Below are positions 1 to 64,000 of a stretch of 64,000 nt of DNA, piece by piece. Origin of the DNA: Methanofollis ethanolicus (GTDB lineage: Archaea; Halobacteriota; Methanomicrobia; Methanomicrobiales; Methanofollaceae); contig NZ_BCNW01000001.1 in the NCBI RefSeq assembly GCF_001571385.1, positions 186,001 through 250,000 of the forward strand, written 5' to 3'. The translations under genes and the position numbers were made by a program. Numbering within the stretch: position 1 is the stretch's first letter; every line of letters begins with the position of its first letter. The notes beneath the pieces are model-generated. The model did not search any database and was not told where the DNA came from. It saw only the letters and a program-made list of their open reading frames with translations.

Positions 1-59
1 CTCTCCGTTCCCTTCAGTCGTTCCCGCTCAGGATGGAGGGTGATGGCAATCTCCCTCCA

Positions 60-482
60 GGGGAGGGCGCCGACCCATTGCCTTCCCCATACAGGCCACC
101 GGGGGCTCCTCGAAAACCTTCGGCTCATGGCACATCATAGATGTGCCTGCTCAGGAAATCTCCGATTTCCTGTGTTCTCGAACTCGCTACGCTCGTTGCC
201 CCCGGACCCCCACCTGCGATTGGCCCGGGGAAGGGCGGATGTGATCACGAGGGGGGGAAATTGCCATCCCACCCCTAATCCTGAGCGGAGTGCGACCGAA
301 GGGAGTCGAGAAGACGAAGTCTTCGCTGTCCGAACGAAGGGAGGTCAAGAAGGTCGAAGACCTTCACTGTGGTCCCCCGGCGCGAGCGTACGGGAAGGCA
401 CGTTGACCGGCAGACCCCACAAAACAATTTTCATGGAGTATGCTTGAGTCCCCGGGACTCACGCCTGATTCTACAAAACCTA
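60..482 (+). repeat. Degenerate copy (A) of the dispersed hairpin/MITE-like repeat; gene-free left end
   Basis: I see no credible gene in the first 875 bases. This stretch aligns by eye with the complete elements at 516-851 and 10577-10847. It has the 'gccttcccc' entry, a CCGGGGG/CCCCCGGA stem whose loop is expanded by about 90 nt of small hairpins, the 'attggcccggggaag' segment, 'attgccatccc', and an end near 470-482 resembling the family terminal repeat (attctacaaaacc). Two nested 40-nt palindromic modules lie in tandem at 291-328 and 332-368. The open frames across it are by-products of the G+C-rich palindromes and are not called as genes. Confidence 0.6.
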
Positions 483-515
483 TGAGTACTTCACCCGATC
501 CAAAAAAGAAAAATC

Positions 516-851
516 GGCTCTGTAGAAACCCTTGCGGGAAAGTACTTCCTGAAGTGATAGGGGAAAATTCCATTCAGAAGTGCCTGCGCCGGGGGGGCTG
601 CCGCTCAAAAAACTACGTTTTTCTCATACTCACTTCGTTCGCACCCTGCCATTACGATAGGGGCCGGGATGGCCTCCTCCTCCAAAACTCCGACCCTTTC
701 TTCCCGGGACCAATCCTCGCGCGGGGAACGAGCGTCAGCGAGTTCGAGAAGACGGAGTCTTCGAGGTCCGGGGGCAAAAGTCCCCCGGCGAACGGGAAGG
801 CAGAGGATCAGCACGCATTATCAACCGATATAGGAGGATTTCTACAGAGCC
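516..851 (-). mobile_element. MITE-like element, complete copy (B)
   Basis: This 336-bp non-coding element is bounded by perfect 13-bp terminal inverted repeats, GGCTCTGTAGAAA at 516-528 and TTTCTACAGAGCC at 839-851. It is flanked by a perfect 7-bp direct repeat AAAAATC (509-515 and 852-858), which looks like a target-site duplication. Its reverse complement matches the element at 10577-10847 along almost its whole length, apart from two insertions of the ~40-nt palindromic module (605-643 and 726-766). It contains no transposase, so it would have to be moved in trans by an element outside this window. It lies just past the stop codon of the downstream-facing phosphodiesterase gene. Confidence 0.85.
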
Positions 852-875
852 AAAAATCCCGAAAACCCCGTCCCC

Positions 876-1595
876 TCACAACTCGAAAGTCTCGCCGTCC
901 ATCGCAAGGTGGGGGGTGTCCCAGGGGATGAGGTGAGAGGCGTGGGTGCAACGGAAGTCCTTTGGCCTGAGTTCTTCCGCCATCTTCAGGGCGTCGGCAT
1001 AGTTCATGTGCTTGGTGATGGTATACCCCGGCGGGACGATGGCGTCGAGGACCAGGAGGTCGGCACCCGCGAGAGCCTCTTTCGTCGCCGCCGGCATGCG
1101 GTCGTTTGTGTCGGAGGTGAGGGCGAGCACCGCCCCGTCATGCTCGATGCGGACGCCATAGGTCGGCATCGGCGGGTGGTCCACCGTCAGGAGGGTGACC
1201 TCCGCGCCGAAGAGGGAGAAAGGCCGGTACGGTTCGACGGCGTGCTCTTCGAGAGAGAGAAAAGAGAAGACCGAGCCCGCATAGTCGAGAGTAGGGGCGG
1301 CGGCATAGACCGGCGGCACCTTCTGCACCCGGTAGAACTCGCCGTAGCCCATGAAGTGATCATAATGGCCGTGGGTCCAGATCACGGCGTCGATGTGTGG
1401 CGAACCGGCGGCGATGAGCTGGGCCCTGAGGTCGGGGCCGGTGTCCACCAGAATGTGCTTCTCCCCGACCTCCACAAGGACGGCCGCTCTCAGGCGTTGC
1501 CTGCCGGTGTGGCTGGCCCCGGCGCAGACCGGGCACGAACACCCGATCTTCGGTGTCCCGATGGCGTCCCCGGTCCCGAGCAGCGTGACCTTCAT
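876..1595 (-). CDS. Metallo-beta-lactamase fold phosphodiesterase, PhnP-like
   Basis: This is a 239-residue metallo-hydrolase, probably a cyclic-phosphate phosphodiesterase of the PhnP type. The metal-binding motif THGHYDH is at residues 74-80, after a conserved D-T-G (51-53). An N-terminal C-x-C-x2-C (C19, C21, C24) matches the structural zinc site that marks PhnP-like members. Later conserved positions include H139 region (VDHPPMPTYG) and a C-terminal CTHASH. The start codon lies one base from the stop of the AAA+ ATPase gene upstream, so the two are almost certainly co-transcribed. The substrate is not known; no C-P lyase genes are nearby, so a role in phosphonate breakdown is unlikely here. 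Confidence 0.85.
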   Translation of the reverse strand: MKVTLLGTGDAIGTPKIGCSCPVCAGASHTGRQRLRAAVLVEVGEKHILVDTGPDLRAQLIAAGSPHIDAVIWTHGHYDHFMGYGEFYRVQKVPPVYAAAPTLDYAGSVFSFLSLEEHAVEPYRPFSLFGAEVTLLTVDHPPMPTYGVRIEHDGAVLALTSDTNDRMPAATKEALAGADLLVLDAIVPPGYTITKHMNYADALKMAEELRPKDFRCTHASHLIPWDTPHLAMDGETFEL

Positions 1596-1596
1596 C

Positions 1597-2886
1597 CTAT
1601 CCCCACGAACAGTTCCGGATCAGGTTGCGGTTCTCCACCGTCAGGAGGCCGCACTCGAGATCATTCTGGGAGATCGTCCGCCGCTTATCCATCAGGGCGT
1701 TCAGCACTGCCTCCTTCAGCATCATCTTCAGGTCGGCGCCGGAAAAGCCTTCTGTCCGCGCCGCGACACCGGCAAGGTCGCAGTCGCAGTCGAGGGAGCG
1801 GGCGAAAGTCGCCAGGATCGCCGCCCGCATCGCCTGGTCAGGGAGAGAGAACTCGACAACCTCATCGAAACGCCGCCACGCCGCCTGGTCAAGGAGTTGC
1901 GGGTGGTTCGTCGCCCCGATCATGACCACGCCATTTTTGACCAGACTGATCTTGTCGATGTTTTTCAGGAGCATGTTGACGGCCCGCTTCATCGCCCCGT
2001 GGTCGTCGGAGACCCGACTCTTCGCGACAAAGTCGAACTCGTCGATGAAGAGGATGCAGGGGGAGAGACTCTTTGCAATCTCGAAAATTCTGTCGATATT
2101 CTTCGAGGTCTCGCCGAGGTACTGGGAGGTGACCATGGAGAGGCGGACTTCGAGCACCGGCATGTGGAGTTCGTGGCAGATGGCAAGGGCGAGGGAGGTC
2201 TTGCCCGTGCCGGGCGGTCCGACGAAGAGGAGTTTGCCGACCTCGGAGATGTTGTGGGCGCGGAGGAAGTCGCGGTTCTCGATCACCGTTCCTATCCTGG
2301 CGATCACCTCCTTCTGCGCGCCGGTGCAGACGATACCGTCCATCTGCTGCTCGATCTCTTCGGGGGCGCTGACGATGACGAGTTCCAGCGCTTCTTTGAA
2401 ATGCTCGTCTTTATCGGTCAATTGTGCAACCCGCCGGTCAAGGGAGAGGCGGGAATCGGAGAAACGGGGGTTTTTCGCCCGCACGTCCTCGTACCTGAGG
2501 TTGAGGGAATCGAAGTTTCCTATATAGAAGGCGAGCGCCGGGTTCTTCGCCACCTGCTCCTTTCCGCCATGACCGGCGAACCATTCGGCCCCGGCCTTGA
2601 GGTCGGTGATATGATAATGGAGGTTGAGGGTGTCAAAATCGACGAAGGGATTTTTGAGAAGTTTTTTGACCGCCTCATCGGTCGTCCCGGGTGCCCTCTT
2701 GAGGAGGGCCTCTGTGATGACGAGAGGACGCTTGATCTCAGCCGCTTCCGGGGAGGGGAGGAAGAGGGACCGGCACTGGGGAGGGAGGTCTTCCATGTCC
2801 AGCTGGGGGTTCTTGTTATACACCTCAGCCGTCAGGAGATATTCCATCAGCCGGATGACATCGTCTCTGCTCTCTGCGCACGACAT
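1597..2886 (-). CDS. AAA+ ATPase, single AAA module
   Basis: This 429-residue cytoplasmic ATPase has a roughly 180-residue N-terminal region that I do not recognise, followed by one AAA module. Walker A GPPGTGKT is at 223-230, Walker B ILFIDE at 278-283, sensor-1 Asn at about 327 and an arginine-finger pair at 338-339 (RRF). A C-terminal helical lid follows (GFSGADLKMMLKEAV). It resembles Cdc48/FtsH/PAN-type AAA domains, but the C terminus (RNCSWG) lacks the HbYX tail that docks proteasomal ATPases. It has neither a second AAA domain nor a protease domain. It is the first gene of a two-gene operon with the phosphodiesterase. The partner protein and substrate cannot be told from sequence. Confidence 0.85.
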   Translation of the reverse strand: MSCAESRDDVIRLMEYLLTAEVYNKNPQLDMEDLPPQCRSLFLPSPEAAEIKRPLVITEALLKRAPGTTDEAVKKLLKNPFVDFDTLNLHYHITDLKAGAEWFAGHGGKEQVAKNPALAFYIGNFDSLNLRYEDVRAKNPRFSDSRLSLDRRVAQLTDKDEHFKEALELVIVSAPEEIEQQMDGIVCTGAQKEVIARIGTVIENRDFLRAHNISEVGKLLFVGPPGTGKTSLALAICHELHMPVLEVRLSMVTSQYLGETSKNIDRIFEIAKSLSPCILFIDEFDFVAKSRVSDDHGAMKRAVNMLLKNIDKISLVKNGVVMIGATNHPQLLDQAAWRRFDEVVEFSLPDQAMRAAILATFARSLDCDCDLAGVAARTEGFSGADLKMMLKEAVLNALMDKRRTISQNDLECGLLTVENRNLIRNCSWG

Positions 2887-2930
2887 GGATGTAACATTTC
2901 CTATAGTGGATGTGGTCCGATAATACTATC

Positions 2931-3806
2931 TCACCTGGTCGTCACGACGCAGCCGTCTGCCGTGACGATGAGGGTGTGCTCTGCCTGCGAAACGAAGGAG
3001 CCCGGGACGTCGTGGAGGACGGGGTAGCCGTAGACCACGCCGCTCCGGACCAGTGCCGAAAGGGCGATCTCGATTTTGTCCTGGGGGAGCCAGCGGCGAG
3101 AAAACGGCATGCCGCGGCGGTCACGGACCTGTTCGAGGATGCGCTTTGCCGAGGGGAGGCGGGTCGGCTTTACGGCAAGCTGCTGGTAGATCTCGATCCT
3201 GGACCGATCGCAGACGCGGCCGCTGCCGGTGGTGGCGAAGGGCTCGATCGCTATGGCCATCCCTTCTTCGAGGACGGCACCGCCGACGATGCCGACATTC
3301 GGGATCGTCGGGTCGGTGTGAATGGAGTACGGAGCAAGGCCGTGGCCGGTGAGGTTTGCAACAGGCAGGAAGCCCCGACCTTCGATCTCGGCCTGGACTG
3401 CGGCGCCGATCTCACCGGTGGTGACGCCGGGACGGACCAGGGCGATCGCCCGGTCGAGGGCGGCCCGCGACGCGGCGACCAGGGCCTCGTGGCCGCCGAG
3501 GTCGACCGAGAGGGCGGTGTCGGCGATCCTGCCCTCGAGGGCGACGCCGAGGTCGAGTTTGACCAGGTCGCCCGTGGCAAAGATCCTTTCGTCGCCGGCC
3601 GAGGCGGTGTCGTGGGCGGCGTCCTCGTTCCGGGAGAGGTTGAGGGGGAACGCGATCTCGGCACCCGCGTCCAGGATCATTCCTTCTACCGTCTCGACGA
3701 CGTCGAGGACGGGTGCGCCGACTTTCACCATGCCCGCCCCTTCGTTCAGTATCTTCTGTGCGATTTTTCCTGCTTCCAGGTAGAGTTCCATTTCTTCGTC
3801 AGTCAT
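2931..3806 (-). CDS. map: Methionine aminopeptidase, type II
   Basis: This enzyme removes the initiator methionine from nascent proteins. The 291-residue length and the archaeal type-II layout fit the family. The expected metal ligands are visible: D85, D96, H155, E188 and E276, with the substrate-binding H65. The inserted helical subdomain typical of type II enzymes lies at about 200-250. The start ATG overlaps the stop of the upstream M24 peptidase by four bases (ATGA), indicating translational coupling. Confidence 0.95.
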   Translation of the reverse strand: MTDEEMELYLEAGKIAQKILNEGAGMVKVGAPVLDVVETVEGMILDAGAEIAFPLNLSRNEDAAHDTASAGDERIFATGDLVKLDLGVALEGRIADTALSVDLGGHEALVAASRAALDRAIALVRPGVTTGEIGAAVQAEIEGRGFLPVANLTGHGLAPYSIHTDPTIPNVGIVGGAVLEEGMAIAIEPFATTGSGRVCDRSRIEIYQQLAVKPTRLPSAKRILEQVRDRRGMPFSRRWLPQDKIEIALSALVRSGVVYGYPVLHDVPGSFVSQAEHTLIVTADGCVVTTR

Positions 3807-4933
3807 ACGATCAGGTTCCTTGGATAGTTGGTGAAGCGGTCAAAGCCCTCTGTGGTGACGGCACCCATGTCCTCGATACGTATCCCGCCGATGCCCGGAT
3901 AATAGAGGCCGGGCTCGACGGTGACGACATTGCCGGCTTCGAGGGGACCGCCTGAGGGGGAGAGAGAGGGGCCCTCGTGGATCTCAAGTCCGACGCCGTG
4001 GCCCAGGGAGTGGACAAAGCCCTTTGTATCGCTCTCATAGCCCCGTTCTGTGAAGAATGCGACGACGGCGTTGTGGACGGCGGCACCCCGCACGCCCGCG
4101 GCGATGAGGGAGACGCCGAGCGCCTGGGCCGCGGCGACGGTGTCGTACATCTCCGCAATCTCGGGGGAGGGTTCGCCCTTCACGACTGTTCGGGTCATGT
4201 CGGCATAGTAGCCTGTGGCGTCGTCCCGCGGGAAGAGGTCGATGACGACGGGTTCGTCCTCGATGAGGGGGCCGTCGCCCTGCCTGTGGGGCATGGCCGT
4301 TTCCTTTCCGCAGGAGACGATCGTCTCCTTCGCGGTGTAGCCCCTTTCCATCAGGAAGAGGTGCATCGCGGTCCTGACCCGCCCCGACGTGAGGGGGGCG
4401 CCGTCGAGGTGCAGGACACCGTTCTGTGCAGTCGACCGGCGGATCATCGAGATGCCGAGGTCCATCGCCTCTTCGGTCGCTCTCTGCGCCGCCCGGATGG
4501 CGGCGAGTTCCTTCGAGGTCTTGACGGCACGCATCGCGCTGACGGCCCCGGCACCGTCGATTTCGACGCCGGCGTACTCCTCCAGGAGGCGGCCAAGCCC
4601 ATACGGAAAGGTGCGGGGGACGAGGACCTTCCCCCCGGCGAGGGATGCGGCGGTGCGCGCGAGCGCTTTCCAGGCATCCTTCTCCTCGTCGAGATATTTC
4701 AGGAAGCCTGCCCCGGCACGGGTAATGGGCGCGGCAGACGACTCGGTCGCCGCCCGCTCATACTCCATCTGGGGCACGACGAGGAGCCCACGCTCACCTT
4801 TCCGCTTCACGTACAGGAGGGGGTCGGAGACCTGGAAACGGGTGAGGTAGCGGAAGTCGGCGTCGTCCGAGGAGGCGTAGAGGACATAGGCCGCACAGTC
4901 CGCCGCAGCGAGAGCATTGTCAAGGCTTTCCAT
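3803..4933 (-). CDS. M24 family Xaa-Pro peptidase
   Basis: This is a 376-residue M24 metallopeptidase (Xaa-Pro aminopeptidase/dipeptidase type). An N-terminal creatinase-like domain spans about 1-150, and the pita-bread catalytic domain contains VVIDLFPRD, the DMTRT ligand segment, HSLGHGVGLEIHE and a final VTVEPGLY...IRIED. I placed the start at the ATG at 4933, just before MESLDNA and preceded by AGGATG; the frame stays open further upstream but that part has no family similarity. It is coupled by an ATGA overlap to the methionine aminopeptidase, so two related-fold peptidases form one operon. It likely works in cytoplasmic peptide turnover. Confidence 0.88.
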   Translation of the reverse strand: MESLDNALAAADCAAYVLYASSDDADFRYLTRFQVSDPLLYVKRKGERGLLVVPQMEYERAATESSAAPITRAGAGFLKYLDEEKDAWKALARTAASLAGGKVLVPRTFPYGLGRLLEEYAGVEIDGAGAVSAMRAVKTSKELAAIRAAQRATEEAMDLGISMIRRSTAQNGVLHLDGAPLTSGRVRTAMHLFLMERGYTAKETIVSCGKETAMPHRQGDGPLIEDEPVVIDLFPRDDATGYYADMTRTVVKGEPSPEIAEMYDTVAAAQALGVSLIAAGVRGAAVHNAVVAFFTERGYESDTKGFVHSLGHGVGLEIHEGPSLSPSGGPLEAGNVVTVEPGLYYPGIGGIRIEDMGAVTTEGFDRFTNYPRNLIV

Positions 4934-5073
4934 GCAATCATCCTGGTCCGGGCCATCGGCCCGGCAGTACTGTGTATCTATGGATGGATGATTACAAGAA
5001 ATTACGCTTCTTTGCACACAAAAAAAGCATGGATGGTGAAATTTCCATACCATCTTTCGGAGAAGGGTGTGAA

Positions 5074-5409
5074 TTATTCATTTTCTACGACATAGTCCTG
5101 GAGGACATCCTCCACACCGGCCCGGATCAATGTACGCAGACCCTCACCCCTGAACTCGGATCGCAGAGCGTCCCGGATCACCGCCTGTCCTTCAGGGCCG
5201 CGGAGATACCCTGCGATCCGATCGTCAATCGTTTCGAGGACCTTAGACCTCGTCATCTCCTGGTATAACAGAGACCGTACAAATTCCGAATCATTATAAA
5301 AACCACGATTTTTTGCTTCATGGGATATCCATTCCTTCAACTCTCCGGGAATCCGGATGCCCACGCGGTAGTCAGCCTGATCAGTGGTCATTGAATGACC
5401 AATCTTCAT
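5074..5409 (-). CDS. Ribbon-helix-helix-like DNA-binding protein
   Basis: This is a small protein of 111 residues (105 if the second ATG at 5391 is used). Residues about 14-50 (VGIRIPGELKEWISHEAKNRGF...EFVRSLL, shown in part) have the beta-strand plus two helices of a MetJ/Arc-type ribbon-helix-helix domain. The C-terminal half is helical and acidic and may oligomerise. It stands alone on the minus strand. A TATA-like tract on that strand at about 5478-5490 could be its promoter. It is a probable transcription regulator with unknown targets. Confidence 0.6.
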   Translation of the reverse strand: MKIGHSMTTDQADYRVGIRIPGELKEWISHEAKNRGFYNDSEFVRSLLYQEMTRSKVLETIDDRIAGYLRGPEGQAVIRDALRSEFRGEGLRTLIRAGVEDVLQDYVVENE

Positions 5410-5840
5410 TGTCTCAAGAGATAGGTATTATCCATGCCGATTTCCACCTCGTTTGCCAGTCGTTCGACGGAGACAAACGTATATATAACATAAACTATAA
5501 GTGACATTCATGCCCCCCACACGCGCGATATGGCGACCGAATAGCGTACACACCGATCTGGTTTGTCCATCGGTGTCTCCATCCACCGGCAGACAGGTGA
5601 GAGTATGAACGGCAAAAGAACCTGCAGTCCCCCTCACTCTGGAGACCGGATGGCTGACAAAAAAAATAGCACGACCAAAGAATTGAACGGCACTTTATCG
5701 GATTTCATTCTCCGCGCTCTCGGAGATCGCCACGAAAGATCCGGGAACTCCCGAAAACGCATCCCCTGATATCGGGTGCACCGAATTTTCCCCCATGGAC
5801 GCATGAAAACTACTTCAACAAGCACGCACAAGTACGATCG
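5410..5840. other. Intergenic region with TATA-like tract and one weak small ORF
   Basis: This 430-bp region has no clear gene. An AT tract near 5476-5495 (acgtatatataac) could serve as a promoter in either direction. A 39-codon frame at 5650-5769 begins with an ATG preceded by GGAGACCGG and encodes a polar, lysine/arginine-rich peptide (MADKKNSTTKELNG...). I could not tie it to any family, so it is mentioned here rather than called. Confidence 0.4.
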
Positions 5841-6113
5841 ATGGAGGACGCCGATAAGCAGGTCTTCAAATGGAGGTTCTGGAAACTGACGATAGTCCTG
5901 AACATCATCATCATCCTCGTCGCTCTCGCCATAGGCCTCTTCTTCAAACTGCCCCCGCCAACCGGCCCGGCGGTTGCAGCGGTGCTCATCCTCGTCGACC
6001 TCCCCCTGATCTGGTACTTCAGGAAGGACTACTACAGGACAAAGGCCTGGCTTGACGTGCATGCCGGTCCCTCCAGGAAGGAGGAGAAAGATGCTCAAAA
6101 AACTGAAGAGTGA
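5841..6113 (+). CDS. Small membrane protein, two transmembrane helices
   Basis: This is a 90-residue protein with two hydrophobic helices (about 17-36 and 42-60) and a charged C-terminal tail rich in K and E. It has no recognisable catalytic motif. Its end overlaps the start of the next gene by 23 bases, and the ribosome-binding site of that gene (AGGAAGGAGGAG) lies inside this coding sequence. The pair is therefore an operon of a membrane protein and a winged-helix regulator. Function unknown. Confidence 0.7.
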   Translation: MEDADKQVFKWRFWKLTIVLNIIIILVALAIGLFFKLPPPTGPAVAAVLILVDLPLIWYFRKDYYRTKAWLDVHAGPSRKEEKDAQKTEE

Positions 6114-6390
6114 GATCGAGCTCCTCGGCCGCCACCTCGAGGTCCTGCGGGTCGTCGCCGCACACCAGCCCATCGGGATCATGAAACTTGCCGAGGTGCT
6201 CGGCCTGCCGTACCACCGGGTGCGGTATTCTCTGCGCGTCCTGGAGGGGATGGGCTATATCAGGGCCTCTCCCGCGGGGGCGACTGTCACCGAGCGCGCC
6301 CGCGAGGACCTCGCCGATCTCGACCAGGAGATCGACGGCATGATCGCCCTTCTGGAGGGTATGCGGAACGACCCCTCCCGTAAGGTTTAA
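6091..6390 (+). CDS. Winged-helix transcription regulator, small archaeal type
   Basis: This is a 99-residue protein. The start chosen is the ATG at 6091, which is preceded by a strong GGAGG; a longer frame begins at 6052 but would ignore that site. Residues about 15-70 form a helix-turn-helix with a wing (IMKLAEVLGLPYHRVRYSLR then GYIRASPAGATVTERA), followed by a short coiled C-terminal helix suited to dimerisation. It is co-transcribed with the small membrane protein just upstream. The targets are unknown; it may regulate its own operon. Confidence 0.72.
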   Translation: MLKKLKSEIELLGRHLEVLRVVAAHQPIGIMKLAEVLGLPYHRVRYSLRVLEGMGYIRASPAGATVTERAREDLADLDQEIDGMIALLEGMRNDPSRKV

Positions 6391-6430
6391 TAGGAGCGGC
6401 AAGAAAGATTGTAAGGCACAATAGTGCATT

Positions 6431-6503
6431 GCCGCCATAACTCAGTTGGTAGAGTGGCTGGCTGTTAACCAGCATGTCACAGGTTCGAGTCCTGTTGGCG
6501 GCG
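6431..6503 (+). tRNA. tRNA-Asn (GUU)
   Basis: A complete cloverleaf is visible. The acceptor GCCGCCA pairs with TGGCGGC, the anticodon stem is GCTGG/CCAGC with loop CTGTTAA giving anticodon GTT, and the T arm is ACAGG-TTCGAGT-CCTGT. No CCA is encoded. A TATA-like box TTTAATA at 6386-6392 lies about 40 bases upstream, and a T-rich tract follows the 3' end. Confidence 0.95.
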
Positions 6504-6505
6504 TA

Positions 6506-6527
6506 ACTTCTTTTTGTTTACATTTTT
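6506..6527 (+). terminator. T-rich terminator of the tRNA-Asn gene
   Basis: Three T runs (TTC TTTTT, GTTTA, ATTTTT) directly follow the tRNA 3' end. Archaeal RNA polymerase terminates at such tracts without needing a hairpin. Confidence 0.55.
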
Positions 6528-6561
6528 GAGAACTAAATGGGCTCACATCATCCACCTGGCT

Positions 6562-6575
6562 AAAAAAAAGAAAAA
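6562..6575 (-). terminator. T-tract terminator after the DUF134/MinD cluster
   Basis: On the minus strand this reads TTTTTCTTTTTTTT immediately past the stop codon of the DUF134 gene, fitting an archaeal oligo-T terminator for the 9.6-6.6 kb operon. Confidence 0.6.
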
Positions 6576-6935
6576 TCACTCTTCAGGATTGTCACAGAAA
6601 CTGCGGGGACATTCTGCCCCCTTTCTCCTGCATCCGGCGATCCTGATCCCTTTCCCGTTGACCAGGGCGTCGGCCACCTTCCGGCGTGCCTCGTGGAGGT
6701 CGCGCCAGAGGGTCTTCCGGGAGATGCCGAGTCTTTCGGCCGCCTCCCCCTGCTCAAGCCCTTCCAGATCGGTGAGTCTGAGGGCCTCCACCTCCTCGGG
6801 GAGGAGGAGAACGATCTCCCCCGACCTCTCACAGAGGGGGCCGAAGCAGCGGAAGGCCGTTCCCTCGGGGATCAACCGGGGAGACCGCGGCCGTCCGCGG
6901 CGGCCGCAGCACCTGCCCTGTATCTCGTCATCCAT
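6576..6935 (-). CDS. DUF134 (UPF0251) family DNA-binding protein
   Basis: This is a 119-residue protein of the DUF134 family. A sigma-70 region-4-like helix-turn-helix lies at about 45-90 (LPEEVEALRLTDLEGL then EAAERLGISRKTLWRDLHEARRK). Cysteines near both ends (C9, C10, C30, C35 and C101, C109, C114) could bind metal. Family members usually sit beside NifX-like and Mrp-like genes, as here, and are thought to be metal- or redox-responsive regulators. It overlaps the 3'-side of the operon's MinD gene start by eight bases. Confidence 0.85.
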   Translation of the reverse strand: MDDEIQGRCCGRRGRPRSPRLIPEGTAFRCFGPLCERSGEIVLLLPEEVEALRLTDLEGLEQGEAAERLGISRKTLWRDLHEARRKVADALVNGKGIRIAGCRRKGAECPRSFCDNPEE

Positions 6936-7800
6936 CGATCGTCAGCTCGCAAGAGAGGTGCTCGGCCATCTGATATAGGGCCTCCGACGCGGGCGACGGG
7001 GTGCGAGTGACGGGCCTGCCCGCACGCACGGCCGCGAGGACGGCCGGGTCGAAGGGGATGTGCCCGATCACGGGCAGCCCTTCCTCGCGGCAGAAGTCCT
7101 CGACCTGCCGGCAGACCGAGGGCTCAAGGTCGAATTTGTTGATTACCACAAATATCCGGAGAGAGAAGCCCCTGCAGACCGTGACCAGTCTCTTCAGGTC
7201 ATGGAGGGCCGAGAGGCCGGGTTCGGTAACGGCGAGGACGGCGTTCATGCCGCTGATCGTAGAGATGAGGGGGCAGCCGATGCCTGGCGGGCCGTCGGCA
7301 AGGAGGACGCGGCTCTCCCCTGCCATCTCCTCGGCCTTCTGCCGCACTGCGTGGACGAGGAGCCCCGAGTTCCCGGCGCCGGGCGAGAGACGTGCATGAG
7401 CGAGTTTCCCGGCCCCGGTCTCGGAGCGATAGATCGTCCCGGCCCTGAAAGGTGTCATCTGCACCGCACCGGCAGGGCAGACGAGGGTGCAGACGCCGCA
7501 CCCCTCGCACCTCAGGGGGTCGACGGCGCAGCTGTCCTCCTCACAGGTGATCGCATCGAAACGGCAGGCAGAGGCGCAGGCGCCGCAGGCGGTGCAGACG
7601 GCGGGATCGATCGACGCCCTCTCCAGTCCCATGAAAGGTTCCTCGTCGAGGGGCCTCGGGTCCAGGAAGAGTTCGAGGTTGGCCGCGTCGACGTCGCAGT
7701 CGGCGAGCACCTTCGGTACCGTGAGGAGGTCGGTGAGGGCGGCGGCGACCATCGTCTTCCCTGTCCCTCCTTTCCCGCTCACGACCGCGATCCGGATCAT
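6928..7800 (-). CDS. MinD/Mrp-type P-loop ATPase with 2x[4Fe-4S] ferredoxin insert (first copy)
   Basis: This is a 290-residue ATPase of the NifH/MinD/Mrp superfamily. A deviant Walker A (GKGGTGKT, 9-16) is followed by an inserted double-cluster ferredoxin domain with C69, C72, C75, C79 and C98, C101, C104, C108, and then the rest of the ATPase (DGPPGIGCP, and a ValI-Asn-K-D base-recognition segment). Such proteins are believed to help build or transfer iron-sulfur or other metal clusters. Its start overlaps the stop of the paralogous ATPase upstream by four bases. The two probably act as a heterodimer, which is my inference from tandem coupling. Confidence 0.9.
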   Translation of the reverse strand: MIRIAVVSGKGGTGKTMVAAALTDLLTVPKVLADCDVDAANLELFLDPRPLDEEPFMGLERASIDPAVCTACGACASACRFDAITCEEDSCAVDPLRCEGCGVCTLVCPAGAVQMTPFRAGTIYRSETGAGKLAHARLSPGAGNSGLLVHAVRQKAEEMAGESRVLLADGPPGIGCPLISTISGMNAVLAVTEPGLSALHDLKRLVTVCRGFSLRIFVVINKFDLEPSVCRQVEDFCREEGLPVIGHIPFDPAVLAAVRAGRPVTRTPSPASEALYQMAEHLSCELTIDG

Positions 7801-8648
7801 TCTTTCACCCCGCAGAGGCGCACGGCGTCGGCGTACAGGGCGGAGAACTTTTCCGTGAAACCCGGCAGGTCACGGGCGACGAGGCCGCCCCTGTTCTGGA
7901 CCGCAGCGATCTCGCGGCCAAAGGGGATGGTCATGAGAACGGGGAGGTCGTGCTCACGGCAGAAGGCGGTTGCCACCTCGTCCCGACCATCGCTCCTGTT
8001 GATCACGACGCCGGCCGGTATGGAGAGCATCCTCACGGCCTCGACGGCAAGGGCGAGGTCATGGAGCCCTGATGGCGTCGATTCCGTCACCAGGATGCAG
8101 AGATCGCAGCCTGTGATCGTCTCTATCACCGCACAGGCGACACCGGGGGAGGCGTCCTGGATGATCAGGGGGTGCTCCCCGGCGGCCGCACGCGCCGCAC
8201 GCACGACACCGGGTGCCTGAACTTCTCCTTCGTTCAGGAAGCCGGAGACGAGGGTGAGGCCGGGCAGGGGGTGTGCCGTGCTGACTTTTCCGATCGCCCG
8301 TCCGGTTTCGGTGACGGCACCTTCCGGGCAGACGATCCGGCACCCGCCGCAGGAGTGACAGAGTTCCGCAAAGAAGAGGACGCGGTCGCGGAGGACGGTG
8401 ATCGCGCCGTACCGGCAGAATTTCCCGCATGCACCGCACTGTGTGCAGAGGGCCGGGTCGAAGACCGGGTTCTCGGCTGTCACCGCCTCGTCGACAGTCT
8501 CCGCCGGGAAAAAGAGGTGGAGGTTCGGTTCCTCCACGTCGCAGTCGACGAGGGCGACCTCCCGGTCGCGAGAGAGGACATAGCCGAGGTTTGCGGCTAC
8601 CATCGTCTTCCCGGTGCCACCTTTTCCGCTCGCAACGACGATCTTCAT
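7797..8648 (-). CDS. MinD/Mrp-type P-loop ATPase with 2x[4Fe-4S] ferredoxin insert (second copy)
   Basis: This is a 283-residue paralogue of the next gene in the operon. Walker A is GKGGTGKT (8-15), and the ferredoxin cysteines are C68, C71, C74, C78 and C97, C100, C103, C107. I placed the start at the ATG at 8648, where the family normally begins (MKIVVASGKGG). The frame extends upstream to 8861, but that part is a low-complexity shadow of the NifX-like gene. It ends with ATGA coupling to the first-copy ATPase. Probable cytoplasmic cluster-assembly or electron-coupled ATPase. Confidence 0.9.
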   Translation of the reverse strand: MKIVVASGKGGTGKTMVAANLGYVLSRDREVALVDCDVEEPNLHLFFPAETVDEAVTAENPVFDPALCTQCGACGKFCRYGAITVLRDRVLFFAELCHSCGGCRIVCPEGAVTETGRAIGKVSTAHPLPGLTLVSGFLNEGEVQAPGVVRAARAAAGEHPLIIQDASPGVACAVIETITGCDLCILVTESTPSGLHDLALAVEAVRMLSIPAGVVINRSDGRDEVATAFCREHDLPVLMTIPFGREIAAVQNRGGLVARDLPGFTEKFSALYADAVRLCGVKE

Positions 8649-8658
8649 GGCGGTCGGG

Positions 8659-9000
8659 TCAGAGGAGGGACGGGAGTTCACCGGCGAGGAAGGCCGCGAG
8701 CGCTGCGGAGACGGTGCCCTGTCCCTTGAAGGCGCAGGCCCTGATACCTGATGCCTGAATGGCGCTCGCTGCGTTGCCGCCGACCTGCCCGGTGACGAGG
8801 GCGGTGGCGCCGTGGTCGAGGACGGTCTGGACCGCACGCGGACCGACGCCGCCCTGCGCATCTGCGAACGGGTTTTTCACCGCCTCAAATGTTCCTTTCT
8901 CCGTGTCGGCAAAGACGAAGTACGGGGCCCTGCCAAAACGCGGCTGGACCTGGGCGCCCGAATCAGGGCCGTCTGCCGTGATGCAGACGATCAATGACAT
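8659..9000 (-). CDS. NifX/NifB-C-like dinitrogenase FeMo-cofactor family protein
   Basis: This is a 113-residue single-domain protein of the family that binds FeMo-cofactor precursors (the RNase H-like NifX/NafY/NifB C-terminal fold). Visible family signatures are FGRAPYFVFAD near residue 23, GVGPRAVQTVLDHG near 52 and TGQVGGNAASA. No nitrogenase genes are nearby, so a role in another metal-sulfur cofactor is more likely. It sits between a second NifX-like gene and two Mrp-like ATPases in one operon. Confidence 0.85.
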   Translation of the reverse strand: MSLIVCITADGPDSGAQVQPRFGRAPYFVFADTEKGTFEAVKNPFADAQGGVGPRAVQTVLDHGATALVTGQVGGNAASAIQASGIRACAFKGQGTVSAALAAFLAGELPSLL

Positions 9001-9359
9001 CCCCCATCGCAGTTTTCGTGCTCTTCGGCGCCGTGGGTGCAGGAACTTTCCCCTGGTGCGAGTTTTCCGGCGGCATAGGCTGCGGCGACTTCCTCGACCG
9101 GACCGGAGGCCCCGAGGAAGACCTCGATCCCGTTCTGGCAGAAGAGGTCGACGGCCCGTGGCCCCATCCCGCCGGCGACCACGGTATTGACGCCGTGTTC
9201 GGCAAGATAACTGGGGAGGAAACCGGGCTCGTGTCCGGGGTTCGCAAGGTCGGGAAGCCGGGATGCAGACCCTTCGTTTACATCAAAAAGTGCATAGGCT
9301 TCGCAGTGGCCGAAATGGCCGGACACGAAGTCTCCATCGAGTGCAATCGCAAGTTTCAT
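8991..9359 (-). CDS. NifX-like protein with Cys/His-rich tail
   Basis: This is a 122-residue second NifX-family protein (GHFGHCEAYALFDV near residue 14, GMGPRAVDLFCQNGI near 65). Unlike its neighbour it ends in a Cys/His-rich tail (CTHGAEEHENCDGGCH), which could carry metal. It overlaps the following NifX gene by ten bases. Together with DUF5320, DUF134 and the two ATPases it makes a conserved-looking metal-cofactor module. Confidence 0.82.
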   Translation of the reverse strand: MKLAIALDGDFVSGHFGHCEAYALFDVNEGSASRLPDLANPGHEPGFLPSYLAEHGVNTVVAGGMGPRAVDLFCQNGIEVFLGASGPVEEVAAAYAAGKLAPGESSCTHGAEEHENCDGGCH

Positions 9360-9363
9360 CTTT

Positions 9364-9585
9364 TCACCACCTGCCGGGACGGCGACCTCTCATGCCGTTG
9401 CCGTGGCCTCTGCCGCACCCGCACGGGATGCCGCCTCTTCCAAGGCCGTAAAGAACGTTGTTCTGCTCCGGTGCGGTCGCATCTCCGGACTCCACCGGGG
9501 CCGGGCGTGCCGTCATGCACGGACCGCGGCGACCCCCTGTCATCTGGCCGCATCCCCGCGGCCCTGTTCCATCATATCCTGGCAT
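9364..9585 (-). CDS. DUF5320 family small protein
   Basis: This 73-residue protein begins MPGYDGTGPRGCGQMTGG, the hallmark opening of DUF5320 proteins, and is rich in Gly, Arg and Cys. I chose the ATG at 9585 because it gives that opening and has GGTGA upstream. The open frame continues to 9636 without similarity. Such proteins commonly precede NifX/Mrp genes in anaerobes. It is the first gene of the minus-strand operon running down to 6576. Confidence 0.75.
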   Translation of the reverse strand: MPGYDGTGPRGCGQMTGGRRGPCMTARPAPVESGDATAPEQNNVLYGLGRGGIPCGCGRGHGNGMRGRRPGRW

Positions 9586-9833
9586 GTCGTTCACCATACC
9601 CTTGCAGGCAATAGTACTCATATGCGCACAATACATGAAACCTGTGGTCGGGGCAAGATCGGGGACGTGCGGCGATCAGAGCATACCGGAAGAGAGAGGG
9701 GACGGAGAAATCGTGCCTGATCGAAACGTCAGGGAGAACGCACGCAGATTTAATATGGTCTGGGGGTGACTGATATACTACACGGGAGGCATTCCCCGAT
9801 ACAGGGGGCATCCCGAGAAGAACCCGTGCACGC

Positions 9834-9905
9834 GGGCCCGTAGCTTAGTGGTGGAGCGCCCGGCTCATAACCGGGTGGCCGTGGGTTCGAATCCCTCCGG
9901 GCCCA
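9834..9905 (+). tRNA. tRNA with CAU anticodon (elongator Met or Ile2)
   Basis: The acceptor GGGCCCG pairs with CGGGCCC, the D arm is GCTT/GAGC, the anticodon stem is CCCGG/CCGGG with loop CTCATAA (anticodon CAT), and the T loop is TTCGAAT. The initiator-specific GGG:CCC orientation in the anticodon stem is absent, so this is not the initiator. Sequence alone does not let me separate elongator Met from the agmatidine-modified Ile tRNA. A TATA-like ATTTAATAT lies at about 9748-9756. The T stem has one T-T mismatch. Confidence 0.92.
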
Positions 9906-9945
9906 TTCCATTTTCTGAAAAGAGCAATGACAGGAGCCGCGGCTC

Positions 9946-10455
9946 TCACGCTGCCGCGGGGAGCGACACCTCAAGCACCTCTGCAAGTTCCCGGAGGGCC
10001 GCCTTCTCCTTCTCGCTGACGCGGGCGCCGCCAATGCCGAGGAAACCGCCTTCCCTGCTCGCCTCGGCGACGGCATGACCGATGCCAAGGAGCCACTTCC
10101 TGAACCCCGCTGCCTCGCCGGGCGTCGTCCTTGCCGCCAGGATGGGGCCGATGCCGCGGAGGCCCTCCAGGATCCGCGCCCTGATCTCTTCGGGCCTCCC
10201 CTCGGTAAAGTCCTCGCTGCCGGGAAGGTGCTCTTTCCTCTCCGACATCTCCCTGAGGTCGGCGACCAGCGACCCGACCAGTTCCTTCGCTTCCGGCGGG
10301 ACGTCGAGTCTGTCGAAGGCCCGGGACAGGGCCTTCAACTCCCGGAGAATGCCGGTGAAGTCGGGATCGGCGAGCATCACGGAGAAACCCGCGGCGACAG
10401 GCGCCTGCAGGAGGCGGCCCCATTCTGCAGTGGTGAAGTCCGCTTTTGTCGTCAT
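9946..10455 (-). CDS. Conserved protein of unknown function
   Basis: This is a 169-residue soluble, mostly helical protein with no membrane segment or catalytic motif that I recognise. The C-terminal part (KWLLGIGHAVAEAS then GGFLGIGGARVSEKE) looks like a conserved block that I have seen in proteins annotated only as hypothetical. The start ATG at 10455 is preceded by GGATGGACCGACC. It stands alone between a tRNA and a MITE copy. Function unknown. Confidence 0.65.
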   Translation of the reverse strand: MTTKADFTTAEWGRLLQAPVAAGFSVMLADPDFTGILRELKALSRAFDRLDVPPEAKELVGSLVADLREMSERKEHLPGSEDFTEGRPEEIRARILEGLRGIGPILAARTTPGEAAGFRKWLLGIGHAVAEASREGGFLGIGGARVSEKEKAALRELAEVLEVSLPAAA

Positions 10456-10576
10456 GGTCGGTCCATCCTCCCCGGGACAGGCATACCGGCCCGGGGTCTG
10501 TCATGCCCTCCGGGGGCCCGATCCCATATGAGAGTATCGGCGGGTCCGGGAAAAAAGTGGAATAGAATATTTTCGG

Positions 10577-10847
10577 GGCTTTGTAGAAATCCTCCTCCAT
10601 CGGTTGATAGTGCGTGCCGGTCCTCTGCCTTCCCGTTCGCCGGGGGATTTTTGCCCCCGGACCCCCGCGCGAGGATTGGTCCCGGGAAGAAAAGGTCGGA
10701 GTCCTGGAGGAGGAGGCCATCCCTGCCCCTATCGTAATGGCAGGGGGTATGGGGGGCGGCAGCCCCCCTGGACCAGGCACTTCTGAACAGGATTTTTTTC
10801 CCCTATCACTTCAGGAAGTACTTTCCCGCAAGGGTTTCTACAGAGCC
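10577..10847 (+). mobile_element. MITE-like element, complete copy (C)
   Basis: This 271-bp non-coding element has terminal inverted repeats GGCTTTGTAGAAA (10577-10589) and TTTCTACAGAGCC (10835-10847), with one mismatch. It is flanked by a perfect 8-bp direct repeat ATTTTCGG (10569-10576 and 10848-10855). It matches copy B (516-851) in inverted orientation but lacks that copy's two palindromic module insertions, so it may be closer to the basic form. Inside are the paired CCGGGGG...CCCCCGG stem and a GGGGGGCGGCAGCCCCCC stem. It sits 25 bases past the stop of the decayed EamA gene. Confidence 0.85.
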
Positions 10848-10880
10848 ATTTTCGGCAGGATATGAAGACATCCCCGACAA

Positions 10881-11789
10881 TTACGACTTCATCTCCGGGT
10901 CGGCCCAGACGTTCGCGAGCACCACCCCGGCAATGATCAGGAGACTCCCGACCGCATGGTTGGAGAGGAACGCCTCATGGAGTACCAGCACGCCTGCAAG
11001 GATAGAGACGACGACAGAGAGGTTCTGGATGATCCCCACCTTCGCCGCCTCCAGGTCCTTCGGGCTGTACATTGCGAGAAAAGACGTCCCGACAGAGGTA
11101 AAGAGGCCGAGATAGAGGAGGTCCATCATGAAACCCGGGTCCCCGAGCAACAGGGCCGCTCCGCCTGCGTCCAGACCCTCGCACACGATGGCCGCCGCCA
11201 CAAACGCGACACACCCGCAGAGCACCATCCTGAAGGTGAGGCTGACAGGGTCGAGAGTATACGGGTGAGCCTCCGCCCGAGGACGATGTACAGGGATGTC
11301 GTAAGAGCAGAGAGCAGGGTCAGGACCATCCCCGTCCAGCTGGTGCCGCCTCCGTTGTTCCCGCCCATAGAGAAGAGGCACACGATCCCGGCGATCGAGA
11401 TGAAGAAGGCGAGGAACTGTTTCGCATTCACGTGTTCCCCCAGCAGCAGGAGACCGAGGACGTCCACGAAGACGGGTACGAAGGCGGAGATGATCCCGGC
11501 CTCTGACGACGATATGGAGAGCAGCCCGAAAGCCTGAAGGGAGAAAAAGAGGACAGGCTGGATGAGAGAGAGAGGACCAGGAGGTCCCGGATCGCATCTG
11601 CCCTGATGCGAACCGCGATGACGCCTGCCGCAAGCAGCACCAGCATAAAAGCAAAAGAAAGGGCAAAGCGGAAGGCAAGAGTCGTGAAGGGCTCTGCAGC
11701 CCCAGAGATTCCTTGACGAAGAGGAAACTCAGGCCGATAAAAAAGGTGTTGACAACAGCGGCGATATACGCGTATGTCCGTTGCTGCAT
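10881..11789 (-). pseudogene. EamA/DMT-family transporter, inactivated by three frameshifts
   Basis: Drug/metabolite transporter sequence is spread over three frames of the minus strand. It starts in one frame (MQQRTYAYIAAVVNTFFIGL), shifts near 11700-11706 where a G run appears one base short, and shifts again at a (GA)n run at 11564-11574, where two extra bases or one missing base break the frame before QPVLFFSLQAFGLL. It then shifts back near 11262, after GRRLTR, into SLTFRMVLCGC and the last helices. Repaired, it would be about 300 residues with ten helices, the normal EamA length. Neighbouring genes are intact, so this looks like real decay rather than poor sequence, but re-sequencing would settle it. 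Confidence 0.8.
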
Positions 11790-11887
11790 GAAATACCCGT
11801 ACAATTTCGAGAACTGATCTGATACGTGTTGCGGGGACAGGGAGGGATTTCCTGACCCGTACACGCACAAAGAAAGGGAAAAACAGC

Positions 11888-11911
11888 AGGAGTTATATAA
11901 CAGGGACTCCT
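11888..11911. promoter_or_regulatory. TATA box framed by an inverted repeat
   Basis: AGGAGT (11888-11893) and ACTCCT (11906-11911) are inverted copies on either side of a self-complementary TATA tract (GTTATATAAC). The tract ends about 21 bases before the GTG start at 11923, implying a leaderless or nearly leaderless message. The symmetric tract could also have served the divergent pseudogene. Confidence 0.4.
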
Positions 11912-11922
11912 CATTCATTTCT

Positions 11923-13074
11923 GTGAACGGAAGAGACGTATGCCTCGATGCCGACCTCTACGAGGCCGTTTTCGACGCCACCGGCGACGGACTTGTCATT
12001 GCCGACCGTTCCTCCACAATCATCAGGGCAAACCGCAGATTTTTCAGGATGACGAGGTACGGGCGGTCAGAGATCGAGGGGGCGATGTCATGGTCACAGA
12101 TCGCGGAGGGTGGAGACCTCCCGGCCCTTGCCGTGACCGGAACGGCACCAGCCATAAGGGAAATGCGTCTGCAACGGAAAGACGGTTCTTTTATCGACGC
12201 CGCCGTCACGGTCAGGACTATCCCCGGCCGTGACCTCTTCATTGTCTCGGTTCTCGACATCACCGGAAAAAAACAGGTGACCCACGCTCTCCACAGGCGG
12301 GACGCAATTCTTGAGGCGATCAGTACCATGGCCGGCCGTTTCCTCGCGACGCGCACCTGGGAGGAGGAGATCCCCGGGGCCCTCCGCGGACTCTGCACGG
12401 CAACCAATGTCCACCGCGTCTACCTCTTCGAGAACACCACAGACCAGGAGACCGGCGAGACCCTCATGACAGGCCGGTACGAATGGACCAGAGAGGGGAG
12501 AGGAGGCGAGATCGCCACCACCAGGCGTCGAGGGCTCTCCTACCAGAAGGCCGGAGTCGGGGCATGGGAGACGGACCTCAGGAACGGAAAGACCGTCTTT
12601 TCCGACATCAGGACCGCCGAAAATGATGAAAGGTGGAACATGGAGGCGCTCGGGGTTCAATCGTTTGTCATCGTCCCGATACATGTCGGGGGTCGGTGGT
12701 GGGGGTTCATAGGCTTTGACGAGACGCGGGAGGAGAGGCGCTGGACCGAGGTCGAGATCGACGCACTCGAGGCTGCGGCAGGTATCATAGGGTCTGCGAT
12801 CCGCCGGCAGGAGACAGAAGAGGCGATGCTCGCCTACATCACCGAGTCGGCACTCAGACTCAAAAACCCGGTCATCCTCCTCAGGGAGAATTTCGAGGCG
12901 ATCCACGACGATATCAGGGACGAAACCGTTCCGAAGGAGGAGATCCTCACCCAGATCAGGGTCCAGATCGCGGCGGCCGACCAGATCGCCGAGAACCTTC
13001 GCGAGCTCAACGCTTCCATCGCCGAGGGGCGGCGAGAGATCCCCGACGCATTCCGTCATTTCTTGCGGAGGTAG
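11923..13074 (+). CDS. PAS-GAF sensor with kinase-like C-terminal helices but no ATPase domain
   Basis: This is a 383-residue cytoplasmic sensor that starts with GTG. A PAS domain lies at about 12-115 (FDATGDGLVIADRSSTIIRAN) and a GAF domain at about 140-290. A C-terminal helical stretch at about 298-383 (ALRLKNPVILLRENFEAI and ILTQIRVQIAAADQIAENLRELN) resembles the dimerisation helices of a histidine kinase but lacks the phospho-accepting H-E/D motif and any HATPase. The tail is shared with the sensor at 27871-28482. The KaiC-like partner gene follows after nine bases. It probably signals by protein contact rather than phosphotransfer, which is my inference. Confidence 0.8.
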   Translation: MNGRDVCLDADLYEAVFDATGDGLVIADRSSTIIRANRRFFRMTRYGRSEIEGAMSWSQIAEGGDLPALAVTGTAPAIREMRLQRKDGSFIDAAVTVRTIPGRDLFIVSVLDITGKKQVTHALHRRDAILEAISTMAGRFLATRTWEEEIPGALRGLCTATNVHRVYLFENTTDQETGETLMTGRYEWTREGRGGEIATTRRRGLSYQKAGVGAWETDLRNGKTVFSDIRTAENDERWNMEALGVQSFVIVPIHVGGRWWGFIGFDETREERRWTEVEIDALEAAAGIIGSAIRRQETEEAMLAYITESALRLKNPVILLRENFEAIHDDIRDETVPKEEILTQIRVQIAAADQIAENLRELNASIAEGRREIPDAFRHFLRR

Positions 13075-13083
13075 GAGAGAGGT

Positions 13084-13656
13084 GTGAGCGCCCTCGACAT
13101 CACGCCCGACAATCCCCGGATCGTCCTGGTCCTCTCGCCTGCACGCCCGGCCAGGGAGAGCAATCTGGCCGTTGTCAGGGAGGTCACGGGGGAAGGCGTA
13201 CGCGTCGTCGTCGTCACCGTCAACCAGCCAGCCCGCTCTCTTGCCGGACATTACCTGAAAAACGGCATTGATATGACCACAGTCCGCTTCATCGACACAG
13301 TCACGAAGTACGCCGGCGGCGACGCCGCGGAGGACATGCCCGGAAGCGTCTTCCTCCACCGTCCCGACGACCTCACCGGCCTCTCCATCGCCATAACAGG
13401 AGTCCTGAAAGACCCGGGCGAGCAAAAGATATGCATCATCGTCGATTCCGTCAATGCGATGCTCATCTATATCTCCTCCGCGGATCTTCTGAAGTTCATC
13501 CACTATCTCGCGAGCAAGCTGAAGATCCTGGAGATCTCGGGCATCTTCCTCGCCATGGAGTCAGGCCTCGACCCTGCCCTTCTGGCACGGCTGACAGCCA
13601 TCTCGGATGACGTCATCGAGATTGGCGGGGCGCTGGAAGATCCGCGACAGGCATAA
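13084..13656 (+). CDS. RecA/KaiC-like signalling protein without P-loop (DUF835/DcmR-like)
   Basis: This is a 190-residue protein that starts with GTG after AGGAGAGGT. It has the alternating strand/helix pattern of a RecA-like fold (VLVLSPARPARESNLAVVREV, VVVTVNQPA, then a Walker-B-like IIIVDSVNAMLIYIS, shown in pieces). The P-loop glycines and lysine are missing, so ATP hydrolysis is doubtful. It is closely similar to the protein at 28489-29043. Both follow a sensor with the same C-terminal tail, so the two families form a fixed pair. It resembles the sensory domains grouped with DUF835 or MEDS/DcmR. The output is unknown. Confidence 0.7.
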   Translation: MSALDITPDNPRIVLVLSPARPARESNLAVVREVTGEGVRVVVVTVNQPARSLAGHYLKNGIDMTTVRFIDTVTKYAGGDAAEDMPGSVFLHRPDDLTGLSIAITGVLKDPGEQKICIIVDSVNAMLIYISSADLLKFIHYLASKLKILEISGIFLAMESGLDPALLARLTAISDDVIEIGGALEDPRQA

Positions 13657-13711
13657 ATATCGCGCTCACGTCCATGACGGCCATGCACCGGGCACGCGGG
13701 GGGAAGACCGG

Positions 13712-14695
13712 ATGAGCGCCGGCGTCATATGGAGCCCTGCGGGAATGGTCCTCATCTGCGGGGCCGCCTTTGTTATCGTGGCCGCTGGCATGCACGCCGG
13801 CGCAGACCTGCTCAACCCGGTCCTCTTTGCACTTCTCATCGCCGTCCTCGCGGCGCCGCTCCAGATAAGGCTTATGAAAAAAGGGATGCCACGGGGAGCA
13901 GCCATACTCACTGTGATGGGAGTGATCGTCCTCTTCTGCGCTTTTCTTCTCTGGGTGCTCTCCACTTTCCTCGTGCAGATGGGGGAGGCCCTGCCCGCCT
14001 ACCAGGAGATGATCGATGTACAGATCGAGCGAGTCGTGTCACTCTTCCCGGGGACAGGGATCTCGGCAGGAGATTTTCCAGCCATCCCTGGAGATTCGCT
14101 CTTCCGCCCTTCTATTGTGAGCGTTCTTGCGGGTCTCGCCACCCTGCTCGCCGAATTTTTCCTGGTCCTGGTGATCACCGCCTTCCTCCTCCCCGCGGCC
14201 GGGGAAGGGTCGGTGTTCGGGCGGTACTCCGATGTGATCGCCAGACACTTCACCGCGAGGGGCCGGGCCGCCCTGGCCACCGGGGTCGGGACAGGTCTCT
14301 TCCTCCTTCTGATCGGGGTCGATTTTCCCCTGCTCTGGGGCGTGCTCATCTTCATCCTCTGCTTTATCCCGTTCATCGGGATCTGGATCGCGGCCGTCCC
14401 TCCTATCGGGATGGCATGGCTGGAGTACGGGACGGCGGGTGCGGTCGCGGTCGTCGGCGGCATCGCCGCGATCACTATCCTTGCAGAAAGGGGCTTCGTC
14501 ACACCCGAATCTGCAAAAGTCCCGGGTCTGTCCCCTGCCATCACCATCGTCTCCCTCTTTTTCTGGACCTGGGTGCTCGGCATCCCGGGCATGTTTCTTG
14601 CTGTGCCTCTTACCCTCGCCGCAAAAACCCTGCTTGAATTATCGGACGATACACGCTGGCTCGCACGGCTGATGGAAACGGAAAGTCCTGAATAA
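13712..14695 (+). CDS. AI-2E/PerM family membrane transporter
   Basis: This is a 327-residue polytopic membrane protein of the AI-2E (UPF0118/PerM) family. N-terminal helix pairs (about 8-30, 30-50, 60-85), a central soluble stretch (about 95-135) and a helix block from 145 to 320 are visible, with the family's PFIGIWIAAVPPIGMAWLEYG-like segment. I took the ATG at 13712; an open frame from 13607 overlaps the previous gene. Family members include exporters and Na+/H+ antiporters, so the substrate is open. Confidence 0.82.
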   Translation: MSAGVIWSPAGMVLICGAAFVIVAAGMHAGADLLNPVLFALLIAVLAAPLQIRLMKKGMPRGAAILTVMGVIVLFCAFLLWVLSTFLVQMGEALPAYQEMIDVQIERVVSLFPGTGISAGDFPAIPGDSLFRPSIVSVLAGLATLLAEFFLVLVITAFLLPAAGEGSVFGRYSDVIARHFTARGRAALATGVGTGLFLLLIGVDFPLLWGVLIFILCFIPFIGIWIAAVPPIGMAWLEYGTAGAVAVVGGIAAITILAERGFVTPESAKVPGLSPAITIVSLFFWTWVLGIPGMFLAVPLTLAAKTLLELSDDTRWLARLMETESPE

Positions 14696-14783
14696 TGGAG
14701 AAATCAGGCATTTGCACGGATCTCGACCGGCGACCGGCAGATATAAATCGTGATTTATATATCATGTGTCGCCGTGTGGTACT

Positions 14784-15362
14784 ATGGTCACCCGTGAAGA
14801 AATTTATACTGAATCCAGGCGGGAGATTGCAGACAGTCTTCCGAAGATCATCGTTGAGATCGTCATTGCCTTTCTGATCTGGCTTTTCGCCGTCTATATC
14901 TTCATTCCTCTTGCAGGATCGCTCGGCGACCCGACATTTCTCGGCCTGATCGGGCTCCAGCCGCTGATATCGGCGATCGTGATCGTCGCCCTGATCATCG
15001 TCTTCCTGGCCATCCTCAAGGAGATCATCGACGTCACCAATGCCGTCGCCGGGTATGCGACGCTCGCGTTCTCGAAGGGGGAGGTCTCCGAGGCAAAGCT
15101 GGAGAGATACCAGACAGGGTTCAGGCTCATCGGCTACGTGCTCCTCGCCGTCCTCGCGTACCTTTTCTTCCTGCCCCTGATCGCAGGGGTACTCGGCGTG
15201 CTCGCCGGCGTGGTCCTGGTCCTCCTGGTCATCTGGGCGATCATCGTCCTCTTCCAGGCAGGACGGATCTTCTCGGTCGAGATCGAGCAGAAGGCCGTGG
15301 ATTTTTCAAAGAGGGTTGAAAAACTAAAGGAGGCCACACCAGAGGAGGAGGAGAAGACCTGA
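14784..15362 (+). CDS. Integral membrane protein, four helices
   Basis: This is a 192-residue protein with helices at about 20-40, 57-80, 110-130 and 133-160, followed by a charged C-terminal helix rich in E and K (EKLKEATPEEEE). A clear TATA tract (TTTATATA, 14754-14761) lies 23 bases before the ATG at 14784, implying a leaderless message; a non-conserved GTG-type extension to 14766 is ignored. It has no catalytic motif and I do not recognise the family firmly. It is the first of a run of small envelope genes. Confidence 0.65.
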   Translation: MVTREEIYTESRREIADSLPKIIVEIVIAFLIWLFAVYIFIPLAGSLGDPTFLGLIGLQPLISAIVIVALIIVFLAILKEIIDVTNAVAGYATLAFSKGEVSEAKLERYQTGFRLIGYVLLAVLAYLFFLPLIAGVLGVLAGVVLVLLVIWAIIVLFQAGRIFSVEIEQKAVDFSKRVEKLKEATPEEEEKT

Positions 15363-15380
15363 TCAGGCACAGGGCCGAAT

Positions 15381-15629
15381 ATGAAACCATTTCCCATTTT
15401 TACCGTTCTCCTGGTACTCGTGATCACGCTCGTCGTCTTCGTGCCCCATTTTCCGTATCTGATCGAGGCGGCAGCGGCAGGGCTCGGAGTCACGGACGAC
15501 CAGGCGCTCGGGGCCTTCGTCGTCGCCATGCTCATCGCCGCGATACTCCTCTCCGTCCTTGCCGTCAGGGAGATCTGCGACCTTGTACGCTGCCAGGTCG
15601 CACGAGAGAGAAGGGCCGGGCGCACCTGA
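15381..15629 (+). CDS. Small membrane protein, two helices
   Basis: This is an 82-residue protein with helices at about 5-25 and 44-64 and a basic C-terminal tail with one Cys pair (CDLVRC). It starts 18 bases after the previous membrane protein and is likely co-transcribed. Function unknown. Confidence 0.6.
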   Translation: MKPFPIFTVLLVLVITLVVFVPHFPYLIEAAAAGLGVTDDQALGAFVVAMLIAAILLSVLAVREICDLVRCQVARERRAGRT

Positions 15630-15861
15630 GGAGAGGGCGGGAGACGGGAATGACCAGGCAGCCGTTCTCCTTCCACCTGCTTGCAAAACCTGCCGGCGAC
15701 CGGCGAGGCAAAGACCGGGCGGAACGACCCCTGTCCCTGCGGGAGGCGGTGAAGAGAGGGGGGCTTCAGAGGGATCACGGGGTTTTTATACCGTCTGTCC
15801 CATTCGGAGTATCGGTCCGGGATCTTCCGGGCTGACGAAAATAACACGAGGGGGACAAATC

Positions 15862-16386
15862 ATGAGTGATCTGGTTGTCGTCGGATTTGACGACGAAAAA
15901 ACCGCGTTTAAGGTCAGGGACAAACTCGCACGGATGAGCAAAGAGCATCTGGTCGGGCTCGAAGACCTGGTCGTGGTGGTCCGCCACCAGGACGGGAAGA
16001 CGGACATCAAGCAGTCGACGAGTCTTGCCGGGATAGGTGCGCTGAGCGGGAGTTTCTGGGGCCTGCTCATCGGGCTGATCTTTTTTGTGCCGGTCCTCGG
16101 GCTTGCGATCGGCGCGATCGCCGGGGCTATCGCCGGCCACTTTGCAGACTACGGCATCGACGACAAATTCATCAAGGACGTTTCCGAGACAGTGAAGCCC
16201 GGCAACTCGGCGGTCTTCATGCTGATCAAGGAGGTGACGCCGGATAAGTTCCTCACGGAGATGGCGGAGTTCAAGGGCACGGTTATCAGGACGTCCATGA
16301 CCGCGGAGAACGAGGCAAAACTGAAGGAGGCCTTCGGCGAGGAGGCTCCGGCGGAGAAGGAGAAGGTCGCGGCACCGGCGATGTGA
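15862..16386 (+). CDS. DUF1269 family membrane-associated protein (first copy)
   Basis: This is a 174-residue protein starting at the ATG at 15862 behind GAGGGGG. An N-terminal ferredoxin-like region (VVVGFDDEKTAFKVRDKLARM) is followed by a glycine-rich hydrophobic hairpin at about 55-95, then a second soluble block (FIKDVSETVKPGNSAVFMLI) and a charged tail. This is the DUF1269 pattern, often linked to stress response in archaea and bacteria. A diverged relative lies at 19072-19632. Confidence 0.8.
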   Translation: MSDLVVVGFDDEKTAFKVRDKLARMSKEHLVGLEDLVVVVRHQDGKTDIKQSTSLAGIGALSGSFWGLLIGLIFFVPVLGLAIGAIAGAIAGHFADYGIDDKFIKDVSETVKPGNSAVFMLIKEVTPDKFLTEMAEFKGTVIRTSMTAENEAKLKEAFGEEAPAEKEKVAAPAM

Positions 16387-16426
16387 GAGTGGCCCGAGAA
16401 CCCCACTATTTTTCGTCCACCGCTCA

Positions 16427-16966
16427 TCAAAAGACGATTTTAAGGACACCGATCTTCATGAGCATGAGGACCAGGCAGATCCCGATCCAGCCGAGGGTGA
16501 TGAAAAGGAGAGAGAGGTGACGGTCCCACTGGAGAATCCATGCAATGACGACGCTCGAGTACAGCCCGATGATGGGGAATACCGGGAGGAAGAGGAGAGT
16601 ATAGACGCCATATTTTGAGAGATATTTCATTGTCTGCATCTTTTTTTCGGTTTTTTCAAGCATGGCCCGGACCCGCGCCGACTGTATCGCGAAGGTGTCG
16701 CAGGTCTCGAAGATCGCGAGCACGGCGCCGACCTCGACGAGGGTCATGACCGCAAGGATCATGGCCGGGCGGAGGCCCATCGCAACACCGACGAAGACGG
16801 CGTTCGCCTGGAGGAGGAGAGTGGAGGAGATCAGGCCGAGCACCACGCCCGGCGGGACGGAGAGGGCGAAGCCGAGAAGGAGGGGGAGGAGCAGGGCGAA
16901 GACAACGACGATCAGTATGACCTTTGACGTCTGCCTGAGCAAGGTGAAGAGATGGTCGGGATTCAT
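16427..16966 (-). CDS. Small multidrug-export-like membrane protein
   Basis: This is a 179-residue membrane protein with about five helices, of the type annotated as putative small multi-drug export protein (COG2426-like). The loop after helix 3 (SARVRAMLEKTEKKMQ) is charged. I took the ATG at 16966 because the hydrophobic core begins just after it; the frame remains open to 17083. The substrate is unknown. Confidence 0.65.
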   Translation of the reverse strand: MNPDHLFTLLRQTSKVILIVVVFALLLPLLLGFALSVPPGVVLGLISSTLLLQANAVFVGVAMGLRPAMILAVMTLVEVGAVLAIFETCDTFAIQSARVRAMLEKTEKKMQTMKYLSKYGVYTLLFLPVFPIIGLYSSVVIAWILQWDRHLSLLFITLGWIGICLVLMLMKIGVLKIVF

Positions 16967-17109
16967 GGCGCGGGCCCCGGACAGGAAGGAGAGAAACTCC
17001 TCCAGGTCCCTGGTGTTTCCCCATGGCTCTCTGCCCGGAGATATAGGTTGGGGTGCGGGAGGACGAAAGGAATATAATCGCACAGGGTTTCCTAACCCCT
17101 GGTGTCATC

Positions 17110-17661
17110 ATGAACGGTGAAACGATCCGTGCCGATATCGTGGTCGCGGAGGAAACTATTCCCTGGTGGCTTGTCCTCCTCCAGGGCATCATCGCCCTCA
17201 TCTTCGGGCTGGTCCTGCTCGCATGGCCGGCGCAGACTCTCGTGGTGCTGGTCACCTTCCTCGGGATCTACTGGATGATCATGGGCATCGTCGCTCTTGT
17301 CGGTATGTTCTTCGGCGGGGAGCACGGGATATGGACGGTCGTCTTCGCCCTCCTCGGCATTATCGCCGGCATCGTGGTGCTGGCGTATCCCCTGTACAGC
17401 ACGGCCATCGTTTCTTCGTTCCTGGCGATCCTCATCGGTATCCTGGGGATCGTCATGGGGGCGGCGGCCCTCGTGCAGGGCATGACCGGCGGCGGGTGGG
17501 CGCCGGCACTCCTCGGCGTCCTCAGCATGATGCTCGGCATTGTCCTGCTCGCAAACCCCTTTTTCACCGTCGCATCCCTGGTGCTGCTCCTCGGGATCCT
17601 GGCGATCATCGGTGGGGTGAGCGCGATGGTCTTCTCCTTCCGCCTGCGTGCGGCAGGGTGA
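17110..17661 (+). CDS. HdeD/DUF308 family membrane protein
   Basis: This is a 183-residue protein with six regular short helices in three two-helix repeats, each with a G-rich, (L/I)-G-I-x-x-I/L pattern typical of DUF308/HdeD. HdeD is tied to acid stress in enterobacteria, but its molecular role is unclear. It starts at the ATG at 17110, soon after a TATA-like gaatataatc (17067-17077). Confidence 0.85.
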   Translation: MNGETIRADIVVAEETIPWWLVLLQGIIALIFGLVLLAWPAQTLVVLVTFLGIYWMIMGIVALVGMFFGGEHGIWTVVFALLGIIAGIVVLAYPLYSTAIVSSFLAILIGILGIVMGAAALVQGMTGGGWAPALLGVLSMMLGIVLLANPFFTVASLVLLLGILAIIGGVSAMVFSFRLRAAG

Positions 17662-17869
17662 GAGAGGAGGATATAGATCTCGTACTCCCCGCTCCGGGTA
17701 TCCCCCCTATCCTGGAGGGATATGGAGAGGAACGAGAAACTGATCGAATACCCGCCCGGGACGATGGGCCGGTAGGTGCTGGTCAGCGGGGAGAGGATCG
17801 ATGACCACGAGGTCGAGATCAGGATGGCCCTCGCCCGGCAGTAGGCCGGGGAGACCACCCCTTTTTTCC

Positions 17870-18262
17870 CTATCCGGGTACTCCGAACGCATCTTTCGTG
17901 CCGGGCATCAGGCAGTAGATGAGGATGATACCGTTGATCAGGAGTGCAGGCGCCATCGCCTCCCAGGTGGAGGCACCAAGGACCGAAAGGAGTGCCAGGA
18001 CAAGGTTCAGGATCGAGAGGAGGACGACAAAGACCCATCCCTGCGGGTCGAGGTTCCAGAGCATCCGAAAGACCCAGAGATAGATGAGCGCAAGCATGCC
18101 CCAGAGGATCGCCCCGAGAAGGTCGAAGGTGAAGAAACGCACCGGCCCCAGGGTGACCGGGAGAAGGTGCAGCATCTGCAAGGTATAGACCACGGCCTGG
18201 ATTGCCGCAAGAACGGCCAGGAACGCGAGGACAGTAATACCAAATGGTCGGTTTCGTGCCAT
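17870..18262 (-). CDS. Four-helix membrane protein
   Basis: This is a 130-residue protein starting MARNRPFGITVLAFLAVLAAI (in part) with helices at about 7-28, 45-65, 75-95 and 105-122. It looks like small archaeal membrane proteins related to DUF2127, but I am not certain. It is convergent with the HdeD-like gene, separated by about 200 bases that contain no clear gene. Function unknown. Confidence 0.6.
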   Translation of the reverse strand: MARNRPFGITVLAFLAVLAAIQAVVYTLQMLHLLPVTLGPVRFFTFDLLGAILWGMLALIYLWVFRMLWNLDPQGWVFVVLLSILNLVLALLSVLGASTWEAMAPALLINGIILIYCLMPGTKDAFGVPG

Positions 18263-18523
18263 GACAACAATCATCTCCAGACCGCCCGCCCCGGGCGGTA
18301 CCCGGAGAAGATCTTCCCCATATATATCATCGCCGGACCCCTCGATCTCCTCGTCCCGGCGGCCATCAGGAGATAAATCCCTCCATAGGGTGGTGATAAC
18401 AGAGGGAACACTGCACCGGGGAGAGGCGATGACGATGCACGAAGATATATATTTGATTCGGTATACTTGGCGGTCAGAGACCGGGCAGGCACATCCGCCT
18501 TCAGTCCGGTCCGGAGGGAGAAG

Positions 18524-18946
18524 ATGAAAAAAGAGACAATCGGGATCTGTATCGGCATCGCCCTGCTGGCGGTCATCGCCGTCGCCGGGTGTACCCAGCA
18601 GCCCACGAGTCAGCAGGCCGAGGCACAACTCTGCCAGAGTCTGGCAGACCTGGACCAGGCATTAAAGAAGGTCGAGGCGATCAACAGGGACTCGACGGTC
18701 GGGGACCTGCGAGCGGCCGAGGCCGAGGTCACAACAGCGATGGAAAGTGTCAGGTCATCGGCGAAAGACCTGAAATCGGCGCGGGTGACCGAACTCGAGA
18801 CGGCGTACACCAACCTGGACAACGCAGTCAGGAGCGTTCCTGAAAGTGCCACCCTGGGGGAGGGTCTGTCATCGGTCACGGAACAGCGCGTCGCCTTCAG
18901 GCAGGCATGGCAGAACCTCTTTACCGAATTGAAGTGCACGCCCTGA
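18524..18946 (+). CDS. Lipoprotein with helical domain
   Basis: This is a 140-residue secreted protein with a lipoprotein signal peptide ending in the lipobox AVAGC (Cys at about 23). The mature part is helical and coiled-coil-like (QLCQSLADLDQALKKVEAI in part). The ATG at 18524 follows a good GGAGGGAG, and a TATA tract (AGATATATATTT, about 18438-18450) lies upstream. It is anchored outside the membrane. Function unknown. Confidence 0.75.
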   Translation: MKKETIGICIGIALLAVIAVAGCTQQPTSQQAEAQLCQSLADLDQALKKVEAINRDSTVGDLRAAEAEVTTAMESVRSSAKDLKSARVTELETAYTNLDNAVRSVPESATLGEGLSSVTEQRVAFRQAWQNLFTELKCTP

Positions 18947-19071
18947 GGCCGCATGAGCCGCACAATCCGGTAAGGACGCCACACCACAATAATCACCATA
19001 TTTTTATAGTGTGCTGTCATGACACAGGTCGCCCCTTCCCGGCACAGGGAAGGAATGATGGAGGAAGAGAG

Positions 19072-19632
19072 ATGGCAAACGTGATGTACGGACCGATGCA
19101 GATGGTCGTGATCGGCTTCGACGAACCTGAGTTCCACGGAAAGGTCCTCAAGGAACTGAGGTCCCTGCGCGAAAAAGGTACGATGAGGCTGATCGACCTG
19201 CTCTTTGTCTGGAAGGACGCCAGCGGCAAAGTCACCGAGTTTCAGGCGACCGATCTCACCGAGGAGGAGAGACTGCGCTTCGGCGCCGTTGTGGGAGCCC
19301 TGATCGGGTTCGGGGCCGCCGGGAAAGAGGGGGCGCGTGCCGGCGCGGAGGCGGGTGCGGAGCGGGTGGCGGAGTACGACTTCGGCATCGCCGCGGACGA
19401 CCTCACCACGATCGCCGACGCCATTCCGGCGGACAGCGCCGCAGCCGTGATGCTTATCGAGCACACCTGGGCGATCGGGCTCAAGCAGGCGCTGCGCGAT
19501 GCCGGCGGCTTCGTGCTCGCGCAGGGGATGGTGACACCCGAGGCCCTGCTGCTCGCCGGGGCAGACCTTGCTGCGGCGGTCGAGGCCGCGGACAAGGAGG
19601 AGAAGAAAAAGGTCGCAATTCCGGCACAGTGA
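19072..19632 (+). CDS. DUF1269-like/DUF6325 protein (second copy)
   Basis: This is a 186-residue protein with the same N-terminal opening as DUF1269 members (MQMVVIGFDEPEFHGKVLKEL) but with a short Ala/Gly-rich centre (GAEAGAERVAEYDFG) in place of a strong membrane hairpin. A TATA-like ATATTTTTATA at about 19001-19011 and GGAGGAAGAGAG before the ATG at 19072 support this start. It is related to the gene at 15862 and likely shares its stress-linked, undefined role. Confidence 0.72.
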   Translation: MANVMYGPMQMVVIGFDEPEFHGKVLKELRSLREKGTMRLIDLLFVWKDASGKVTEFQATDLTEEERLRFGAVVGALIGFGAAGKEGARAGAEAGAERVAEYDFGIAADDLTTIADAIPADSAAAVMLIEHTWAIGLKQALRDAGGFVLAQGMVTPEALLLAGADLAAAVEAADKEEKKKVAIPAQ

Positions 19633-19648
19633 GCAGGCGTACCCCGCC

Positions 19649-19864
19649 TCACCCGCTGACCAGGCGGGTGATGTCCCGGAAGAAGGCGTAGGCCTGCGTG
19701 TGGACAATTGCACCGGAGAGATCGGCATCGGCCTGGGTTCCCGGGGTGGCATCGACGGCGGCGCGGATATCTGCTGCGGGCGGGGTCTCTGCCGGGCTGC
19801 ACCCGGCGACGATCACCGCCACCAGCACGAGCAATATGGTAAAAATGACATAGCGTGACAACAT
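19649..19864 (-). CDS. Small lipoprotein
   Basis: This is a 71-residue protein with a signal peptide and lipobox VAGC (Cys at about 22), then a short Ala/Asp-rich mature part. The ATG at 19864 is chosen because it directly opens the signal peptide. It is convergent with the DUF1269-like gene. Function unknown. Confidence 0.55.
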   Translation of the reverse strand: MLSRYVIFTILLVLVAVIVAGCSPAETPPAADIRAAVDATPGTQADADLSGAIVHTQAYAFFRDITRLVSG

Positions 19865-19972
19865 CGGGTGTTCTCCCTCCGGAGAGAGGAGGGGGAATGC
19901 CACTCATGTCATTTATAATTTCTGCGGGGGGCCGGGTAAAACACTATATGTCGCCGCACCCCACGCACGTCC

Positions 19973-20989
19973 ATGCAGTGTCCGGTCTGCGGGGGGGAGT
20001 GCGTCAGGGACGCGGCGGAGGTCGTCGGGACCGTGCCCGCCGTTTTTTCCCCCTGCGGAGAGTGCAGGGCCGCGCCGCTCGACAAGGCGGCCCCCCTGCC
20101 GCAGAACTATGAACCGGCCGCGCCCTGTTCCTGCGGGCGGCGTTTTATCGACGATGTCTTCGCCGCCATCTACCTCGTCCTCCGGGAGGAGGGGGCGATC
20201 GCCGGCACCGAGCCCCTGCGAGCCGCAGGGACGCCGGTCGTCCACCCGGCCTTCGCCCTCGCCGCACCGCCCTTCCTCCCGGCCAGGTCCCTTGTCCTGC
20301 TCTCCCCCCATCCCGACCGCAGGGCGGCGGAGAGGATCGTCCGCGAGGTGCCCGAGGTGCGGGGCGTGGTGCGGACAGGCGCGGCGGTTCCCGGCCTCGA
20401 CAGGGGCGGAACGGCCGCCCACGAGATCCTCGCGGGCTGCGACGTCCAGGCGAATATCTTCCCCACCTCCATCGGCGAGGTCGTCGTGTACAAGGAACTT
20501 TCCCGGACGCACATCGAGTTCCCCCGCCCGGTCAACCCGAAGATCAGGGCGGTCGAGAGGGAGGTCGGCAGGCACGCTCCCCATACCTTCGTCGATGCCT
20601 GCTCCGGCGCGGGGACGCTCGGCCTTGCCGCGGCCCTTGCCGGCGTGCCCGAGGTGGTCTTCTGCGACGCCCACGGCCCGGCCGCCTTCTGGACCGCGGT
20701 CAATATCCGGGCAAACAGGGGCGCCCTCCTCGTCGACGAGGTCGCCATTCATGCAGAGAGAGACGAAATGCCCGAGGTGAGGGACGAACCCGTCCTCATC
20801 GCCGAGGCATGGGGCGACCAGCACCTCCTCGTCTACCACGGCGACCTCGCCCGCCTTCCTCCCCTGCTAAAGAGGCCCGAACGTACCCTTGCAGCCCTTG
20901 ACATCTTCGGAAAGGAGGACCCTGACGCCTGCGGGCGAGTACTCTCCGCGTGGCGCGGCGCGGGGGGAGGGAAGGCATTTATCCCGTGA
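19973..20989 (+). CDS. Methyltransferase-like protein with N-terminal zinc-ribbon cysteines
   Basis: This is a 338-residue protein. The N terminus has C-x2-C (3, 6) and further cysteines at about 11, 28, 31 and 52-54 that suggest a zinc ribbon. The C-terminal half has a SAM-binding-like DACSGAGTLGLAAAL, then VFCDAHGPAAFW and LAALDIFGKEDPD, a Rossmann methyltransferase pattern. I do not know its substrate. It looks like a conserved protein of methanogens. The promoter of the SRP RNA lies inside its 3' end. Confidence 0.65.
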   Translation: MQCPVCGGECVRDAAEVVGTVPAVFSPCGECRAAPLDKAAPLPQNYEPAAPCSCGRRFIDDVFAAIYLVLREEGAIAGTEPLRAAGTPVVHPAFALAAPPFLPARSLVLLSPHPDRRAAERIVREVPEVRGVVRTGAAVPGLDRGGTAAHEILAGCDVQANIFPTSIGEVVVYKELSRTHIEFPRPVNPKIRAVEREVGRHAPHTFVDACSGAGTLGLAAALAGVPEVVFCDAHGPAAFWTAVNIRANRGALLVDEVAIHAERDEMPEVRDEPVLIAEAWGDQHLLVYHGDLARLPPLLKRPERTLAALDIFGKEDPDACGRVLSAWRGAGGGKAFIP

Positions 20990-21003
20990 ACCATAGTACA
21001 TAT

Positions 21004-21311
21004 GGGGACTAGCCTGGGTGGCTCGGCGTCACCTGTGATCCGAAATCGCCGGTATGCGGAGGGCGAAGTCCGAGGAAGGCTCTGGCGATCTGCTGGCGCC
21101 CTGTGTGTTCCGACTGAGAAACCTTGTCCCATGAGGTCGACGGAGAGGACTCGATGCCCTGTAGGGGGCAAAGACCTCGTACCGCGGAGACCGGTTCAGG
21201 CCCGGAAGGGAGCAGACTTACCGTGGACGTGCGGCGCCCATGGGGGTGCGGGGTGGAGAAGGAGTGCCAGGACAAGAGCAGGCACGCATTGTCGACCGAG
21301 GACCCGTCCCC
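21004..21311 (+). ncRNA. Signal recognition particle RNA (archaeal 7S RNA)
   Basis: This is an RNA of about 308 nt whose ends pair (GGGGAC at 21004 with GTCCCC at 21306). The conserved helix-8 motif for SRP54 binding is present at about 21192-21215 (GTTCAGGCCCGGAAGGGAGC), and the SRP19-binding helix-6 region lies just before it. A TATA-like CATTTATCC at about 20974-20982 is at the expected distance upstream. It forms the scaffold of the particle that targets membrane and secreted proteins. Confidence 0.93.
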
Positions 21312-21326
21312 AATTGACTGATCTCC

Positions 21327-22289
21327 ATGTCAAAAGTCACTGTTGTCGGAGCCACGGGAAGGCTTGGCTCTTTTGCTTCTCATTCTATCTCAGGTATCCC
21401 TCACGTCGATGAGGTGCTTCTCATGGGGCGGCCTGGCAGGGAACAGTCTCTTGCAGGGCTCTGTCATGATCTCACGGACTCGTGCGCCGCACGCGGGATA
21501 GGGACGGCCTTTACCTGGAGCACACGCCCCGAGGACTATGCCGACTCAGACGTCGTCGTGGTCACGGCAGGGGTGCCGCGCCAGGAAGGACAGGACCGCA
21601 TCGACCTTGCCCTCGGGAACGCCCGGATCATCGCCCCGATCGCCGAAGAGGTCGGCAGCCACGCTCCTGAAGCGACCGTCCTCATGATCACGAACCCGGT
21701 CGACGTGATGACCGCGGTCTTTCTCCGGTACTCGAGGATGGACCCGAGACAGGTCTTCGGCCTGGGTACTCACCTGGACTCGATGCGGCTGAAGGCACTG
21801 ATCGCCGACCACTTCCACGTCCATGTGAGCGAGGTCCACACACGCATCATCGGCGAGCACGGCGAGAGCATGGTCCCGCTCTGGTCCGCGACGACGATCG
21901 GCGGCATCAGGATCTCGAACCTGCCGGCGTTTTCCAGTCTCCCGATGGAGGATATGGTGAACAGGGTCAAGAGCAGCGGCAGTTTCATCATCAAAAACAG
22001 CGGGGCAACGGTCTATGGGCCGGGCGACGCCATCGCAACCCTGATCCAGACGGTCCTTGCAAACGAGAACAGGATCCTGACGGTCTCCTGTTACATTAAA
22101 AGCGAGGTCCACAATGTCGGGAACACCTGCATCGGCGTACCGGCACGGGTCAACCGCGAGGGTGTATTCCCTGTGGCGATCCGGATCGAGGAGAACGAAC
22201 TGGCCGCGTTCCGCGCCTCGGTCGAGAAGATCCGCGGGATCACGCAACAGGTCCTGGAAAAAATGGACGAGATCAGATCATCCGATTGA
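21327..22289 (+). CDS. mdh: Malate dehydrogenase, lactate/malate dehydrogenase superfamily
   Basis: This is a 320-residue NAD(P)-dependent dehydrogenase. The nucleotide-binding GATGRLGS lies at 8-15, TAGVPRQEGQ at the loop over the active site, TNPVDVMT, GTHLDSMRLK (catalytic Asp and substrate Arg) and IIGEHGES with the catalytic His at 178. It converts malate and oxaloacetate, probably in the incomplete citrate pathway used for biosynthesis. It begins 15 bases after the SRP RNA. Confidence 0.88.
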   Translation: MSKVTVVGATGRLGSFASHSISGIPHVDEVLLMGRPGREQSLAGLCHDLTDSCAARGIGTAFTWSTRPEDYADSDVVVVTAGVPRQEGQDRIDLALGNARIIAPIAEEVGSHAPEATVLMITNPVDVMTAVFLRYSRMDPRQVFGLGTHLDSMRLKALIADHFHVHVSEVHTRIIGEHGESMVPLWSATTIGGIRISNLPAFSSLPMEDMVNRVKSSGSFIIKNSGATVYGPGDAIATLIQTVLANENRILTVSCYIKSEVHNVGNTCIGVPARVNREGVFPVAIRIEENELAAFRASVEKIRGITQQVLEKMDEIRSSD

Positions 22290-22533
22290 CGTCGGTGATC
22301 TCGGCGCTTGCAATGCCTTCGACAGCGGCGAGTTTCGACTCCAGAGCGTCGGTGGCGCCTTCTTCATCCTCGATGATGGCGGCGACCTTGAGAGCGAAGA
22401 GCCCGAAACCGATCGGTTCTTCCCTGACGTCGTCAATGCCCGGAACTGTGGCCTTGATGGCCGTCTTGAGGTCTTCAACCGCAATTTCGGCTGATTCAGG
22501 CATGAGTTTCAGAATGACGGCGACTTTTCCCAT
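22273..22533 (-). CDS. ef1b: Elongation factor 1-beta (aEF-1B)
   Basis: This 86-residue protein is the nucleotide-exchange factor that recharges EF-1 alpha with GTP. The sequence (VAVILKLMPESAEIAVEDLK and EEPIGFGLFALKVAAIIED in part) is the compact ferredoxin-like archaeal form with normal length. The ATG at 22533 is two bases from the stop of the zinc-ribbon gene, so they form an operon. Its 3' end overlaps the 3' end of mdh by 17 bases in convergent orientation. Confidence 0.93.
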   Translation of the reverse strand: MGKVAVILKLMPESAEIAVEDLKTAIKATVPGIDDVREEPIGFGLFALKVAAIIEDEEGATDALESKLAAVEGIASAEITDVNRMI

Positions 22534-22535
22534 GG

Positions 22536-22697
22536 TTATGGCCCCTGGTACCCGCATTTTTCGCAGGTGTAGGCGATGCTCTGTTCCCTGCACTGGGCAC
22601 AGCGCCTGATCTCGTTCCCACAGCCGGGACAGTTAAACCTGGTCGCACCACGTTCGGCGAGGGGTGCGTTGCATGACGTGCATTTTTCCATAGCCAT
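22536..22697 (-). CDS. Small zinc-ribbon protein with four CxxC motifs
   Basis: This 53-residue protein carries four C-x2-C pairs (CTSC, CPGC, CAQC, CEKC), enough for two zinc sites. It fits the archaeal zinc-ribbon family often annotated as RNA-binding and commonly paired with EF-1 beta. Two ATGs (22697 and 22691) are possible; the first has GGGGTTTAT upstream. Confidence 0.85.
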   Translation of the reverse strand: MAMEKCTSCNAPLAERGATRFNCPGCGNEIRRCAQCREQSIAYTCEKCGYQGP

Positions 22698-22744
22698 AGA
22701 TAAACCCCAATTAAGAGTTAGTGATCTTTGCATCTTATGTGCAA

Positions 22745-23335
22745 TTAAATGCTCGTATAGACGCGGGTACAGGGCACGCTCTCACCTTCGAGGAGTCGGA
22801 GGAGGCGCCCTTCGACCCGGCCGTTCACGATCCGTGCGGGAATACGGTGGGCGAAGAGGTACGGGAGGAGGAGGGGGTCGACCTCGTCGCAGGGGAAGGG
22901 CTCGCGGACTGCGGCGACCGGGACGCCGCCGCGCGTCAGGGCGTCCACCGACTTGACCAGGACAAGGGAGGCCCCGGTCTGCCGGGCGGCCCAGGCGGCG
23001 ATGGTGTCCGAGGTGACGGCCCAGGAGTGCGGGAGGGGGTCGTGCGCCCTGAGGGCGGCATAGGGGAGGAAGACCGCCGGGCCTTCGGGCACGGCGAGGT
23101 CGGCGGTCACCGGGATGCCGAAGGAGGAGAGGTACCAGCCGTAGGCCTCCATGGCGGCGACGGCCATCCAGTGGGCCGGGGTGTCGGGCGGCGCGAGGGC
23201 CCGGACGGCGTCGGCGAACTGCCCGCCGCCGGGCACGATCAGGGCCGGCACCCCGGCGTCGAGCACCTCCCCGACCACCGCGGCGGCGCGGTCTGTCAGG
23301 CTCCCCCCGACCTTGACGACGACTGGCAGGTCCAT
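22745..23335 (-). CDS. mfnE: Amino acid kinase family protein, probable methanofuran-pathway kinase MfnE
   Basis: This is a 196-residue kinase of the aspartokinase/uridylate-kinase fold (VVKVGGSL at 6-13, IVPGGGQFAD at about 33-42, VTSDTIAAWAA, and LVLVKSVDAL). In methanogens this short, aspartokinase-like family includes MfnE, which phosphorylates aminomethyl-furan phosphate to its diphosphate for methanofuran. I assign that name by length and overall pattern, not by a specific active-site signature. It is divergent from the phospholipase-like gene with only 51 bases between the starts. Confidence 0.62.
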   Translation of the reverse strand: MDLPVVVKVGGSLTDRAAAVVGEVLDAGVPALIVPGGGQFADAVRALAPPDTPAHWMAVAAMEAYGWYLSSFGIPVTADLAVPEGPAVFLPYAALRAHDPLPHSWAVTSDTIAAWAARQTGASLVLVKSVDALTRGGVPVAAVREPFPCDEVDPLLLPYLFAHRIPARIVNGRVEGRLLRLLEGESVPCTRVYTSI

Positions 23336-23386
23336 GATCCGCGTGGACCGGCTGATTATAAAAACCCGGGGGGAGGAACGAAGAGT

Positions 23387-25051
23387 ATGCGGACGGCCAT
23401 CGTCATCTTCCTCCTCGCTCTTCTCGCCGGGACGGCGGGGGCGGTCCAGATCGTGGCGTTCTGCCCCGACCCCTACCTGTCCGGCGAGCCCGACGAGTAC
23501 GTCGTCCTCGACGGGGCCGGGAGCCTGGACGGCATCGAGATCACCGACGGCGAGGGGAGTGTCCGTTTCCCTGAAGGGAGTGCGATGGATGGCCGTATCG
23601 TCGTCGCACGGGAGGCGGCCGGGTATGTCAGGGCCCATGGCCGTCTCCCCGACTACGAGGTCGTCGACACCGATGCGGCGGTCCCCGACATGCACAGGAG
23701 AGGGGACTTCAGGCTCGCGAACCAGAAGGACAGTCTCACCCTCCTTGTCGGCGGGGCGGCGGTCCAGGAAGTCGCGTGGCCGGGCGACGTGGTGCCGCGG
23801 CAGGGGCAGGTCCATACTCTTGTGGACGGCAGATGGGACCCCCGGCCCTTCTTCATCGGCCAGTCGGACTTCGCCCCGCAGACTTTCGAGAATGTCACGG
23901 TGACTCTCTTCGTCTCTCCCGACTGCTCGTACGAGGTGCTCTCCGACGCGGTCGCCACGGCGCGGGAGAGCATCGATGTGAATGTTTACGAGTTCACCCA
24001 CCCGGGCATTGCGGAGATGCTCGCCGACGCCGCGGACCGGGGGGTCGATGTCTCTGTCCTCGTCGAGGGGGGGCCTGTCGGAGGTATCAGCCCCGAGGGG
24101 AAGGGCGTCGCCCGGATGCTCGCCGGCCATGGTGTTCCGGTGATGATGATGGAGACGGCGGGAGACGTCCATGCCCGCTACCGCTTCGACCACGCGAAGT
24201 ACATGGTGGTCGACGGGACGGATGTCCTTGTCATGTCGGAGAACTTCAAGGAGAGCGGCATCCCCGAGGTCGGAAAGAGGGGGAACCGCGGCTGGGGGGC
24301 GTGGGTGCAGGACACCGGGGTCGCGGGCTACTTCGCAGAGGTCTACCGCGTCGACAGCACGGGCGGCGACGTCGTGCCGGCCCCGCAGGGCGGGAGCGTC
24401 ACGGCAACGGGCGGCGGAAACTATGAGGTGCGGTTCTCGCCGGAGACCGTGCACGGCGCCAGGGTGACGCCGGTGATCGCGCCGGAGACGAGCGACCTCG
24501 TGCGGCAGATGATCGCGGGGGCCCGGATACGTGTCCTCATCGAGCAGGCCTATATCACGAACAGCACCGCGGGAGGGCCGAACCGGTACCTGGCCGAGGC
24601 GATCAATGCCTCGCGCCGCGGCGTCTCCGTGCAGGTGCTCCTGGACTCCGCGTGGTTCAATGTGGAAGGGGAGACGGACAACGACGAGATGGCGGCCTGG
24701 ATCAACGAGTTTGCCCGGAGTGAGGGCCTCCCGATCGAGGCGCGCTGCGTCGACCTTGCGGCGGCGAACCTGGAGAAGGTCCACACAAAGGGGGTGGTCG
24801 TGGACGACAGGAGCGTGCTCGTCTCCTCAATCAACTGGAATGACAACTCCCCGGACTTCAACCGCGAGGCCGGCGTGATCGTCGAGCACCCCGACGCGGC
24901 GGCGTACTTCGCCCGCGTCTTCGCGGCCGACTGGGATGCTGGGACGAGGGTCGACGGAGACGCAGGGTTCGACTACCGGATCGTCGCTGCCGTCGGCGTC
25001 GTGATCCTCTTCGCCGCCCTGTATGTCGTACGGAGGGTGTGGGAGCGATGA
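23387..25051 (+). CDS. Membrane-anchored phospholipase D-like protein with lamin-tail domain
   Basis: This is a 554-residue surface protein. It has a signal peptide (1-19), a lamin-tail-like domain (about 22-115, FCPDPYLSGEPDEYVVLDG in part), and two phospholipase D modules with complete HKD motifs (HxKx4D at H269 with SEN, and at H466 with SSIN). A C-terminal helix near 525-548 is followed by basic residues. Such proteins act outside the cell as nucleases or phosphodiesterases; DNA is a likely substrate given the lamin-tail domain, which is my inference. The ATG at 23387 follows GGGGAGG, and a TATA tract ATTATAAAAA (about 23354-23363) lies between the divergent starts. Confidence 0.85.
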   Translation: MRTAIVIFLLALLAGTAGAVQIVAFCPDPYLSGEPDEYVVLDGAGSLDGIEITDGEGSVRFPEGSAMDGRIVVAREAAGYVRAHGRLPDYEVVDTDAAVPDMHRRGDFRLANQKDSLTLLVGGAAVQEVAWPGDVVPRQGQVHTLVDGRWDPRPFFIGQSDFAPQTFENVTVTLFVSPDCSYEVLSDAVATARESIDVNVYEFTHPGIAEMLADAADRGVDVSVLVEGGPVGGISPEGKGVARMLAGHGVPVMMMETAGDVHARYRFDHAKYMVVDGTDVLVMSENFKESGIPEVGKRGNRGWGAWVQDTGVAGYFAEVYRVDSTGGDVVPAPQGGSVTATGGGNYEVRFSPETVHGARVTPVIAPETSDLVRQMIAGARIRVLIEQAYITNSTAGGPNRYLAEAINASRRGVSVQVLLDSAWFNVEGETDNDEMAAWINEFARSEGLPIEARCVDLAAANLEKVHTKGVVVDDRSVLVSSINWNDNSPDFNREAGVIVEHPDAAAYFARVFAADWDAGTRVDGDAGFDYRIVAAVGVVILFAALYVVRRVWER

Positions 25052-25139
25052 GGGGCGGGGGGCGTGCGGGGTTTTCCCGAGACCAGAGGGAGGAAGGGTC
25101 GAGTGCGGAGTTCGCTGCCATTTTTTCGGGAAAGGCAGG

Positions 25140-25392
25140 GAATAAGAGTCTTTTCCGGGGGGCATGCCCCCGGTCCCCGTGTCAAGATAGGCAGGGATAC
25201 GGCAATTTCTCTCCCCATGATTTCCTGTTCTCTCTTACCCGGCCTTATCCGAATTGGCGAGACGACCGGAGGGAGTCGAGAAAGCCTTCGGCTTTCGGTA
25301 ACGAACTGCGAGTTCAGACAGAAGAGTACGGCTTCCGCTCGAACGGAGAGCGAGCGATTCGCCGGGGCGAAAAAGAGAGACTCGTGCTGTGC
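25140..25392 (+). repeat. Degenerate repeat (D) with palindromic modules
   Basis: This gene-free stretch starts with a CCGGGGGGCATGCCCCCGG hairpin like the core of the MITE family and then carries two or three diverged copies of the ~40-nt palindromic module (about 25259-25297, 25300-25338 and 25340-25380). It runs into the 3' end of the winged-helix gene on the opposite strand. No terminal inverted repeats were found. Confidence 0.5.
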
Positions 25393-25626
25393 TCAGACGG
25401 CTTCCGCGGCCTGCTGGGGTTTGTACTGGTAGATGATCTGGCGGGCGTCCTTGAAGTTGAACTTCTCGATGATGAGGTTGTTGTCCTTCAGTCGCTTCAG
25501 AGCATACCTGACAGTCCTCGGGGCAAGGCTGGAGGAGCGGACGAGGTCCTTGTGCGTCATCGAACCGCCGTCCTCCAGGATGATCAGGACCTTCCTGGAG
25601 GAAGGCGGGAGGGTGGTCGGGTGCAT
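25393..25626 (-). CDS. Winged-helix transcription regulator (MarR/ArsR-like)
   Basis: This is a 77-residue DNA-binding protein with a helix-turn-helix (SMTHKDLVRSSSLAPRTVRYALKRL, positions about 22-47) and a wing (NNLIIEKFNFKDARQIIYQY in part). The ATG at 25626 has no ribosome-binding site and a TATA tract lies upstream at about 25665-25677, so the message may have a short leader. An inverted repeat (25635-25649) directly abuts the start and is a likely self-regulation site. It is divergent from the OB-fold protein gene, which may be its target. Confidence 0.78.
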   Translation of the reverse strand: MHPTTLPPSSRKVLIILEDGGSMTHKDLVRSSSLAPRTVRYALKRLKDNNLIIEKFNFKDARQIIYQYKPQQAAEAV

Positions 25627-25634
25627 GATCAATA

Positions 25635-25649
25635 GTTAACACCGTTAAC
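25635..25649. promoter_or_regulatory. Candidate operator, GTTAAC-ACC-GTTAAC
   Basis: Two copies of the self-complementary hexamer GTTAAC are separated by three bases, forming a 15-bp palindromic site between the divergent winged-helix and OB-fold genes. It overlaps the region just upstream of the regulator start and lies next to a TATA tract at about 25665-25677. Confidence 0.55.
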
Positions 25650-25696
25650 ATATGAACGTATCGGCCCATATATAAAAAGCATGAGAATATTACATC

Positions 25697-26056
25697 ATGC
25701 TTGTATCTCCGGAAATAAAGGCTTTCATTATTCTTTTCGGACTATCGGCACTCCTCCTCGGATTGCACGCCGCCCTCGCCGCGGCGGGGGGCGCGGCCTT
25801 TGCCGCGCCCTGGACACCTGACGCCGGCGATGGCAGCTTTGTCCTCCTCACCGGTACTGTCGGGGATGTGCGCGAGCTCTCCGGCGGCCATCTCATCGCA
25901 GAAGTGAACGGGACGCAGGTCTTCATCCCGGCGTCGGCGGCACAGGGGGTCGCCCTTGCGAAGGGCGACAGGGTGCAGGTCGCGGGGACGGTCCAGACCT
26001 ATCAGGGGAAAAAAGAGGTGGTGGTGAAGGCGGCCGCGGACGTCGTCCTCATCTGA
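25697..26056 (+). CDS. Membrane-anchored OB-fold protein
   Basis: This 119-residue protein has an N-terminal hydrophobic signal or anchor (about 8-35) and a C-terminal OB-fold domain (SFVLLTGTVGDVREL, VFIPASAAQGVALAKGDRV and VQVAGTVQTYQGKKEVVV in part). OB-folds of this kind occur in periplasmic or surface stress proteins and nucleic-acid binders. It is divergent from a winged-helix regulator. The last eight bases overlap the convergent transporter gene. Confidence 0.7.
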   Translation: MLVSPEIKAFIILFGLSALLLGLHAALAAAGGAAFAAPWTPDAGDGSFVLLTGTVGDVRELSGGHLIAEVNGTQVFIPASAAQGVALAKGDRVQVAGTVQTYQGKKEVVVKAAADVVLI

Positions 26057-27569
26057 CCGGCATCGTCGCCCAGTCGGGGAGGGCCGGGGTGAAGCCAAGC
26101 GCCCACATCACGACCGTGAAGAGGAAGAGCGTCCAGAGGGTGACCCCGGCGAAATTGAGCACCCAGCCCGAGCGCATCAGGTCTTTCATGTCGATGTAGC
26201 CGGAGGCGTAGGCGACGGCATTGGGCGGGGTCGCCACCGGGAGCATGAAGGCCATGGAGGTGCAGACAGCCGCGGTGAGCATGAGCATGTACGGGTGGAT
26301 GTTCATGGAGACGGCGGTGACGGCCATGATCGGCATCATCAGAGAGGCGACGGCCGTGTTCGAGGTCACCTCGGTGAGGAGGGAGATGCCGATGGCCACC
26401 AGGAGGACGAGGAGGACGATGGGGAGAGCGCCGAAGATCGCGATCTGGTCGACGATGACCTTTGCAAGGCCGCTCTTGATGAAGGCGGTCGAGAGACAGA
26501 GGCCGCCGCCGAAGAGGAGGAGGATGCCCCACGGGATCTTCACCGCCCATTCCCAGTCCATCGTGAAGATCCCCTTCTTCCTGTCCACCGGGAGGAGGAA
26601 GAGGAGGAGGGCGCCGGCGATGGCGACCGTCGAGTCGTCGATGGCCGGGAAGATGATGTCGAGGCCGGGGATCACGAAGCCGCCGATGTCCTTGGTCTTC
26701 TCGAAGATCCAGGCAAGGGCGACAAGTACGAAGACGGCCAGCGTCCACTTCTCCCCCTTCGTCATCGGCCCGATACCCTCGATCTGGTGGTCGATGATCT
26801 CCCTCGCATGGGCGATCTTCGAGGGCAGGTGGCGGTACGATCCGTAACTGAGCCAGAGCCAGGTGATGGGGATGAAGATGGCGACCAGGGGCACGCCGAA
26901 CTTCATCCAGGAGAAGAAGTCGATGGTAGGGGCCGCAGGGAAGAGGGTCTTCATCTGGGCGACGAAGATGCCGTTCGCCGGCGTGCCGATGAGGGTGCCG
27001 ATACCGCCGATGCTGGCGGCATAGGCGATGGAGATGACGAGGGCCTCGCAGAAGTCGTGCTGCTCCTCGGTCATGTTCTTCAGGGTGGCACTGGCATTGG
27101 GGATGATGGTGGCGATGATCGCGATCGCGATCGGGATCATCATCATCGCGGTGGCGGTGTTGGAGATCCACATCGAGAGGAAGGCCGTGGCGATCATGAA
27201 CCCCAGGATGAGCCGTCGCGGGCTTGTCCCGACGACGTTGATGATGTTTAAGGCGATACGCCGGTGGAGGCCCCAGCGCTGCATGGACATGGCGATGATG
27301 AACCCGCCGAGAAAGAGGAAGATGACCTTGTCGGCGTACGGGGCCGTCGCCTCTTTGGCGCTGAGGACGCCGAGAAGGGGAAAGAGCACCACGGGCAGAA
27401 GTGCCGTCGCCTCCAGGGGGATCGCTTCCGTGATCCACCAGATGATCATCAGGAGGGTGACAGCGGCGACATATCTGGCCGCTGTCGGGATCAGCGTGTC
27501 GTCGATGGGAGCGAACACAAGGGTCAGAAATACAAGGACCCCGAGGACCCTCCCGATACTACTTTTCAT
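26049..27569 (-). CDS. Na+/dicarboxylate (DASS/SLC13) family transporter
   Basis: This is a 506-residue polytopic membrane protein of the divalent-anion:sodium symporter family. Typical family segments are IWWITEAIPLEATALLP, FLFLGGFIIAMSMQRWGLHRR, the SNTATA motif in MWISNTATAMMMIPIA, GTPANGIF, and the second-half TEVTSNTAVASLMMPIM. It likely imports dicarboxylates or another divalent anion such as sulfate. The ATG at 27569 is preferred over an upstream TTG. Confidence 0.88.
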   Translation of the reverse strand: MKSSIGRVLGVLVFLTLVFAPIDDTLIPTAARYVAAVTLLMIIWWITEAIPLEATALLPVVLFPLLGVLSAKEATAPYADKVIFLFLGGFIIAMSMQRWGLHRRIALNIINVVGTSPRRLILGFMIATAFLSMWISNTATAMMMIPIAIAIIATIIPNASATLKNMTEEQHDFCEALVISIAYAASIGGIGTLIGTPANGIFVAQMKTLFPAAPTIDFFSWMKFGVPLVAIFIPITWLWLSYGSYRHLPSKIAHAREIIDHQIEGIGPMTKGEKWTLAVFVLVALAWIFEKTKDIGGFVIPGLDIIFPAIDDSTVAIAGALLLFLLPVDRKKGIFTMDWEWAVKIPWGILLLFGGGLCLSTAFIKSGLAKVIVDQIAIFGALPIVLLVLLVAIGISLLTEVTSNTAVASLMMPIMAVTAVSMNIHPYMLMLTAAVCTSMAFMLPVATPPNAVAYASGYIDMKDLMRSGWVLNFAGVTLWTLFLFTVVMWALGFTPALPDWATMPVR

Positions 27570-27870
27570 CGGACACAAAGATTGGAATTTGTGATATTTC
27601 TACTATTCCCTTCTGGTCGGGCAAATCCATGCGTTTCGAGGAATCGGGATGATTTTAACGACATTCGCCCCATTTGGAAAAAGAAAACCGTGACGGTGAG
27701 GAGAGAGGAGACAGGCCGATCATTACCCGCGGGAATGCGGGAATTCACGGGCCAGAGCCGATGAAACGGAGGGAAAAGAGATCTGAGGCCTGAAAATAAA
27801 GTGCATTATTTGCATATGTTTATATGAAATGTCGCCGAATTTCAACGAAATCAGGCAGAGGAGAGACGAT
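27570..27870. other. Intergenic region upstream of the second sensor pair
   Basis: No gene is seen in these 300 bases. A TATA tract (TTTATAT, about 27819-27825) lies 46 bases before the chosen ATG of the sensor, leaving room for the GAGGAGAG ribosome-binding site. A short CCCGCGGGAATGCGGG hairpin occurs near 27728-27743. Confidence 0.4.
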
Positions 27871-28482
27871 ATGATGACGGCGACACCCGACTCGGGAAGG
27901 AGATATATCAGAGCGGCGATGGTCGCGGCCCTCGTGCTTCTCTCCCTGGCCCTCGAAGCGGTGGTCCACCTGGGCATGAGTGTCTCGATCGCCTATACCC
28001 ACATCTTCTACCTGCCTATCGCCCTTGCCGGGATATGGTTCCACCGGAAGGCGGTGGCGGTGGCGGCCCTGCTCGGCGTCACCCATATTGCCGTCGAGGC
28101 CCTCTCTGTCGGTGCGGTGGACCCGGCGGCGGTGGTGCGGGCGGTGATGTTCGTCGCGGTGGCGTACGTGATCGGGTCCCTCTCCGCGTCCCGCGACCGG
28201 GCCCTTGAGGAGAAAGAGAGGAAGCACAGGACAATGGTCGCCTTCATCTCCGAGGTCGCCCTCAGGATCAGGACGCCGATCCTGCTGGTCCAGGAGAATC
28301 TGCGGGATGCCTGCATGGCGGCGGAAACGGGAGAGATGGAGAAGGAGGACGTCCTCGATCTCCTCAAGGTCCAGATCAGCCACGCGGAAAGCGTCCTTGC
28401 CACGCTCAGGGAACTGAACCAGGGCGTGATCGAGGAGGAGCAGGATATCCCCAGACCGTACAAAGATTTCCTGACGCGGTGA
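27871..28482 (+). CDS. Membrane sensor with kinase-like C-terminal helices but no ATPase domain
   Basis: This is a 203-residue protein. It has three or four membrane helices (about 13-35, 42-60, 62-85 and 90-108) followed by a cytoplasmic helical hairpin (SEVALRIRTPILLVQENLRD in part, then VLDLLKVQISHAESVLATLRELN). The hairpin matches the end of the PAS-GAF sensor at 11923 and, like it, lacks a phospho-accepting His motif and a HATPase domain. The ATG at 27871 is taken because GAGGAGAG precedes it, although an ATG at 27829 is in frame. Its partner gene follows after six bases. Confidence 0.75.
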   Translation: MMTATPDSGRRYIRAAMVAALVLLSLALEAVVHLGMSVSIAYTHIFYLPIALAGIWFHRKAVAVAALLGVTHIAVEALSVGAVDPAAVVRAVMFVAVAYVIGSLSASRDRALEEKERKHRTMVAFISEVALRIRTPILLVQENLRDACMAAETGEMEKEDVLDLLKVQISHAESVLATLRELNQGVIEEEQDIPRPYKDFLTR

Positions 28483-28488
28483 AGCCCT

Positions 28489-29043
28489 ATGAGATTTGTC
28501 CTTGAAAAGAGTGAAGACCGGAAACTCTACCTTGTCCTCTCGCCGGCGACGGCGATGAAGCAGACCAACCTCGGGATCGTCAGGGAGATCACGGAGCAGG
28601 GCGCGACCGCGGTCATCATCACCACCAACCAGCCCTATCCGGTCCTCAGGAAACTCTATGTCCAGGAGGGGATCGACCTGGCACGCGTCCGCGTTGTTGA
28701 TGCGATCACGAAGTACGCGGTCGGGAAGGCGCCCGAGGATGTGGAGAACGCCGTCTTCGTGAACAGTCCCGAAGACCTCACAGATATGGGGATCGCTGTC
28801 ACCCAGACCCTCAAGGCGGTCGATGGAAAGGAGGTCTTCGTCCTCTTCGACTCGGTCTCGACGATGCTCATCTATCTCTCCTCCGCGAACATCTCGCGGT
28901 TCATCCATTTCGTGACGAGCAGGCTGAAGATCTCCGGGATTGCCGGGGTGTTCCTTGCGGTGGAGAAGGGGCTCGACCCCCTGCTCCTCTCCCGGCTCAC
29001 CACCTTCGTCGACGAGGTGGTGGACATGGAGGAGGAGGGATGA
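28489..29043 (+). CDS. RecA/KaiC-like signalling protein without P-loop (DUF835/DcmR-like), second copy
   Basis: This is a 184-residue paralogue of 13084-13656, close to half identical by eye. Shared blocks include LVLSPA...NLxIVRE, TNQP, GIDxxxVRxxDxITKYA, EDLT...IAxT, a Walker-B-like VLFDSVSTMLIY and ISRFIHFVTSRLKISGI. The P-loop is replaced by SPATAMKQTN. It follows its sensor after six bases. It is probably the response partner of the membrane sensor, acting by binding rather than ATP hydrolysis, which is my inference. Confidence 0.7.
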   Translation: MRFVLEKSEDRKLYLVLSPATAMKQTNLGIVREITEQGATAVIITTNQPYPVLRKLYVQEGIDLARVRVVDAITKYAVGKAPEDVENAVFVNSPEDLTDMGIAVTQTLKAVDGKEVFVLFDSVSTMLIYLSSANISRFIHFVTSRLKISGIAGVFLAVEKGLDPLLLSRLTTFVDEVVDMEEEG

Positions 29044-29078
29044 TTATTTACATCTAAATAATTCAGATCACAATAACC

Positions 29079-30188
29079 ATGGATGAGAACCCCTTTGTCT
29101 TCGGCCAGCCGGTGCGGGGTCCGGCCTTCATCGACAGGACCGCAGAGCTGGAACGGGTCAGGAACTACCTGAAGAACGGGCGGAGCCTTATCATCTACTC
29201 GCCCCGCAAATACGGGAAGACGTCCCTCGTCCTCAGGGCCATCGACGGCTTCGGGGGGAGTGTCCTCCCGATCTTTCTCGACTGTTATGCCTTCACCAGC
29301 GAGCACGACCTCGCCCGCGCCCTCTCGGCGAAGGTGCTCGCGCATTACCCGGAGAGGGAGATCCTGGCGGCGATAAAGCGGCTCTTCGCCGGGATCACGC
29401 CAAAGATTACGGTGAAGACGGCGCCGGAGGTCGAGGTCGGCGTCGAGTACGAGCCCGAGGAGGATCTCTCCGGCGCCTACGACCTGCCGGAGAGGCTTGC
29501 CGTCGACCGCGGCCGCCGGGTGGTCGTGGTCTTCGACGAGTTCCAGGAACTCGCGGGTTTCGAGAACCTCCTGAAGACCCTCAGGTCGGTCTTCCAGCAC
29601 CACCAGCACGTTGCCTATGTCTTCATCGGCTCGAAGAGGCACATGATGGAGTGGATCTTCCGGTCGCAGGAGAGCCCATTCTACAACTTCGGCGCTCACA
29701 TGACCCTCCACGAGATCCCGGCCGGGGCGTTCGCGGCGTATATCGGGGAGGCCTTTGCCGGCGCTGGCATCGCCCTCCTCGACGGAACGGTGGAGGCGCT
29801 CCTGGCGGCGACAGGGTGCCATCCCCATTATACCCAGCGCCTCGCCTTCGAGGTGTGGTACAGGGGGCGCATCCGCGGCTCGGCGGGACCGGCGGATGTG
29901 GAGGCGGCGATCCGCGAGGTGATCGCGGACCTGGAAGGGTCATACCTTGCGATCTGGGACGCTCTCACCGCGAACCAGCGCAGGGTCCTCCTCGCGGTGG
30001 CGCAGGGCGAGGACGACCTCTTCTCCGGCGAGTTCGCCCGCACCCGGGGCTTTGCAAGCCCGGCGAGCGTCCAGTCGGCCCTCCGCAGGATTCTCGAAAG
30101 AGGGATCGCGGAGGAGGAGGGCGGGGGTTACAGGGTCGCCGACCCTTTCCTGGCCCGCTGGATGGAGGGGCGGTTTCTCAGGGGATGA
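29079..30188 (+). CDS. Archaeal STAND/AAA-type ATPase (DUF234-like)
   Basis: This is a 369-residue ATPase of the archaeal family seen in COG1672. Walker A SPRKYGKTS is at about 41-49, Walker B VVVVFDEFQEL at about 144-154, sensor-like VFIGSKRHMMEW, and a C-terminal winged helix (about 290-365, FARTRGFASPASVQSALRRI in part). Such proteins are common and variable in archaea and may act as NTP-driven switches. A TATA-like TTATTTACA lies about 30 bases before the ATG, implying a leaderless start. Partner unknown. Confidence 0.85.
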   Translation: MDENPFVFGQPVRGPAFIDRTAELERVRNYLKNGRSLIIYSPRKYGKTSLVLRAIDGFGGSVLPIFLDCYAFTSEHDLARALSAKVLAHYPEREILAAIKRLFAGITPKITVKTAPEVEVGVEYEPEEDLSGAYDLPERLAVDRGRRVVVVFDEFQELAGFENLLKTLRSVFQHHQHVAYVFIGSKRHMMEWIFRSQESPFYNFGAHMTLHEIPAGAFAAYIGEAFAGAGIALLDGTVEALLAATGCHPHYTQRLAFEVWYRGRIRGSAGPADVEAAIREVIADLEGSYLAIWDALTANQRRVLLAVAQGEDDLFSGEFARTRGFASPASVQSALRRILERGIAEEEGGGYRVADPFLARWMEGRFLRG

Positions 30189-30221
30189 CGTTCTTTTTTC
30201 CCGGCCGCCTATCTTTTCTCC

Positions 30222-30599
30222 ATGCTGATCAGGGACATCAGGACCACGCCTGTCTTCACGGCCGGCGACAAAACCCATCTCCGCGAACTCCTGCACCCGA
30301 AGGACGAACCGGCCTGCACAAACCGCTGTTCTATCGCCCATGCCTTCCTCGGTCCGGGTGAGGCATCGCTTCCCCACCGCCTGAAGACCTCGTCGGAGAC
30401 GTATTATATCCTCGCGGGCAGGGGCGAGATGCACATCGGCGATGAAAAGGCGGAGGTCTGCGAGGGGCAGGCCGTCTACATCCCGCCGGGCGCGGTTCAG
30501 TGGATCGAGAACACCGGGCCGGGCGATCTTGTCATCCTCGCGGTCGTCGACCCTGCATGGCGGGAGGAGGACGAGGAGGTGTTCCCCTCCTCCCCATAA
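30222..30599 (+). CDS. Single-domain cupin
   Basis: This is a 125-residue cupin beta-barrel. The first motif (PHRLKTSSETYYILAGRGEM, about 46-66) has one His and a Glu, and the second (VYIPPGAVQWIENTG, about 86-100) has Gln where the usual His would be, so the metal site is modified. It may be a metal-dependent isomerase or a small-molecule binder. It follows the ATPase by 33 bases. Confidence 0.82.
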   Translation: MLIRDIRTTPVFTAGDKTHLRELLHPKDEPACTNRCSIAHAFLGPGEASLPHRLKTSSETYYILAGRGEMHIGDEKAEVCEGQAVYIPPGAVQWIENTGPGDLVILAVVDPAWREEDEEVFPSSP

Positions 30600-30673
30600 C
30601 AACCCATATATCCCCTCCCGCCCATGGCGTGGTGCCGTTCCCGGCGCCGCCGGGTGCGGCTGGGGGAGAGACG

Positions 30674-31567
30674 ATGCAGAATGTTGCCATATTCTGGGAC
30701 CCCCAGGGGATCGAGCTCGATACCCTGGGCAAAAAGAAATACCTGCGGGTAAGCGACGGGGACAGTCCGTATATCTCGATGTCGATCAGGATGCTCTCCA
30801 TCGACACGCCCGAGGTGCACTATCCTGTCAATACGCCGCCGTCGCGGCACGACGCCGATCTGGCGCAACTGGCCGACTGGATCCAGGACGGGGAGGCGGC
30901 GGTCGAACACAGCCTGGGGGAGCATCTCAGGCCGAAGCTTGCCACGGGTTCGGCCGGGACTCTCCAGGAGGACCAGGGGATGGAGGCGGCCCGTTATTTC
31001 AAGCAGCTCCTTGCAGAGAAGTTGACGCGGCCGAACGGGTCGAAGAGGGACGTGTTCCTGCGGGTTGCGGACCGGCCTTTCGACCAGTACGGGCGGTTGC
31101 TCGCGTATATGGCGCCGAACTACACCGCGAAGGAGAGGGAGACGATGACGCGGGCCGAGAGGGCGACCTTCAACCTGATGATGGTGGCGTCGGGGTGGGC
31201 GGCGATCTTCGCGATCTACCCGAGCCTGCCGCGCCATGCCGACCTGATGATGATCAGGGATGCGGCCGAGGAGGCGTACAGGGCGCAGAGGGGGGCGTGG
31301 GCCGACCCGATGGCCCTGACCGGGTACGAGTTCAGGATGTGCGTGCGCCTCTACGATATCACGGCGAAGGTTCTTGCCGGCAAGCGCCTCTCGTCGTCGG
31401 AGAGGGGGGCCTGGATCAGCAGGTACTGCGCCGACATGACGAACGGCGAGATCTTTTACCCGCAGGAGTACCACCGGGTGCCGCCGTACAACCGGGTCTT
31501 TATCTGGCCTTCGGACGTGCCGAAGGCGGTGGCCGGCATGAACCTTGTCCCGCCGCGTGAGCGGTGA
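30674..31567 (+). CDS. Thermonuclease (SNase)-like protein with large insert, no signal peptide
   Basis: This is a 297-residue protein with staphylococcal-nuclease hallmarks. RMLSIDTPEVH (39-49) carries the substrate-binding Arg, a metal Asp and the catalytic Glu, and the later block DVFLRVADRPFDQYGRLLAYM carries the second Arg. Between and after them are long helical insertions absent from the ~150-residue family core. No signal peptide is seen, so it would act inside the cell, unlike secreted SNases. The ATG at 30674 is used; the frame is open from 30500. Confidence 0.7.
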   Translation: MQNVAIFWDPQGIELDTLGKKKYLRVSDGDSPYISMSIRMLSIDTPEVHYPVNTPPSRHDADLAQLADWIQDGEAAVEHSLGEHLRPKLATGSAGTLQEDQGMEAARYFKQLLAEKLTRPNGSKRDVFLRVADRPFDQYGRLLAYMAPNYTAKERETMTRAERATFNLMMVASGWAAIFAIYPSLPRHADLMMIRDAAEEAYRAQRGAWADPMALTGYEFRMCVRLYDITAKVLAGKRLSSSERGAWISRYCADMTNGEIFYPQEYHRVPPYNRVFIWPSDVPKAVAGMNLVPPRER

Positions 31568-31583
31568 GGGCGAGTCCTTTTTT

Positions 31584-31802
31584 TCAGATCCGCCTGAGGG
31601 CCCAGAGCAGGGGCGGGATGAGGAGATAGACCGCCGTGCTCCAGGTGACGCCGGCGGAGGTGGTGGCCGTCGTCGCGGCCGGGACGGCCATGCCGACGAC
31701 GAGAAGGGTCATGGCAAACGCGAAGATCTCGTCGGTCAGCGCCTCGAAGCGTGCTTTTGAGAAACCGATGCCGTCGGAGGGGGATGTTTCGGCGGTCTGC
31801 AT
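31584..31802 (-). CDS. TMEM175/DUF1211-like fragment
   Basis: This is a 72-residue protein whose first half (ARFEALTDEIFAFAMTLLVVGMAVP, in part) matches the opening helix of TMEM175-type potassium channels (DUF1211). It then diverges and stops after a second hydrophobic segment. Full family members have about 200 residues and six helices, so this is probably a remnant or an unusual mini-form. It sits just before the ABC-2 exporter on the same strand. Confidence 0.55.
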   Translation of the reverse strand: MQTAETSPSDGIGFSKARFEALTDEIFAFAMTLLVVGMAVPAATTATTSAGVTWSTAVYLLIPPLLWALRRI

Positions 31803-31859
31803 TGCAGAGTGTTGTTGGGGTTTCCCGATAATCTCTCCGCGCTGGTGCGGCCGCGGGTG

Positions 31860-32627
31860 TTAGCGGACGAGCCGCTTTTTCATCATCCTGAGGGCGAGGA
31901 GGAAGGCAACGGGGGTGACGGCGGCGATCCAGATCAGGCCGAGGAGGAGGAGGTCGAGGCCCGCGGCAAGGGTGAGGGCGCGGCAGACATTGACGACGTG
32001 GGTGAGGGGGAGGGCGGCGAGGGCGAGGGCCTGGAGGGGTGCGGGGAGGAGGGAGAGGGGGAAGAAGGTGCCGGAGAAGAGGAACATGGGGGTGATGAAG
32101 AGGAAGGCCGGGTAGTTGATCGACTCGATGTTCGGGATGACGGCGGTGAAGCACATGCCGATGGAGGCGAAGAGGAGGCCGGCGGGGAAGGCGAAGGGGA
32201 CGAGGAGGAGGGAGGAGGGGAGGTCGGCGACGCCGAAGAGGACGAGGACGGGGAGGATGAGGGAGGCGGAGATGACGCTTCTCGTCGCGCCCCAGAGGAT
32301 CTCGCCGGCGATCACCTCTTCGAGGGAGACGGGGGTGGCGATGACGGCGTCGAAGGTTTTCTGGTAGTACATGCGCACGTACGAGCCGTAGGTGCACTCG
32401 AAGAAGGAGGCGTTCATGACGGAGACGGCGACGAGGGCCGGGGCGATGAAGCGGATGTACGGGACGCCGTCGACTTCGGCGATGTAGTAGCCGACGCCGA
32501 AGCCGAGGGCGAGGAGGTAGAGGACGGGTTCGAGGGCGGGGACGAGGAGGTTCACCTTCCAGGTCTTCACGAAGACGTCGAGGTTCCGGCGCCAGACTGT
32601 CCAGGCGCGCATGCCGGGGAGGGTCAT
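31860..32627 (-). CDS. ABC-2 type exporter permease (NodJ/DrrB-like)
   Basis: This is a 255-residue membrane protein with six helices and the ABC-2 signature region (TFDAVIATPVSLEEVIAGEILWGATRS in pieces), followed by ESINYPAFLFITPMFLFSGTFFPL. The start ATG at 32627 overlaps the stop of the ATPase gene by four bases, giving a coupled two-gene exporter. The substrate could be a lipid-linked or drug-like compound; sequence does not decide. Confidence 0.87.
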   Translation of the reverse strand: MTLPGMRAWTVWRRNLDVFVKTWKVNLLVPALEPVLYLLALGFGVGYYIAEVDGVPYIRFIAPALVAVSVMNASFFECTYGSYVRMYYQKTFDAVIATPVSLEEVIAGEILWGATRSVISASLILPVLVLFGVADLPSSLLLVPFAFPAGLLFASIGMCFTAVIPNIESINYPAFLFITPMFLFSGTFFPLSLLPAPLQALALAALPLTHVVNVCRALTLAAGLDLLLLGLIWIAAVTPVAFLLALRMMKKRLVR

Positions 32628-33532
32628 TCGCGGAGTGTCCTCCCGGTGAGTTTTAAAAAGACGTCTTCGAGGGTGGCGGGCCGGGTGGTGAGGGTGATGG
32701 CGCCGCAGGCGTCGAGGAGGGCGCGGGTCACTTCGTTCGGCCGGTCTGTGGGGACGTGGAGGAGGCTGCCGGCGGTCTCGTACGGAATGCCGCGGCTCCT
32801 GAGGCAGGCGATGACGGTCTCGTCGGCCCCGACTTCGATGATGTGTCGGCCGATCGTCGTCCTGATCAGGTCTTTCGGCGAGCCTTCGACGAGGACCTGG
32901 CCGTGGTCCATGATGACCAGGCGGTCGCAGAGGTGTTCGGCCTCGTCCATGGCGTGGGTGGTGAGGACGAGGGTCGTGCCCTCTCTCTGGAGGGCGCGGA
33001 GTCTTTCCCAGATGAGGTGGCGGGCCTGGGGGTCGAGGCCGGTGGTGGGTTCGTCCAGGATGAGGATGTCGGGGTCGTTGACGAGGGCGCGGGCGAGGAT
33101 GAGGCGGCGGCGCATGCCGCCGGAGAGGTTCTCGATGACGACGTCTTTCTTCCCCTCCACCTGGACGAAGGCGAGGAGGCGGGCGACTCTCTCCTCGGCG
33201 GTCTGCCGGGGGATGCCGAAGTAGCGTGCGTAGGCGAGGAGGTTTTCGGCGCCGGTGAGGTCGGGGTCGAGGTTGTTCTCCTGCGGGACGACGCCGAGGC
33301 GGGCTTTGATCTCGCGGGCGTCGACGGCCGGGTCCATGCCGAAGACCTGGAGTTTGCCGCCTGTCCGCGGCGAGACGCACTGGACCATCCGCATGGTGGT
33401 GGTCTTGCCGGCGCCGTTCGGGCCGAGGAAGCCGAAGGCCTCGCCTTCTTCGACGGTGAAGCTGATCCCCCGCACGGCCCTGACGTTCCCGAAATTTTTT
33501 TCCAGCCTTTCCGCGACGATGACAGGCGGCAT
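32624..33532 (-). CDS. ABC exporter ATPase (NodI/DrrA-like)
   Basis: This is a 302-residue ATPase with Walker A GPNGAGKT (about 37-44), Q-loop VVPQENNL, signature LSGGMRRR, Walker B ILILDEP, and H-loop TTHAMDEAE. The C-terminal ~80 residues form the extra domain typical of DrrA/NodI-type ATPases. It is co-translated with the ABC-2 permease. Confidence 0.92.
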   Translation of the reverse strand: MPPVIVAERLEKNFGNVRAVRGISFTVEEGEAFGFLGPNGAGKTTTMRMVQCVSPRTGGKLQVFGMDPAVDAREIKARLGVVPQENNLDPDLTGAENLLAYARYFGIPRQTAEERVARLLAFVQVEGKKDVVIENLSGGMRRRLILARALVNDPDILILDEPTTGLDPQARHLIWERLRALQREGTTLVLTTHAMDEAEHLCDRLVIMDHGQVLVEGSPKDLIRTTIGRHIIEVGADETVIACLRSRGIPYETAGSLLHVPTDRPNEVTRALLDACGAITLTTRPATLEDVFLKLTGRTLRE

Positions 33533-33619
33533 TGTCCCGGTATGGCGATCTCACGCCCGAGTAGTTGTAACTTTTGGCCGGGGAGGGTGCTTTTTCTCCT
33601 CCGCGGTGAAACGCACTCT

Positions 33620-33829
33620 ATGGCATCGCCACTTCTTGCAGTGATCCTTTCCTTCTTCATCCCCGGCCTCGGCCAGTTCTACACGGGCCAGATGATGAAG
33701 GCGCTCGTGCTCTTCGTGCTCGCGGTCGTCTTCGGCGGTCTCTCGGCCTTCGTGATCGGCATCCCCTTCTACATTCTGGTCTGGCTGTACTCGATGTACG
33801 ACGCCTACACTGCGGCAAACGCGGCCTGA
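33620..33829 (+). CDS. TM2-domain-like small membrane protein
   Basis: This 69-residue protein has two helices and the opening AVILSFFIPGLGQFYTGQ, the pattern of TM2/DUF5683-type proteins, and a closing WLYSMYDAY. The ATG at 33620 starts at the first hydrophobic residues. A stem with a T tract follows its stop. Function unknown. Confidence 0.78.
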   Translation: MASPLLAVILSFFIPGLGQFYTGQMMKALVLFVLAVVFGGLSAFVIGIPFYILVWLYSMYDAYTAANAA

Positions 33830-33868
33830 AAGCGATTTATTCGAATTTAATCGGTTTTTATGGGTAAA

Positions 33869-33899
33869 GGAGGTTTAAGAAACTCCCTTTTCTTTTTTT
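33869..33899 (+). terminator. Hairpin plus T-tract terminator after the TM2-like gene
   Basis: GGAG(G)TTT pairs with AAACTCC around a short AAG loop, followed by CTTTTCTTTTTTT. This is a convincing transcription stop for the small gene upstream. Confidence 0.6.
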
Positions 33900-33914
33900 A
33901 TCGGCACAAAACAG

Positions 33915-34110
33915 CTTATAATAAATACAGGGCACGTTATACATTCTGATATCCCCGGCCCGGCCGTGTTCACCCGGGTGCGGGGGAAGGATTTTCGGAT
34001 CCTTGTCTGCGTGAAACTGGTCTATTTCTGCCGGAGACGGGCAATGCCCTGACCGTCTCCCGGCATACACCCACCCGCGCCGCTCTTTTCACGATTTTTC
34101 TCTTCAGGCG
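33915..34110 (+). ncRNA. Candidate structured non-coding RNA
   Basis: There is no protein gene here, but the layout looks like an RNA gene. A TATA-like CTTATAATAAATA (33915-33927) is followed by three hairpins: a C/G-rich one at about 33954-33982, AAGGAT/ATCCTT at about 33986-34003, and a long one at 34030-34064 (GCCGGAGACGG pairing with CCGTCTCC-CGGC, with an inner GGGC/GCCC). A T-rich run follows near 34083-34105 (CTTTTCACGATTTTTC). The transcript would be about 150 nt starting near 33950. This is inference; no known family was recognised. Confidence 0.35.
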
Positions 34111-34317
34111 ATCCCTTTTTTCCCGCGCCCATGAAAAATGTTTATATCGCGTTCCGCCTTCAGCGCACACCACTATAAAATTGTGCCGTTTTCCCCCGGA
34201 AGACCGGCACATCCCGCCATGTGTCCGCGATGCATCAATAGCCATAGAACGCACGAATGGCGTATGAAACATTTTAAATATCACTCTTTGCACCGACACA
34301 TACCGCGCAAATGAAGA

Positions 34318-34335
34318 AAACATATATACTATAAC
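34318..34335 (+). promoter_or_regulatory. Pilin gene promoter (TATA box)
   Basis: The tract AACATATATACTATAA lies about 40-55 bases before the ATG at 34376, and a strong AAGAGGAGG ribosome-binding site follows at about 34358. Further TATA-like tracts (TTTTAAATAT at about 34272 and TTTATAT at about 34140) could be extra promoters. Confidence 0.55.
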
Positions 34336-34375
34336 AATAAATTGCGATCATCCTCACAAGAGGAGGTATCAATCG

Positions 34376-34819
34376 ATGAAATTCGGATATGAGCATGAAG
34401 AAGCGGTGTCGCCGGTCATCGGCGTCATCCTGATGGTCGCCATCACGGTCATCCTGGCGGCGATCGTGGGAGTCTTCGTCTTCGGCATGACCGACGACAT
34501 GAGCGGGTCAAAGGAGGCTTACCTCACCGCCACGACGAATAGTTCGGTCACGACGATCGTACTGCAGAGTGGTAAAGATCTCTCCGCACTGACGCAGTTG
34601 AAGATCAAAGTAGATGGAGAAGTTATTAGCCCGGGAAATATGAAATTAAACAAAGAAACAGGAGATGCAATTGATACCGACTATCTTAAACCCAAGGGTA
34701 CCACTAAGACCTTCTCTGTCGGCGACGTGATCACAGTAAGCAAAACGAAAGGCACTCTCCTCGTCACCGGCAAGTTCGCCGACGGCGAAGAGAAGGTCCT
34801 CCTCCAGAAGAATCTGTAA
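34376..34819 (+). CDS. Archaeal type IV pilin-like protein
   Basis: This 147-residue protein opens with a class III signal peptide (KFGYEHEEAVSPVIGVIL in part). The charged leader, the EEAVSPVIG processing site and the 25-residue hydrophobic helix are the pattern of archaeal pilins of the DUF1628/Pilin_N type. The mature part is beta-rich and Thr/Ser/Lys-rich, as expected for a surface fibre subunit. The middle of the gene is noticeably richer in A+T than its neighbours, which may reflect transfer or fast evolution. Pilus assembly genes are not in this window. Confidence 0.88.
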   Translation: MKFGYEHEEAVSPVIGVILMVAITVILAAIVGVFVFGMTDDMSGSKEAYLTATTNSSVTTIVLQSGKDLSALTQLKIKVDGEVISPGNMKLNKETGDAIDTDYLKPKGTTKTFSVGDVITVSKTKGTLLVTGKFADGEEKVLLQKNL

Positions 34820-34825
34820 CTTCCC

Positions 34826-35152
34826 ATGTCCCCCCTTTTTTCCACCCGCGCCTCGCGCCTTCTCTTTCTCCTCCTCGTCCTTCTCCTCGCCGCCGACGTG
34901 GCGACGACCACTTACGCCCTCGACAACGGGGGACAGGAGGCGAACCCCGTGATGGCCGGCATCGTCTTCTGCCCCGCGTTGCACGCGCTCCTGAAAGCTT
35001 CCTTCGCCGTGCTCGTCCTCCTCCTCTGCCGCCGCGCCGACACTCTCGTCGCGGGCAGCGGGACGTACTGCATCGGCGGCGCCGCCGCGGTGTACATGCT
35101 CTCCTTCGCGAATAATCTCTGGCAGATCGGGCTCTGGCAGGTCTTCGCCTGA
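34826..35152 (+). CDS. DUF5658 family membrane protein
   Basis: This 108-residue protein has three helices (about 9-30, 42-66 and 78-100) and the DUF5658 motif (ADVATTTYALDNGGQEANPVM), with the Asp, Thr pair and Glu-x-Asn-Pro. It starts six bases after the pilin stop, so co-expression is likely. Function unknown. Confidence 0.75.
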   Translation: MSPLFSTRASRLLFLLLVLLLAADVATTTYALDNGGQEANPVMAGIVFCPALHALLKASFAVLVLLLCRRADTLVAGSGTYCIGGAAAVYMLSFANNLWQIGLWQVFA

Positions 35153-35274
35153 GCTGTTAAGGTACTGCGGGAGCGGGTGAGTGAGATGGTGTGATGAGAG
35201 AGCGGGAGCGCCGCGATGGAGTTCTGTGAAGAGGACGCGGGGAGACCGGACGCGATTGACTTCCCCGCAACCTG

Positions 35275-35450
35275 TGCCGGGGGGCTACCAGCGAAGACTT
35301 CGTCTTCTCGACTCCCTCCGGTCGTTCCTCCGGACCCCCGATCCAGGATAGGACGGGGGAAGTGTGAACAGGATATCCGAAGGGGGAGATAACCATCCCC
35401 TGCTTATCCTAATGTGGGGGGACCGGGGGGCGGCAGCCCCCCGGAGAAGA
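35275..35450 (+). repeat. Degenerate copy (E) of the dispersed hairpin repeat
   Basis: This contains the CCGGGGGG...CCGGACCCCCGATCC entry with a palindromic mini-module (35291-35328) set into the stem loop, then 'gataggacgggggaag', 'ataaccatcccc' and the closing GGGGGGCGGCAGCCCCCCGG hairpin (about 35423-35443). It matches the core of the MITE-like copies but no terminal inverted repeats were found. Confidence 0.55.
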
Positions 35451-35497
35451 GTGCCGTTCAACCGCCGTCCCAGAAACCCACAGATCCAGAATCCAGC

Positions 35498-35726
35498 CAA
35501 TATCCGCCCCCTATCCCTCCCCATACCCGGCACCGGGGGGACCGGGAGAGGGGGGGCATTACCCGCGCTCATACCGGCGGCAGGAGGGCGTTGAGTCCTG
35601 CCGGATTTTGCCCTGTTTCTCCCACAAACCCCGGTATGCCGGGATCCCCGGATCTCCCCGGTACGGCCCCGGATAGGGGGTGCGATCCCCGGATCGGAGG
35701 CAGATGCGGGTAGATCTGACCCGGAA
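35498..35726 (+). repeat. 229-bp direct repeat, copy 1
   Basis: This unit, beginning CAATATCCGCCCCCTATCCC and ending near ATCTGACCCGGA, recurs at 35829-36057 with scattered substitutions and equal length. It is G+C-rich with several hairpins (GATCCCCGG/CCGGATC types). Open frames in it are by-products and are shared by both copies. Confidence 0.8.
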
Positions 35727-35828
35727 GCACCTCGCCGGGACACCACCCGATTGGGAGGAAAACAGGGTCTCGCGGGGAGGGAGAGCGCCGTATCCCCGGC
35801 CATCCTGGGCGGCATACGAGCATCAGGG

Positions 35829-36057
35829 CAATATCCGCCCCCTATCCCTCCACCCCAACGGCACCGGGGGGACCGGGAGAGGGGATGGCATTACCCGCGA
35901 TCATACAGGCGGCAGGAGGGCGTCGAGTCCTGACGGATTTCGCCCCATTTCTCCCACAGGCCCCGATATGCCGGGATCGCCGGATCTCCCCGGTACGGCC
36001 CCGAATGGGGGGTGCGATCCCCGGATCGGGGGCAGATCCGGGCGGATCTGACCCGGA
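35829..36057 (+). repeat. 229-bp direct repeat, copy 2
   Basis: This is the second copy of the unit at 35498-35726, offset by 331 bp. The 102-bp spacer between the copies is not similar to the sequence before copy 1, so the duplication covers only the unit itself. Confidence 0.8.
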
Positions 36058-36084
36058 CACACCGCCGATCTACGATAGAACCGG

Positions 36085-36225
36085 GAAAGGGCGGATGAGA
36101 TCACGGGGAGAGAGATTGCCATCCCCATCCTATCCTGAGCGGGGAACGAGCGTCAGCGAGTTCGAGAAAACCGTAGGTTTTCGAGTGATCGGGGGCGTAG
36201 TCCCCCGGCGCGGGACAGTGATCAG
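36085..36225 (+). repeat. Degenerate copy (G) of the dispersed hairpin repeat
   Basis: The order of blocks (gggaaagggcggatgagatc, 'attgccatcccc', 'tatcctgagcggggaacgagcg', palindromic module at 36143-36185, then 'gggggcgtagtcccccggcgcg') follows the second half of copy A near 225-390. The first hairpin of the family is absent. Confidence 0.55.
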
Positions 36226-36272
36226 CCACCTCCCCCGCTATCGAGACCGGAGGCCACGATTCCCGGGGGCGA

Positions 36273-36923
36273 TCACCGACCGGCCCCGCTCTCCTTCCCG
36301 CCCTGCAGCCACCACACCCCGAGATAGCAGAAGGGGGTGTCGCAGGCCGCCACCGCCACCTTCACCAGCCAGTACGGGATGATCAGGGAGACGATGAACG
36401 GGACGGTGTACCCCGGCGCCGCACCGTAGAAGGCGATGAACATGAACGCCGCCGAGTCGATGAGCTGGCTCGCCATCGTCGAGAGGTTGTTCCGCAACCA
36501 GAGGTGCCGCCCGTGCGTCTTCTCCTTCCAGAAGTGGAAGGCCCAGAGGTCGTGCGTCTGGCTCGCCGCAAAACAGATCAGACTTGCCAGGATGATCCGC
36601 CAGGACATCCCGAAGACATCGGTGTACGCCCCGTTGTACGTGAACCTCTCCGCCGGCGGCAGGGCGACCGAGAGTGCCGTCAGCGCCAGGATGAACAGCA
36701 GGGAGAGCACCCCCGCCGCGACCAGATCCGCCGACCTCTCCTTCCCGTACACCTCCGCCACGATATCGGTCACGAGAAAAGTGACCGGGTACGAGAAGAT
36801 CGCCACCGAGACCACGACCCCCCCGATCACCGCCACCTTGTTCCCGACGAGATTTGCGGCGACCAACGCCGCGATATAAAGCCCCGCGAGGAGGGCGAAC
36901 TTCCGCTCTTTCGACCACGCCAT
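36273..36923 (-). CDS. Queuosine/archaeosine precursor (preQ0) transporter, YhhQ-like
   Basis: This is a 216-residue membrane protein with six helices of the vitamin/queuosine precursor transporter family. Typical segments are ANLVGNKVAV, YPVTFLVTDIVAEVYG (conserved Asp and Glu), FAASQTHDLWAFHFWK, and LRNNLSTMASQLIDSAAFMFIAFYG in pieces. It likely imports a 7-deazaguanine precursor used to make archaeosine in tRNA. The ATG at 36923 is at the family's normal start. Confidence 0.87.
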   Translation of the reverse strand: MAWSKERKFALLAGLYIAALVAANLVGNKVAVIGGVVVSVAIFSYPVTFLVTDIVAEVYGKERSADLVAAGVLSLLFILALTALSVALPPAERFTYNGAYTDVFGMSWRIILASLICFAASQTHDLWAFHFWKEKTHGRHLWLRNNLSTMASQLIDSAAFMFIAFYGAAPGYTVPFIVSLIIPYWLVKVAVAACDTPFCYLGVWWLQGGKESGAGR

Positions 36924-36975
36924 AGTGAAGGAGAAATGTGGGCCGCCGGGCACGAAAGAGGTGGCGGCCGGGCCG

Positions 36976-38013
36976 TCACCTGACATCCGCACGCAGGAAC
37001 CGCACCCACGCAAGCCCGAAGAAGAGGGCGGGCACGACGAGCAGGGCGATGAGGTGGTCGGCACACCCGGCGAGGATGCCGAAGACCGCACCCAGACCCT
37101 CCGCCTCCTCGTCAGAAAGGTCATCCGTCATATCGGACGGGATCGTCACCGCCGCCATCACCTCCAGGTAGTTCCAGGAAGGAGAGGCGATCATCGCCGT
37201 GCTCATGAAGGCCATCCGCCCGTCATAATAGGCGTCGTTCTTCCGGTCATACTCATCGAGGACAGCCCGGATCTCCTCGTCAGACAGCCCGCTCTCGAAC
37301 ACCCAGTCGGGGTTCTCGGGCGGGTCACCCACAGCCGCGGAGATCACCAGCGGGTTGTTGACGACAAGAGGGAGGAGGACCAGGAGAACGGCGAGGACGA
37401 AGAGGGAGGAGACAAGGGCGCCACCGCTCGTCTCCGCAACCGTCGAGAAGAAGAGGGCGATCAGGAAGAAGGAGAGGATCAGGAGATAGGAGAAGAGACC
37501 GAAGAGAGCGACCCTCACCACCTCGTCGGGACGGAGGACGATCCCGGAGAGGAGGAGGACAGAAACGCAGAGGAGGAGCATGACCACGACACCGACGGCG
37601 ATCGCCGCCGCACCGCCGAGGGCCTTCCCGCTGATCACCTCGTCCCGGTAGATCGGGTGCGAGAGGAGGACCTTCAGGGACCGACTCTCCTTCTCCCGCG
37701 TGATCAGGTCGAAACCCATCGCAACCCCCAGGAACGCCCAGAGCGTCACCGAAGGGTAGCCGACGGCGTGGAAGAGCCACATCACCGCGGGGGCAGACGA
37801 CGTCCCCTGCCCGGAAGAGTCGCCGACATCCCCGGAAACAGTCGTCTGCGCCGCGGTGTATTTTTCCAGTGCTGCCTGGTACAGGCCGACACCCGAGACC
37901 ATCCCCACCGCGGCGAGGAGGAGCATGACCGCAAAGATGCCGAGAAAACGCCTGCTCCCCATATGGTCGCGGAACTCCTTCGCGGCGATGACCCGCATGC
38001 CTTCGGTCCTCAT
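36976..38013 (-). CDS. ABC-2 family permease, third gene of operon 1
   Basis: This is a 345-residue permease with six helices. A long extracytoplasmic loop near 35-80 and another near 225-310 separate the helices. The cytoplasmic block GVAMGFDLITREKESRSLKVLLSHP and YRDEVISGKALGG is shared with the two paralogues at 38010 and 41445. Its start ATG overlaps the previous permease by four bases. Probably half of an exporter with the ATPase at 38960. Substrate unknown. Confidence 0.85.
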   Translation of the reverse strand: MRTEGMRVIAAKEFRDHMGSRRFLGIFAVMLLLAAVGMVSGVGLYQAALEKYTAAQTTVSGDVGDSSGQGTSSAPAVMWLFHAVGYPSVTLWAFLGVAMGFDLITREKESRSLKVLLSHPIYRDEVISGKALGGAAAIAVGVVVMLLLCVSVLLLSGIVLRPDEVVRVALFGLFSYLLILSFFLIALFFSTVAETSGGALVSSLFVLAVLLVLLPLVVNNPLVISAAVGDPPENPDWVFESGLSDEEIRAVLDEYDRKNDAYYDGRMAFMSTAMIASPSWNYLEVMAAVTIPSDMTDDLSDEEAEGLGAVFGILAGCADHLIALLVVPALFFGLAWVRFLRADVR

Positions 38014-38963
38014 CTGATATCCTCCCGCAGGAAACGCACCCATGCAAGCCCGAAGAAAGCTGCCGGGAAGACCGCGAAGGCAACGATGTTCCGGGCGAAG
38101 TCAGGAGGAACCGGAACGCCCGGCGTGGTCACAGCCCCCAGGATCCCCTTGCAGTTGGTCTGCGGGGAGAGGAGGACGCCGGCGTCCCTGACCAGACGCA
38201 CCCGTTCCGTGGAGGCACGCGACGCCTCCTCATACGCCACCATCTCCTCGTCGGACACGAGATCCCCGGACTCTGCCGGCGGGGAGGGGGGCGGCCCGGT
38301 GAGGAGGGAAGACCCTGCACCGACGGTAAGGACCGGGACGACCTCCGCGACGATGATGAAGACGAGGAAAGAGGAGACCAGAGCGCCACCGCTCGTCTCC
38401 GCCACCGTCGAGAAGAAGAGGGCGAGCACGAAGAAAGAGACGACCAGGACAAAGGAGATGAGAGCCGCGGCACAGATACGCAGGGCCTCGTCGGGACCGG
38501 GGACGATCCCGAAGACGAGCAGGACCGCAAGGGAGAGGAGGAGCACGACCCCCATCGCAAGGGCGATCGCCGCCACGCCGCCAAGGGCCTTCCCCGTGAC
38601 CACCTCGTCCCGGTAGACCGGGTGGGAGAGGAGGATCTTCAGGGACTTGCTCTCCTTCTCCCGCGTGATCAGGTCGAAGCCCATCGCGATCCCGAGAAAA
38701 ACACCCACCTGCGCCGTGCTCATGAACATCCCGGAAAAAAACGACAGCACACTCGGTCCACCCGCGGACGGGCCCGACTCGCCCGACACCACCGCCTGCG
38801 TCTCTGCATACGCCGCAAGGTCCGCGCTGTACTGGGCCGCCCCCGTGACCATCCCGGCAACGACGATCACGAGCATGACGCCGAGAAAGAGGTGGAACCT
38901 CCTGCTCCTCACATGGTCACGGAACTCCTTCCCGGCGATCGTCCCGAGGACGCCGGCCCTCAC
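38010..38963 (-). CDS. ABC-2 family permease, second gene of operon 1
   Basis: This is a 317-residue paralogue of the flanking permeases. It has N-terminal AGKEFRDHVRSRRFHLFLG, a helix, an outside loop, then the shared MGFDLITREKESKSLKILLSHP and YRDEVVTGKALGG. The start overlaps the ATPase stop by four bases and its own stop overlaps the next permease start, so three genes are translated in a chain. Confidence 0.87.
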   Translation of the reverse strand: MRAGVLGTIAGKEFRDHVRSRRFHLFLGVMLVIVVAGMVTGAAQYSADLAAYAETQAVVSGESGPSAGGPSVLSFFSGMFMSTAQVGVFLGIAMGFDLITREKESKSLKILLSHPVYRDEVVTGKALGGVAAIALAMGVVLLLSLAVLLVFGIVPGPDEALRICAAALISFVLVVSFFVLALFFSTVAETSGGALVSSFLVFIIVAEVVPVLTVGAGSSLLTGPPPSPPAESGDLVSDEEMVAYEEASRASTERVRLVRDAGVLLSPQTNCKGILGAVTTPGVPVPPDFARNIVAFAVFPAAFFGLAWVRFLREDIR

Positions 38964-39871
38964 GAGGTCGCCTCCTCGTGATAGTACGAGAGGAAGACGT
39001 CCTCGATGTCGGGTTCGTCGCGCTCAAGGCGCCGGATCCCCGCGGGACCGGCGGCCTCGGCGATGGCGTCGCAGATGTCTGTCTCCGCAACGAGCCGCGC
39101 CGCATGGTGGCCGTCCGCATACTCCGCGGAGATGAGAGATGGGTGGGAGAACTCGGGCATCGGCGCCTTCGTCTCGACCCGGATGATCACGTGGCCGCTC
39201 TCGCCGCCAGCGCGGGCGAGGTCTTCCCACCGACCCGAGGCGACGAGTCTCCCGTGCGCAAGGATGCCGGCGGACGTGCAGACCTTGCTCACCTCGGAGA
39301 GGATGTGGGAGGAGACGAGCACCGTCGTCCCGTTCTCGGCGACCTCCCGGATGATCCGCCGGTAGTCGGCGACGCCCTGAGGGTCAAGGTTCGCCGTCGG
39401 TTCGTCCAGGATCACGGCCTTCGGTTCGTTGATCAGGGCCTTCGCGATCCCGAGACGCTGCCGCATACCCTTCGAGTACCCCCCCACGACCTTCGTCACG
39501 CCCTCGAGGCCCACGAGCGAAAGGAGGTCGGGGATACGTTTCCGCCGGGTTGCAGCGTCCATGCCGTACAGTTTCGCCGAGTAGTCCAGGTTCTCCTCCG
39601 CGGTGAGGGTCGCGTAGAAGCCCACGTCCTCGGGCATGTACCCGATCTTCTTCTTCACCTCGATCGGGTTGGTGGCCACCTCCGTCCCGTCGATATAGCA
39701 CGCCCCCGAGGTCGGCTCGATCAGGCCGATCACCATCAGGATCGTCGTGCTCTTCCCCGCGCCGTTCGGCCCGAGGAGCCCGAAGACCTCGCCCTCGGGG
39801 ATATCGAGGCAGAGATCGTCGACGGCAGGCACGTCATTATAGACCTTCGTCAGATGTTCGCATCGTATCAT
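38960..39871 (-). CDS. ABC transporter ATPase, operon 1
   Basis: This is a 303-residue ATPase with Walker A GPNGAGKS (34-41), a YSKGMRQ signature in place of the usual LSGGQ, Walker B AVILDEP, and H-loop SSHILSEV. The C-terminal extension (about 215-303) is CcmA/NatA-like. It differs from the ATPase at 42557 at only about ten positions by eye. A TATA tract TTTTATAAAA (about 39917-39926) lies upstream on this strand. Confidence 0.93.
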   Translation of the reverse strand: MIRCEHLTKVYNDVPAVDDLCLDIPEGEVFGLLGPNGAGKSTTILMVIGLIEPTSGACYIDGTEVATNPIEVKKKIGYMPEDVGFYATLTAEENLDYSAKLYGMDAATRRKRIPDLLSLVGLEGVTKVVGGYSKGMRQRLGIAKALINEPKAVILDEPTANLDPQGVADYRRIIREVAENGTTVLVSSHILSEVSKVCTSAGILAHGRLVASGRWEDLARAGGESGHVIIRVETKAPMPEFSHPSLISAEYADGHHAARLVAETDICDAIAEAAGPAGIRRLERDEPDIEDVFLSYYHEEATS

Positions 39872-39974
39872 GGCTTCCCAGTCCTTTTTTTTGGATTGTG
39901 GAGATCCATGGCGCCCCTTTTATAAAACGATTCTGTGCAGAACGTCTATCTGTCGGGAAAGGTACGGCTGACAC

Positions 39975-39982
39975 AAAAAAAA
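39975..39982 (-). terminator. Oligo-T terminator of operon 2
   Basis: On the minus strand a run of eight T residues follows the stop of the NEW3 protein gene, between it and the promoter of operon 1. This separates the two duplicated operons. Confidence 0.6.
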
Positions 39983-39996
39983 GAGGAGGAGAAAGA

Positions 39997-41448
39997 TCAA
40001 CGGCGCTGGTACTTTCTGAAGTAGTACCAGACCCCGCCCGCGATGCCGGCGAGCATGAGAAGACCCAGGATCGCGGCAAAGGACTGCTCCTTCACGACGA
40101 TCCTGAAGTCGTCGCTCTGCTCGCCCTGGTCCGAGACCGCCTTCAGCGTCACCTTGTACTCGGAGGCGACGATATTCGGCGGCGGCACCACCTTGACGTT
40201 CACCTTCTTCGACTCGCCCGGCTGGAGACTCGTGATATTCGTCGGCGTCACCGTCGCCTTCCAGCCCTGCGGCGCGCTCACCTCGAAGTGGATCCCGGTC
40301 AGGGCACCGGCATTGCCGATGTTCCGCACCGAGGCGTCGAATTCGAGGGTCTCACCCATGTTCGCCTCATAGCGGTACCTGTCCGCGGAGAGCCTCATCT
40401 CATAACTCCCGCTGATCTTCGCCGTCAGGTCCTCGGTATAGGAGTCGGACGAAGACTCGATGACAGCATTGAAGGAATAGTCGCCGACCTTCGTGCCGTA
40501 CGGCGGGATCGCCTCCAGGAAGAGGGACTTATCCTCTCCGGCAGGGACCAGGATCTCCGAGATGTCGCTCGTATCCGCGGCGCTCTCCTTGTACCTGGCA
40601 TACCAGCCCTCGGGGAGACCGTCAGTCGAGAGACGGTAGGTGTCGTCGGCCTTCCCGACATTCCGCAGCTTCATCTCGAAGGTCGGGTTCCTTCCTGCCG
40701 GCGTCGTGATCAAGGAGGACTTCACCGTCACCTCGGCCGCGTACGAGGACTTGTCCAGCATTACCGTGCCGGCGTCGACCGTGATCCCGCACTTCACCTT
40801 CACGTCCTTCTTCTCGACAGAAAGGAAGCCCGGTTTCGTGACGACCAGGCGGTAGACGTCCTGGGGGAGACCGGTACTGATCCGGCCGTCGGCCGTCGTC
40901 ATCACCCTGTCGAAGGCCTCGTGTTCATTCCCGCGGTAGACCTCGATCGTCGCACCCTTCACCTTCTCCCCGCCCTTGTCCGTCACCAGGAGGTTAAGAG
41001 TGCCGAGTTCGCCGGTGTGCGTCTTCGAGATGCTCACATGGAGCCAGATCGAGCCGTCGCCGATATGCACCTTTACCGGGTAGTCGCCGACAGGCGTGTC
41101 CGCCGCCGTCTCCACCTCAAGGGTGACGGTCTTCGACCCGCCTGGCGGGATGGAGACACGGTTCACCTCGGTCTTGCCGTCGACAAAACGCATCTCCCAG
41201 TTCCTGCTCCCGACAAAGTTCTCGGTCCACAGTTTGATCTGATCGCCGCTCGTCGCCGCGGCCCCGTTGTTCGCCGCGGTGAGGGAGAAAGTCGCTGTCT
41301 CCCCGGCCTCGACAACCTGACCGGGGAAGTCACAGGTGACCGAGACCGTCCCGGACGCCGCCCCGTCCGCCGCCGCCACAGGCAGAACCGTTGCGGCGAG
41401 CATCAGGAGAGCAAGGAGGAGGGCGGGAACCCGTGTTCCAGCGCTCAT
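39997..41448 (-). CDS. Secreted NEW3-domain surface protein with C-terminal anchor
   Basis: This is a 483-residue surface protein with a signal peptide (1-26) and a series of beta-sandwich modules. The first NEW3-like domain is near 35-125 (ETATFSLTAANNGAA), a carboxypeptidase-like regulatory repeat near 135-215, and two further NEW3-like domains near 225-330 and 340-440 (LRNVGKADDTYRLSTDGLPEGW). A final transmembrane helix (about 455-475) and a basic tail anchor it. It is coupled to the permease by an ATGA overlap, so it is probably the extracellular partner of that exporter. The bound ligand is unknown. Confidence 0.85.
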   Translation of the reverse strand: MSAGTRVPALLLALLMLAATVLPVAAADGAASGTVSVTCDFPGQVVEAGETATFSLTAANNGAAATSGDQIKLWTENFVGSRNWEMRFVDGKTEVNRVSIPPGGSKTVTLEVETAADTPVGDYPVKVHIGDGSIWLHVSISKTHTGELGTLNLLVTDKGGEKVKGATIEVYRGNEHEAFDRVMTTADGRISTGLPQDVYRLVVTKPGFLSVEKKDVKVKCGITVDAGTVMLDKSSYAAEVTVKSSLITTPAGRNPTFEMKLRNVGKADDTYRLSTDGLPEGWYARYKESAADTSDISEILVPAGEDKSLFLEAIPPYGTKVGDYSFNAVIESSSDSYTEDLTAKISGSYEMRLSADRYRYEANMGETLEFDASVRNIGNAGALTGIHFEVSAPQGWKATVTPTNITSLQPGESKKVNVKVVPPPNIVASEYKVTLKAVSDQGEQSDDFRIVVKEQSFAAILGLLMLAGIAGGVWYYFRKYQRR

Positions 41449-42560
41449 CTCACGTCCTCCCGCATGAACCGCACCCACGCAAGCCCGAAGAAGAGGGCGG
41501 GCGTGATGATCAGCGCGGCGATGTTCTTTGCCATGTCGCCGAGGAGGGCGAAGAGCGCGGAGAACCCGTCCTGCGGTATCTCATCGTCGGCAGATATCGG
41601 GTCGTAACTGTTCTTCATCATCTGCGCCATTTGCGGGTTGGTCACGGCAAGGGCCAGTCTCTGGTAGTTGCTCGTCGGCGAGAGGAGAGAGACGGCATCG
41701 TTGACCGCCTGCCTCTGCTCCCAGTAGGCCCGCGACTTCTCCTCGTACTCCTGCCAGGCCTCGTCGACCTCCGGGTCGCTCTTCACGCCCTCAACATCGA
41801 TCGCCACCGCCGACGATACGTACACGCCTCCTCCACCATACCGTATCATGGAGGAGGTTTCCGGGGGATCGGGGGGCTGGCCGAAGACCGCCGTGTATAC
41901 CGACCCGTACGTGAAGATCGGGAGGAGGGACGAGAGCACGATCATGATGATCAGGGTGTAGATGATCGCGCTCCCGCTGTCCTTCGCGACCGTCGACATG
42001 AAGAGGGCGATCGCGAAGAACGAGAAGACGAGCAGGAACGAGAGCGCTCCGAAGAGGAACATCCGCACCGTCTCCTCGAAGTTCGGGACGATCCCGAAGA
42101 GAAGCATGATCGCCAGGGAGATGACGAGCACGATCCCCATCGCCAGGGCAATCGCCGCCACGCCGCCGAGGGCCTTCCCGTTGATCACCTCGTCCCGGTA
42201 GATCGGGTGCGAGAGGAGGATCTTCAGGGACTTGCTCTCTTTCTCCCGCGTGATCAGGTCAAAGCCCATCGCGATCCCGAGGATCACGCCGATCGTCGTC
42301 ATCAGGGTGGTCATCTCGTTGAAGGCCGAGAGGATCGTCGGTTTCCAGGAGAAGTACGAATGCGACTCGAACTCGTCGTCCGAGACCGCGGCCTGGTTCT
42401 TGTTGTAGTCGTCAAGCTGTTTCTGGTACTCGACAGCCCCGCCGATGAGGCCGATGACCGCGATGACCAGGAAGACCCCGAAGATGAGGTGGAACTTCCT
42501 GCTCTGCAGGTGGTCGCGGAACTCCTTCCCTGCGATCACCTTCAGTCCTGCCGATCTCAT
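41445..42560 (-). CDS. ABC-2 family permease, operon 2
   Basis: This is a 371-residue paralogue of 36976 and 38010 with the shared MGFDLITREKESKSLKILLSHP and YRDEVINGKALGG, and a larger extracytoplasmic loop (about 235-330). The start overlaps the ATPase stop and its stop overlaps the NEW3 gene start. A single permease here suggests that the exporter is a homodimer, or that it borrows permeases from operon 1. Confidence 0.88.
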   Translation of the reverse strand: MRSAGLKVIAGKEFRDHLQSRKFHLIFGVFLVIAVIGLIGGAVEYQKQLDDYNKNQAAVSDDEFESHSYFSWKPTILSAFNEMTTLMTTIGVILGIAMGFDLITREKESKSLKILLSHPIYRDEVINGKALGGVAAIALAMGIVLVISLAIMLLFGIVPNFEETVRMFLFGALSFLLVFSFFAIALFMSTVAKDSGSAIIYTLIIMIVLSSLLPIFTYGSVYTAVFGQPPDPPETSSMIRYGGGGVYVSSAVAIDVEGVKSDPEVDEAWQEYEEKSRAYWEQRQAVNDAVSLLSPTSNYQRLALAVTNPQMAQMMKNSYDPISADDEIPQDGFSALFALLGDMAKNIAALIITPALFFGLAWVRFMREDVR

Positions 42561-43468
42561 GACGTCGCCTCCTCGTGATAGTAAGAGAGGAAGACGTCCT
42601 CGATGTCTGGTTCGTCGCGTTCAAGGCGCCGGATCCCTGCGGGACCGACGGCCGCGGCGATATCGTCGCTGATGTCGGTCTCCGCAACGAGCCGCGCCGC
42701 ATGGTGGCCGTCCGCGTACTCCGCGGAGATGAGGGACGGGTGGGAGAACTCGGGCATCGGCGCCTTCGTCTCGACCCGGATGATCACGTGGCCGCTCTCG
42801 CCGCCGGCGCGGGCGAGGTCTTCCCACCGACCCGAGGCGACGAGTCTCCCGTGCGCAAGGATGCCGGCGGACGTGCAGACCTTGCTCACCTCGGAGAGGA
42901 TATGCGAGGAGACGAGCACCGTCGTCCCGTTCTCGGCCGTCTCACGGATGATCCGCCGGTAGTCGGCGACGCCCTGAGGGTCAAGGTTCGCCGTCGGTTC
43001 GTCCAGGATCACGGCCTTCGGTTCGTTGATCAGGGCCTTTGCGATACCGAGACGCTGCCGCATACCCTTCGAGTACCCCCCGACGACCTTCGTCACGCCG
43101 TCCAGGCCCACCAGGGAGAGGAGGTCGGGGATACGCGTCCGCCGCGTCGCAGCATCCATGCCATAGAGCTTCGCCGAATAGTCCAGGTTTTCTTCCGCAC
43201 TGAGGGTCGCGTAGAAGCCCACGTCCTCGGGCATGTACCCGATCTTCTTCTTCACCTCGATCGGGTTGGTGGCCACCTCCGTCCCGTCGATATAGCACGC
43301 CCCCGAGGTCGGCTCGATCAGGCCGATCACCATCAGGATCGTCGTGCTCTTCCCCGCGCCGTTCGGCCCGAGGAGCCCGAAGACCTCGCCCTCAGGGATC
43401 TCAAGGGTGAGGTCGTCGACGGCAGGCACGTCATTATAGACCTTGGTCAGATGTTCACATCGTATCAT
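42557..43468 (-). CDS. ABC transporter ATPase, operon 2
   Basis: This is a 303-residue near-twin of the ATPase at 38960, with the same Walker A (34-41), YSKGMRQ signature and Walker B. The substitutions noticed are few and mostly conservative (for example T21/E23 for C21/D23, and T120-region K/T). The DNA is also nearly identical, pointing to a recent duplication or gene conversion. A TATA tract (CTTTTATATC on this strand, 43515-43524) lies upstream. Confidence 0.93.
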   Translation of the reverse strand: MIRCEHLTKVYNDVPAVDDLTLEIPEGEVFGLLGPNGAGKSTTILMVIGLIEPTSGACYIDGTEVATNPIEVKKKIGYMPEDVGFYATLSAEENLDYSAKLYGMDAATRRTRIPDLLSLVGLDGVTKVVGGYSKGMRQRLGIAKALINEPKAVILDEPTANLDPQGVADYRRIIRETAENGTTVLVSSHILSEVSKVCTSAGILAHGRLVASGRWEDLARAGGESGHVIIRVETKAPMPEFSHPSLISAEYADGHHAARLVAETDISDDIAAAVGPAGIRRLERDEPDIEDVFLSYYHEEATS

Positions 43469-43511
43469 AGTTTTTCCGTCCGTTTTCCGGATGATGAAGA
43501 TGCATGGGACG

Positions 43512-43527
43512 GGGGATATAAAAGTCG
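43512..43527. promoter_or_regulatory. TATA tract between divergent ABC operon 2 and secreted protein gene
   Basis: GGATATAAAAGT lies 45-55 bases from the ATPase start on the minus strand and about 100 bases from the secreted protein start on the plus strand. It fits best as the ABC operon promoter, since the spacing to the plus-strand gene is long. Confidence 0.45.
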
Positions 43528-43623
43528 TTATGGCACAATCGTCTACGCGTCAGATCAAAGACGGAGAACCCGTAAACAGTTGTGCCAGATCCTTTAAGAC
43601 AGAGGGACGTCCAGATCATACCC

Positions 43624-44433
43624 ATGGACAGGTGGATCACGACGGCGGCGCTCGCACTCCTGCTTGCCCTTCTCCTTGCGTCAGGTGCGGGGGCGACGGC
43701 CGAAGACGTTACCGTTACCGTGACGGGGGTACGGATGGAAACGGCCAACATCGAGATCGTGCCGGTCGCGCCGCCCGACGACGTGATCGCCATCACCTAC
43801 GACACCCCGGAATCCAACATGTATACCATCACCGGCCTGATCACCACCGAAACGGCATTCGGGACGGGCGGTGGCGGGGATGCCGGGGTGAATGCCACCG
43901 TCGACGTCAGGAACGGCACATCCCCTGCCGTTGACTATATCACCATCAATTCCGCCTCCGCCGTCTACTCGAATAAGGAGAGTATTTTAGTGGTCAAAGT
44001 CAGGAACGACACTCTCCCCGCCGCCAACTATATCACTGTCCACTCTGCCACCACCGTCGACGCGACAGAGGAGGTCTGCGGCGCGGCGCCTCGACTCTAC
44101 AGCGCTGCCGCAGTGAAAAACGCCGCACCCACGCAACCCGCCATTCCCATCCTCTCCCTCTCCCGTTACTACAGTCTGGACGTCCCCGATCCGGAGAAGA
44201 CCCTCTGGGTCGATATGAGATGGGAGGGCGACGGCGACCATGCCCTCACCGTCTATCACCCCGGCGGCATCCTCGGCACCTTCAGGGACGGGAGCGACGG
44301 GAAGGAGGACGACCGGATCTTCCTCCGCTTATCCCGGGACGGCGGCGTCGGGACCGGCGCCTGGACCTTCAAGATGACCGCTCCCCTCGCCGCCTCACGG
44401 GAAAACGCCACCATCCAGACCTACCTTGAGTGA
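43624..44433 (+). CDS. Secreted protein of unknown function
   Basis: This is a 269-residue protein with a signal peptide (about 1-26) and a beta-rich mature part. It contains two similar Asn/Thr-rich stretches (NATVDVRNGTSPAVDYITINSAS and KVRNDTLPAANYITVHSAT, each in part), suggesting an internal repeat, then a pre-peptidase-like C-terminal domain (RYYSLDVPDPEKTLWVDMRW). The ATG at 43624 sits directly at the signal peptide. It precedes a membrane-bound winged-helix regulator by six bases, so it may be the outside sensor part of that regulator, which is my inference. Confidence 0.65.
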   Translation: MDRWITTAALALLLALLLASGAGATAEDVTVTVTGVRMETANIEIVPVAPPDDVIAITYDTPESNMYTITGLITTETAFGTGGGGDAGVNATVDVRNGTSPAVDYITINSASAVYSNKESILVVKVRNDTLPAANYITVHSATTVDATEEVCGAAPRLYSAAAVKNAAPTQPAIPILSLSRYYSLDVPDPEKTLWVDMRWEGDGDHALTVYHPGGILGTFRDGSDGKEDDRIFLRLSRDGGVGTGAWTFKMTAPLAASRENATIQTYLE

Positions 44434-44439
44434 AGAGAG

Positions 44440-45153
44440 ATGAGACGCCAGACCCTGCTCCTGCTCCTCGCTTTCGCCCTGGTCAGGGCGGTTTCGGCCG
44501 GGTACACGGTAGACCCCGGTTATCTAAACCCGCCGTCAGGTCTCCCCATCACACCCCGCGAGATCTCTTTCCTCGAACTCCCGCTCTGGATCCTCCTCAT
44601 CGAACTCTGCACCCTCCCCCTGGAGGCATTCACCGGGTTCTGGACATGGATATCCCTCAGGTGCCGCCGTCTGAACCGCGAGGAACTTCTGGACAATTCC
44701 GTCAGGTCGGACATCTTCGACAGCATCAGGAAGATGCCCGGCATCCACCTCCGCGCCCTCTCCGCGGCCACAGACACACCGATGAGCACGCTCCGTTACC
44801 ACCTCGGCGTCCTGCAGGAGAACCACACGATCACCACCCTCAATGACGGGGGCCACCTCCACTTCTACGAAAACAGCGGCACCTACACCGCGGCCCAGCA
44901 GACCGTCCTGCGGCACCTGAGAAACGAGACCACCCGCGCGATCCTCGGCGAACTGCTCCGGGGTCACGCCTCGTCCCGGCAGGAGATCGCCGACGCCGTC
45001 GGGGTCTCGGCCCCGGCCGTCAGCTGGCACATGAAGAGGCTGGTAGAAGACCACATCGTCCAGCAGGAGAAGACAGGACGGACAGTCAACTACGAGATCA
45101 GGGACGATGTTGCCGCCGACATCACGGCCTGGCTCGGAAAAAAAGAGACTTAA
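44440..45153 (+). CDS. Membrane-bound regulator with two winged-helix domains
   Basis: This is a 237-residue protein. A signal-like helix (1-20) and a second helix (about 45-68) place the N terminus in the membrane. Two winged-helix domains follow (about 85-150: GIHLRALSAATDTPMSTLRYHL; about 160-230: SSRQEIADAVGVSAPAVSWHMKRL). Such proteins in methanogens are thought to sense outside conditions and bind DNA from the membrane. The last four bases overlap the convergent next gene. Divergent ABC operon 2 is a plausible target. Confidence 0.8.
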   Translation: MRRQTLLLLLAFALVRAVSAGYTVDPGYLNPPSGLPITPREISFLELPLWILLIELCTLPLEAFTGFWTWISLRCRRLNREELLDNSVRSDIFDSIRKMPGIHLRALSAATDTPMSTLRYHLGVLQENHTITTLNDGGHLHFYENSGTYTAAQQTVLRHLRNETTRAILGELLRGHASSRQEIADAVGVSAPAVSWHMKRLVEDHIVQQEKTGRTVNYEIRDDVAADITAWLGKKET

Positions 45154-45641
45154 GAGGCGGCCGGGCCGCCGATGACAAGACACTCTCCGCCTGCCCAGAG
45201 GGCCTCGAAATCCGCGGCGCTGAGAGATACCCCCGATTCAAGGGTGACATTCCCGCCGCCAACGCCAGTGACCACGGCGTACCTCCCCCCATCGAGAGCG
45301 GCGACCACAGGCCCGTTCTCGGAGACGACCGCCCCCAGGTCGGCGAGGGAGAGGCCCGCTTCCACCCGCGCGGAAAGGCCGCACGACCTTGCCGCCATGG
45401 CCATTTTTTCCGGTACAGTCAGGTTGTCTGGTGCAGCGGCGAGCGCCTCCGCGCCGCAGTCGATGCCGTGGCAGGCCATCACCGTCTGGAAGACGGCGTT
45501 CGGACCCGGGTCAGGAAAGGCCACACCGCTACCGCCCTCCCTGGCCAGAAAATAATCGGGGAAGGTAGCGGTGATTGCCATGCCGGTGACCGTGCAGGTC
45601 ACAGCAATGAGTACGATAATTGTGGTCAGCACATATTGCAT
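45150..45641 (-). CDS. Secreted C39-peptidase-like protein, probably inactive
   Basis: This is a 163-residue protein with an N-terminal signal/anchor (1-25) and a papain-like C39 domain (CHGIDCGAEALAAAP, then SCGLSARVEAGLSLADL, and GPVVAALDGGRYAVVTGV). The Cys is present (DCGAEAL), but the catalytic His of the G-H-Y-V block is replaced by Tyr (RYAVV), so peptidase activity is doubtful. Related inactive domains bind peptides. A TATA-like ACTTATATAG on the plus strand near 45706-45716 may mark its promoter in reverse. Confidence 0.65.
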   Translation of the reverse strand: MQYVLTTIIVLIAVTCTVTGMAITATFPDYFLAREGGSGVAFPDPGPNAVFQTVMACHGIDCGAEALAAAPDNLTVPEKMAMAARSCGLSARVEAGLSLADLGAVVSENGPVVAALDGGRYAVVTGVGGGNVTLESGVSLSAADFEALWAGGECLVIGGPAAS

Positions 45642-45877
45642 AATCCTCACCTCCCGGTCCGGGTCGTTTCCCGGACCGGCAGTCCTCGTGAATAAATACA
45701 ACTATAACTTATATAGTTTTCTCTGAATCGTGGATCCAACACAGGCATTTTATACATTATTGAATCTCAAAAAAGTGAACAGGCCACCACCTATCGGTTT
45801 TTCACCACCCGTGCAGGACAGGGGGAAACGCCATCCCACACCATTATATACCCCTCTCCCGATCTATCGCCCGGATC

Positions 45878-48037
45878 ATGGACATCACCGACCCTGTCTC
45901 CTTCACCCGCGTCCCAGAGCGAATCACGGGACTTGTCGACCTCGCCTACAACCTCTGGTGGAGCTGGCACCCTGCCGCCCGTGTCCTCTTCAAGCAGGTG
46001 AACGGGCAGGCCTGGAAAGAGAGCCAGCACAACCCGGTCAGGATGCTCCGCGAGGTCCCGGAAGAGTTTCTCCGCCGGGTGGCGCGGGAGCGGGAATACC
46101 TGCGGCGCTACGACATCATCATGGAGCGCTACCAGGAGTATATGGGGCGGAAAAACACCTGGTTCACCGAGCAGTACCCCGCGGCGCGTCCCGTCACCAT
46201 CGCCTACTTCTCCGCGGAGTACGGCCTCCACCACTCCCTCCCCTTCTATGCCGGAGGCCTCGGCTTCCTCGCCGGCGACCACCTCAAGGAGTGCTCCGAC
46301 CTCGGCGTCCCCCTGGTCGCCGTCGGCTTCATGTATTCGTCCGGCTATCTCCACCAGCACATCGCCCCCGACGGCTCGCAGGTGAATATCGAGGAGAGAC
46401 TCGACCGGGACAGCGCCCCGATCACCCGGGTGCTCGACCCCTCGGGAGGGCACCTCACCCTGCGGGTGCCGCACATCGAGCCCCCGATCCATGTCGCGGT
46501 CTGGAAGGTGCAGGTAGGAAGGGTGCCTCTCTACCTCCTCGACACCGACATCGGGGAGAACAGTCCCGAACACCGTTCCATCTCCCACCGTCTCTATGCA
46601 GGCGACAGGGAACAGCGCCTCCTCCAGGAGATCGTGCTCGGTATCGGCGGGAGAAAAGTCCTCTCGTACCTCGGCGTCCATTACACCGGCGTCCATCTCA
46701 ACGAAGGTCACCCCGCCTTCGCCCTTGTCGAGAGGGTGCGGGAGAGGGTCGGACAGGGGACGGGCTTCGAGGAGGCGCTCGAACAGGTGCGCGGCACGAG
46801 CGTCTTCACCACCCACACCCCGGTCGCCGCGGGCCACGACATCTTCCCGTACGAGATGATCGACCGTTATTTCCAGACCTACTACCGCTGCCTCGGGATC
46901 TCGCGGGAAGACTTCCTTGCCCTCGGCGCACGGCCCGACGACCCCGGCGCCGGTTTCAACATGACGGCCTGCGCGATGCGCCTCTCCGCCTACCACAACG
47001 CCGTCTCGAAAAAGCACGGCGAGGTGACGCGGCAGATGTGGCAGCCCCTCTGGCCCGGCCTGCCGCCTGAGAGGGTGCCGATCGACGCGATCACGAACGG
47101 CGTCCACCTTCCCACCTGGCTCAACCCCAGGATGGAGGCGCTCTTCGACCGGTACATCGGGGCCGTCTGCCCGTACTGGCAGATGGAGCATGACAACCCG
47201 GTCGTCTGGGAACTGATCAACGAGATCCCGGACGGAGAACTCTGGCACCTTCACCTCTGGCTCAAGACGAAGCTCTTCAACAGGATCAGGGAGATGAAGC
47301 GGCGGGCATGGGCCGACGGTTCGGACACCCCGGAGAACATCGTCGCCGAGGGCGTCTTCCTCGACCCGATGATCTTCACCATCGGCTTTGCCCGCCGCTT
47401 CTCCACCTACAAGAGGGCCGACCTGATCTTCCACGACATCGAGAGACTGAAGAAGATCGTGAACAACCCCTGGTACCCGGTCCAGGTCATCTTCGCCGGC
47501 AAGGCCCATCCCGACGACATCGAGGGGCAGCACCTTCTCAAAAAGGTCTACGGGTATGCCAGTTCCGGCATGTTCGGGGGGAAGATCGCCTTCGTCGAGG
47601 ACTATGGCGAGCGTTTCGCCCAGTACCTCGTCCACGGCGTCGACCTCTGGCTCAACAACCCGCTGCCGCCCTGGGAGGCGAGCGGGACCTCGGGGATGAA
47701 GGCGGCGATGAACGGCATCCCGAGCCTCTCGGTCCTGGACGGCTGGTGGCCTGAGGGCTATAACGGGAGGAACGGCTGGGCTTTCGGCGGCGAGGTCGTC
47801 GAGGGCGACAGGGACGCGGCCGATGCGAACGCTATCTACGATATTCTGGAAAAAGAGGTGATCCCCCTCTACTACGCGACCGACCTCCACGCCGTCCCGC
47901 ACGGCTGGGTGAAGACGATGAAAGAGGCGATACGGAGCAATGCCCCGGCCTTCTCGGCGAAGAGAATGGTGAAGGAGTACGTGCACCGCTACTACCCGCG
48001 GATCCTTGCCGCGGCCGGCATCCCGGTGATCCGCTGA
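45878..48037 (+). CDS. glgP: Alpha-glucan phosphorylase
   Basis: This 719-residue enzyme releases glucose 1-phosphate from glycogen or maltodextrin. It is the short archaeal/bacterial GT35 type with an N-terminal DUF3417-like segment (LAYNLWWSWHPAARVLFKQV). Family motifs include EYGLHHSLPFYAGGLGFLAGDHLK, NEGHPAF and the PLP site EASGTSGMKAAMNG with the Schiff-base Lys at about 608. A TATA tract TTATATACC (about 45842-45850) lies 28 bases before the ATG, implying a leaderless message. Confidence 0.93.
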   Translation: MDITDPVSFTRVPERITGLVDLAYNLWWSWHPAARVLFKQVNGQAWKESQHNPVRMLREVPEEFLRRVAREREYLRRYDIIMERYQEYMGRKNTWFTEQYPAARPVTIAYFSAEYGLHHSLPFYAGGLGFLAGDHLKECSDLGVPLVAVGFMYSSGYLHQHIAPDGSQVNIEERLDRDSAPITRVLDPSGGHLTLRVPHIEPPIHVAVWKVQVGRVPLYLLDTDIGENSPEHRSISHRLYAGDREQRLLQEIVLGIGGRKVLSYLGVHYTGVHLNEGHPAFALVERVRERVGQGTGFEEALEQVRGTSVFTTHTPVAAGHDIFPYEMIDRYFQTYYRCLGISREDFLALGARPDDPGAGFNMTACAMRLSAYHNAVSKKHGEVTRQMWQPLWPGLPPERVPIDAITNGVHLPTWLNPRMEALFDRYIGAVCPYWQMEHDNPVVWELINEIPDGELWHLHLWLKTKLFNRIREMKRRAWADGSDTPENIVAEGVFLDPMIFTIGFARRFSTYKRADLIFHDIERLKKIVNNPWYPVQVIFAGKAHPDDIEGQHLLKKVYGYASSGMFGGKIAFVEDYGERFAQYLVHGVDLWLNNPLPPWEASGTSGMKAAMNGIPSLSVLDGWWPEGYNGRNGWAFGGEVVEGDRDAADANAIYDILEKEVIPLYYATDLHAVPHGWVKTMKEAIRSNAPAFSAKRMVKEYVHRYYPRILAAAGIPVIR

Positions 48038-48085
48038 GGGAGGCAAAACGGAAGATTTTATTCCCCGGAGCAGGGAGGAAGGGTA

Positions 48086-48376
48086 ATGCAGGACGGAGAC
48101 TCAGATTCTGCCCCCTATGACCGCGCCCTGCGGCAGGTCAAGGAAATCAAGGATTTTTACGGCCACCTCGCCGTCTATATCATCATAAACACGATGCTCT
48201 TCCTGATCAACTGGTTCACGACCCCGGGCGCGTGGTGGTTCTACTGGGTCGCCATCTTCTGGGGCATCGGCCTGCTGGTCCATGCCTACAGCACCTTTGT
48301 CGAGGGGGGCCTCTTCGGGAGGGCGTGGGAGGAGAGGAAGATCCGGGAGATCATGGAGAAGGAGAAGAAGAGGTGA
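48086..48376 (+). CDS. 2TM-domain protein
   Basis: This is a 96-residue protein with two helices (about 28-46 and 52-72), the YDRALRQVKEIKDFYGHLAVYI entry and the GRAWEERKIREIM exit typical of the 2TM domain (PF13239). It is often fused to or found beside histidine kinases, but none is here. Function unknown. Confidence 0.82.
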   Translation: MQDGDSDSAPYDRALRQVKEIKDFYGHLAVYIIINTMLFLINWFTTPGAWWFYWVAIFWGIGLLVHAYSTFVEGGLFGRAWEERKIREIMEKEKKR

Positions 48377-48435
48377 GGGGAGGAGGGCTGATGGAAAACT
48401 CTTTTGAGGAGAGTCTCTGGCAAATACTGTGCTAT

Positions 48436-48665
48436 GGGGCCTATAGAAAACCCCATAATCAGATCGACATCTCTTCCTGATCCCATGAAGAGCAGGGCAG
48501 ATCCCCTCGCCTTCCCCACACACTCCACCGGGGGACTTTTGCCCCCGGACCCTCGCTCGGGATTGGCCCCGGGAAGACAGAGGGGAAACCCCATAGGAGG
48601 GCGATTGCCATCTTCCCCCTATCCTAAGGGTGGGGGTGCGGGGGGCAGCCCCCCGGCGCGAGACA
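48436..48665 (+). repeat. Degenerate copy (H) of the dispersed hairpin repeat
   Basis: The first 13 bases (GGCCTATAGAAAA, 48436-48448) resemble the left terminal repeat of the MITE copies. The CCGGGGGACTTTTGCCCCCGG hairpin (about 48529-48550), 'attggccccgggaag', 'attgccatctt', 'cccctatcctaagg' and a GGGGGGCAGCCCCCC hairpin (about 48638-48653) follow in order. A right terminal repeat was not found. The 325 bases between the 2TM and Tsr3 genes hold nothing else that I can recognise. Confidence 0.6.
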
Positions 48666-48702
48666 TCAGTACATCGCCATAGTCAGAGACGGGGCGACCC
48701 CC

Positions 48703-49200
48703 TCAATCCGGCATGTACGCCGCCTGGATAGCCACGACCTCGGTCGAGTTCTTCGCGGCGGCGTACTCGGCGAGGGGATCGGCGTTCAGTTCGAGGAAGT
48801 GGAGGCCCCAGTTGAACTTCGAGAGGACGGCCTTCGCCTGCTCCTTCTCGCCGACGATGTACAGGGCGGCAGCGAAGGCCTCGACAGAGGTGAGGCGGAG
48901 GGGGCGGCCGAAGTTCACCGGGTTGGCGGCGACGAGGTACGGGAGGGCCCGGCGGACAGGCCAGCGGGTCACCTCGCCGGTGTTGAGGACTTCCCAGGAG
49001 CAGTCCAGGGCGGTGATCGAGGGGACGCCCCTGTCTGCCGGGGAGAGGGCCTGCTCTGCCGTCGGGTCCAGGATGAGGGACGACTTCGAGATACGGGCAA
49101 GAGAGTCGAAGACCCTCACCATCCCCCACTTTTCCAGGCGTTTCACCGTGCACTTCCTGGGGTCGCAGGAGTTGTCCCTGAAGGCAAAGAGGCGTATCAT
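48703..49200 (-). CDS. tsr3: 16S rRNA aminocarboxypropyltransferase, Tsr3
   Basis: This 165-residue protein transfers the aminocarboxypropyl group from SAM to a modified pseudouridine of small-subunit rRNA. It has the normal DUF367 length and sequence (CDPRKCTVKRLEKWG, DRGVPSITALDCSWE, RALPYLVAANPVNFGRPLRLTSVEAFAAALYI in pieces). Its start lies only 30 bases from the divergent fusion gene at 49231. Confidence 0.92.
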   Translation of the reverse strand: MIRLFAFRDNSCDPRKCTVKRLEKWGMVRVFDSLARISKSSLILDPTAEQALSPADRGVPSITALDCSWEVLNTGEVTRWPVRRALPYLVAANPVNFGRPLRLTSVEAFAAALYIVGEKEQAKAVLSKFNWGLHFLELNADPLAEYAAAKNSTEVVAIQAAYMPD

Positions 49201-49230
49201 CTATCTCGGTTTGGCGCAGAGTGGAGATGA

Positions 49231-50061
49231 ATGTATGTCCTTGTCTCCCCCTGCCTCCTCGACCCCACCCTCAGGGCCGAAGGGATCACGAAAGAGTCCG
49301 ACCTCCGGGCCTTCGCAGCCGCCCTCGAACGCTGCCGGCGCTTCGGGATCGAGGTCGTCCCCCTCCCCTGCCCGGAGACCGCCTATCTCGGCCGCGGCCG
49401 GGCGCCCGGCACCTATGTCGAGCGCCTGGACACCCCGGCCTTCGCCGCCGTCCTCGACCGGATGGAGGAGGAGGTGCTGGCCGTCGTCGAAAAAAGAGGG
49501 CCTCCCCTCTGCATCGTCGGCGTCGACTCGTCGCCGTGCTGCGGGGTGAACACGACCTGGCACGACGAAAAAATAGAGGGCCGGGGCGCCTTCCTGGCGC
49601 GGTTCCCCGACATCACGACCGTCGACGTGCTGGACTTCGCAAGGTACCGTGTCTACCTCGCCGCACCCCTCTTCTCCGGGGCCGAGCGTGACTTCAACAC
49701 AAAGGTGCGGGATATCATGGAAAAAGCCTATTTCGACGTTTACCTGCCGCAGGAAGTCGGGGACACTGACTCAGGGCGGGCACGCACCTCGCAGCGCGAG
49801 ATCTTTCGCCGGCACGTGGCGGCCCTTGGGGAAGTGGACGCCGTCGTCGCCGTCGTCGACGGGGCAGACGCCGACTCGGGGACCGCGTGGGAGATGGGCT
49901 ACGCCCATGCCCGCGGCACCCCGGTCGTCGCCCTGCGGACAGACTTCAGGCGGGCGGGCCATAACGAACACGTGAACCTGATGCTCGAAGAGTCCTCGAC
50001 GGTCGTGACCGCCGTCGAAGAGATCGTCCCGGCGCTTGAACGGGTATTCAGGCGCGGTTGA
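49231..50061 (+). CDS. DUF523 (TudS-like)-nucleoside deoxyribosyltransferase fusion
   Basis: This is a 276-residue fusion. Residues 1-130 look like DUF523, whose characterised members are [4Fe-4S] thiouracil desulfidases. The three cluster Cys are probably C8 (SPCLL), C47 (PCPE) and C103 (DSSPCCG). Residues about 138-276 form a nucleoside 2-deoxyribosyltransferase domain (YRVYLAAPLFSGAERDFN, AVVAVVDGADADSGTAWEMGYAHARGTPVV), with the Asp and catalytic Glu of GTAWE. The combination suggests processing of thio-modified bases or nucleosides, which is inference. The last 14 bases overlap the convergent TPR gene. Confidence 0.78.
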   Translation: MYVLVSPCLLDPTLRAEGITKESDLRAFAAALERCRRFGIEVVPLPCPETAYLGRGRAPGTYVERLDTPAFAAVLDRMEEEVLAVVEKRGPPLCIVGVDSSPCCGVNTTWHDEKIEGRGAFLARFPDITTVDVLDFARYRVYLAAPLFSGAERDFNTKVRDIMEKAYFDVYLPQEVGDTDSGRARTSQREIFRRHVAALGEVDAVVAVVDGADADSGTAWEMGYAHARGTPVVALRTDFRRAGHNEHVNLMLEESSTVVTAVEEIVPALERVFRRG

Positions 50062-52345
50062 GGAGACCTATCAGGCGCTCCCTCGCGGCGAGCGCCTCCT
50101 CGTAACCGGAGGGCGGCGGGAGGTCGGGCACCTCGCCGCCGGTCGCCTCGACCGCCGCGGCATAGGCCCTGAGAGCGACAGAGACACTCCCTTCCTCTTC
50201 GATCATCCGTTCGGCCGCAGCGACAAAGGCGGCTGCGGTCCTGTCGACCGGCACCGCCGGCACTGCCGCCGCCTGTGCATCTCGCAGGGCCTTATCTTTC
50301 CTGAACGCGGCATCGGTCGGCATGAGGCGCGCCGCCTCGCGGGCCGCCGCGGACGCACCCTGCGCATCGCCGAGGGCCGCACGCACCCCGGCAAGACGGT
50401 GCCAGACCGTCGGGTCCGCAGGGGCGACCCTCAGGGCCTGTCCGAGAAGATCGGCCGCCCGTGCGACATCGTCACCGTCGGCGGCGAGGGCACCCATGTT
50501 CCTGAGGACGCGGCCGCGCACCCCTGCCGGCGGGTTCGCCTTCAGGGCCCGGCGATAGCAGGTCGCGGCGGCGTCGGCGACACCGAGGTCGGAGAGGATC
50601 GTCCCGGCACCGAGGAAGTAGAGGGCGCGGGCCCCGTCATGGGAGGGAAGGTCGCCGAAGCGGTCGATGTCGGGGAGGATCTCCTCCTCGGGCCCGGCCA
50701 CGAGGCCGCTGATGAGAGGGTACAGGACGAGGGCGAGGTCTGCCCCACCATCGAGGGCCCGCACGATCGCCTCCCTGATAAGGGCGTCCCTCTGCTCACC
50801 TTCCTTCAGGAGGCCGAGGTGCATCAAGGCATAGAGGTCGCCGGGACGGGCGGCGAGGACCTCCTCCAGGTACCGCCGGGCAGCGTCGGGCGAACCGTAC
50901 AGGCGGTGGGCGATGGCGATGTTCCGCAGGAGGTCGGCGTCCCGAGAAATGGCAAGGGCCGCCTCGAAACTCCCGATGGCCCGGTCGAACTGGAAGGCCT
51001 GGAGGAGGACCGCACCCTTGCCGAAGAGGTCGAGGTACCGCCGCCTCTCCTCGATCGCGGCCAGGCCCTTCAGGTCGAAGGCCCCGTCAGGGCGGGCGTA
51101 CTGGTCCATCGAGAAGAGACGCTCGACCGCCGCGTCCGTCGCCTCGCCCCGGGCATCCAGGTCGAGGACACGGGTGAGGAGGGCGTACTCCTCCTCGAAA
51201 CGCCCGGTCCTCCTGAAGGAGGAGGCCACGGCCCAGAGGAGTGACGTCGCCTTTCCGGCGTCGAGGCCGCCGGTTGCGTCAAGAGAGGCAGAGACGAGGG
51301 CGTCGGCGCGTTCGGTCTCCCCGGAGAGGTACAGCACCTCGGCAAGGTTCTTCTGTGCGAGGGCGATGGAGAGAGGGTCGCGGTCGGGCATCCCCCCCCT
51401 GATCGCGAGCGCCTTCTCCGCACACCCCGCGGCCTTTTCGTACTCTCTCTCCTCCCTGAAGAGGATGGCGAGGTTCTCGTAGGCGGCGTGATGGAGGGCC
51501 GGGTCGTCGGTGTGGAGGACCGTGTAGGCATAGACCGTCTTCGCCTCCCCGGAAAAGCCCCTCCTCACGAGCCCCCCGGCCTCCTCAAGGAGAGTCTCAT
51601 AATCGTCGAAGAGCCCGACAAAATCGTCGAGGGTCTCCTCTTCGAGAGTAAAAGGATAGGCGGCATTGAGGGCCGCGGTCTGTTCGTCCGGACTCTGCGC
51701 CGCAAACCAGGCAAAGGTGATGACAGTCACGGCGTCGTTGATGAAGCGCTCGAAGGACTCCGCACCCCCGGCAGGCAGTTTCCCGCCCATGAAGTCCCTG
51801 AGAGTTGCAAAGGCGAAGGAGGCGATCTCGAGTTCGGCCGGGATGATCTGGGTGTGCGGGAACCCCGCGGTGAAAGGAGACTCGAAATAGAGGTCCGGCC
51901 ATCGGATACCCGCCATAACAACCCGCTTCTCCGCCTGCTCCCAGGCCCGGAGGGAGGAAGGCGCACCGGCCTGAACCGGCGGGGCCGGGTAGGCGTCGGG
52001 CGTCCCGGCACGGGGATAGGAGAGCATCGTCTCGACGAGCCCCGCTCCCTCACTGTTTCCGGCGGCGAGGAAAGCGGTGTAGCGGTGCCAGAGATAGTCT
52101 TCCCTGCCTGCGGCCTCAGGGGCGCTGTCGGAAAGTGCCCCTTTCAACGCCTCCCCGAAGGCTTCACGGGCCCCTTCGTCGGCATAGGCCCTGGCAGCGG
52201 TGGTGGCGGCAAAACCGATGTCCCGGGCACGCCTCAGGAGGAAGAGGTGGAGACGTGCCGCGGTCGCGGGGTCGGCCTTTTTTCCCGTCCACCATGCGAT
52301 CCACGTGTGTTCCCAGAAAAAGTTCAGCGCAACGGTCGTGTCCAT
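50048..52345 (-). CDS. Large TPR-repeat protein
   Basis: This is a 765-residue soluble protein. The N-terminal ~240 residues are helical with no family that I recognise (MDTTVALNFFWEHTW opening). From about 265 to 700 at least eight tetratricopeptide-like repeats follow (AAYENLAILFREEREYEKAAGCAEKALAI and ATCYRRALKANPPAGVRGRVLRNMG in part). It is probably a protein-interaction scaffold. Alone on its strand; the start is preceded by GAGGTACGACGAG. Confidence 0.72.
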   Translation of the reverse strand: MDTTVALNFFWEHTWIAWWTGKKADPATAARLHLFLLRRARDIGFAATTAARAYADEGAREAFGEALKGALSDSAPEAAGREDYLWHRYTAFLAAGNSEGAGLVETMLSYPRAGTPDAYPAPPVQAGAPSSLRAWEQAEKRVVMAGIRWPDLYFESPFTAGFPHTQIIPAELEIASFAFATLRDFMGGKLPAGGAESFERFINDAVTVITFAWFAAQSPDEQTAALNAAYPFTLEEETLDDFVGLFDDYETLLEEAGGLVRRGFSGEAKTVYAYTVLHTDDPALHHAAYENLAILFREEREYEKAAGCAEKALAIRGGMPDRDPLSIALAQKNLAEVLYLSGETERADALVSASLDATGGLDAGKATSLLWAVASSFRRTGRFEEEYALLTRVLDLDARGEATDAAVERLFSMDQYARPDGAFDLKGLAAIEERRRYLDLFGKGAVLLQAFQFDRAIGSFEAALAISRDADLLRNIAIAHRLYGSPDAARRYLEEVLAARPGDLYALMHLGLLKEGEQRDALIREAIVRALDGGADLALVLYPLISGLVAGPEEEILPDIDRFGDLPSHDGARALYFLGAGTILSDLGVADAAATCYRRALKANPPAGVRGRVLRNMGALAADGDDVARAADLLGQALRVAPADPTVWHRLAGVRAALGDAQGASAAAREAARLMPTDAAFRKDKALRDAQAAAVPAVPVDRTAAAFVAAAERMIEEEGSVSVALRAYAAAVEATGGEVPDLPPPSGYEEALAARERLIGLLNRA

Positions 52346-52779
52346 CTCGTCGTACCTCGTGTACGATCACTTTGCACTCCGGCGTGATACCCGTATTGAT
52401 CCGTGGAGGTGTAAAAGGGTTCCGGGGGCCTGCCACCCCCGGAAAGGAGTGTACGTGTCCTGATTGCACAGGTGGGAGGGCCGCCCTCCCCCTTCAGGCC
52501 GATATAGATGATAGATGATGCGCGTGCCAGGCACTTTTGAGGTGCATTAGAGGTGTTCTTGAGTTAGGTGATGCAGTGCCTGTCGATGGTGTTCCTGATT
52601 CTGCCGCCCTGTCCGGGATTTCCCCACACCCGGAAAGGACGTCGGCAATCATATGTTGATTGTAATCATATATAAACATTTCTCGTATTGCATGGCATTG
52701 GTGCCACTCATGAGGCTTCGCACAATGCCTGTCGACGACGAAACCGATAAGTACTGACCGGTTGCAGACTAGATATGGC
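52346..52779. other. Intergenic region with two hairpins and a candidate operator
   Basis: No gene is seen in these 434 bases. A perfect hairpin TTCCGGGGG/CCCCCGGAA lies at 52420-52444 and a second GGGAGGG-CCG-CCCTCCC at 52474-52490; the pair resembles the core hairpins of the dispersed repeat family. A TATA tract (ATCATATATAAACA, about 52665-52678) lies about 100 bases before the sensor start. Confidence 0.5.
52646..52662. promoter_or_regulatory. Candidate operator, CAATCA-TATGT-TGATTG
   Basis: This is a perfect 6-bp inverted repeat with a 5-bp spacer directly upstream of the TATA tract (about 52665-52678) of the HTH-PAS sensor gene. Its position over the transcription-factor-B site would suit a repressor or self-regulation by the sensor's own HTH. 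Confidence 0.45.
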
Positions 52780-54960
52780 ATGAGACCCTATCCTGAAGAG
52801 ATCCCGAAGATCCTTGAGCGTCTGAAGGCAAACCCCCGGGGAATGTCGGTCACCGACCTCGCGGGGGACCTCGGGATCAACAGAAACACGGTCTCGCGCT
52901 ATCTTGACATGCTCCTCATCGCCGGAGAGGTGGAGATGCGGACCTACGGCAAGGCAAAGGTCTTCTACCCCTCCCAGCGCGTCCCCCTCTCCGCCATGAT
53001 CAACTTCGCCTCGGACGGCGTCGTGATCCTGGACCGGAACCTCACCATCGTCCAGGCGAATGACCGCGTCCTCGCCATCGCCCATGCCGGCCGCGACGAG
53101 GTGATCGGGAAGACGATGGGAGAGTCGGCCCTCTCGGCCTTCGACCACCCCCTGATCAGGTCCAGGATCGACGACGCACTCGGCGGGGAGGATGTCGTCG
53201 AGGAGATCCGCTTCCTCCAGGCAGACGGAGAGTTTTTTTTCAGGATGAAGATCCTGCCGACGGCCTTCAATGACGGCAACCCCGGGATCACCATCATCCT
53301 CGAAGACATCACCGAGCAGAAAGAGTCCGAGGAAGCGCTCCGCGCCGGCGAAGCGAAGTTCAGGGCCCTTGTCGAAGACATCAACGATATCATCTGGAAC
53401 CTGGACAGCGACCAGGCCTTCACCTATGTCAGTCCCAAAAGTTTCGACCTCCTCGGCTATGCGCCCGAAGAGATGGAAGGGCATTCCCTCCTGGACTTCG
53501 TCCCGGAAAAAGAACGCGAAAAGATCAGGACAAAGTTTTCCGCACCCTTCGCCTCGGGCGAACCCTTCTCCCTCCTCTCCATCCCTATCCTGCACCGGAA
53601 CGGCCACCACCTCATCTTCGAGGCGAGCGGCACCCCGGACTTCGACGAGATCGGGGACTTTGCCGGCTACCGCATGGTGGCGCGTGACGTCACCGAAAGG
53701 CAGCAGGCCGAGAGACGGGTGCGGGGCTGGAAGTCCTTCCTCCACTGCATTGTCCAGAACATCCCGGACATGGTCTTTGTCAAGGAGATCGAGGGCGGCA
53801 GTTACGTCTTCTTCAACCGGTCGGCAGAGGCGTTTGCCGGCGGCACCTCGGAGAAGCTCACCGGGAAGAAGGACGACGAGATCTTCCCGCCCGACCTCGT
53901 CCCCTTCATGACCTGCGGCGAGAAGGAAGTGCTCGCGGAGATGAAGACCTTCGAATGCCCGGAGACCGCCGTCTCCTTCAGGTGCGGGGAGAAACGCTAC
54001 CTCCAGGCAAAGAAGATCCCGATCGCCGGTTCTGACGGCACGATGAAGTACATCCTCACGATCATCTGCGATGTTACCACCCACGTCCGTGCCGACGCCC
54101 TCCTGCGGAGCCAGCGCGACCTCGCCCTCGCCCTCGGGAGCGCCGCCACCCTCGGGGAGGCGCTGGCCCTCTGCCTGGGTGCGGCGGTGCAGGCAGCAGG
54201 TACCGATGCCGGCGCCGTCTATATGACCGACGACGGGAGCGGCGACCTTGTCCTTGCCGCCACCAGCGGAGTACCCCCGGCCTTTGCCGGGAAGATGAGA
54301 CGGTTTGATGCCGGCACCCCGGCGGCCTCGCTCCTTTCAGGCCCGGCATCGTCCTCCTGGAAGGCCGGCGACCTCCCGGACCTCGACCCCTCCTTCGCCC
54401 CCCTCGCGGAGGAAGGGATCGCCGGCGTGGCGGCGGTGCCGGTGATGGACGGCGACCGCCTGATGGCTGTCTTCCTGGTCGCCTCACGGCGCCATACGGA
54501 GATACCGGCGTACGGCATCAGAGCCCTGGAAACGACCACCGCCCAGGTCGCCAATGTCATCGGCAGGATCAGGGCGCAGGAGACGGTGAAGACTGAGCGC
54601 GACCGCGCCCAGCGCTATCTCGACGTGGCGCGGGTGATGATCGCGGTCATCGGGCCAGACGGGACGATCGAGCGGATGAACAGGATGGGGTGCCGCATCC
54701 TCGGGTACGAAGAAGAGGAGATCGCCGGGAAGAACTGGTTTGCGGCTCTCGTCCCGGCACACCTCCGCCCCCGCCTGGAAACGAATTTCAAAAAGATCAT
54801 GGCCGGCGAGGTCGTCCTTCCCGACGAGGAGGAGAGCCCGGTGCTCGGGCGCGGCGGCGATGAGGTCTGCATCCTCTGGCACAACGCCATCGTGCGTGAT
54901 GATACAGGGACGATCACCGGCATGGTCTCCTCGGGGACCCTCCTGCCCCCCTCCCGGTAA
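52780..54960 (+). CDS. HTH-PAS-GAF sensory regulator
   Basis: This is a 726-residue soluble protein. An N-terminal helix-turn-helix (about 8-60, GMSVTDLAGDLGINRNTVSRYLDMLL) is followed by PAS domains at about 68-185, 200-320 and 330-440, a GAF domain at about 450-600 and a fourth PAS at about 610-720. There is no kinase, cyclase or phosphodiesterase output, so it is a one-component regulator that binds DNA by its N terminus. The ATG at 52780 is used instead of a TTG 18 bases upstream. Confidence 0.85.
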   Translation: MRPYPEEIPKILERLKANPRGMSVTDLAGDLGINRNTVSRYLDMLLIAGEVEMRTYGKAKVFYPSQRVPLSAMINFASDGVVILDRNLTIVQANDRVLAIAHAGRDEVIGKTMGESALSAFDHPLIRSRIDDALGGEDVVEEIRFLQADGEFFFRMKILPTAFNDGNPGITIILEDITEQKESEEALRAGEAKFRALVEDINDIIWNLDSDQAFTYVSPKSFDLLGYAPEEMEGHSLLDFVPEKEREKIRTKFSAPFASGEPFSLLSIPILHRNGHHLIFEASGTPDFDEIGDFAGYRMVARDVTERQQAERRVRGWKSFLHCIVQNIPDMVFVKEIEGGSYVFFNRSAEAFAGGTSEKLTGKKDDEIFPPDLVPFMTCGEKEVLAEMKTFECPETAVSFRCGEKRYLQAKKIPIAGSDGTMKYILTIICDVTTHVRADALLRSQRDLALALGSAATLGEALALCLGAAVQAAGTDAGAVYMTDDGSGDLVLAATSGVPPAFAGKMRRFDAGTPAASLLSGPASSSWKAGDLPDLDPSFAPLAEEGIAGVAAVPVMDGDRLMAVFLVASRRHTEIPAYGIRALETTTAQVANVIGRIRAQETVKTERDRAQRYLDVARVMIAVIGPDGTIERMNRMGCRILGYEEEEIAGKNWFAALVPAHLRPRLETNFKKIMAGEVVLPDEEESPVLGRGGDEVCILWHNAIVRDDTGTITGMVSSGTLLPPSR

Positions 54961-54995
54961 GGTGTTTATGAGGAGAGGCGGAGAAACCTTCTCCC

Positions 54996-56306
54996 ATGAC
55001 GCGACCTTCAGATCCCCTCGTCCTCTCGCCTGACGAGACCAGAAAAGAGGAGGAGTTCCTCGCCTCCCCGCGGGTACCCCGGCGGATGGAGCGACTCATC
55101 GAGGAATATATTGCAAAGAAGACCGGGAAGGCCTGGAACGACCCGGTCATCCTCGGCCGAATCCGCGAGGCCGTCGTCACCCAGAAAGGACGGTACTGGG
55201 CAAAGGGGAAGAAGAGGAAGATCGTCTACGGCCGCGGCTACGACGTCCTCGCCTACCTCTCGTACCATTTTCCCGTCTACCTGGTGCAGTTCGAACTCCT
55301 TTTCCACGAAATGGTGCAGGACGGACTCATACCCCGGCACCTGCGGGTGCTCGACGCGGGATCCGGCCCCGGCGTCATCTCCCTTGCCATCGCCGATTAC
55401 TACGGCAGACTTGATGCCGCACAGGCGAGCATCACCGCGATCGACCGTTCAGATGAGAACACCGAAGCCTACACGGCTCTTGTCCACCCGTACGGGGAGA
55501 AGAAAGGGCAGGTCGCCGTCTCGCACCCCATCCTCGCCGACCTCAAGGATACGATCGAGGTCACCGGCCCCTACGATCTCATCGTCTTCTCCAATGTCCT
55601 GAACGAGATCGCCGGTCTCGATACCGGGGGGAAGGCAGACCTTGTCGCCAGGTACGCCGCACTCCTCTCTCCCGAAGGCTCTGTCATCCTGATCGAGCCC
55701 GCGGAAAAAGAGGGCTCGACCGCCCTCAGGGAAGTCCAGGCGGCGCTTACCTCGCGCGGCCTCTCCGTCTATGCCCCCTGCACCCCACTATGGGGCGAAA
55801 ATTGCCGACCTGACAGGTGCTGGACCTTCGTCACCGGTCCAGACGTGAAACCGCCGCGCCTGATGGAGGCCCTCGCCACCGGGGAGGAGGGGTACCGCTT
55901 CATGAACACCGACATAAAATATTCGTACGCCATCCTCAGAAAAGACGACCTGACCCGCGTCTCGTACCGTATCGGAAAGCAGGACAAGGCTGCACGCCTC
56001 GGTTCCCTCGCCTCCCATGTCGGCAGGCAGATCCACGTCCGAGCCGCCCGGATGTCGCCCGACATCGGCGACGAGAAGAGGCATGTGGTGAAGATCTGCG
56101 ACGGCACGACAAAGACGCCGGTCTATGCGGTGCTCCCCGTATATGCCAGGACTGAGGATAACGAGGCGCTGATATCAGGAAAATACGGTGAGATCCTTTC
56201 GATCAGGAACGCCGGGGTCAGGTACAACAGGGAGGCCGACACCTACTCCATTATCATCGGCAGGAAGACGACGGTCACCCCCATCGGTGGGGGCAACGGC
56301 GCATGA
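54996..56306 (+). CDS. Rsm22-like rRNA methyltransferase with cysteine cluster
   Basis: This is a 436-residue SAM-dependent methyltransferase of the Rsm22/METTL17 family. The SAM motif DAGSGPG is at about 121-127, with LIVFSNVLNEI near 198 and the Cys cluster CTPLWGENCRPDRCW near 265-280 that binds an Fe-S cluster in this family. A C-terminal OB-like part follows. It probably acts on the small ribosomal subunit. Its last four bases overlap the acetolactate decarboxylase start. Confidence 0.82.
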   Translation: MTRPSDPLVLSPDETRKEEEFLASPRVPRRMERLIEEYIAKKTGKAWNDPVILGRIREAVVTQKGRYWAKGKKRKIVYGRGYDVLAYLSYHFPVYLVQFELLFHEMVQDGLIPRHLRVLDAGSGPGVISLAIADYYGRLDAAQASITAIDRSDENTEAYTALVHPYGEKKGQVAVSHPILADLKDTIEVTGPYDLIVFSNVLNEIAGLDTGGKADLVARYAALLSPEGSVILIEPAEKEGSTALREVQAALTSRGLSVYAPCTPLWGENCRPDRCWTFVTGPDVKPPRLMEALATGEEGYRFMNTDIKYSYAILRKDDLTRVSYRIGKQDKAARLGSLASHVGRQIHVRAARMSPDIGDEKRHVVKICDGTTKTPVYAVLPVYARTEDNEALISGKYGEILSIRNAGVRYNREADTYSIIIGRKTTVTPIGGGNGA

Positions 56307-57112
56307 TCCCGGAGAAGGGGCGGTATGCCGTCCTTCTTGCACTGCTCATCATATCCACAGCATTCTTTGCGATGACGGCCGTCAGATGGTCGGGAGACCG
56401 GGCCGTCGCCGACGATACGCTCTATCAGGTCTCGACGATCGGTGCCCTCCTCGACGGCGTCTATGACGGCGCCGCCGATATCGACAGTCTTCTCGCCCGC
56501 GGCGACACCGGCATCGGGACGCTCGAAGGACTGGACGGCGAACTCATCGTCATCGACGGCGAGGCATGGCAGGTGAAGGGCGACGGGACGGTCGTGCCGG
56601 TAGAAGGGAGTGCCAGAACGCCCTTTGCCGCTGTGACGGCCTTCGAGCCCGATATCGTCTTCGAGGTCGAGGGCCCTCTCGACCTCAGAGACCTTGAGGC
56701 CTCGATCGAAACCGCCCTCCCCTCGGAGAACCTCCCCTGCGCCGTCCTTGTGCAGGGCACGTTCACAAACGTGACTGCACGGAGTGTCGACAGGCAGGAA
56801 AGGCCCTACCCACCCCTCGCAGAGGCAACGAAAGCCCAGCATGTCTTCACCTTCGGCCGGGAGGAGGGGAGCCTCGTCGGTTTCTGGCTCCCGCGGTATC
56901 TCGCGGGAGTGAACGTGCCGGGTTTCCACCTCCACTATCTTGCCGACGACCGGATAGGCGGTGGCCACCCCCTCAATGTCACGGTGGAGCACGCTACCGT
57001 CTCCCTGGACATCACCCCGGAGATCCGTCTCTCTCTCCCTGATGAAGGCGGGTTCACGGCGGCAAACCTCTCCGGCGGCCGGGAGGCTGAACTGGCCTCG
57101 GCCGAGCGGTAG
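56303..57112 (+). CDS. budA: Alpha-acetolactate decarboxylase with N-terminal membrane anchor
   Basis: This is a 269-residue enzyme that converts acetolactate to acetoin. Family signatures are YQVSTIGALLDGVYDG (41-56), GTLEGLDGELIVIDG (72-86), and the metal site GFHLHYLADDRIGGGH with H209, H211 and H222; the spacing matches that of the characterised bacterial enzymes. The first 25 residues are a hydrophobic signal or anchor (AVLLALLIISTAFFAM), so the domain would lie outside the cytoplasm. It is coupled by ATGA to the rRNA methyltransferase gene. Acetolactate synthase is not in the window. Confidence 0.87.
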   Translation: MIPEKGRYAVLLALLIISTAFFAMTAVRWSGDRAVADDTLYQVSTIGALLDGVYDGAADIDSLLARGDTGIGTLEGLDGELIVIDGEAWQVKGDGTVVPVEGSARTPFAAVTAFEPDIVFEVEGPLDLRDLEASIETALPSENLPCAVLVQGTFTNVTARSVDRQERPYPPLAEATKAQHVFTFGREEGSLVGFWLPRYLAGVNVPGFHLHYLADDRIGGGHPLNVTVEHATVSLDITPEIRLSLPDEGGFTAANLSGGREAELASAER

Positions 57113-57169
57113 GGTTGACTTTGAGCATATCCCAAAACTCTCGTTCATTCCCCTTTCCCCGCATGCTGA

Positions 57170-57420
57170 ACTCGGGAGAGAATATCATGATCGGGTCGAT
57201 ATCTTCCTGAATTCCCTGAAGCATAGTGCGAAACCACCGCCTTCCCCCAGATCTCTACCGGGGGACTGACGCCCCCGGACCCCCGAAACAGGATAGGGTC
57301 GGGGAAGAGAGACCAGAGATCCTGATGAAGGAAATTGCCATCCACCCCCTATCGCAATGATGGGGGACCGGGAGGTGAAACCCCCCGGACAAGACGCCAA
57401 AACAGGATTTTTCAGAACCA
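57170..57420 (+). repeat. Degenerate copy (I) of the dispersed hairpin repeat
   Basis: The CCGGGGGACTGACGCCCCCGG hairpin (about 57259-57280), 'gatagggtcggggaag', 'gaaattgccatcc', 'cccctatcgcaatgatggggg' and a final 'ggatttttcagaacc' (about 57402-57416, compare the right terminal repeat) follow the family order. The gap 57113-57492 contains no gene. Confidence 0.6.
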
Positions 57421-57479
57421 CATACCGATCATTCCATCGACAGGACAGAGGGTAGGATCAGTTTTGGGATGACCTCTTT

Positions 57480-57487
57480 AAAAAAAA
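57480..57487 (-). terminator. Oligo-T terminator after the PKD surface protein
   Basis: On the minus strand a run of eight T residues lies just past the stop codon at 57493. Confidence 0.6.
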
Positions 57488-57492
57488 GGGAT

Positions 57493-59865
57493 TTATCGGC
57501 GCCTGAGCACCAGGACCACCAGGACAAGAGAGACAAGGAGCGCCGCAAAGCCTGCGGGAGAGGGCTGTGCTGTCGTGGGCGGCAGGGCCGTCGTGTTCGT
57601 CTCCGGCACCGTCGTTTCGCTGGAAACCGATGTCGTGGCCCCCTCCACCGGCGTTTCGGTGGTCTCCTCGATCACTTCTCCGGCCGAGGCCGAGCTCTCG
57701 ACCACAAGAAGTGTCATCCCCTTCCCCTCGGCGATGGCGAAGTGCGAGAACCCGGGGGAGTGGGCGCGGTAGTACGCCCGGCCGTCGCTCTCCCGCACCA
57801 GTTCGGTGAGGAGAGGCTGCCATTTTTCATCATCATAGTGCCAGAGGACGATATCGCCGGGGCCGAGCCCCTCTGCCGCGAGCCAGTTCTTCGGTATGTC
57901 GAAGAAGAACGTCGTCCCCAGAAGGGCGTCTTCCTCGACGTACGAGAGCGTGGCCTCGATATACTGGTACACCGGGCCGTCGAAATCCAGGGGGCCATCG
58001 TCCACCGGCTCGACGGTCACCATGATCCCCTCGATCCTCTCGCCGGCGGTGAAGGTGATCGCCGAGATGGCGCCCCTATCAAAGGTGAAGGTGACATTCT
58101 CACCCGCTTTCAGGCTGCCGGCCGTATCATATGCATAGGGCGCGCCGCTGCCGCCGCCACCGCCTGAAGACGACGGCGAAGGCGGTTTAGCAGTCGGTTC
58201 GGTGGTCGGTTCGGTGGTCGGTTCGGTCGTCGGTTCGGTCGTCGGTTCGGTCGTCGGTTCGGCCAGGACGACGATCTCCTCCGCGAGTACGGTCGTGTTC
58301 TGCAGGTCTCCCCTCGCAACAGTCAGTGAGACAGAATAGTTCCCTGCCCCTTCATAGACATGGACCCATTCAGGCTCGCTGGAAGTGTTCCCGTCGCCGA
58401 AGTCCCATTCCCAGCTGTCGGGTCCGCCGGTCGATTCGTCGGTGAAGAGCACGGCAAGGGGCGCGGTGCCCGAGGTCACGTTCGCCGAGAAATTGGCACG
58501 CGGAAGGACGGTCACGTAACCTTCCCGCACAAGTGTGTCCAGGTCGGAGGCCCCCGAGATAGTGAGAGAGATGTCATAGACCCCTGCAAGGGTATAGAGG
58601 TACTCGGGGTGCTGATCAATCGCACTCTCGCCGTCGCCGAAGTCCCATTCCCAGGTGTCAGGCCCGCCGGTCGATTCGTCGGTAAAGTTCACGGCAAGGG
58701 GCGCATGCCCGGAGGTGACATTGGCACTGAAGTTGGCGGCACATGGTCTGGGCACAGGCCAGATATACTCGATCGAATCATGAGGCCCGGTCCGGCAACT
58801 GATGCGCGGCGACCCGTCCGCGGTCATGGCAAGGTCGGGATATCCCCCTGAGCCCCGAAGACCCCCTTCAATGATCGGGGAAAAAACCCATTTTTCATCA
58901 TCCTTAAAGGCATACATGACCGTCGCGTTCTCGTGTGTGAAGGTGATCGCCGGCAGGCCGGTGCCGTCGAATACAAGAGCGGCACGATCTCCTTTCGCCC
59001 CGGCAACGTCCTCGTACTGCCATGTCCCGTCCTCCTGCCACGCATACCCGAGAGTCCCGCTGTCCGAGTTGTAACAGGCTATTGCCGGCACGCCGTCGGG
59101 ATCAAGGGCGATCGAAGTGTAGCCCGGACTGTCCTCATAGTACGTCCCCATACCCTCAGCCACGGTCTCAGAGAGCCACGAAGATCCCTCCTTCAGGCGG
59201 TACATCAGGTTGCCCGTCTTCCCGTTGATGTAGGCGATATGGACTACACCGTCATCACCGACCACAAGAGAACTAAAGAGTTGATTTGCATCGGGCACGA
59301 CCTCCTCGTCGGTCCAGACACTCCCATCCCAGACGACATACCGCAGGCCGCGCTGCCCGCGGGTGGAGTTATAATAGACCAGATGCAGGTCTCCCGACGG
59401 GTCGAAGGCACCGGAGAGATACCTCCCTTTATAGGTGCCGACAACCTCGCGCTGCCAGTCACTGCCGCCCTCATCCCAGGCATGGACAAGGGCCGTCGCG
59501 TTGAAATAACAGACATGCGGGGCGTCTGAAAGGTCAAGGGCGAGAGCAGAATACGGACTTATATTGTCCAGTGTCTCGATCGTCTCCAGAGTCCAGTCAT
59601 CCCCATCCCTCTCTCCATAGATGAGACGGTCCGTATTGTCATCCGTCGAATCATAATACACTATGTGCGGATCCCCCGCAGAGTCCAGCACCAGCGAGTC
59701 GACATAATTGACCGGCCAGTTGCCGGGAGTCCCCATCTGTACGACCTCGAAATTCCATGTCATTGCCGCACCAGGTACGGCAAATAATGCCATACAGACT
59801 ACGAATGCGAATGCGGCCCACAAAAAGCCAGCCGCCCCTCTCCGATAATTCTCTGTACACACCAT
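57493..59865 (-). CDS. PKD- and PGF-pre-PGF-domain surface protein
   Basis: This is a 790-residue secreted protein with a signal peptide (about 10-34) and a region of about 330 residues with repeated LDxxGxPHIxYY-type units, likely a beta-propeller. Two PKD domains follow (about 378-455 and 460-540, each with NFTDESTGGPDTWEWDFGDG or a close variant), a Thr-Glu-Pro tandem linker (about 545-570) and a PGF-pre-PGF domain ending GFSHFAIAEG. A Thr-rich stalk leads to a C-terminal hydrophobic helix and RRR tail that resembles an archaeosortase sorting signal (PSPAGFAALL). It is an adhesion or S-layer-associated protein. The ATG at 59865 follows GGGGGG. Confidence 0.88.
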   Translation of the reverse strand: MVCTENYRRGAAGFLWAAFAFVVCMALFAVPGAAMTWNFEVVQMGTPGNWPVNYVDSLVLDSAGDPHIVYYDSTDDNTDRLIYGERDGDDWTLETIETLDNISPYSALALDLSDAPHVCYFNATALVHAWDEGGSDWQREVVGTYKGRYLSGAFDPSGDLHLVYYNSTRGQRGLRYVVWDGSVWTDEEVVPDANQLFSSLVVGDDGVVHIAYINGKTGNLMYRLKEGSSWLSETVAEGMGTYYEDSPGYTSIALDPDGVPAIACYNSDSGTLGYAWQEDGTWQYEDVAGAKGDRAALVFDGTGLPAITFTHENATVMYAFKDDEKWVFSPIIEGGLRGSGGYPDLAMTADGSPRISCRTGPHDSIEYIWPVPRPCAANFSANVTSGHAPLAVNFTDESTGGPDTWEWDFGDGESAIDQHPEYLYTLAGVYDISLTISGASDLDTLVREGYVTVLPRANFSANVTSGTAPLAVLFTDESTGGPDSWEWDFGDGNTSSEPEWVHVYEGAGNYSVSLTVARGDLQNTTVLAEEIVVLAEPTTEPTTEPTTEPTTEPTTEPTAKPPSPSSSGGGGGSGAPYAYDTAGSLKAGENVTFTFDRGAISAITFTAGERIEGIMVTVEPVDDGPLDFDGPVYQYIEATLSYVEEDALLGTTFFFDIPKNWLAAEGLGPGDIVLWHYDDEKWQPLLTELVRESDGRAYYRAHSPGFSHFAIAEGKGMTLLVVESSASAGEVIEETTETPVEGATTSVSSETTVPETNTTALPPTTAQPSPAGFAALLVSLVLVVLVLRRR
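58194..58262 (-). repeat. 12-bp tandem repeat coding Thr-Glu-Pro-Thr linker
   Basis: Five to six head-to-tail copies of a 12-bp unit (GTCGGTTCGGTS on the plus strand) code for the Pro-Thr-Thr-Glu linker of the PKD surface protein. Units differ only at one silent position. Copy number is likely to vary between strains. Confidence 0.85.
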
Positions 59866-60084
59866 TGATAAGTCCCCCCCGTAAGAGTCCACCCTGACGG
59901 GTTAGAAACCCGCAGAGGCTATGTCCGGAAATATTCATCTCAATATATATAGGTATCTCAGGTACGGCGATCCCGTGGGCCCGTAAAAATAATAAAATCA
60001 TTATAATATCATATTGTTGGCATAATTTCCATATCTCATGGCAGATCTGCAAATTCTCTGGCGGACTTCAGAATAGTACCAACA

Positions 60085-60103
60085 GGAAAAAAAGAACAAA
60101 AAG
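60085..60103 (-). terminator. T-rich terminator after cofH
   Basis: The minus strand reads TTTTTGTTCTTTTTTTCC 20-35 bases past the cofH stop, which suits an archaeal T-tract terminator. Confidence 0.5.
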
Positions 60104-60121
60104 AGAGGATTTGGACAACGA

Positions 60122-61213
60122 TTACAGGATTTCGTACGTCGTCGTCCGCTGCCGCAGGGGCCGGCCCAGGTCCTCCGCGATCCGCCGCATCTCGGTGGGA
60201 TCAAGGTAATCCGCGTCCTCGGCACCGGCATCCGAGGAGACCTCGTCGTCGAACATTGTCCCGCCGAGATCGTTCCCTCCTGCAAGGAGGCCGATCTGCG
60301 TCATCTTCGTCCCGACCTTCCCCCAGGAGACCTGGATATGCGCAAAGTTATCCAGGAACAGGCGGGAGACCGCAAAGAGGAGGACGTCCTCCCGACCCGT
60401 CGTGCCAGGGTGGGCGATCCCGGCCTTGAAAAGGGGGGTGTTCGCGTGGATAAAGGGGAGGGGGACGAGTTCGGTGAACCCGTGCGTCTCGTCCTGGACC
60501 TCCCGCAGAATGCCGAGGTGGCGCACCCGGTCGGCCTCTGACTCATAGGAGCCGTACATGATCGTCGCCGTCGACCTGATCCCCATCGTGTGCGCCTCCC
60601 TGATGATCCTGACCCACTCGGCCGTCGGCACCTTCCGCGGGCAGATAACCTCCCGCACCTCGTCCACCAGGATCTCGGCGGCCGTCCCCTGGAGGGTGCC
60701 GAGCCCCGCGGCCCGCAGGCGGTCGAGCGCCTCGGCCGTGGAGACCCCACTCCGCCGTGCGGCATACGAGACCTCCTCAGGACTGCATGTGTGGATGTCC
60801 ACTGCGGGGGCGACCTCATAGACCCAACGGATCATCTCCTCGTACGAGGTGACGTCGAAAGCCGGGTGGACGCCGGAGAGGAAGCAGATCTCGGTGACAC
60901 CGCGGTCGCGGGCAAGGGCCGCGCGACGCCGCACCTCCTCCTCACCGTGGAGGTATGCGCCGGGGTCTGTCTCTTTGCGCCCGAACCCGCAGAAACCGCA
61001 GAGGTTCTTGCAGATGTTCGTGATATGGACATTCTGGTTCCGCACATAGGTGACCGCATCGCCGGCCCTTTCCTGTCTGGCCTCGTCCGCGGCTGCGGCG
61101 ATCTCCCAGATCCGCCGGTCCTTCACCATGAGGAGGGAGAGAGCCTCTTCCTCCGTCATCCTGTGGCCGGCGAGCGTGTCAGAAAGCAGAGTGCTGATCT
61201 CATCGCGTGTCAT
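60122..61213 (-). CDS. cofH: FO synthase subunit 2 (CofH), radical SAM
   Basis: This 363-residue radical SAM enzyme makes the deazaflavin precursor of coenzyme F420, joining tyrosine to the ribityl-uracil together with CofG. The cluster motif CKNLCGFCGF (C68, C72, C75) lies after QNVHITN, and LQGTAAEIL, STATIMYGSYE and FTELVPLPFIH are typical of the family. It begins immediately after the signal peptidase stop codon, so the two are co-transcribed. CofG is not in the window. Confidence 0.93.
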   Translation of the reverse strand: MTRDEISTLLSDTLAGHRMTEEEALSLLMVKDRRIWEIAAAADEARQERAGDAVTYVRNQNVHITNICKNLCGFCGFGRKETDPGAYLHGEEEVRRRAALARDRGVTEICFLSGVHPAFDVTSYEEMIRWVYEVAPAVDIHTCSPEEVSYAARRSGVSTAEALDRLRAAGLGTLQGTAAEILVDEVREVICPRKVPTAEWVRIIREAHTMGIRSTATIMYGSYESEADRVRHLGILREVQDETHGFTELVPLPFIHANTPLFKAGIAHPGTTGREDVLLFAVSRLFLDNFAHIQVSWGKVGTKMTQIGLLAGGNDLGGTMFDDEVSSDAGAEDADYLDPTEMRRIAEDLGRPLRQRTTTYEIL

Positions 61214-61906
61214 TTACCGCCCCTTCTTGCCCGACGTCTCCTTCTCCCGCGCCCCCGTCACCAGGTCGTACAGGATCATCAACATCACCAGCACGATCGC
61301 CGTCTCGATCAGGTGGAGGGGGAGGTACCCGAGGAAGGGAATGGCAAAGAGAGCCTTGCCGATGACCCACTCCGTCTTCACCGGTTCGATCTGCCCACCG
61401 ATCTCGCGGTAGACAGAGAGTTGATCGGGGCCGGGGTTGTTGTCGCCCCAGGTGATATAGCCTTCGTGGGGCGCCGTATAACTGACCGTACGCCCGCTGA
61501 GCGGTATCTGTACGGTCTCGTTCCCCTCGACCCACATCATGGCCCGGTGGATGATCGGGTGGACAGACCCCTCGCCATTGGGCCGGTAGATGATCACGTC
61601 TCCGGGCCGGTTGTATTTCTCATAGCCCGACGCCTGGCCGTCCTCCAGAGTCTGGAGGGGGCCGAAACGGTCAGGCGCCGCCACAAAGACCAGGTCGCCG
61701 ATGTTCATATTCGGCACCATGCTCTCGGACTCGATCGCCACCACCGCAGGCCACGCGCCCGAGACCAGGAAGAGGACAAGGGCGATCACGCCGACGACCG
61801 CCACTGCCCAGGCAACGTCGCGACCGAAAGAGACGAACGGGTTCGAACTCGTCCTGACCTGCTCTATCAGGCCGAGTTTCGGTTCTGGAGACGTTCTATC
61901 CGACAT
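61214..61906 (-). CDS. Signal peptidase I (S26B, archaeal type)
   Basis: This is a 230-residue membrane protease that cuts signal peptides from exported proteins. It has an N-terminal helix (about 32-52), the catalytic Ser62 in IESESMVPNM, His120 in VHPIIHR (archaeal enzymes use His in place of the bacterial Lys) and Asp155 in ITWGDNN. A C-terminal helix near 205-222 follows. The ATG at 61906 is at the family's start. First gene of the operon with cofH. Confidence 0.92.
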   Translation of the reverse strand: MSDRTSPEPKLGLIEQVRTSSNPFVSFGRDVAWAVAVVGVIALVLFLVSGAWPAVVAIESESMVPNMNIGDLVFVAAPDRFGPLQTLEDGQASGYEKYNRPGDVIIYRPNGEGSVHPIIHRAMMWVEGNETVQIPLSGRTVSYTAPHEGYITWGDNNPGPDQLSVYREIGGQIEPVKTEWVIGKALFAIPFLGYLPLHLIETAIVLVMLMILYDLVTGAREKETSGKKGR

Positions 61907-62029
61907 CTGTAGGATGATGGTGGGAACTCGGATCTGATATAAATATGGGAGAGAAGAGGCGGGAGGAGTCTGCCCGCCGTCCGACCACAGCATGATATTT
62001 CAGAAAGGCGTACGGGATCCGCGAAGATC

Positions 62030-62638
62030 ATGGACCTGCAGGACACTTTCCCGGGGAAACCTATCGACCTGAAAAAATACACCCGATTCCGCACCCTCAA
62101 TTTTTCCCGGCGGACATCTCTCCTTCTCACGGCCGGGTCATTCATCCTCTTCTTCGTTTTTTTCGCCCTGACCCTCCTCGCCTACATCCAGGTCACCGGT
62201 GCCGACTCCTTCAGTTTCACGATGAGTAGCCCCTCCGATCTCCTGCCTCTCATCGTCCTCATTATCCTCATACTCCTCACAGGCATCCTTCACGAGGGGG
62301 TCCACGGCGTCGCGTATCGCCTCCTGCGCAGACACCCGGTCTTCGGGTGGGGCAGGAGATCAGTGCTCCTCTATTGCTCCTGCTCGGCCGGCGGACTGTA
62401 CACACGAAAAGAGAGCATATTCATCCTGATGGCGCCGTTCGTCCTGATCCCGGCAGTCGGGACCGTGCTCATGGCCCTTGCCCCCGCGTGGGCATGTGCC
62501 GCTCTCGTCCTCCTCCCCCTCAATGCCGCCGGTTCGGTCGCCGACCTCCGGGCAGCGGCGGCCATCGTCCGCTCCCCGCCCGGCAGCGTCGTCCTCGAAA
62601 AGGGAGAAGAGATGACAGTCCTGGTACCCCTGCAGTGA
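62030..62638 (+). CDS. Putative zincin membrane peptidase, DUF3267-like
   Basis: This is a 202-residue membrane protein with helices near 32-52, 70-86 and 125-160 and the zinc motif HEGVH (H88, E89, H92) within the second helix. This fits DUF3267, a family of predicted integral-membrane metallopeptidases. The third ligand is not obvious. It is divergent from the signal peptidase gene. Confidence 0.78.
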   Translation: MDLQDTFPGKPIDLKKYTRFRTLNFSRRTSLLLTAGSFILFFVFFALTLLAYIQVTGADSFSFTMSSPSDLLPLIVLIILILLTGILHEGVHGVAYRLLRRHPVFGWGRRSVLLYCSCSAGGLYTRKESIFILMAPFVLIPAVGTVLMALAPAWACAALVLLPLNAAGSVADLRAAAAIVRSPPGSVVLEKGEEMTVLVPLQ

Positions 62639-62675
62639 CTGCTGGATCGAGGAAATAATACCCCTGAAGACCGGC

Positions 62676-63485
62676 CTACCCCCGCGACGCAAGGCCGCGA
62701 AGCCCCATCGCCGCACCATAGGCCGCAGTAGAGATCAGGATGACCGTCGCGCCCGAAGGGACGTCCAGAAGATAGGAGAGGACAATCCCGACCGTCGTGA
62801 AGACCGCCCCGAGGAGGACGGAGAAGACCATCATCCGCGGCAGACTCCGGGAGAACTCGCGGGCGATCGCCGCGGGGAGGGTGAGCAGCGCGATGACCAG
62901 GATGATCCCGACGACCTGGATGAGCATCACGACGGTGAGGGCGACCAGGACGAGAAGGGCGAGGGTGATCGCCCGCACAGGGAGGTTCATGACCCGGGCG
63001 TACTCCTCGTCGAAGGTGACCGCGAAGAACTCGTTGTACAGGAGGAGGACGGCGCCGACGATGAGGAGGTCGAGGACCGCCATCGAGAGGATCGCCTCCC
63101 GCGGCACGAGAAGGATGTTCCCGAAGAGATAGCCGAAGAGGTCAGGGGCGAACCCCGGCGTCAGGAAGACGAAGAGGATGCCAAGGGCCATGCCTGCCGC
63201 CCAGAACGCCCCGATCAGGGTATCGAGGTTGTGCTTCCGGGAAAAGGATAGTTCCCCCATCCCGAGGGCCGAGGCGACGGTGAAGCCCGTCGCACCGATA
63301 ATGGGGTCGATCCCCAGGAAATAGCCCAGACCGATCCCACCGAAAGCCGTATGGGAGATGCCGCCGGCAAGAGCGACCATCCGCTTGACGACCACATAGG
63401 TGCCGATGATGCCGCAGGCGACACTCGCAAGGAGTCCGGCGGCAAGGGCGTTCCTGAAGAAGTCATAGGCAAAGACCTCGATCAT
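62676..63485 (-). CDS. Metal ABC transporter permease (ZnuB/MntB-like)
   Basis: This is a 269-residue permease with eight or nine helices of the ABC-3 family (FFRNALAAGLLASVACGIIGTYVVVKRM, LAGGISHTAFGGIGLGYFLG, then TLPAAIAREFSRSL, in pieces). It imports zinc, manganese or iron. The start overlaps the ATPase stop by four bases. The binding protein gene may lie beyond the right edge. Confidence 0.9.
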   Translation of the reverse strand: MIEVFAYDFFRNALAAGLLASVACGIIGTYVVVKRMVALAGGISHTAFGGIGLGYFLGIDPIIGATGFTVASALGMGELSFSRKHNLDTLIGAFWAAGMALGILFVFLTPGFAPDLFGYLFGNILLVPREAILSMAVLDLLIVGAVLLLYNEFFAVTFDEEYARVMNLPVRAITLALLVLVALTVVMLIQVVGIILVIALLTLPAAIAREFSRSLPRMMVFSVLLGAVFTTVGIVLSYLLDVPSGATVILISTAAYGAAMGLRGLASRG

Positions 63486-64000
63486 GGCTTTTCACCTTCC
63501 CGGTGGTCGGCAAAGACGCGGTGCGGCAGGCCGTGGGCGATGAGGTCGATGGGACAGCCATAGGTTGCCTGGATCATGTCGCCGGTGATCAGAGCGTCGT
63601 TGTGCGTATAGAGACGCCTGTTCAGGCACGCGACCTTCGTCACATGGGATGAGATAGCCCCGATATCGTGGGTGACAAGGACAACGGTCATCGTCTTTCG
63701 CAGGCCGTCCAGGACCTCCATGAAGTGCTCGCCCGTCGGGGCGTCCACGTAGACGGTCGGTTCGTCGAGGATGAGCACCTCCGGACCGGCGGCAAGGGCG
63801 CGGGCGATGATCGCCCTCTGCTGCTGCCCCCCGGAGAGACGGCCGATCTCGCGGCCGGCAAGGTCGGCGATCCCCATCGTCCTGAGGGCCGATTCGGCCA
63901 TCTCCCTGTCTTCGCGCGTATAGCGCCGCGGAAAACCCCGCACATGACCGAGGCGGCCGGAGAGAACCATCTCCAGCACGCTCACCGGGTAGCTGAAGTC
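63482..64000 (-). CDS. Metal ABC transporter ATPase (ZnuC-like), partial
   Basis: This is the C-terminal 172 residues of an ATPase; the gene runs off the right edge, and the Walker A and true start are outside. The signature LSGGQQQRAIIARAL, Walker B VLILDEP, D-loop VDAPT and H-loop VTHDI are present. The internal GTG at 63985 is not a true start because the frame continues to the window end (DFSYPVSVLE). It is coupled by ATGA to the permease. Confidence 0.9.
   Translation of the reverse strand, partial: DFSYPVSVLEMVLSGRLGHVRGFPRRYTREDREMAESALRTMGIADLAGREIGRLSGGQQQRAIIARALAAGPEVLILDEPTVYVDAPTGEHFMEVLDGLRKTMTVVLVTHDIGAISSHVTKVACLNRRLYTHNDALITGDMIQATYGCPIDLIAHGLPHRVFADHREGEKP

Follow-up and report, generated by a model that had tools for sequence, protein, structure and literature searches.

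The 336-bp stretch at 516-851 (+ strand) of the window – that is, the 64,000 nucleotides of Methanofollis ethanolicus DNA analysed here, C1:186001-250000 of a 2.71-Mb genome (G000) – is best explained, with a probability of about 0.95, as a complete non-autonomous IS5-family element (MITE) that was mobilised in trans, was gained at this site and is now orphaned. A sequence-only reading had already proposed a non-autonomous transposable element, which is now supported by exact ends, copies, empty sites and transposase-bearing elements with the same ends. The stretch has the marks of a MITE, namely (i) perfect or near-perfect terminal inverted repeats, (ii) a target-site duplication (8 bp in the family, of which 7 bp remain here, with the empty site seen), (iii) multiple dispersed copies and (iv) no transposase gene, combined with ends that are common to an autonomous element.

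The 13-bp terminal inverted repeats described earlier as perfect, GGCTCTGTAGAAA (516-528) and TTTCTACAGAGCC (839-851), are indeed both exact, and the terminal pair is the sole inverted repeat detected in 400-900 (arms 516-532/835-851, 94% over 17 nt). The 7-bp target duplication had to be amended: AAAAATC does stand at both 509-515 and 852-858, but the family length is 8 bp, not 7. On the left, the duplication is GAAAAATC (508-515), of which the 509-515 part is matched on the right and which is also what is found at the empty site of G009, a sister species, while the right copy (852-858) has apparently lost its first G. This missing base, which makes the duplication read 7 bp, counts against our explanation. 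As for the interior, earlier described as lacking an ORF, it holds no credible gene; two ORFs, 69 and 163 aa long, run across it only mechanically. Its description as built of G+C-rich hairpins is moderately true, with a G+C content of 56.5% and RNA folding somewhat stronger than that of shuffles (z -2.0 and -2.95). The MITE lies 24 bp from the 3' end of a metallo-beta-lactamase-fold gene (minus strand, 876-1595), and directly to the left of the MITE is GATTCTACAAAACC (467-480), which resembles the right end, in degenerate form, of a related element and to which no partner end with a duplication could be matched.

The genome holds many copies flanked by short duplications, the pattern that would be expected of a mobile element. 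A BLAST search with the MITE returns 62 matches, of which about 30 are long, and there are 113 occurrences (61 + 52) of the degenerate end motif GGCTYTGKAGAAW, versus 0 for the reversed control pattern. When these ends are paired, at least 39 elements of 169-954 bp have 8-bp flanks that agree in 7 or more positions (all 8 agree in 30), a lower bound because it comes from stretches around end motifs, and one that takes in a decayed insertion sequence (IS) and other subfamilies. When the left flank of one element is set against the right flank of another, such agreement is reached in only 19 of 1482 comparisons. It is this 8/8 or 7/8 agreement that sets the duplication of the family at 8 bp and makes the right copy at 516-851 one base short. 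The duplicated 8-mers are A+T-rich, with a preference for G or C at both outer positions, and flanking sequence is not common to the copies. One copy lies in the window itself, at 10577-10847 (minus strand), and the reverse match to it that had been pointed out is real (BLAST: C1:196577-196852, minus strand, 74% gapped identity). It is 271 bp long, close to the consensus (98.5%) and flanked by a perfect 8-bp duplication, ATTTTCGG, at 10569-10576 and 10848-10855.

The elements fall into subfamilies with similar ends and different interiors. The subfamily of the MITE at 516-851 has ends ACCCTTGC / ATCCTCCT (GGCTCTGTAGAAACCCTTGC / GGCTyTGTAGAAATCCTCCT as given for this copy), another of about 230 bp has ends ACCCTCAC / ATCCTATT, and further ones of about 500-550 bp terminate in GAATCGGGCAT. 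The first has at least 16 copies, which align to an approximately 270-bp consensus with an ungapped identity of 93-99% in 15 of the 16 members and 85% in the remaining one; the MITE at 516-851 is 93% identical to this consensus and 92%, ungapped, to its nearest paralogue. An old age of the copies, which raw BLAST identities of 72-80% might suggest, was rejected, the differences being mostly indels and the ungapped identity to the nearest neighbour mostly 92-98%. Elsewhere in the genome, a probable nested insertion places a copy (L010 1484-1500, about C1:2693170) in the likely terminal repeat of another element (GGCTCTGTTGAAATTCT), with GAAATTCT duplicated.

The MITE at 516-851 and three other copies are longer than the consensus because they contain extra hairpin cassettes of about 39 bp. 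Two such cassettes, both on the + strand and both absent from the 270-bp consensus, are found here, at 604-642 (stem AAAAAC-tac-GTTTTT) and at 727-765 (AACGAGCGTCAGCGAGTTCGA-GAAGAC-gga-GTCTTC-GAG). Others lie at 129-172, 349-365, 25280-25296 and 36166-36182 of the window, cassettes being present within MITEs and also within G+C-rich intergenic repeats of other kinds. When left-arm sites (GAGCGnnAGCGAGnnnGAGAA) were chosen in G000 and G009 with no hairpin requirement, 31 of 41 were followed by a perfect stem of at least 6 bp, in eight different sequences, so that the stems differ from copy to copy and yet remain paired. Matches to the left-arm pattern number 31 in G000, 5-37 in each of 7 of its 11 congeners and at most one per searched genome outside the genus, and a reversed control has almost no matches. 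The cassettes are thus a genus-restricted modular repeat with a fixed left arm (GAGCGnnAGCGAGnnnGA) and a variable 6-7 bp hairpin. A tentative view, less probable than not, is that this repeat is a second tiny mobile or structure-maintained element that inserts into, or replaces, the loops of G+C-rich repeats including MITEs. Its structure may be maintained through template switching within a strand or because the hairpin is under selection. These cassettes may be of wider interest and might merit a separate study.

A transposase gene between ends of this type, the other item that the sequence-only reading had recommended looking for, was found as well. The end of the MITE together with its target (some 24-26 bases from either extremity of the query) is also present in several genera outside Methanofollis, and one such locus (L039, in G022) led to an IS transposase with homologues in 19 genomes, 61 relatives having been searched. 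In six of these (G004, G006, G020, G032, G044 and G047), the gene lies within a 979-1010-bp element with GGCTCTGTAGAA-type ends and 8-bp duplications, the IS at L076 being longer (1121 bp), and same-ended IS5-family ISs occur in several families of Methanomicrobiales. A representative transposase matches PF01609 at 2.4e-25 and the IS5 model NF033579 at 207.8 bits (cut-off 140). In the genome of the MITE, there is a single such element, a decayed 954-bp IS (C1:1588915-1589868; ends GGCTCTGTAGAAACCCTT / GGCTCTGTAGAATTCCTC; duplication CGAAAATC) which is about 87-90% identical to the G006 element and whose frame is broken into at least three pieces. The MITE is collinear with it at both ends, its left terminal inverted repeat (516-533, + strand) agreeing with bases 1-18 in 18/18 positions and the right one (834-851, minus strand) with bases 937-954, in the same orientation, in 17/18, and elsewhere there is no significant match. 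The two thus share ends only, which is too little to derive the MITE from that IS by internal deletion. From these comparisons, the terminal sequence is identified as that of IS5-family, ISH1-group-like ISs.

What establishes mobility is the combination of these duplications with empty sites. At the 516-851 locus, G009 has CCCGATCGAAAAAAGAAAAATCCCGAAAACCC, without insertion, versus CCCGATCCAAAAAAGAAAAATC + 336 bp + AAAAATCCCGAAAACCC in our genome, and the site is also empty in two further sister species, G010 and G011. For three other copies, the one at 10577 and those at C1:754989 and C1:2099690, the two flanks fused into one query likewise align unbroken in G009 and/or G010 with 84-95% identity (95% in G009; 93% and 90% in G010 and G009; 84% in G009), the site at 10577 being empty in both species. 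Neither a lack of empty sites nor a failure of the flanking repeats, which would have told against a mobile element, was therefore found. An immobile structured repeat of extragenic DNA, REP/BIME-like or a regulatory RNA, with ends that are merely complementary, would suit a G+C-rich stretch that folds slightly better than shuffles and lies just downstream of a gene. We regard it as highly improbable, because dozens of sites that are unrelated to one another show precise empty sites and 8-bp duplications and because the ends are identical to those of ISs; moreover, a search of Rfam over 1-12000 of the window returned tRNAs and chance matches only, none of them over the MITE.

It could also be argued that the element is a MITE which the sister species lost by precise excision, with no gain in our genome. 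Precise deletion can be brought about by short direct repeats on either side of an inverted repeat, and this copy shows some divergence (92% ungapped identity with the nearest paralogue) while the flanks in the sisters are 89-94% identical. However, the site at 516-851 is empty in three sisters, and other sites are empty in one or two, which would require repeated independent precise losses unless the three form one clade. Such a loss thus appears quite unlikely, and the simplest reading is that the copy was probably gained after the split from G009-G011. A last doubt concerns the family to which the ends belong. IS6-family ends (GGnnCTGTnGCAAA-like) and the 8-bp duplication of that family are similar to those of the MITE, and an assignment to IS6/IS26 instead of IS5 might be considered on these grounds. 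The transposases that lie between these very ends, however, match PF01609 and NF033579 (IS5), and among the models listed the best are IS5 and none is IS6, which makes this assignment very improbable.

Our preferred scenario is thus that of a MITE whose two ends would serve an ISH1-group-like IS5 element as recognition ends and whose interior is devoid of a transposase. A DDE-type IS transposase would act on these ends in trans, the IS5 enzyme being the presumed mobiliser because ends and duplication length are common to both elements. Insertion would occur at an A+T-rich 8-bp target, preferably with G or C at its outer positions, which would be duplicated, and the copy at 516-851 would have landed beside the metallo-beta-lactamase-fold gene, probably after the split from the closest sampled relatives. 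The only local source of transposase would then have decayed. With a broken frame in the sole parental IS of the genome, the family looks orphaned here. A search for PF01609 (DDE_Tnp_1) found nothing else in G000, where DDE_Tnp_1 and the IS5 protein were the targets covered, and this absence of an intact gene suggests that the family is probably immobile at present. A transposase of another family in the same genome could, in principle, be the true mobiliser.

Related elements exist elsewhere. A scan of genome contigs for paired perfect ends picked out Methanofollis (two contigs), another Methanomicrobiales bin and three Woesearchaeota contigs. MITEs with the same 13-bp ends and other interiors were seen at L040 1205-1519 (G020) and L099 3829-4158 (an uncultured Methanomicrobiales), with perfect 8-bp duplications (GATTTTTC and TAAAAATC, respectively) and an internal hairpin common to both. 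Two woesearchaeotal elements, L101 1765-2057 (293 bp) and L102 5086-5393 (308 bp), have perfect GGCTCTGTAGAAA ends and apparently 9-bp duplications, that of L101 with one mismatch, and a third has no duplication, which is why all three were left out of the family. The genome with L101 (G062) encodes an IS5-like transposase that shares 32% identity with that of Methanofollis.

No report of MITEs in Methanofollis was found among the papers searched, the single one that contains both Methanofollis and 'insertion sequence' being unrelated, and the 12-mer GGCTCTGTAGAA turned up in one paper, likewise unrelated. The Methanomicrobiales are not named in the consulted passages of a review of prokaryotic MITEs (PMC10969869). 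This MITE family in Methanomicrobiales is apparently undescribed so far; it is a new and well-documented case of a kind of element that is itself ordinary. Knowledge of its parent IS, of its preferred targets and of the empty sites seen between species allows the family to be properly annotated and to serve as a marker of strains. In this genome, where the family looks stranded, the MITEs seem to have outlasted their transposase.

When compared with known systems, the partner IS resembles the ISH1 group of the IS5 family, which is tabulated with a length of 900-1150 bp, an 8-bp duplication and one ORF (PMC6352166). Most partner elements are about 0.95-1.01 kb long, and they fall within these limits with a single ORF, which encodes a PF01609 DDE transposase scoring above the NF033579 cut-off, short terminal inverted repeats and an 8-bp duplication. 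This placement is by length, ORF count and duplication; NCBIfam splits IS5 subtypes without naming ISH1, and the likeness is that of the partner IS, the MITE itself having no transposase. The MITE finds its counterpart in prokaryotic MITEs such as SM1-SM4 of Sulfolobus, which are also small, transposase-free, bounded by terminal inverted repeats and target duplications, and present in tens of copies (25-44 for the SM families; PMC10969869), but which differ from it in their ends and hosts.

Follow-up and report, generated by a model that had tools for sequence, protein, structure and literature searches.

The 271-bp element at positions 10577–10847 (plus strand) of the window, the 64,000-nucleotide stretch of the Methanofollis ethanolicus genome that we analysed, is very probably a non-autonomous MITE whose movement was driven in trans by an IS5-family transposase. 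Judging from sequence comparison, we put this reading at roughly nine chances in ten. The comparisons demonstrate an insertion into an empty site, sister copies with their own duplications, and ends matching those of an IS5-family element.

The initial annotation had described a complete MITE at this place with an 8-bp target duplication, and both its coordinates and its terminal repeats were reproduced. The ends read GGCTTTGTAGAAA / TTTCTACAGAGCC, and directly outside each of them lies an exact ATTTTCGG (10569–10576 on the left and 10848–10855 on the right). The inverted arms, 10577–10593 and 10831–10847, are 17 nt long and 88% complementary. When one mismatch or fewer is allowed, the end pattern GGCTYTGTAGAAA occurs 4 times in the window, as compared to 0.09 expected from shuffles, and 137 times in the genome, as compared to 7 for the reversed control. 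The element has no transposase of its own detectable as a PF01609 or NF033579 match within it, and the Rfam search yielded nothing relevant in it (the top match, below threshold, scored 17 bits, the gathering score being 233). It sits upstream of the gene for a 169-residue protein with no Pfam match (9946–10455, minus strand), about 120 bp from the start of that gene. On its other side, a transporter-like frame (10881 on, minus strand), which we take to encode a DMT-type transporter, ends 25 bp away. The matches of five relatives to this frame (10881–11918) switch frame along its length, and it may be frameshifted here.

The insertion is directly visible in the two closest relatives compared, G009 and G010, whose marker ATPase is 93–94% identical at the protein level and which have the same neighbours around the site. 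In both of them, the orthologous place holds one ATTTTCGG and no element, and the flanks are continuous on both sides, while two copies of the octamer are present here. Therefore, the stretch 10577–10847 is an insertion. The same holds for the first copy of the MITE in the window (516–851, minus strand): its site in this genome reads GAAAAATC, the element, and AAAAATCCCG, and in both G009 and G010 the site is also empty, with a sequence like GAAAAATCCCG. Accordingly, both elements are younger than the divergence from G009 and G010, unless they entered a close ancestor that is not among the genomes sampled.

How widely has the element spread in this genome? A BLAST search with the 10577–10847 copy against its own 2.71-Mb genome returned 57 pieces, 17 of which, including the query copy itself, cover at least 237 bases and are at least 92% identical. 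The suggestion that this copy helps to define the basic unit thus holds: it is the uninterrupted 271-bp form, subfamily A, and the 16 others in that set resemble it to 92% or more. Among 42 end pairs with flanking 8-mers at most two apart, which come from the loci fetched, were selected by the duplication, and include the 954-bp IS described below, the 8-mers are identical in 29, off by one in 10, and off by two in 3. Without selection by duplication, 49 strong end pairs (100–600 bp) were found, with 24 exact and 32 within one, in a set that includes wrong pairings across neighbouring elements; its non-duplicated pairs also include real-looking elements, such as the first copy. In the controls, flanks shifted outward gave 0/210 exact and 3/210 within two, and comparisons between different elements gave 4/1722 exact and 128/1722 within two, the last figure being raised by the AT-rich targets. 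The duplications have a G+C content of 27%, against 61% locally, and follow the rough pattern G-A-W5-C. The element tally is a minimum, with 100 of the 137 end motifs among the matches listed. The copy number, the duplications elsewhere, the empty sites in two relatives and the related insertion sequence all bear out the description as a MITE with an 8-bp duplication; against the main reading stand the first-copy duplication, which agrees in 7 of 8 positions, and some end pairs that have no duplication.

Two further loci of this genome, G000, deserve mention. At G000:C1:601317-601935, a MITE of the window family contains an inserted MITE of a second family, and its outer ends keep the exact 8-bp duplication GATTTTCT. 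The contig C2 (4729 bases) carries a composite MITE with flanks as at C1:2557108, and may be a redundant copy or a leftover of the assembly. Related elements of a shorter subfamily occur in records named Methanofollis sp. STE_20. A description of these repeats was not found in the literature that we searched, a statement that extends to that literature only.

Which transposase moved the element? PF01609 (DDE_Tnp_1) has one match in the genome and NF033579 has three pieces at one place; these are the sole matches, at C1:1589070-1589814. The DDE_Tnp_1 match lies inside a 954-bp element, C1:1588915-1589868, with the ends GGCTCTGTAGAAACCC..GAATTCTACAGAGCC and the duplication CGAAAATC on both sides. 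Its transposase is broken: the coding sequence is spread over three frames, and the copy scores 108.7 bits with NF033579, under the cut-off. The right terminal inverted repeat of the MITE (10830–10847, minus strand), read inward over 18 nt, is identical to the left end of this IS (GGCTCTGTAGAAACCCTT), and the left terminal inverted repeat (10577–10594, plus strand) agrees with the right end of the IS (GGCTYTGTAGAAWTCCTC) save at two of the first 18 positions. The correspondence is thereby side-specific, right matching left and left matching right. Moreover, both MITE ends also match the two ends of a 1008-bp element in G006, another species of the same genus. This element is 84% identical to the IS at the DNA level, is flanked by the duplication GAACAATC, and has an open stretch of 301 residues that scores 236.9 bits with NF033579, above the cut-off, between the ends GGCTCTGTAGAA..TTCTACAGGGCC. 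The genome G004 contains three 1007-bp relatives, whose ends deviate a little and whose 8-bp duplications are exact, and the transposase relatives match NCBIfam IS5_2. The same ends together with IS5-type genes or gene pieces were found in Methanoregula, Methanohalophilus and a Wukongarchaeum MAG. Within the IS5 family, the ISH1-like subgroup, to which the element may belong, is marked by 8-bp duplications and group-specific ends; the duplications here are 8 bp long. The MITE has in common with IS5-family elements (NF033579, DDE_Tnp_1) its terminal repeats, the length of its duplication and the kind of transposase that such ends enclose in this genus, in Methanoregula and in the Wukongarchaeum MAG, but it has no transposase gene, and the IS copy of this genome is broken. 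The exact sharing between MITE and IS covers only about 18 terminal bases, with about 57 at 75% on one side, so that the MITE could have been moved by a different IS that shares these ends.

IS6/IS26-type elements have GGC(T/A)CTGT ends and 8-bp duplications, and the end letters and duplication length of the MITE are similar, so that it might be taken for a relic of such an element. This parentage was rejected, and we regard it as scarcely credible. PF13610 has 0 matches in the genome (E ≤ 0.001), while the control was positive in 5 of 14 genomes, and elements with the same ends, both from this genus and from other archaea, contain DDE_Tnp_1/IS5_2 transposases, so that it is IS5-type genes that lie between such ends.

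The interior of the MITE is a GC-rich core (10640–10795, plus strand) with two hairpin modules (CCGGGGG..CCCCCGGACCCC and GGGGGGC..GCCCCCC), homologues of which are found throughout the genus, in and outside the MITE. We counted 133 instances of the core motif GCCCCCGGACCCC in this genome, and 11 of the 12 genomes of the genus contain it; many occurrences lie outside GGCTYTGTAGAA elements. The search with the 10577–10847 copy gave no match in 19 genomes from other genera within the order. The core hairpins are strong (z −3.3 to −4.0). Both this strength and the occurrence of the core motif outside the MITE ends would suit a selected hairpin repeat, terminator- or REP-like, with ends conserved by chance, rather than a transposon. 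We consider this highly improbable for the whole unit, since the duplications, the empty sites and the IS-matching ends require that the entire unit transposed. In addition, compensatory changes are all but absent from the core stems, which are nearly invariant among 24 non-redundant sequences (many from loci picked by the exact core motif, which fixes one arm) and so give no evidence of selection. The empty sites refute such a repeat as the sole explanation, and it may hold for the core module alone.

The core is also shared by a MITE family with different ends. Positions ~10–221 of the MITE profile match this second family, which has the ends GAGCATATCCCAAAACT..AGTTTTGGGATGACCTC and 3-bp duplications, such as ACG, GGA, CCG, ATG and GTA; of this family, 16 copies were inspected, some of them with worn ends. 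One second-family copy lies in the window at ~57123–57476, with the ends GAGCATATCCC..GGGATGACCTC and a core homologous to that of the 10577–10847 MITE.

The first copy differs from the basic unit by two inserts. The 336-bp element at 516–851 is inverted relative to the 10577–10847 copy, and its duplication is imperfect, matching at 7 of 8 positions (GAAAAATC / AAAAATC). Both the opposite orientation and the lack of the two palindromic insertions in the 10577–10847 copy had been pointed out before; the two extra stretches are indeed present, within the pair, in 516–851 only. They match one and the same model of a 43-nt double hairpin, hereafter called “element P”, at 603–645 (plus strand, 51.7 bits) and 725–766 (minus strand, 58.1 bits). 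The palindromic insertions are therefore copies of a dispersed, covarying double hairpin, which in the window is also found at 289–328, 108–199, 25259–25300, 35289–35328 and 36143–36186. Just outside the first copy, at 40–490, a worn copy of another repeat, unit X, carries P insertions and ends in the degenerate terminal repeat GATTCTACAAAACC.

The P sites were first collected through a motif downstream of them, which places no constraint on the positions under test. Of the 48 sites thus obtained, 41 are complementary at the variable positions x and x′ (18 C-G, 18 G-C and 5 A-T). In an alignment of 35 sequences, from which rows without the GAA..TTC (or AAAA..TT) frame had been removed, 91.7% of the cells pair in the double-hairpin structure, as compared to 78.6% in shuffles, and 0 of 500 shuffles were as high; the rows are related, so this shuffle figure is not a probability. 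Two-sided changes were found in 69 cells, against 25.6 in shuffles, while the number of pairs with a two-sided change and the number of further pair types did not exceed the shuffles (133/500 and 387/500 as high, respectively). In slid structures, 33–52% of the cells pair. The frame requirement favours the outer three pairs of the first hairpin and not the inner ones.

The P model has matches in 15 of 41 genomes, with at least 136 here and at least 67–91 in three genomes of another family; up to 150 candidates were scored per genome, so that these counts are lower bounds. Like the REP/REPIN sequences with RAYT (Y1) transposases (PMC3116915), P consists of short dispersed palindromes at over 100 per genome, but it occurs here without a Y1 match in the genome and without association across genomes. 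P is present with no Y1 (RAYT-type) match in G000, G003, G006, G009, G011, G020, G024, G029, G034 and G039; Y1 is present with no P among the matches listed in G002 and G004; and both are present in G001, G005, G008, G010 and G014. In particular, Y1 transposase gave 0 matches in G000, G009, G011, G024, G034 and G039, each of which has at least 67–136 P matches. RAYT was rejected as the mover of P, since Y1 genes do not track P across genomes.

Unit X, about 275 bp long with the ends ACCATGAAAATGATC and GCCCGATT, is found in 9 of the 50 collected elements, some of which are nested in others. The junction reads GGRTTT/ACCATGAAAATGATC and the end GATT/CTACAGAGCC or a close variant, so that X sits at one fixed position of the terminal inverted repeat. 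An IS110-type origin of X is conceivable. Its partners differ and both orientations occur, while the X copies are 88–98% identical, and the X junctions recur in other genomes of the genus. Of the nine composites, six have identical outer duplications, two have duplications with one mismatch, and one has a duplication with two; the fusions therefore move as units. Composite MITEs with 8-bp duplications (494–686 bp) include G000:C1:2696664-2697201, 1267166-1267709, 2557108-2557657, 1865232-1865765, 1808034-1808583 and 2161484-2161977, among others.

Do the two inverted copies in the window act on the segment between them? This segment contains two MinD/ferredoxin-type ATPases, two FeMo-cofactor (NifX-like) proteins, tRNA-Asn and tRNA-Met, a content for which the label “metal-cofactor cluster and tRNA genes” is fair. 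The initial annotation proposed that recombination between the copies could invert it. The copies are indeed inverted, with a longest exact shared stretch of 52 bp, so the event is possible in principle, but there is no sign of it, and the comparison of gene order revealed no inversion. In G009 and G010, the segment has the same order and orientation and the outer flanks on both sides; in G006, the order is unchanged over the stretch that begins at the transporter gene and reaches the left-flank genes; and in G003 and G005, it agrees for those genes that allowed a test. From G002, G004 and G007, we recovered the Mrp/NifX part alone, which is uninformative on order, and G001, G008 and G011 were left out of this comparison. 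Since G009 and G010 have neither copy, their order represents the ancestral state and is no test of whether the inversion can occur. Moreover, matching duplications are retained around each copy separately, which argues against a crossover since insertion, because a single crossover would swap the flanks. A search for swapped duplications as recombination scars among the duplication-less elements gave no clear reciprocal pair, and AT-rich 8-mers match by chance. The inversion idea is without support so far, and with each copy keeping its duplication and the gene order equal to that of the relatives, we consider it very unlikely that the two copies serve as an inversion switch that flips the 10-kb segment and its cofactor genes.

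We propose the following course of events for the trans-mobilised MITE. An IS5-family transposase would make a staggered cut at an 8-bp, AT-rich target; the MITE, mobilised in trans, would insert there, and the target would thereby be duplicated. The IS of this genome, or an intact relative, would have supplied the transposase. The MITE family would now be immobile here, because the only transposase copy found is broken. The element is thus an IS5-derived MITE that is now probably orphaned.

The finding is real and its kind is already known, while the hairpin modules look unusual. Prokaryotic MITEs, those of archaea included (review PMC10969869), are likewise short, multicopy, non-autonomous and IS-related, with terminal repeats and duplications; unlike those, the family here is joined by a second module at one constant point of the terminal inverted repeat, and its core is common to a MITE family with different ends. 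We tentatively suggest, at somewhat less than even odds, that the MITE is the visible exterior of a system of modular, nested repeats in this order of methanogens. Two or more MITE families that differ in their ends and duplication lengths would have packaged the core; X would join varied partners at a fixed point of the terminal inverted repeat, the fusions jumping whole; and P, whose stems vary while the pairing is kept, would invade the core hairpins. If this is true, P would represent a novel type of structured, dispersed element, with more than 100 matches in each of several genomes and no RAYT-type transposase to account for it.

The MITE provides a well-documented case of expansion in one species as its transposase decayed, with sister species offering clean empty sites. 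The composites indicate how new MITEs may be built from old parts, and element P is a structured, covarying repeat that is now searchable by a model. These modular composites and element P are the parts that deserve specialist attention.
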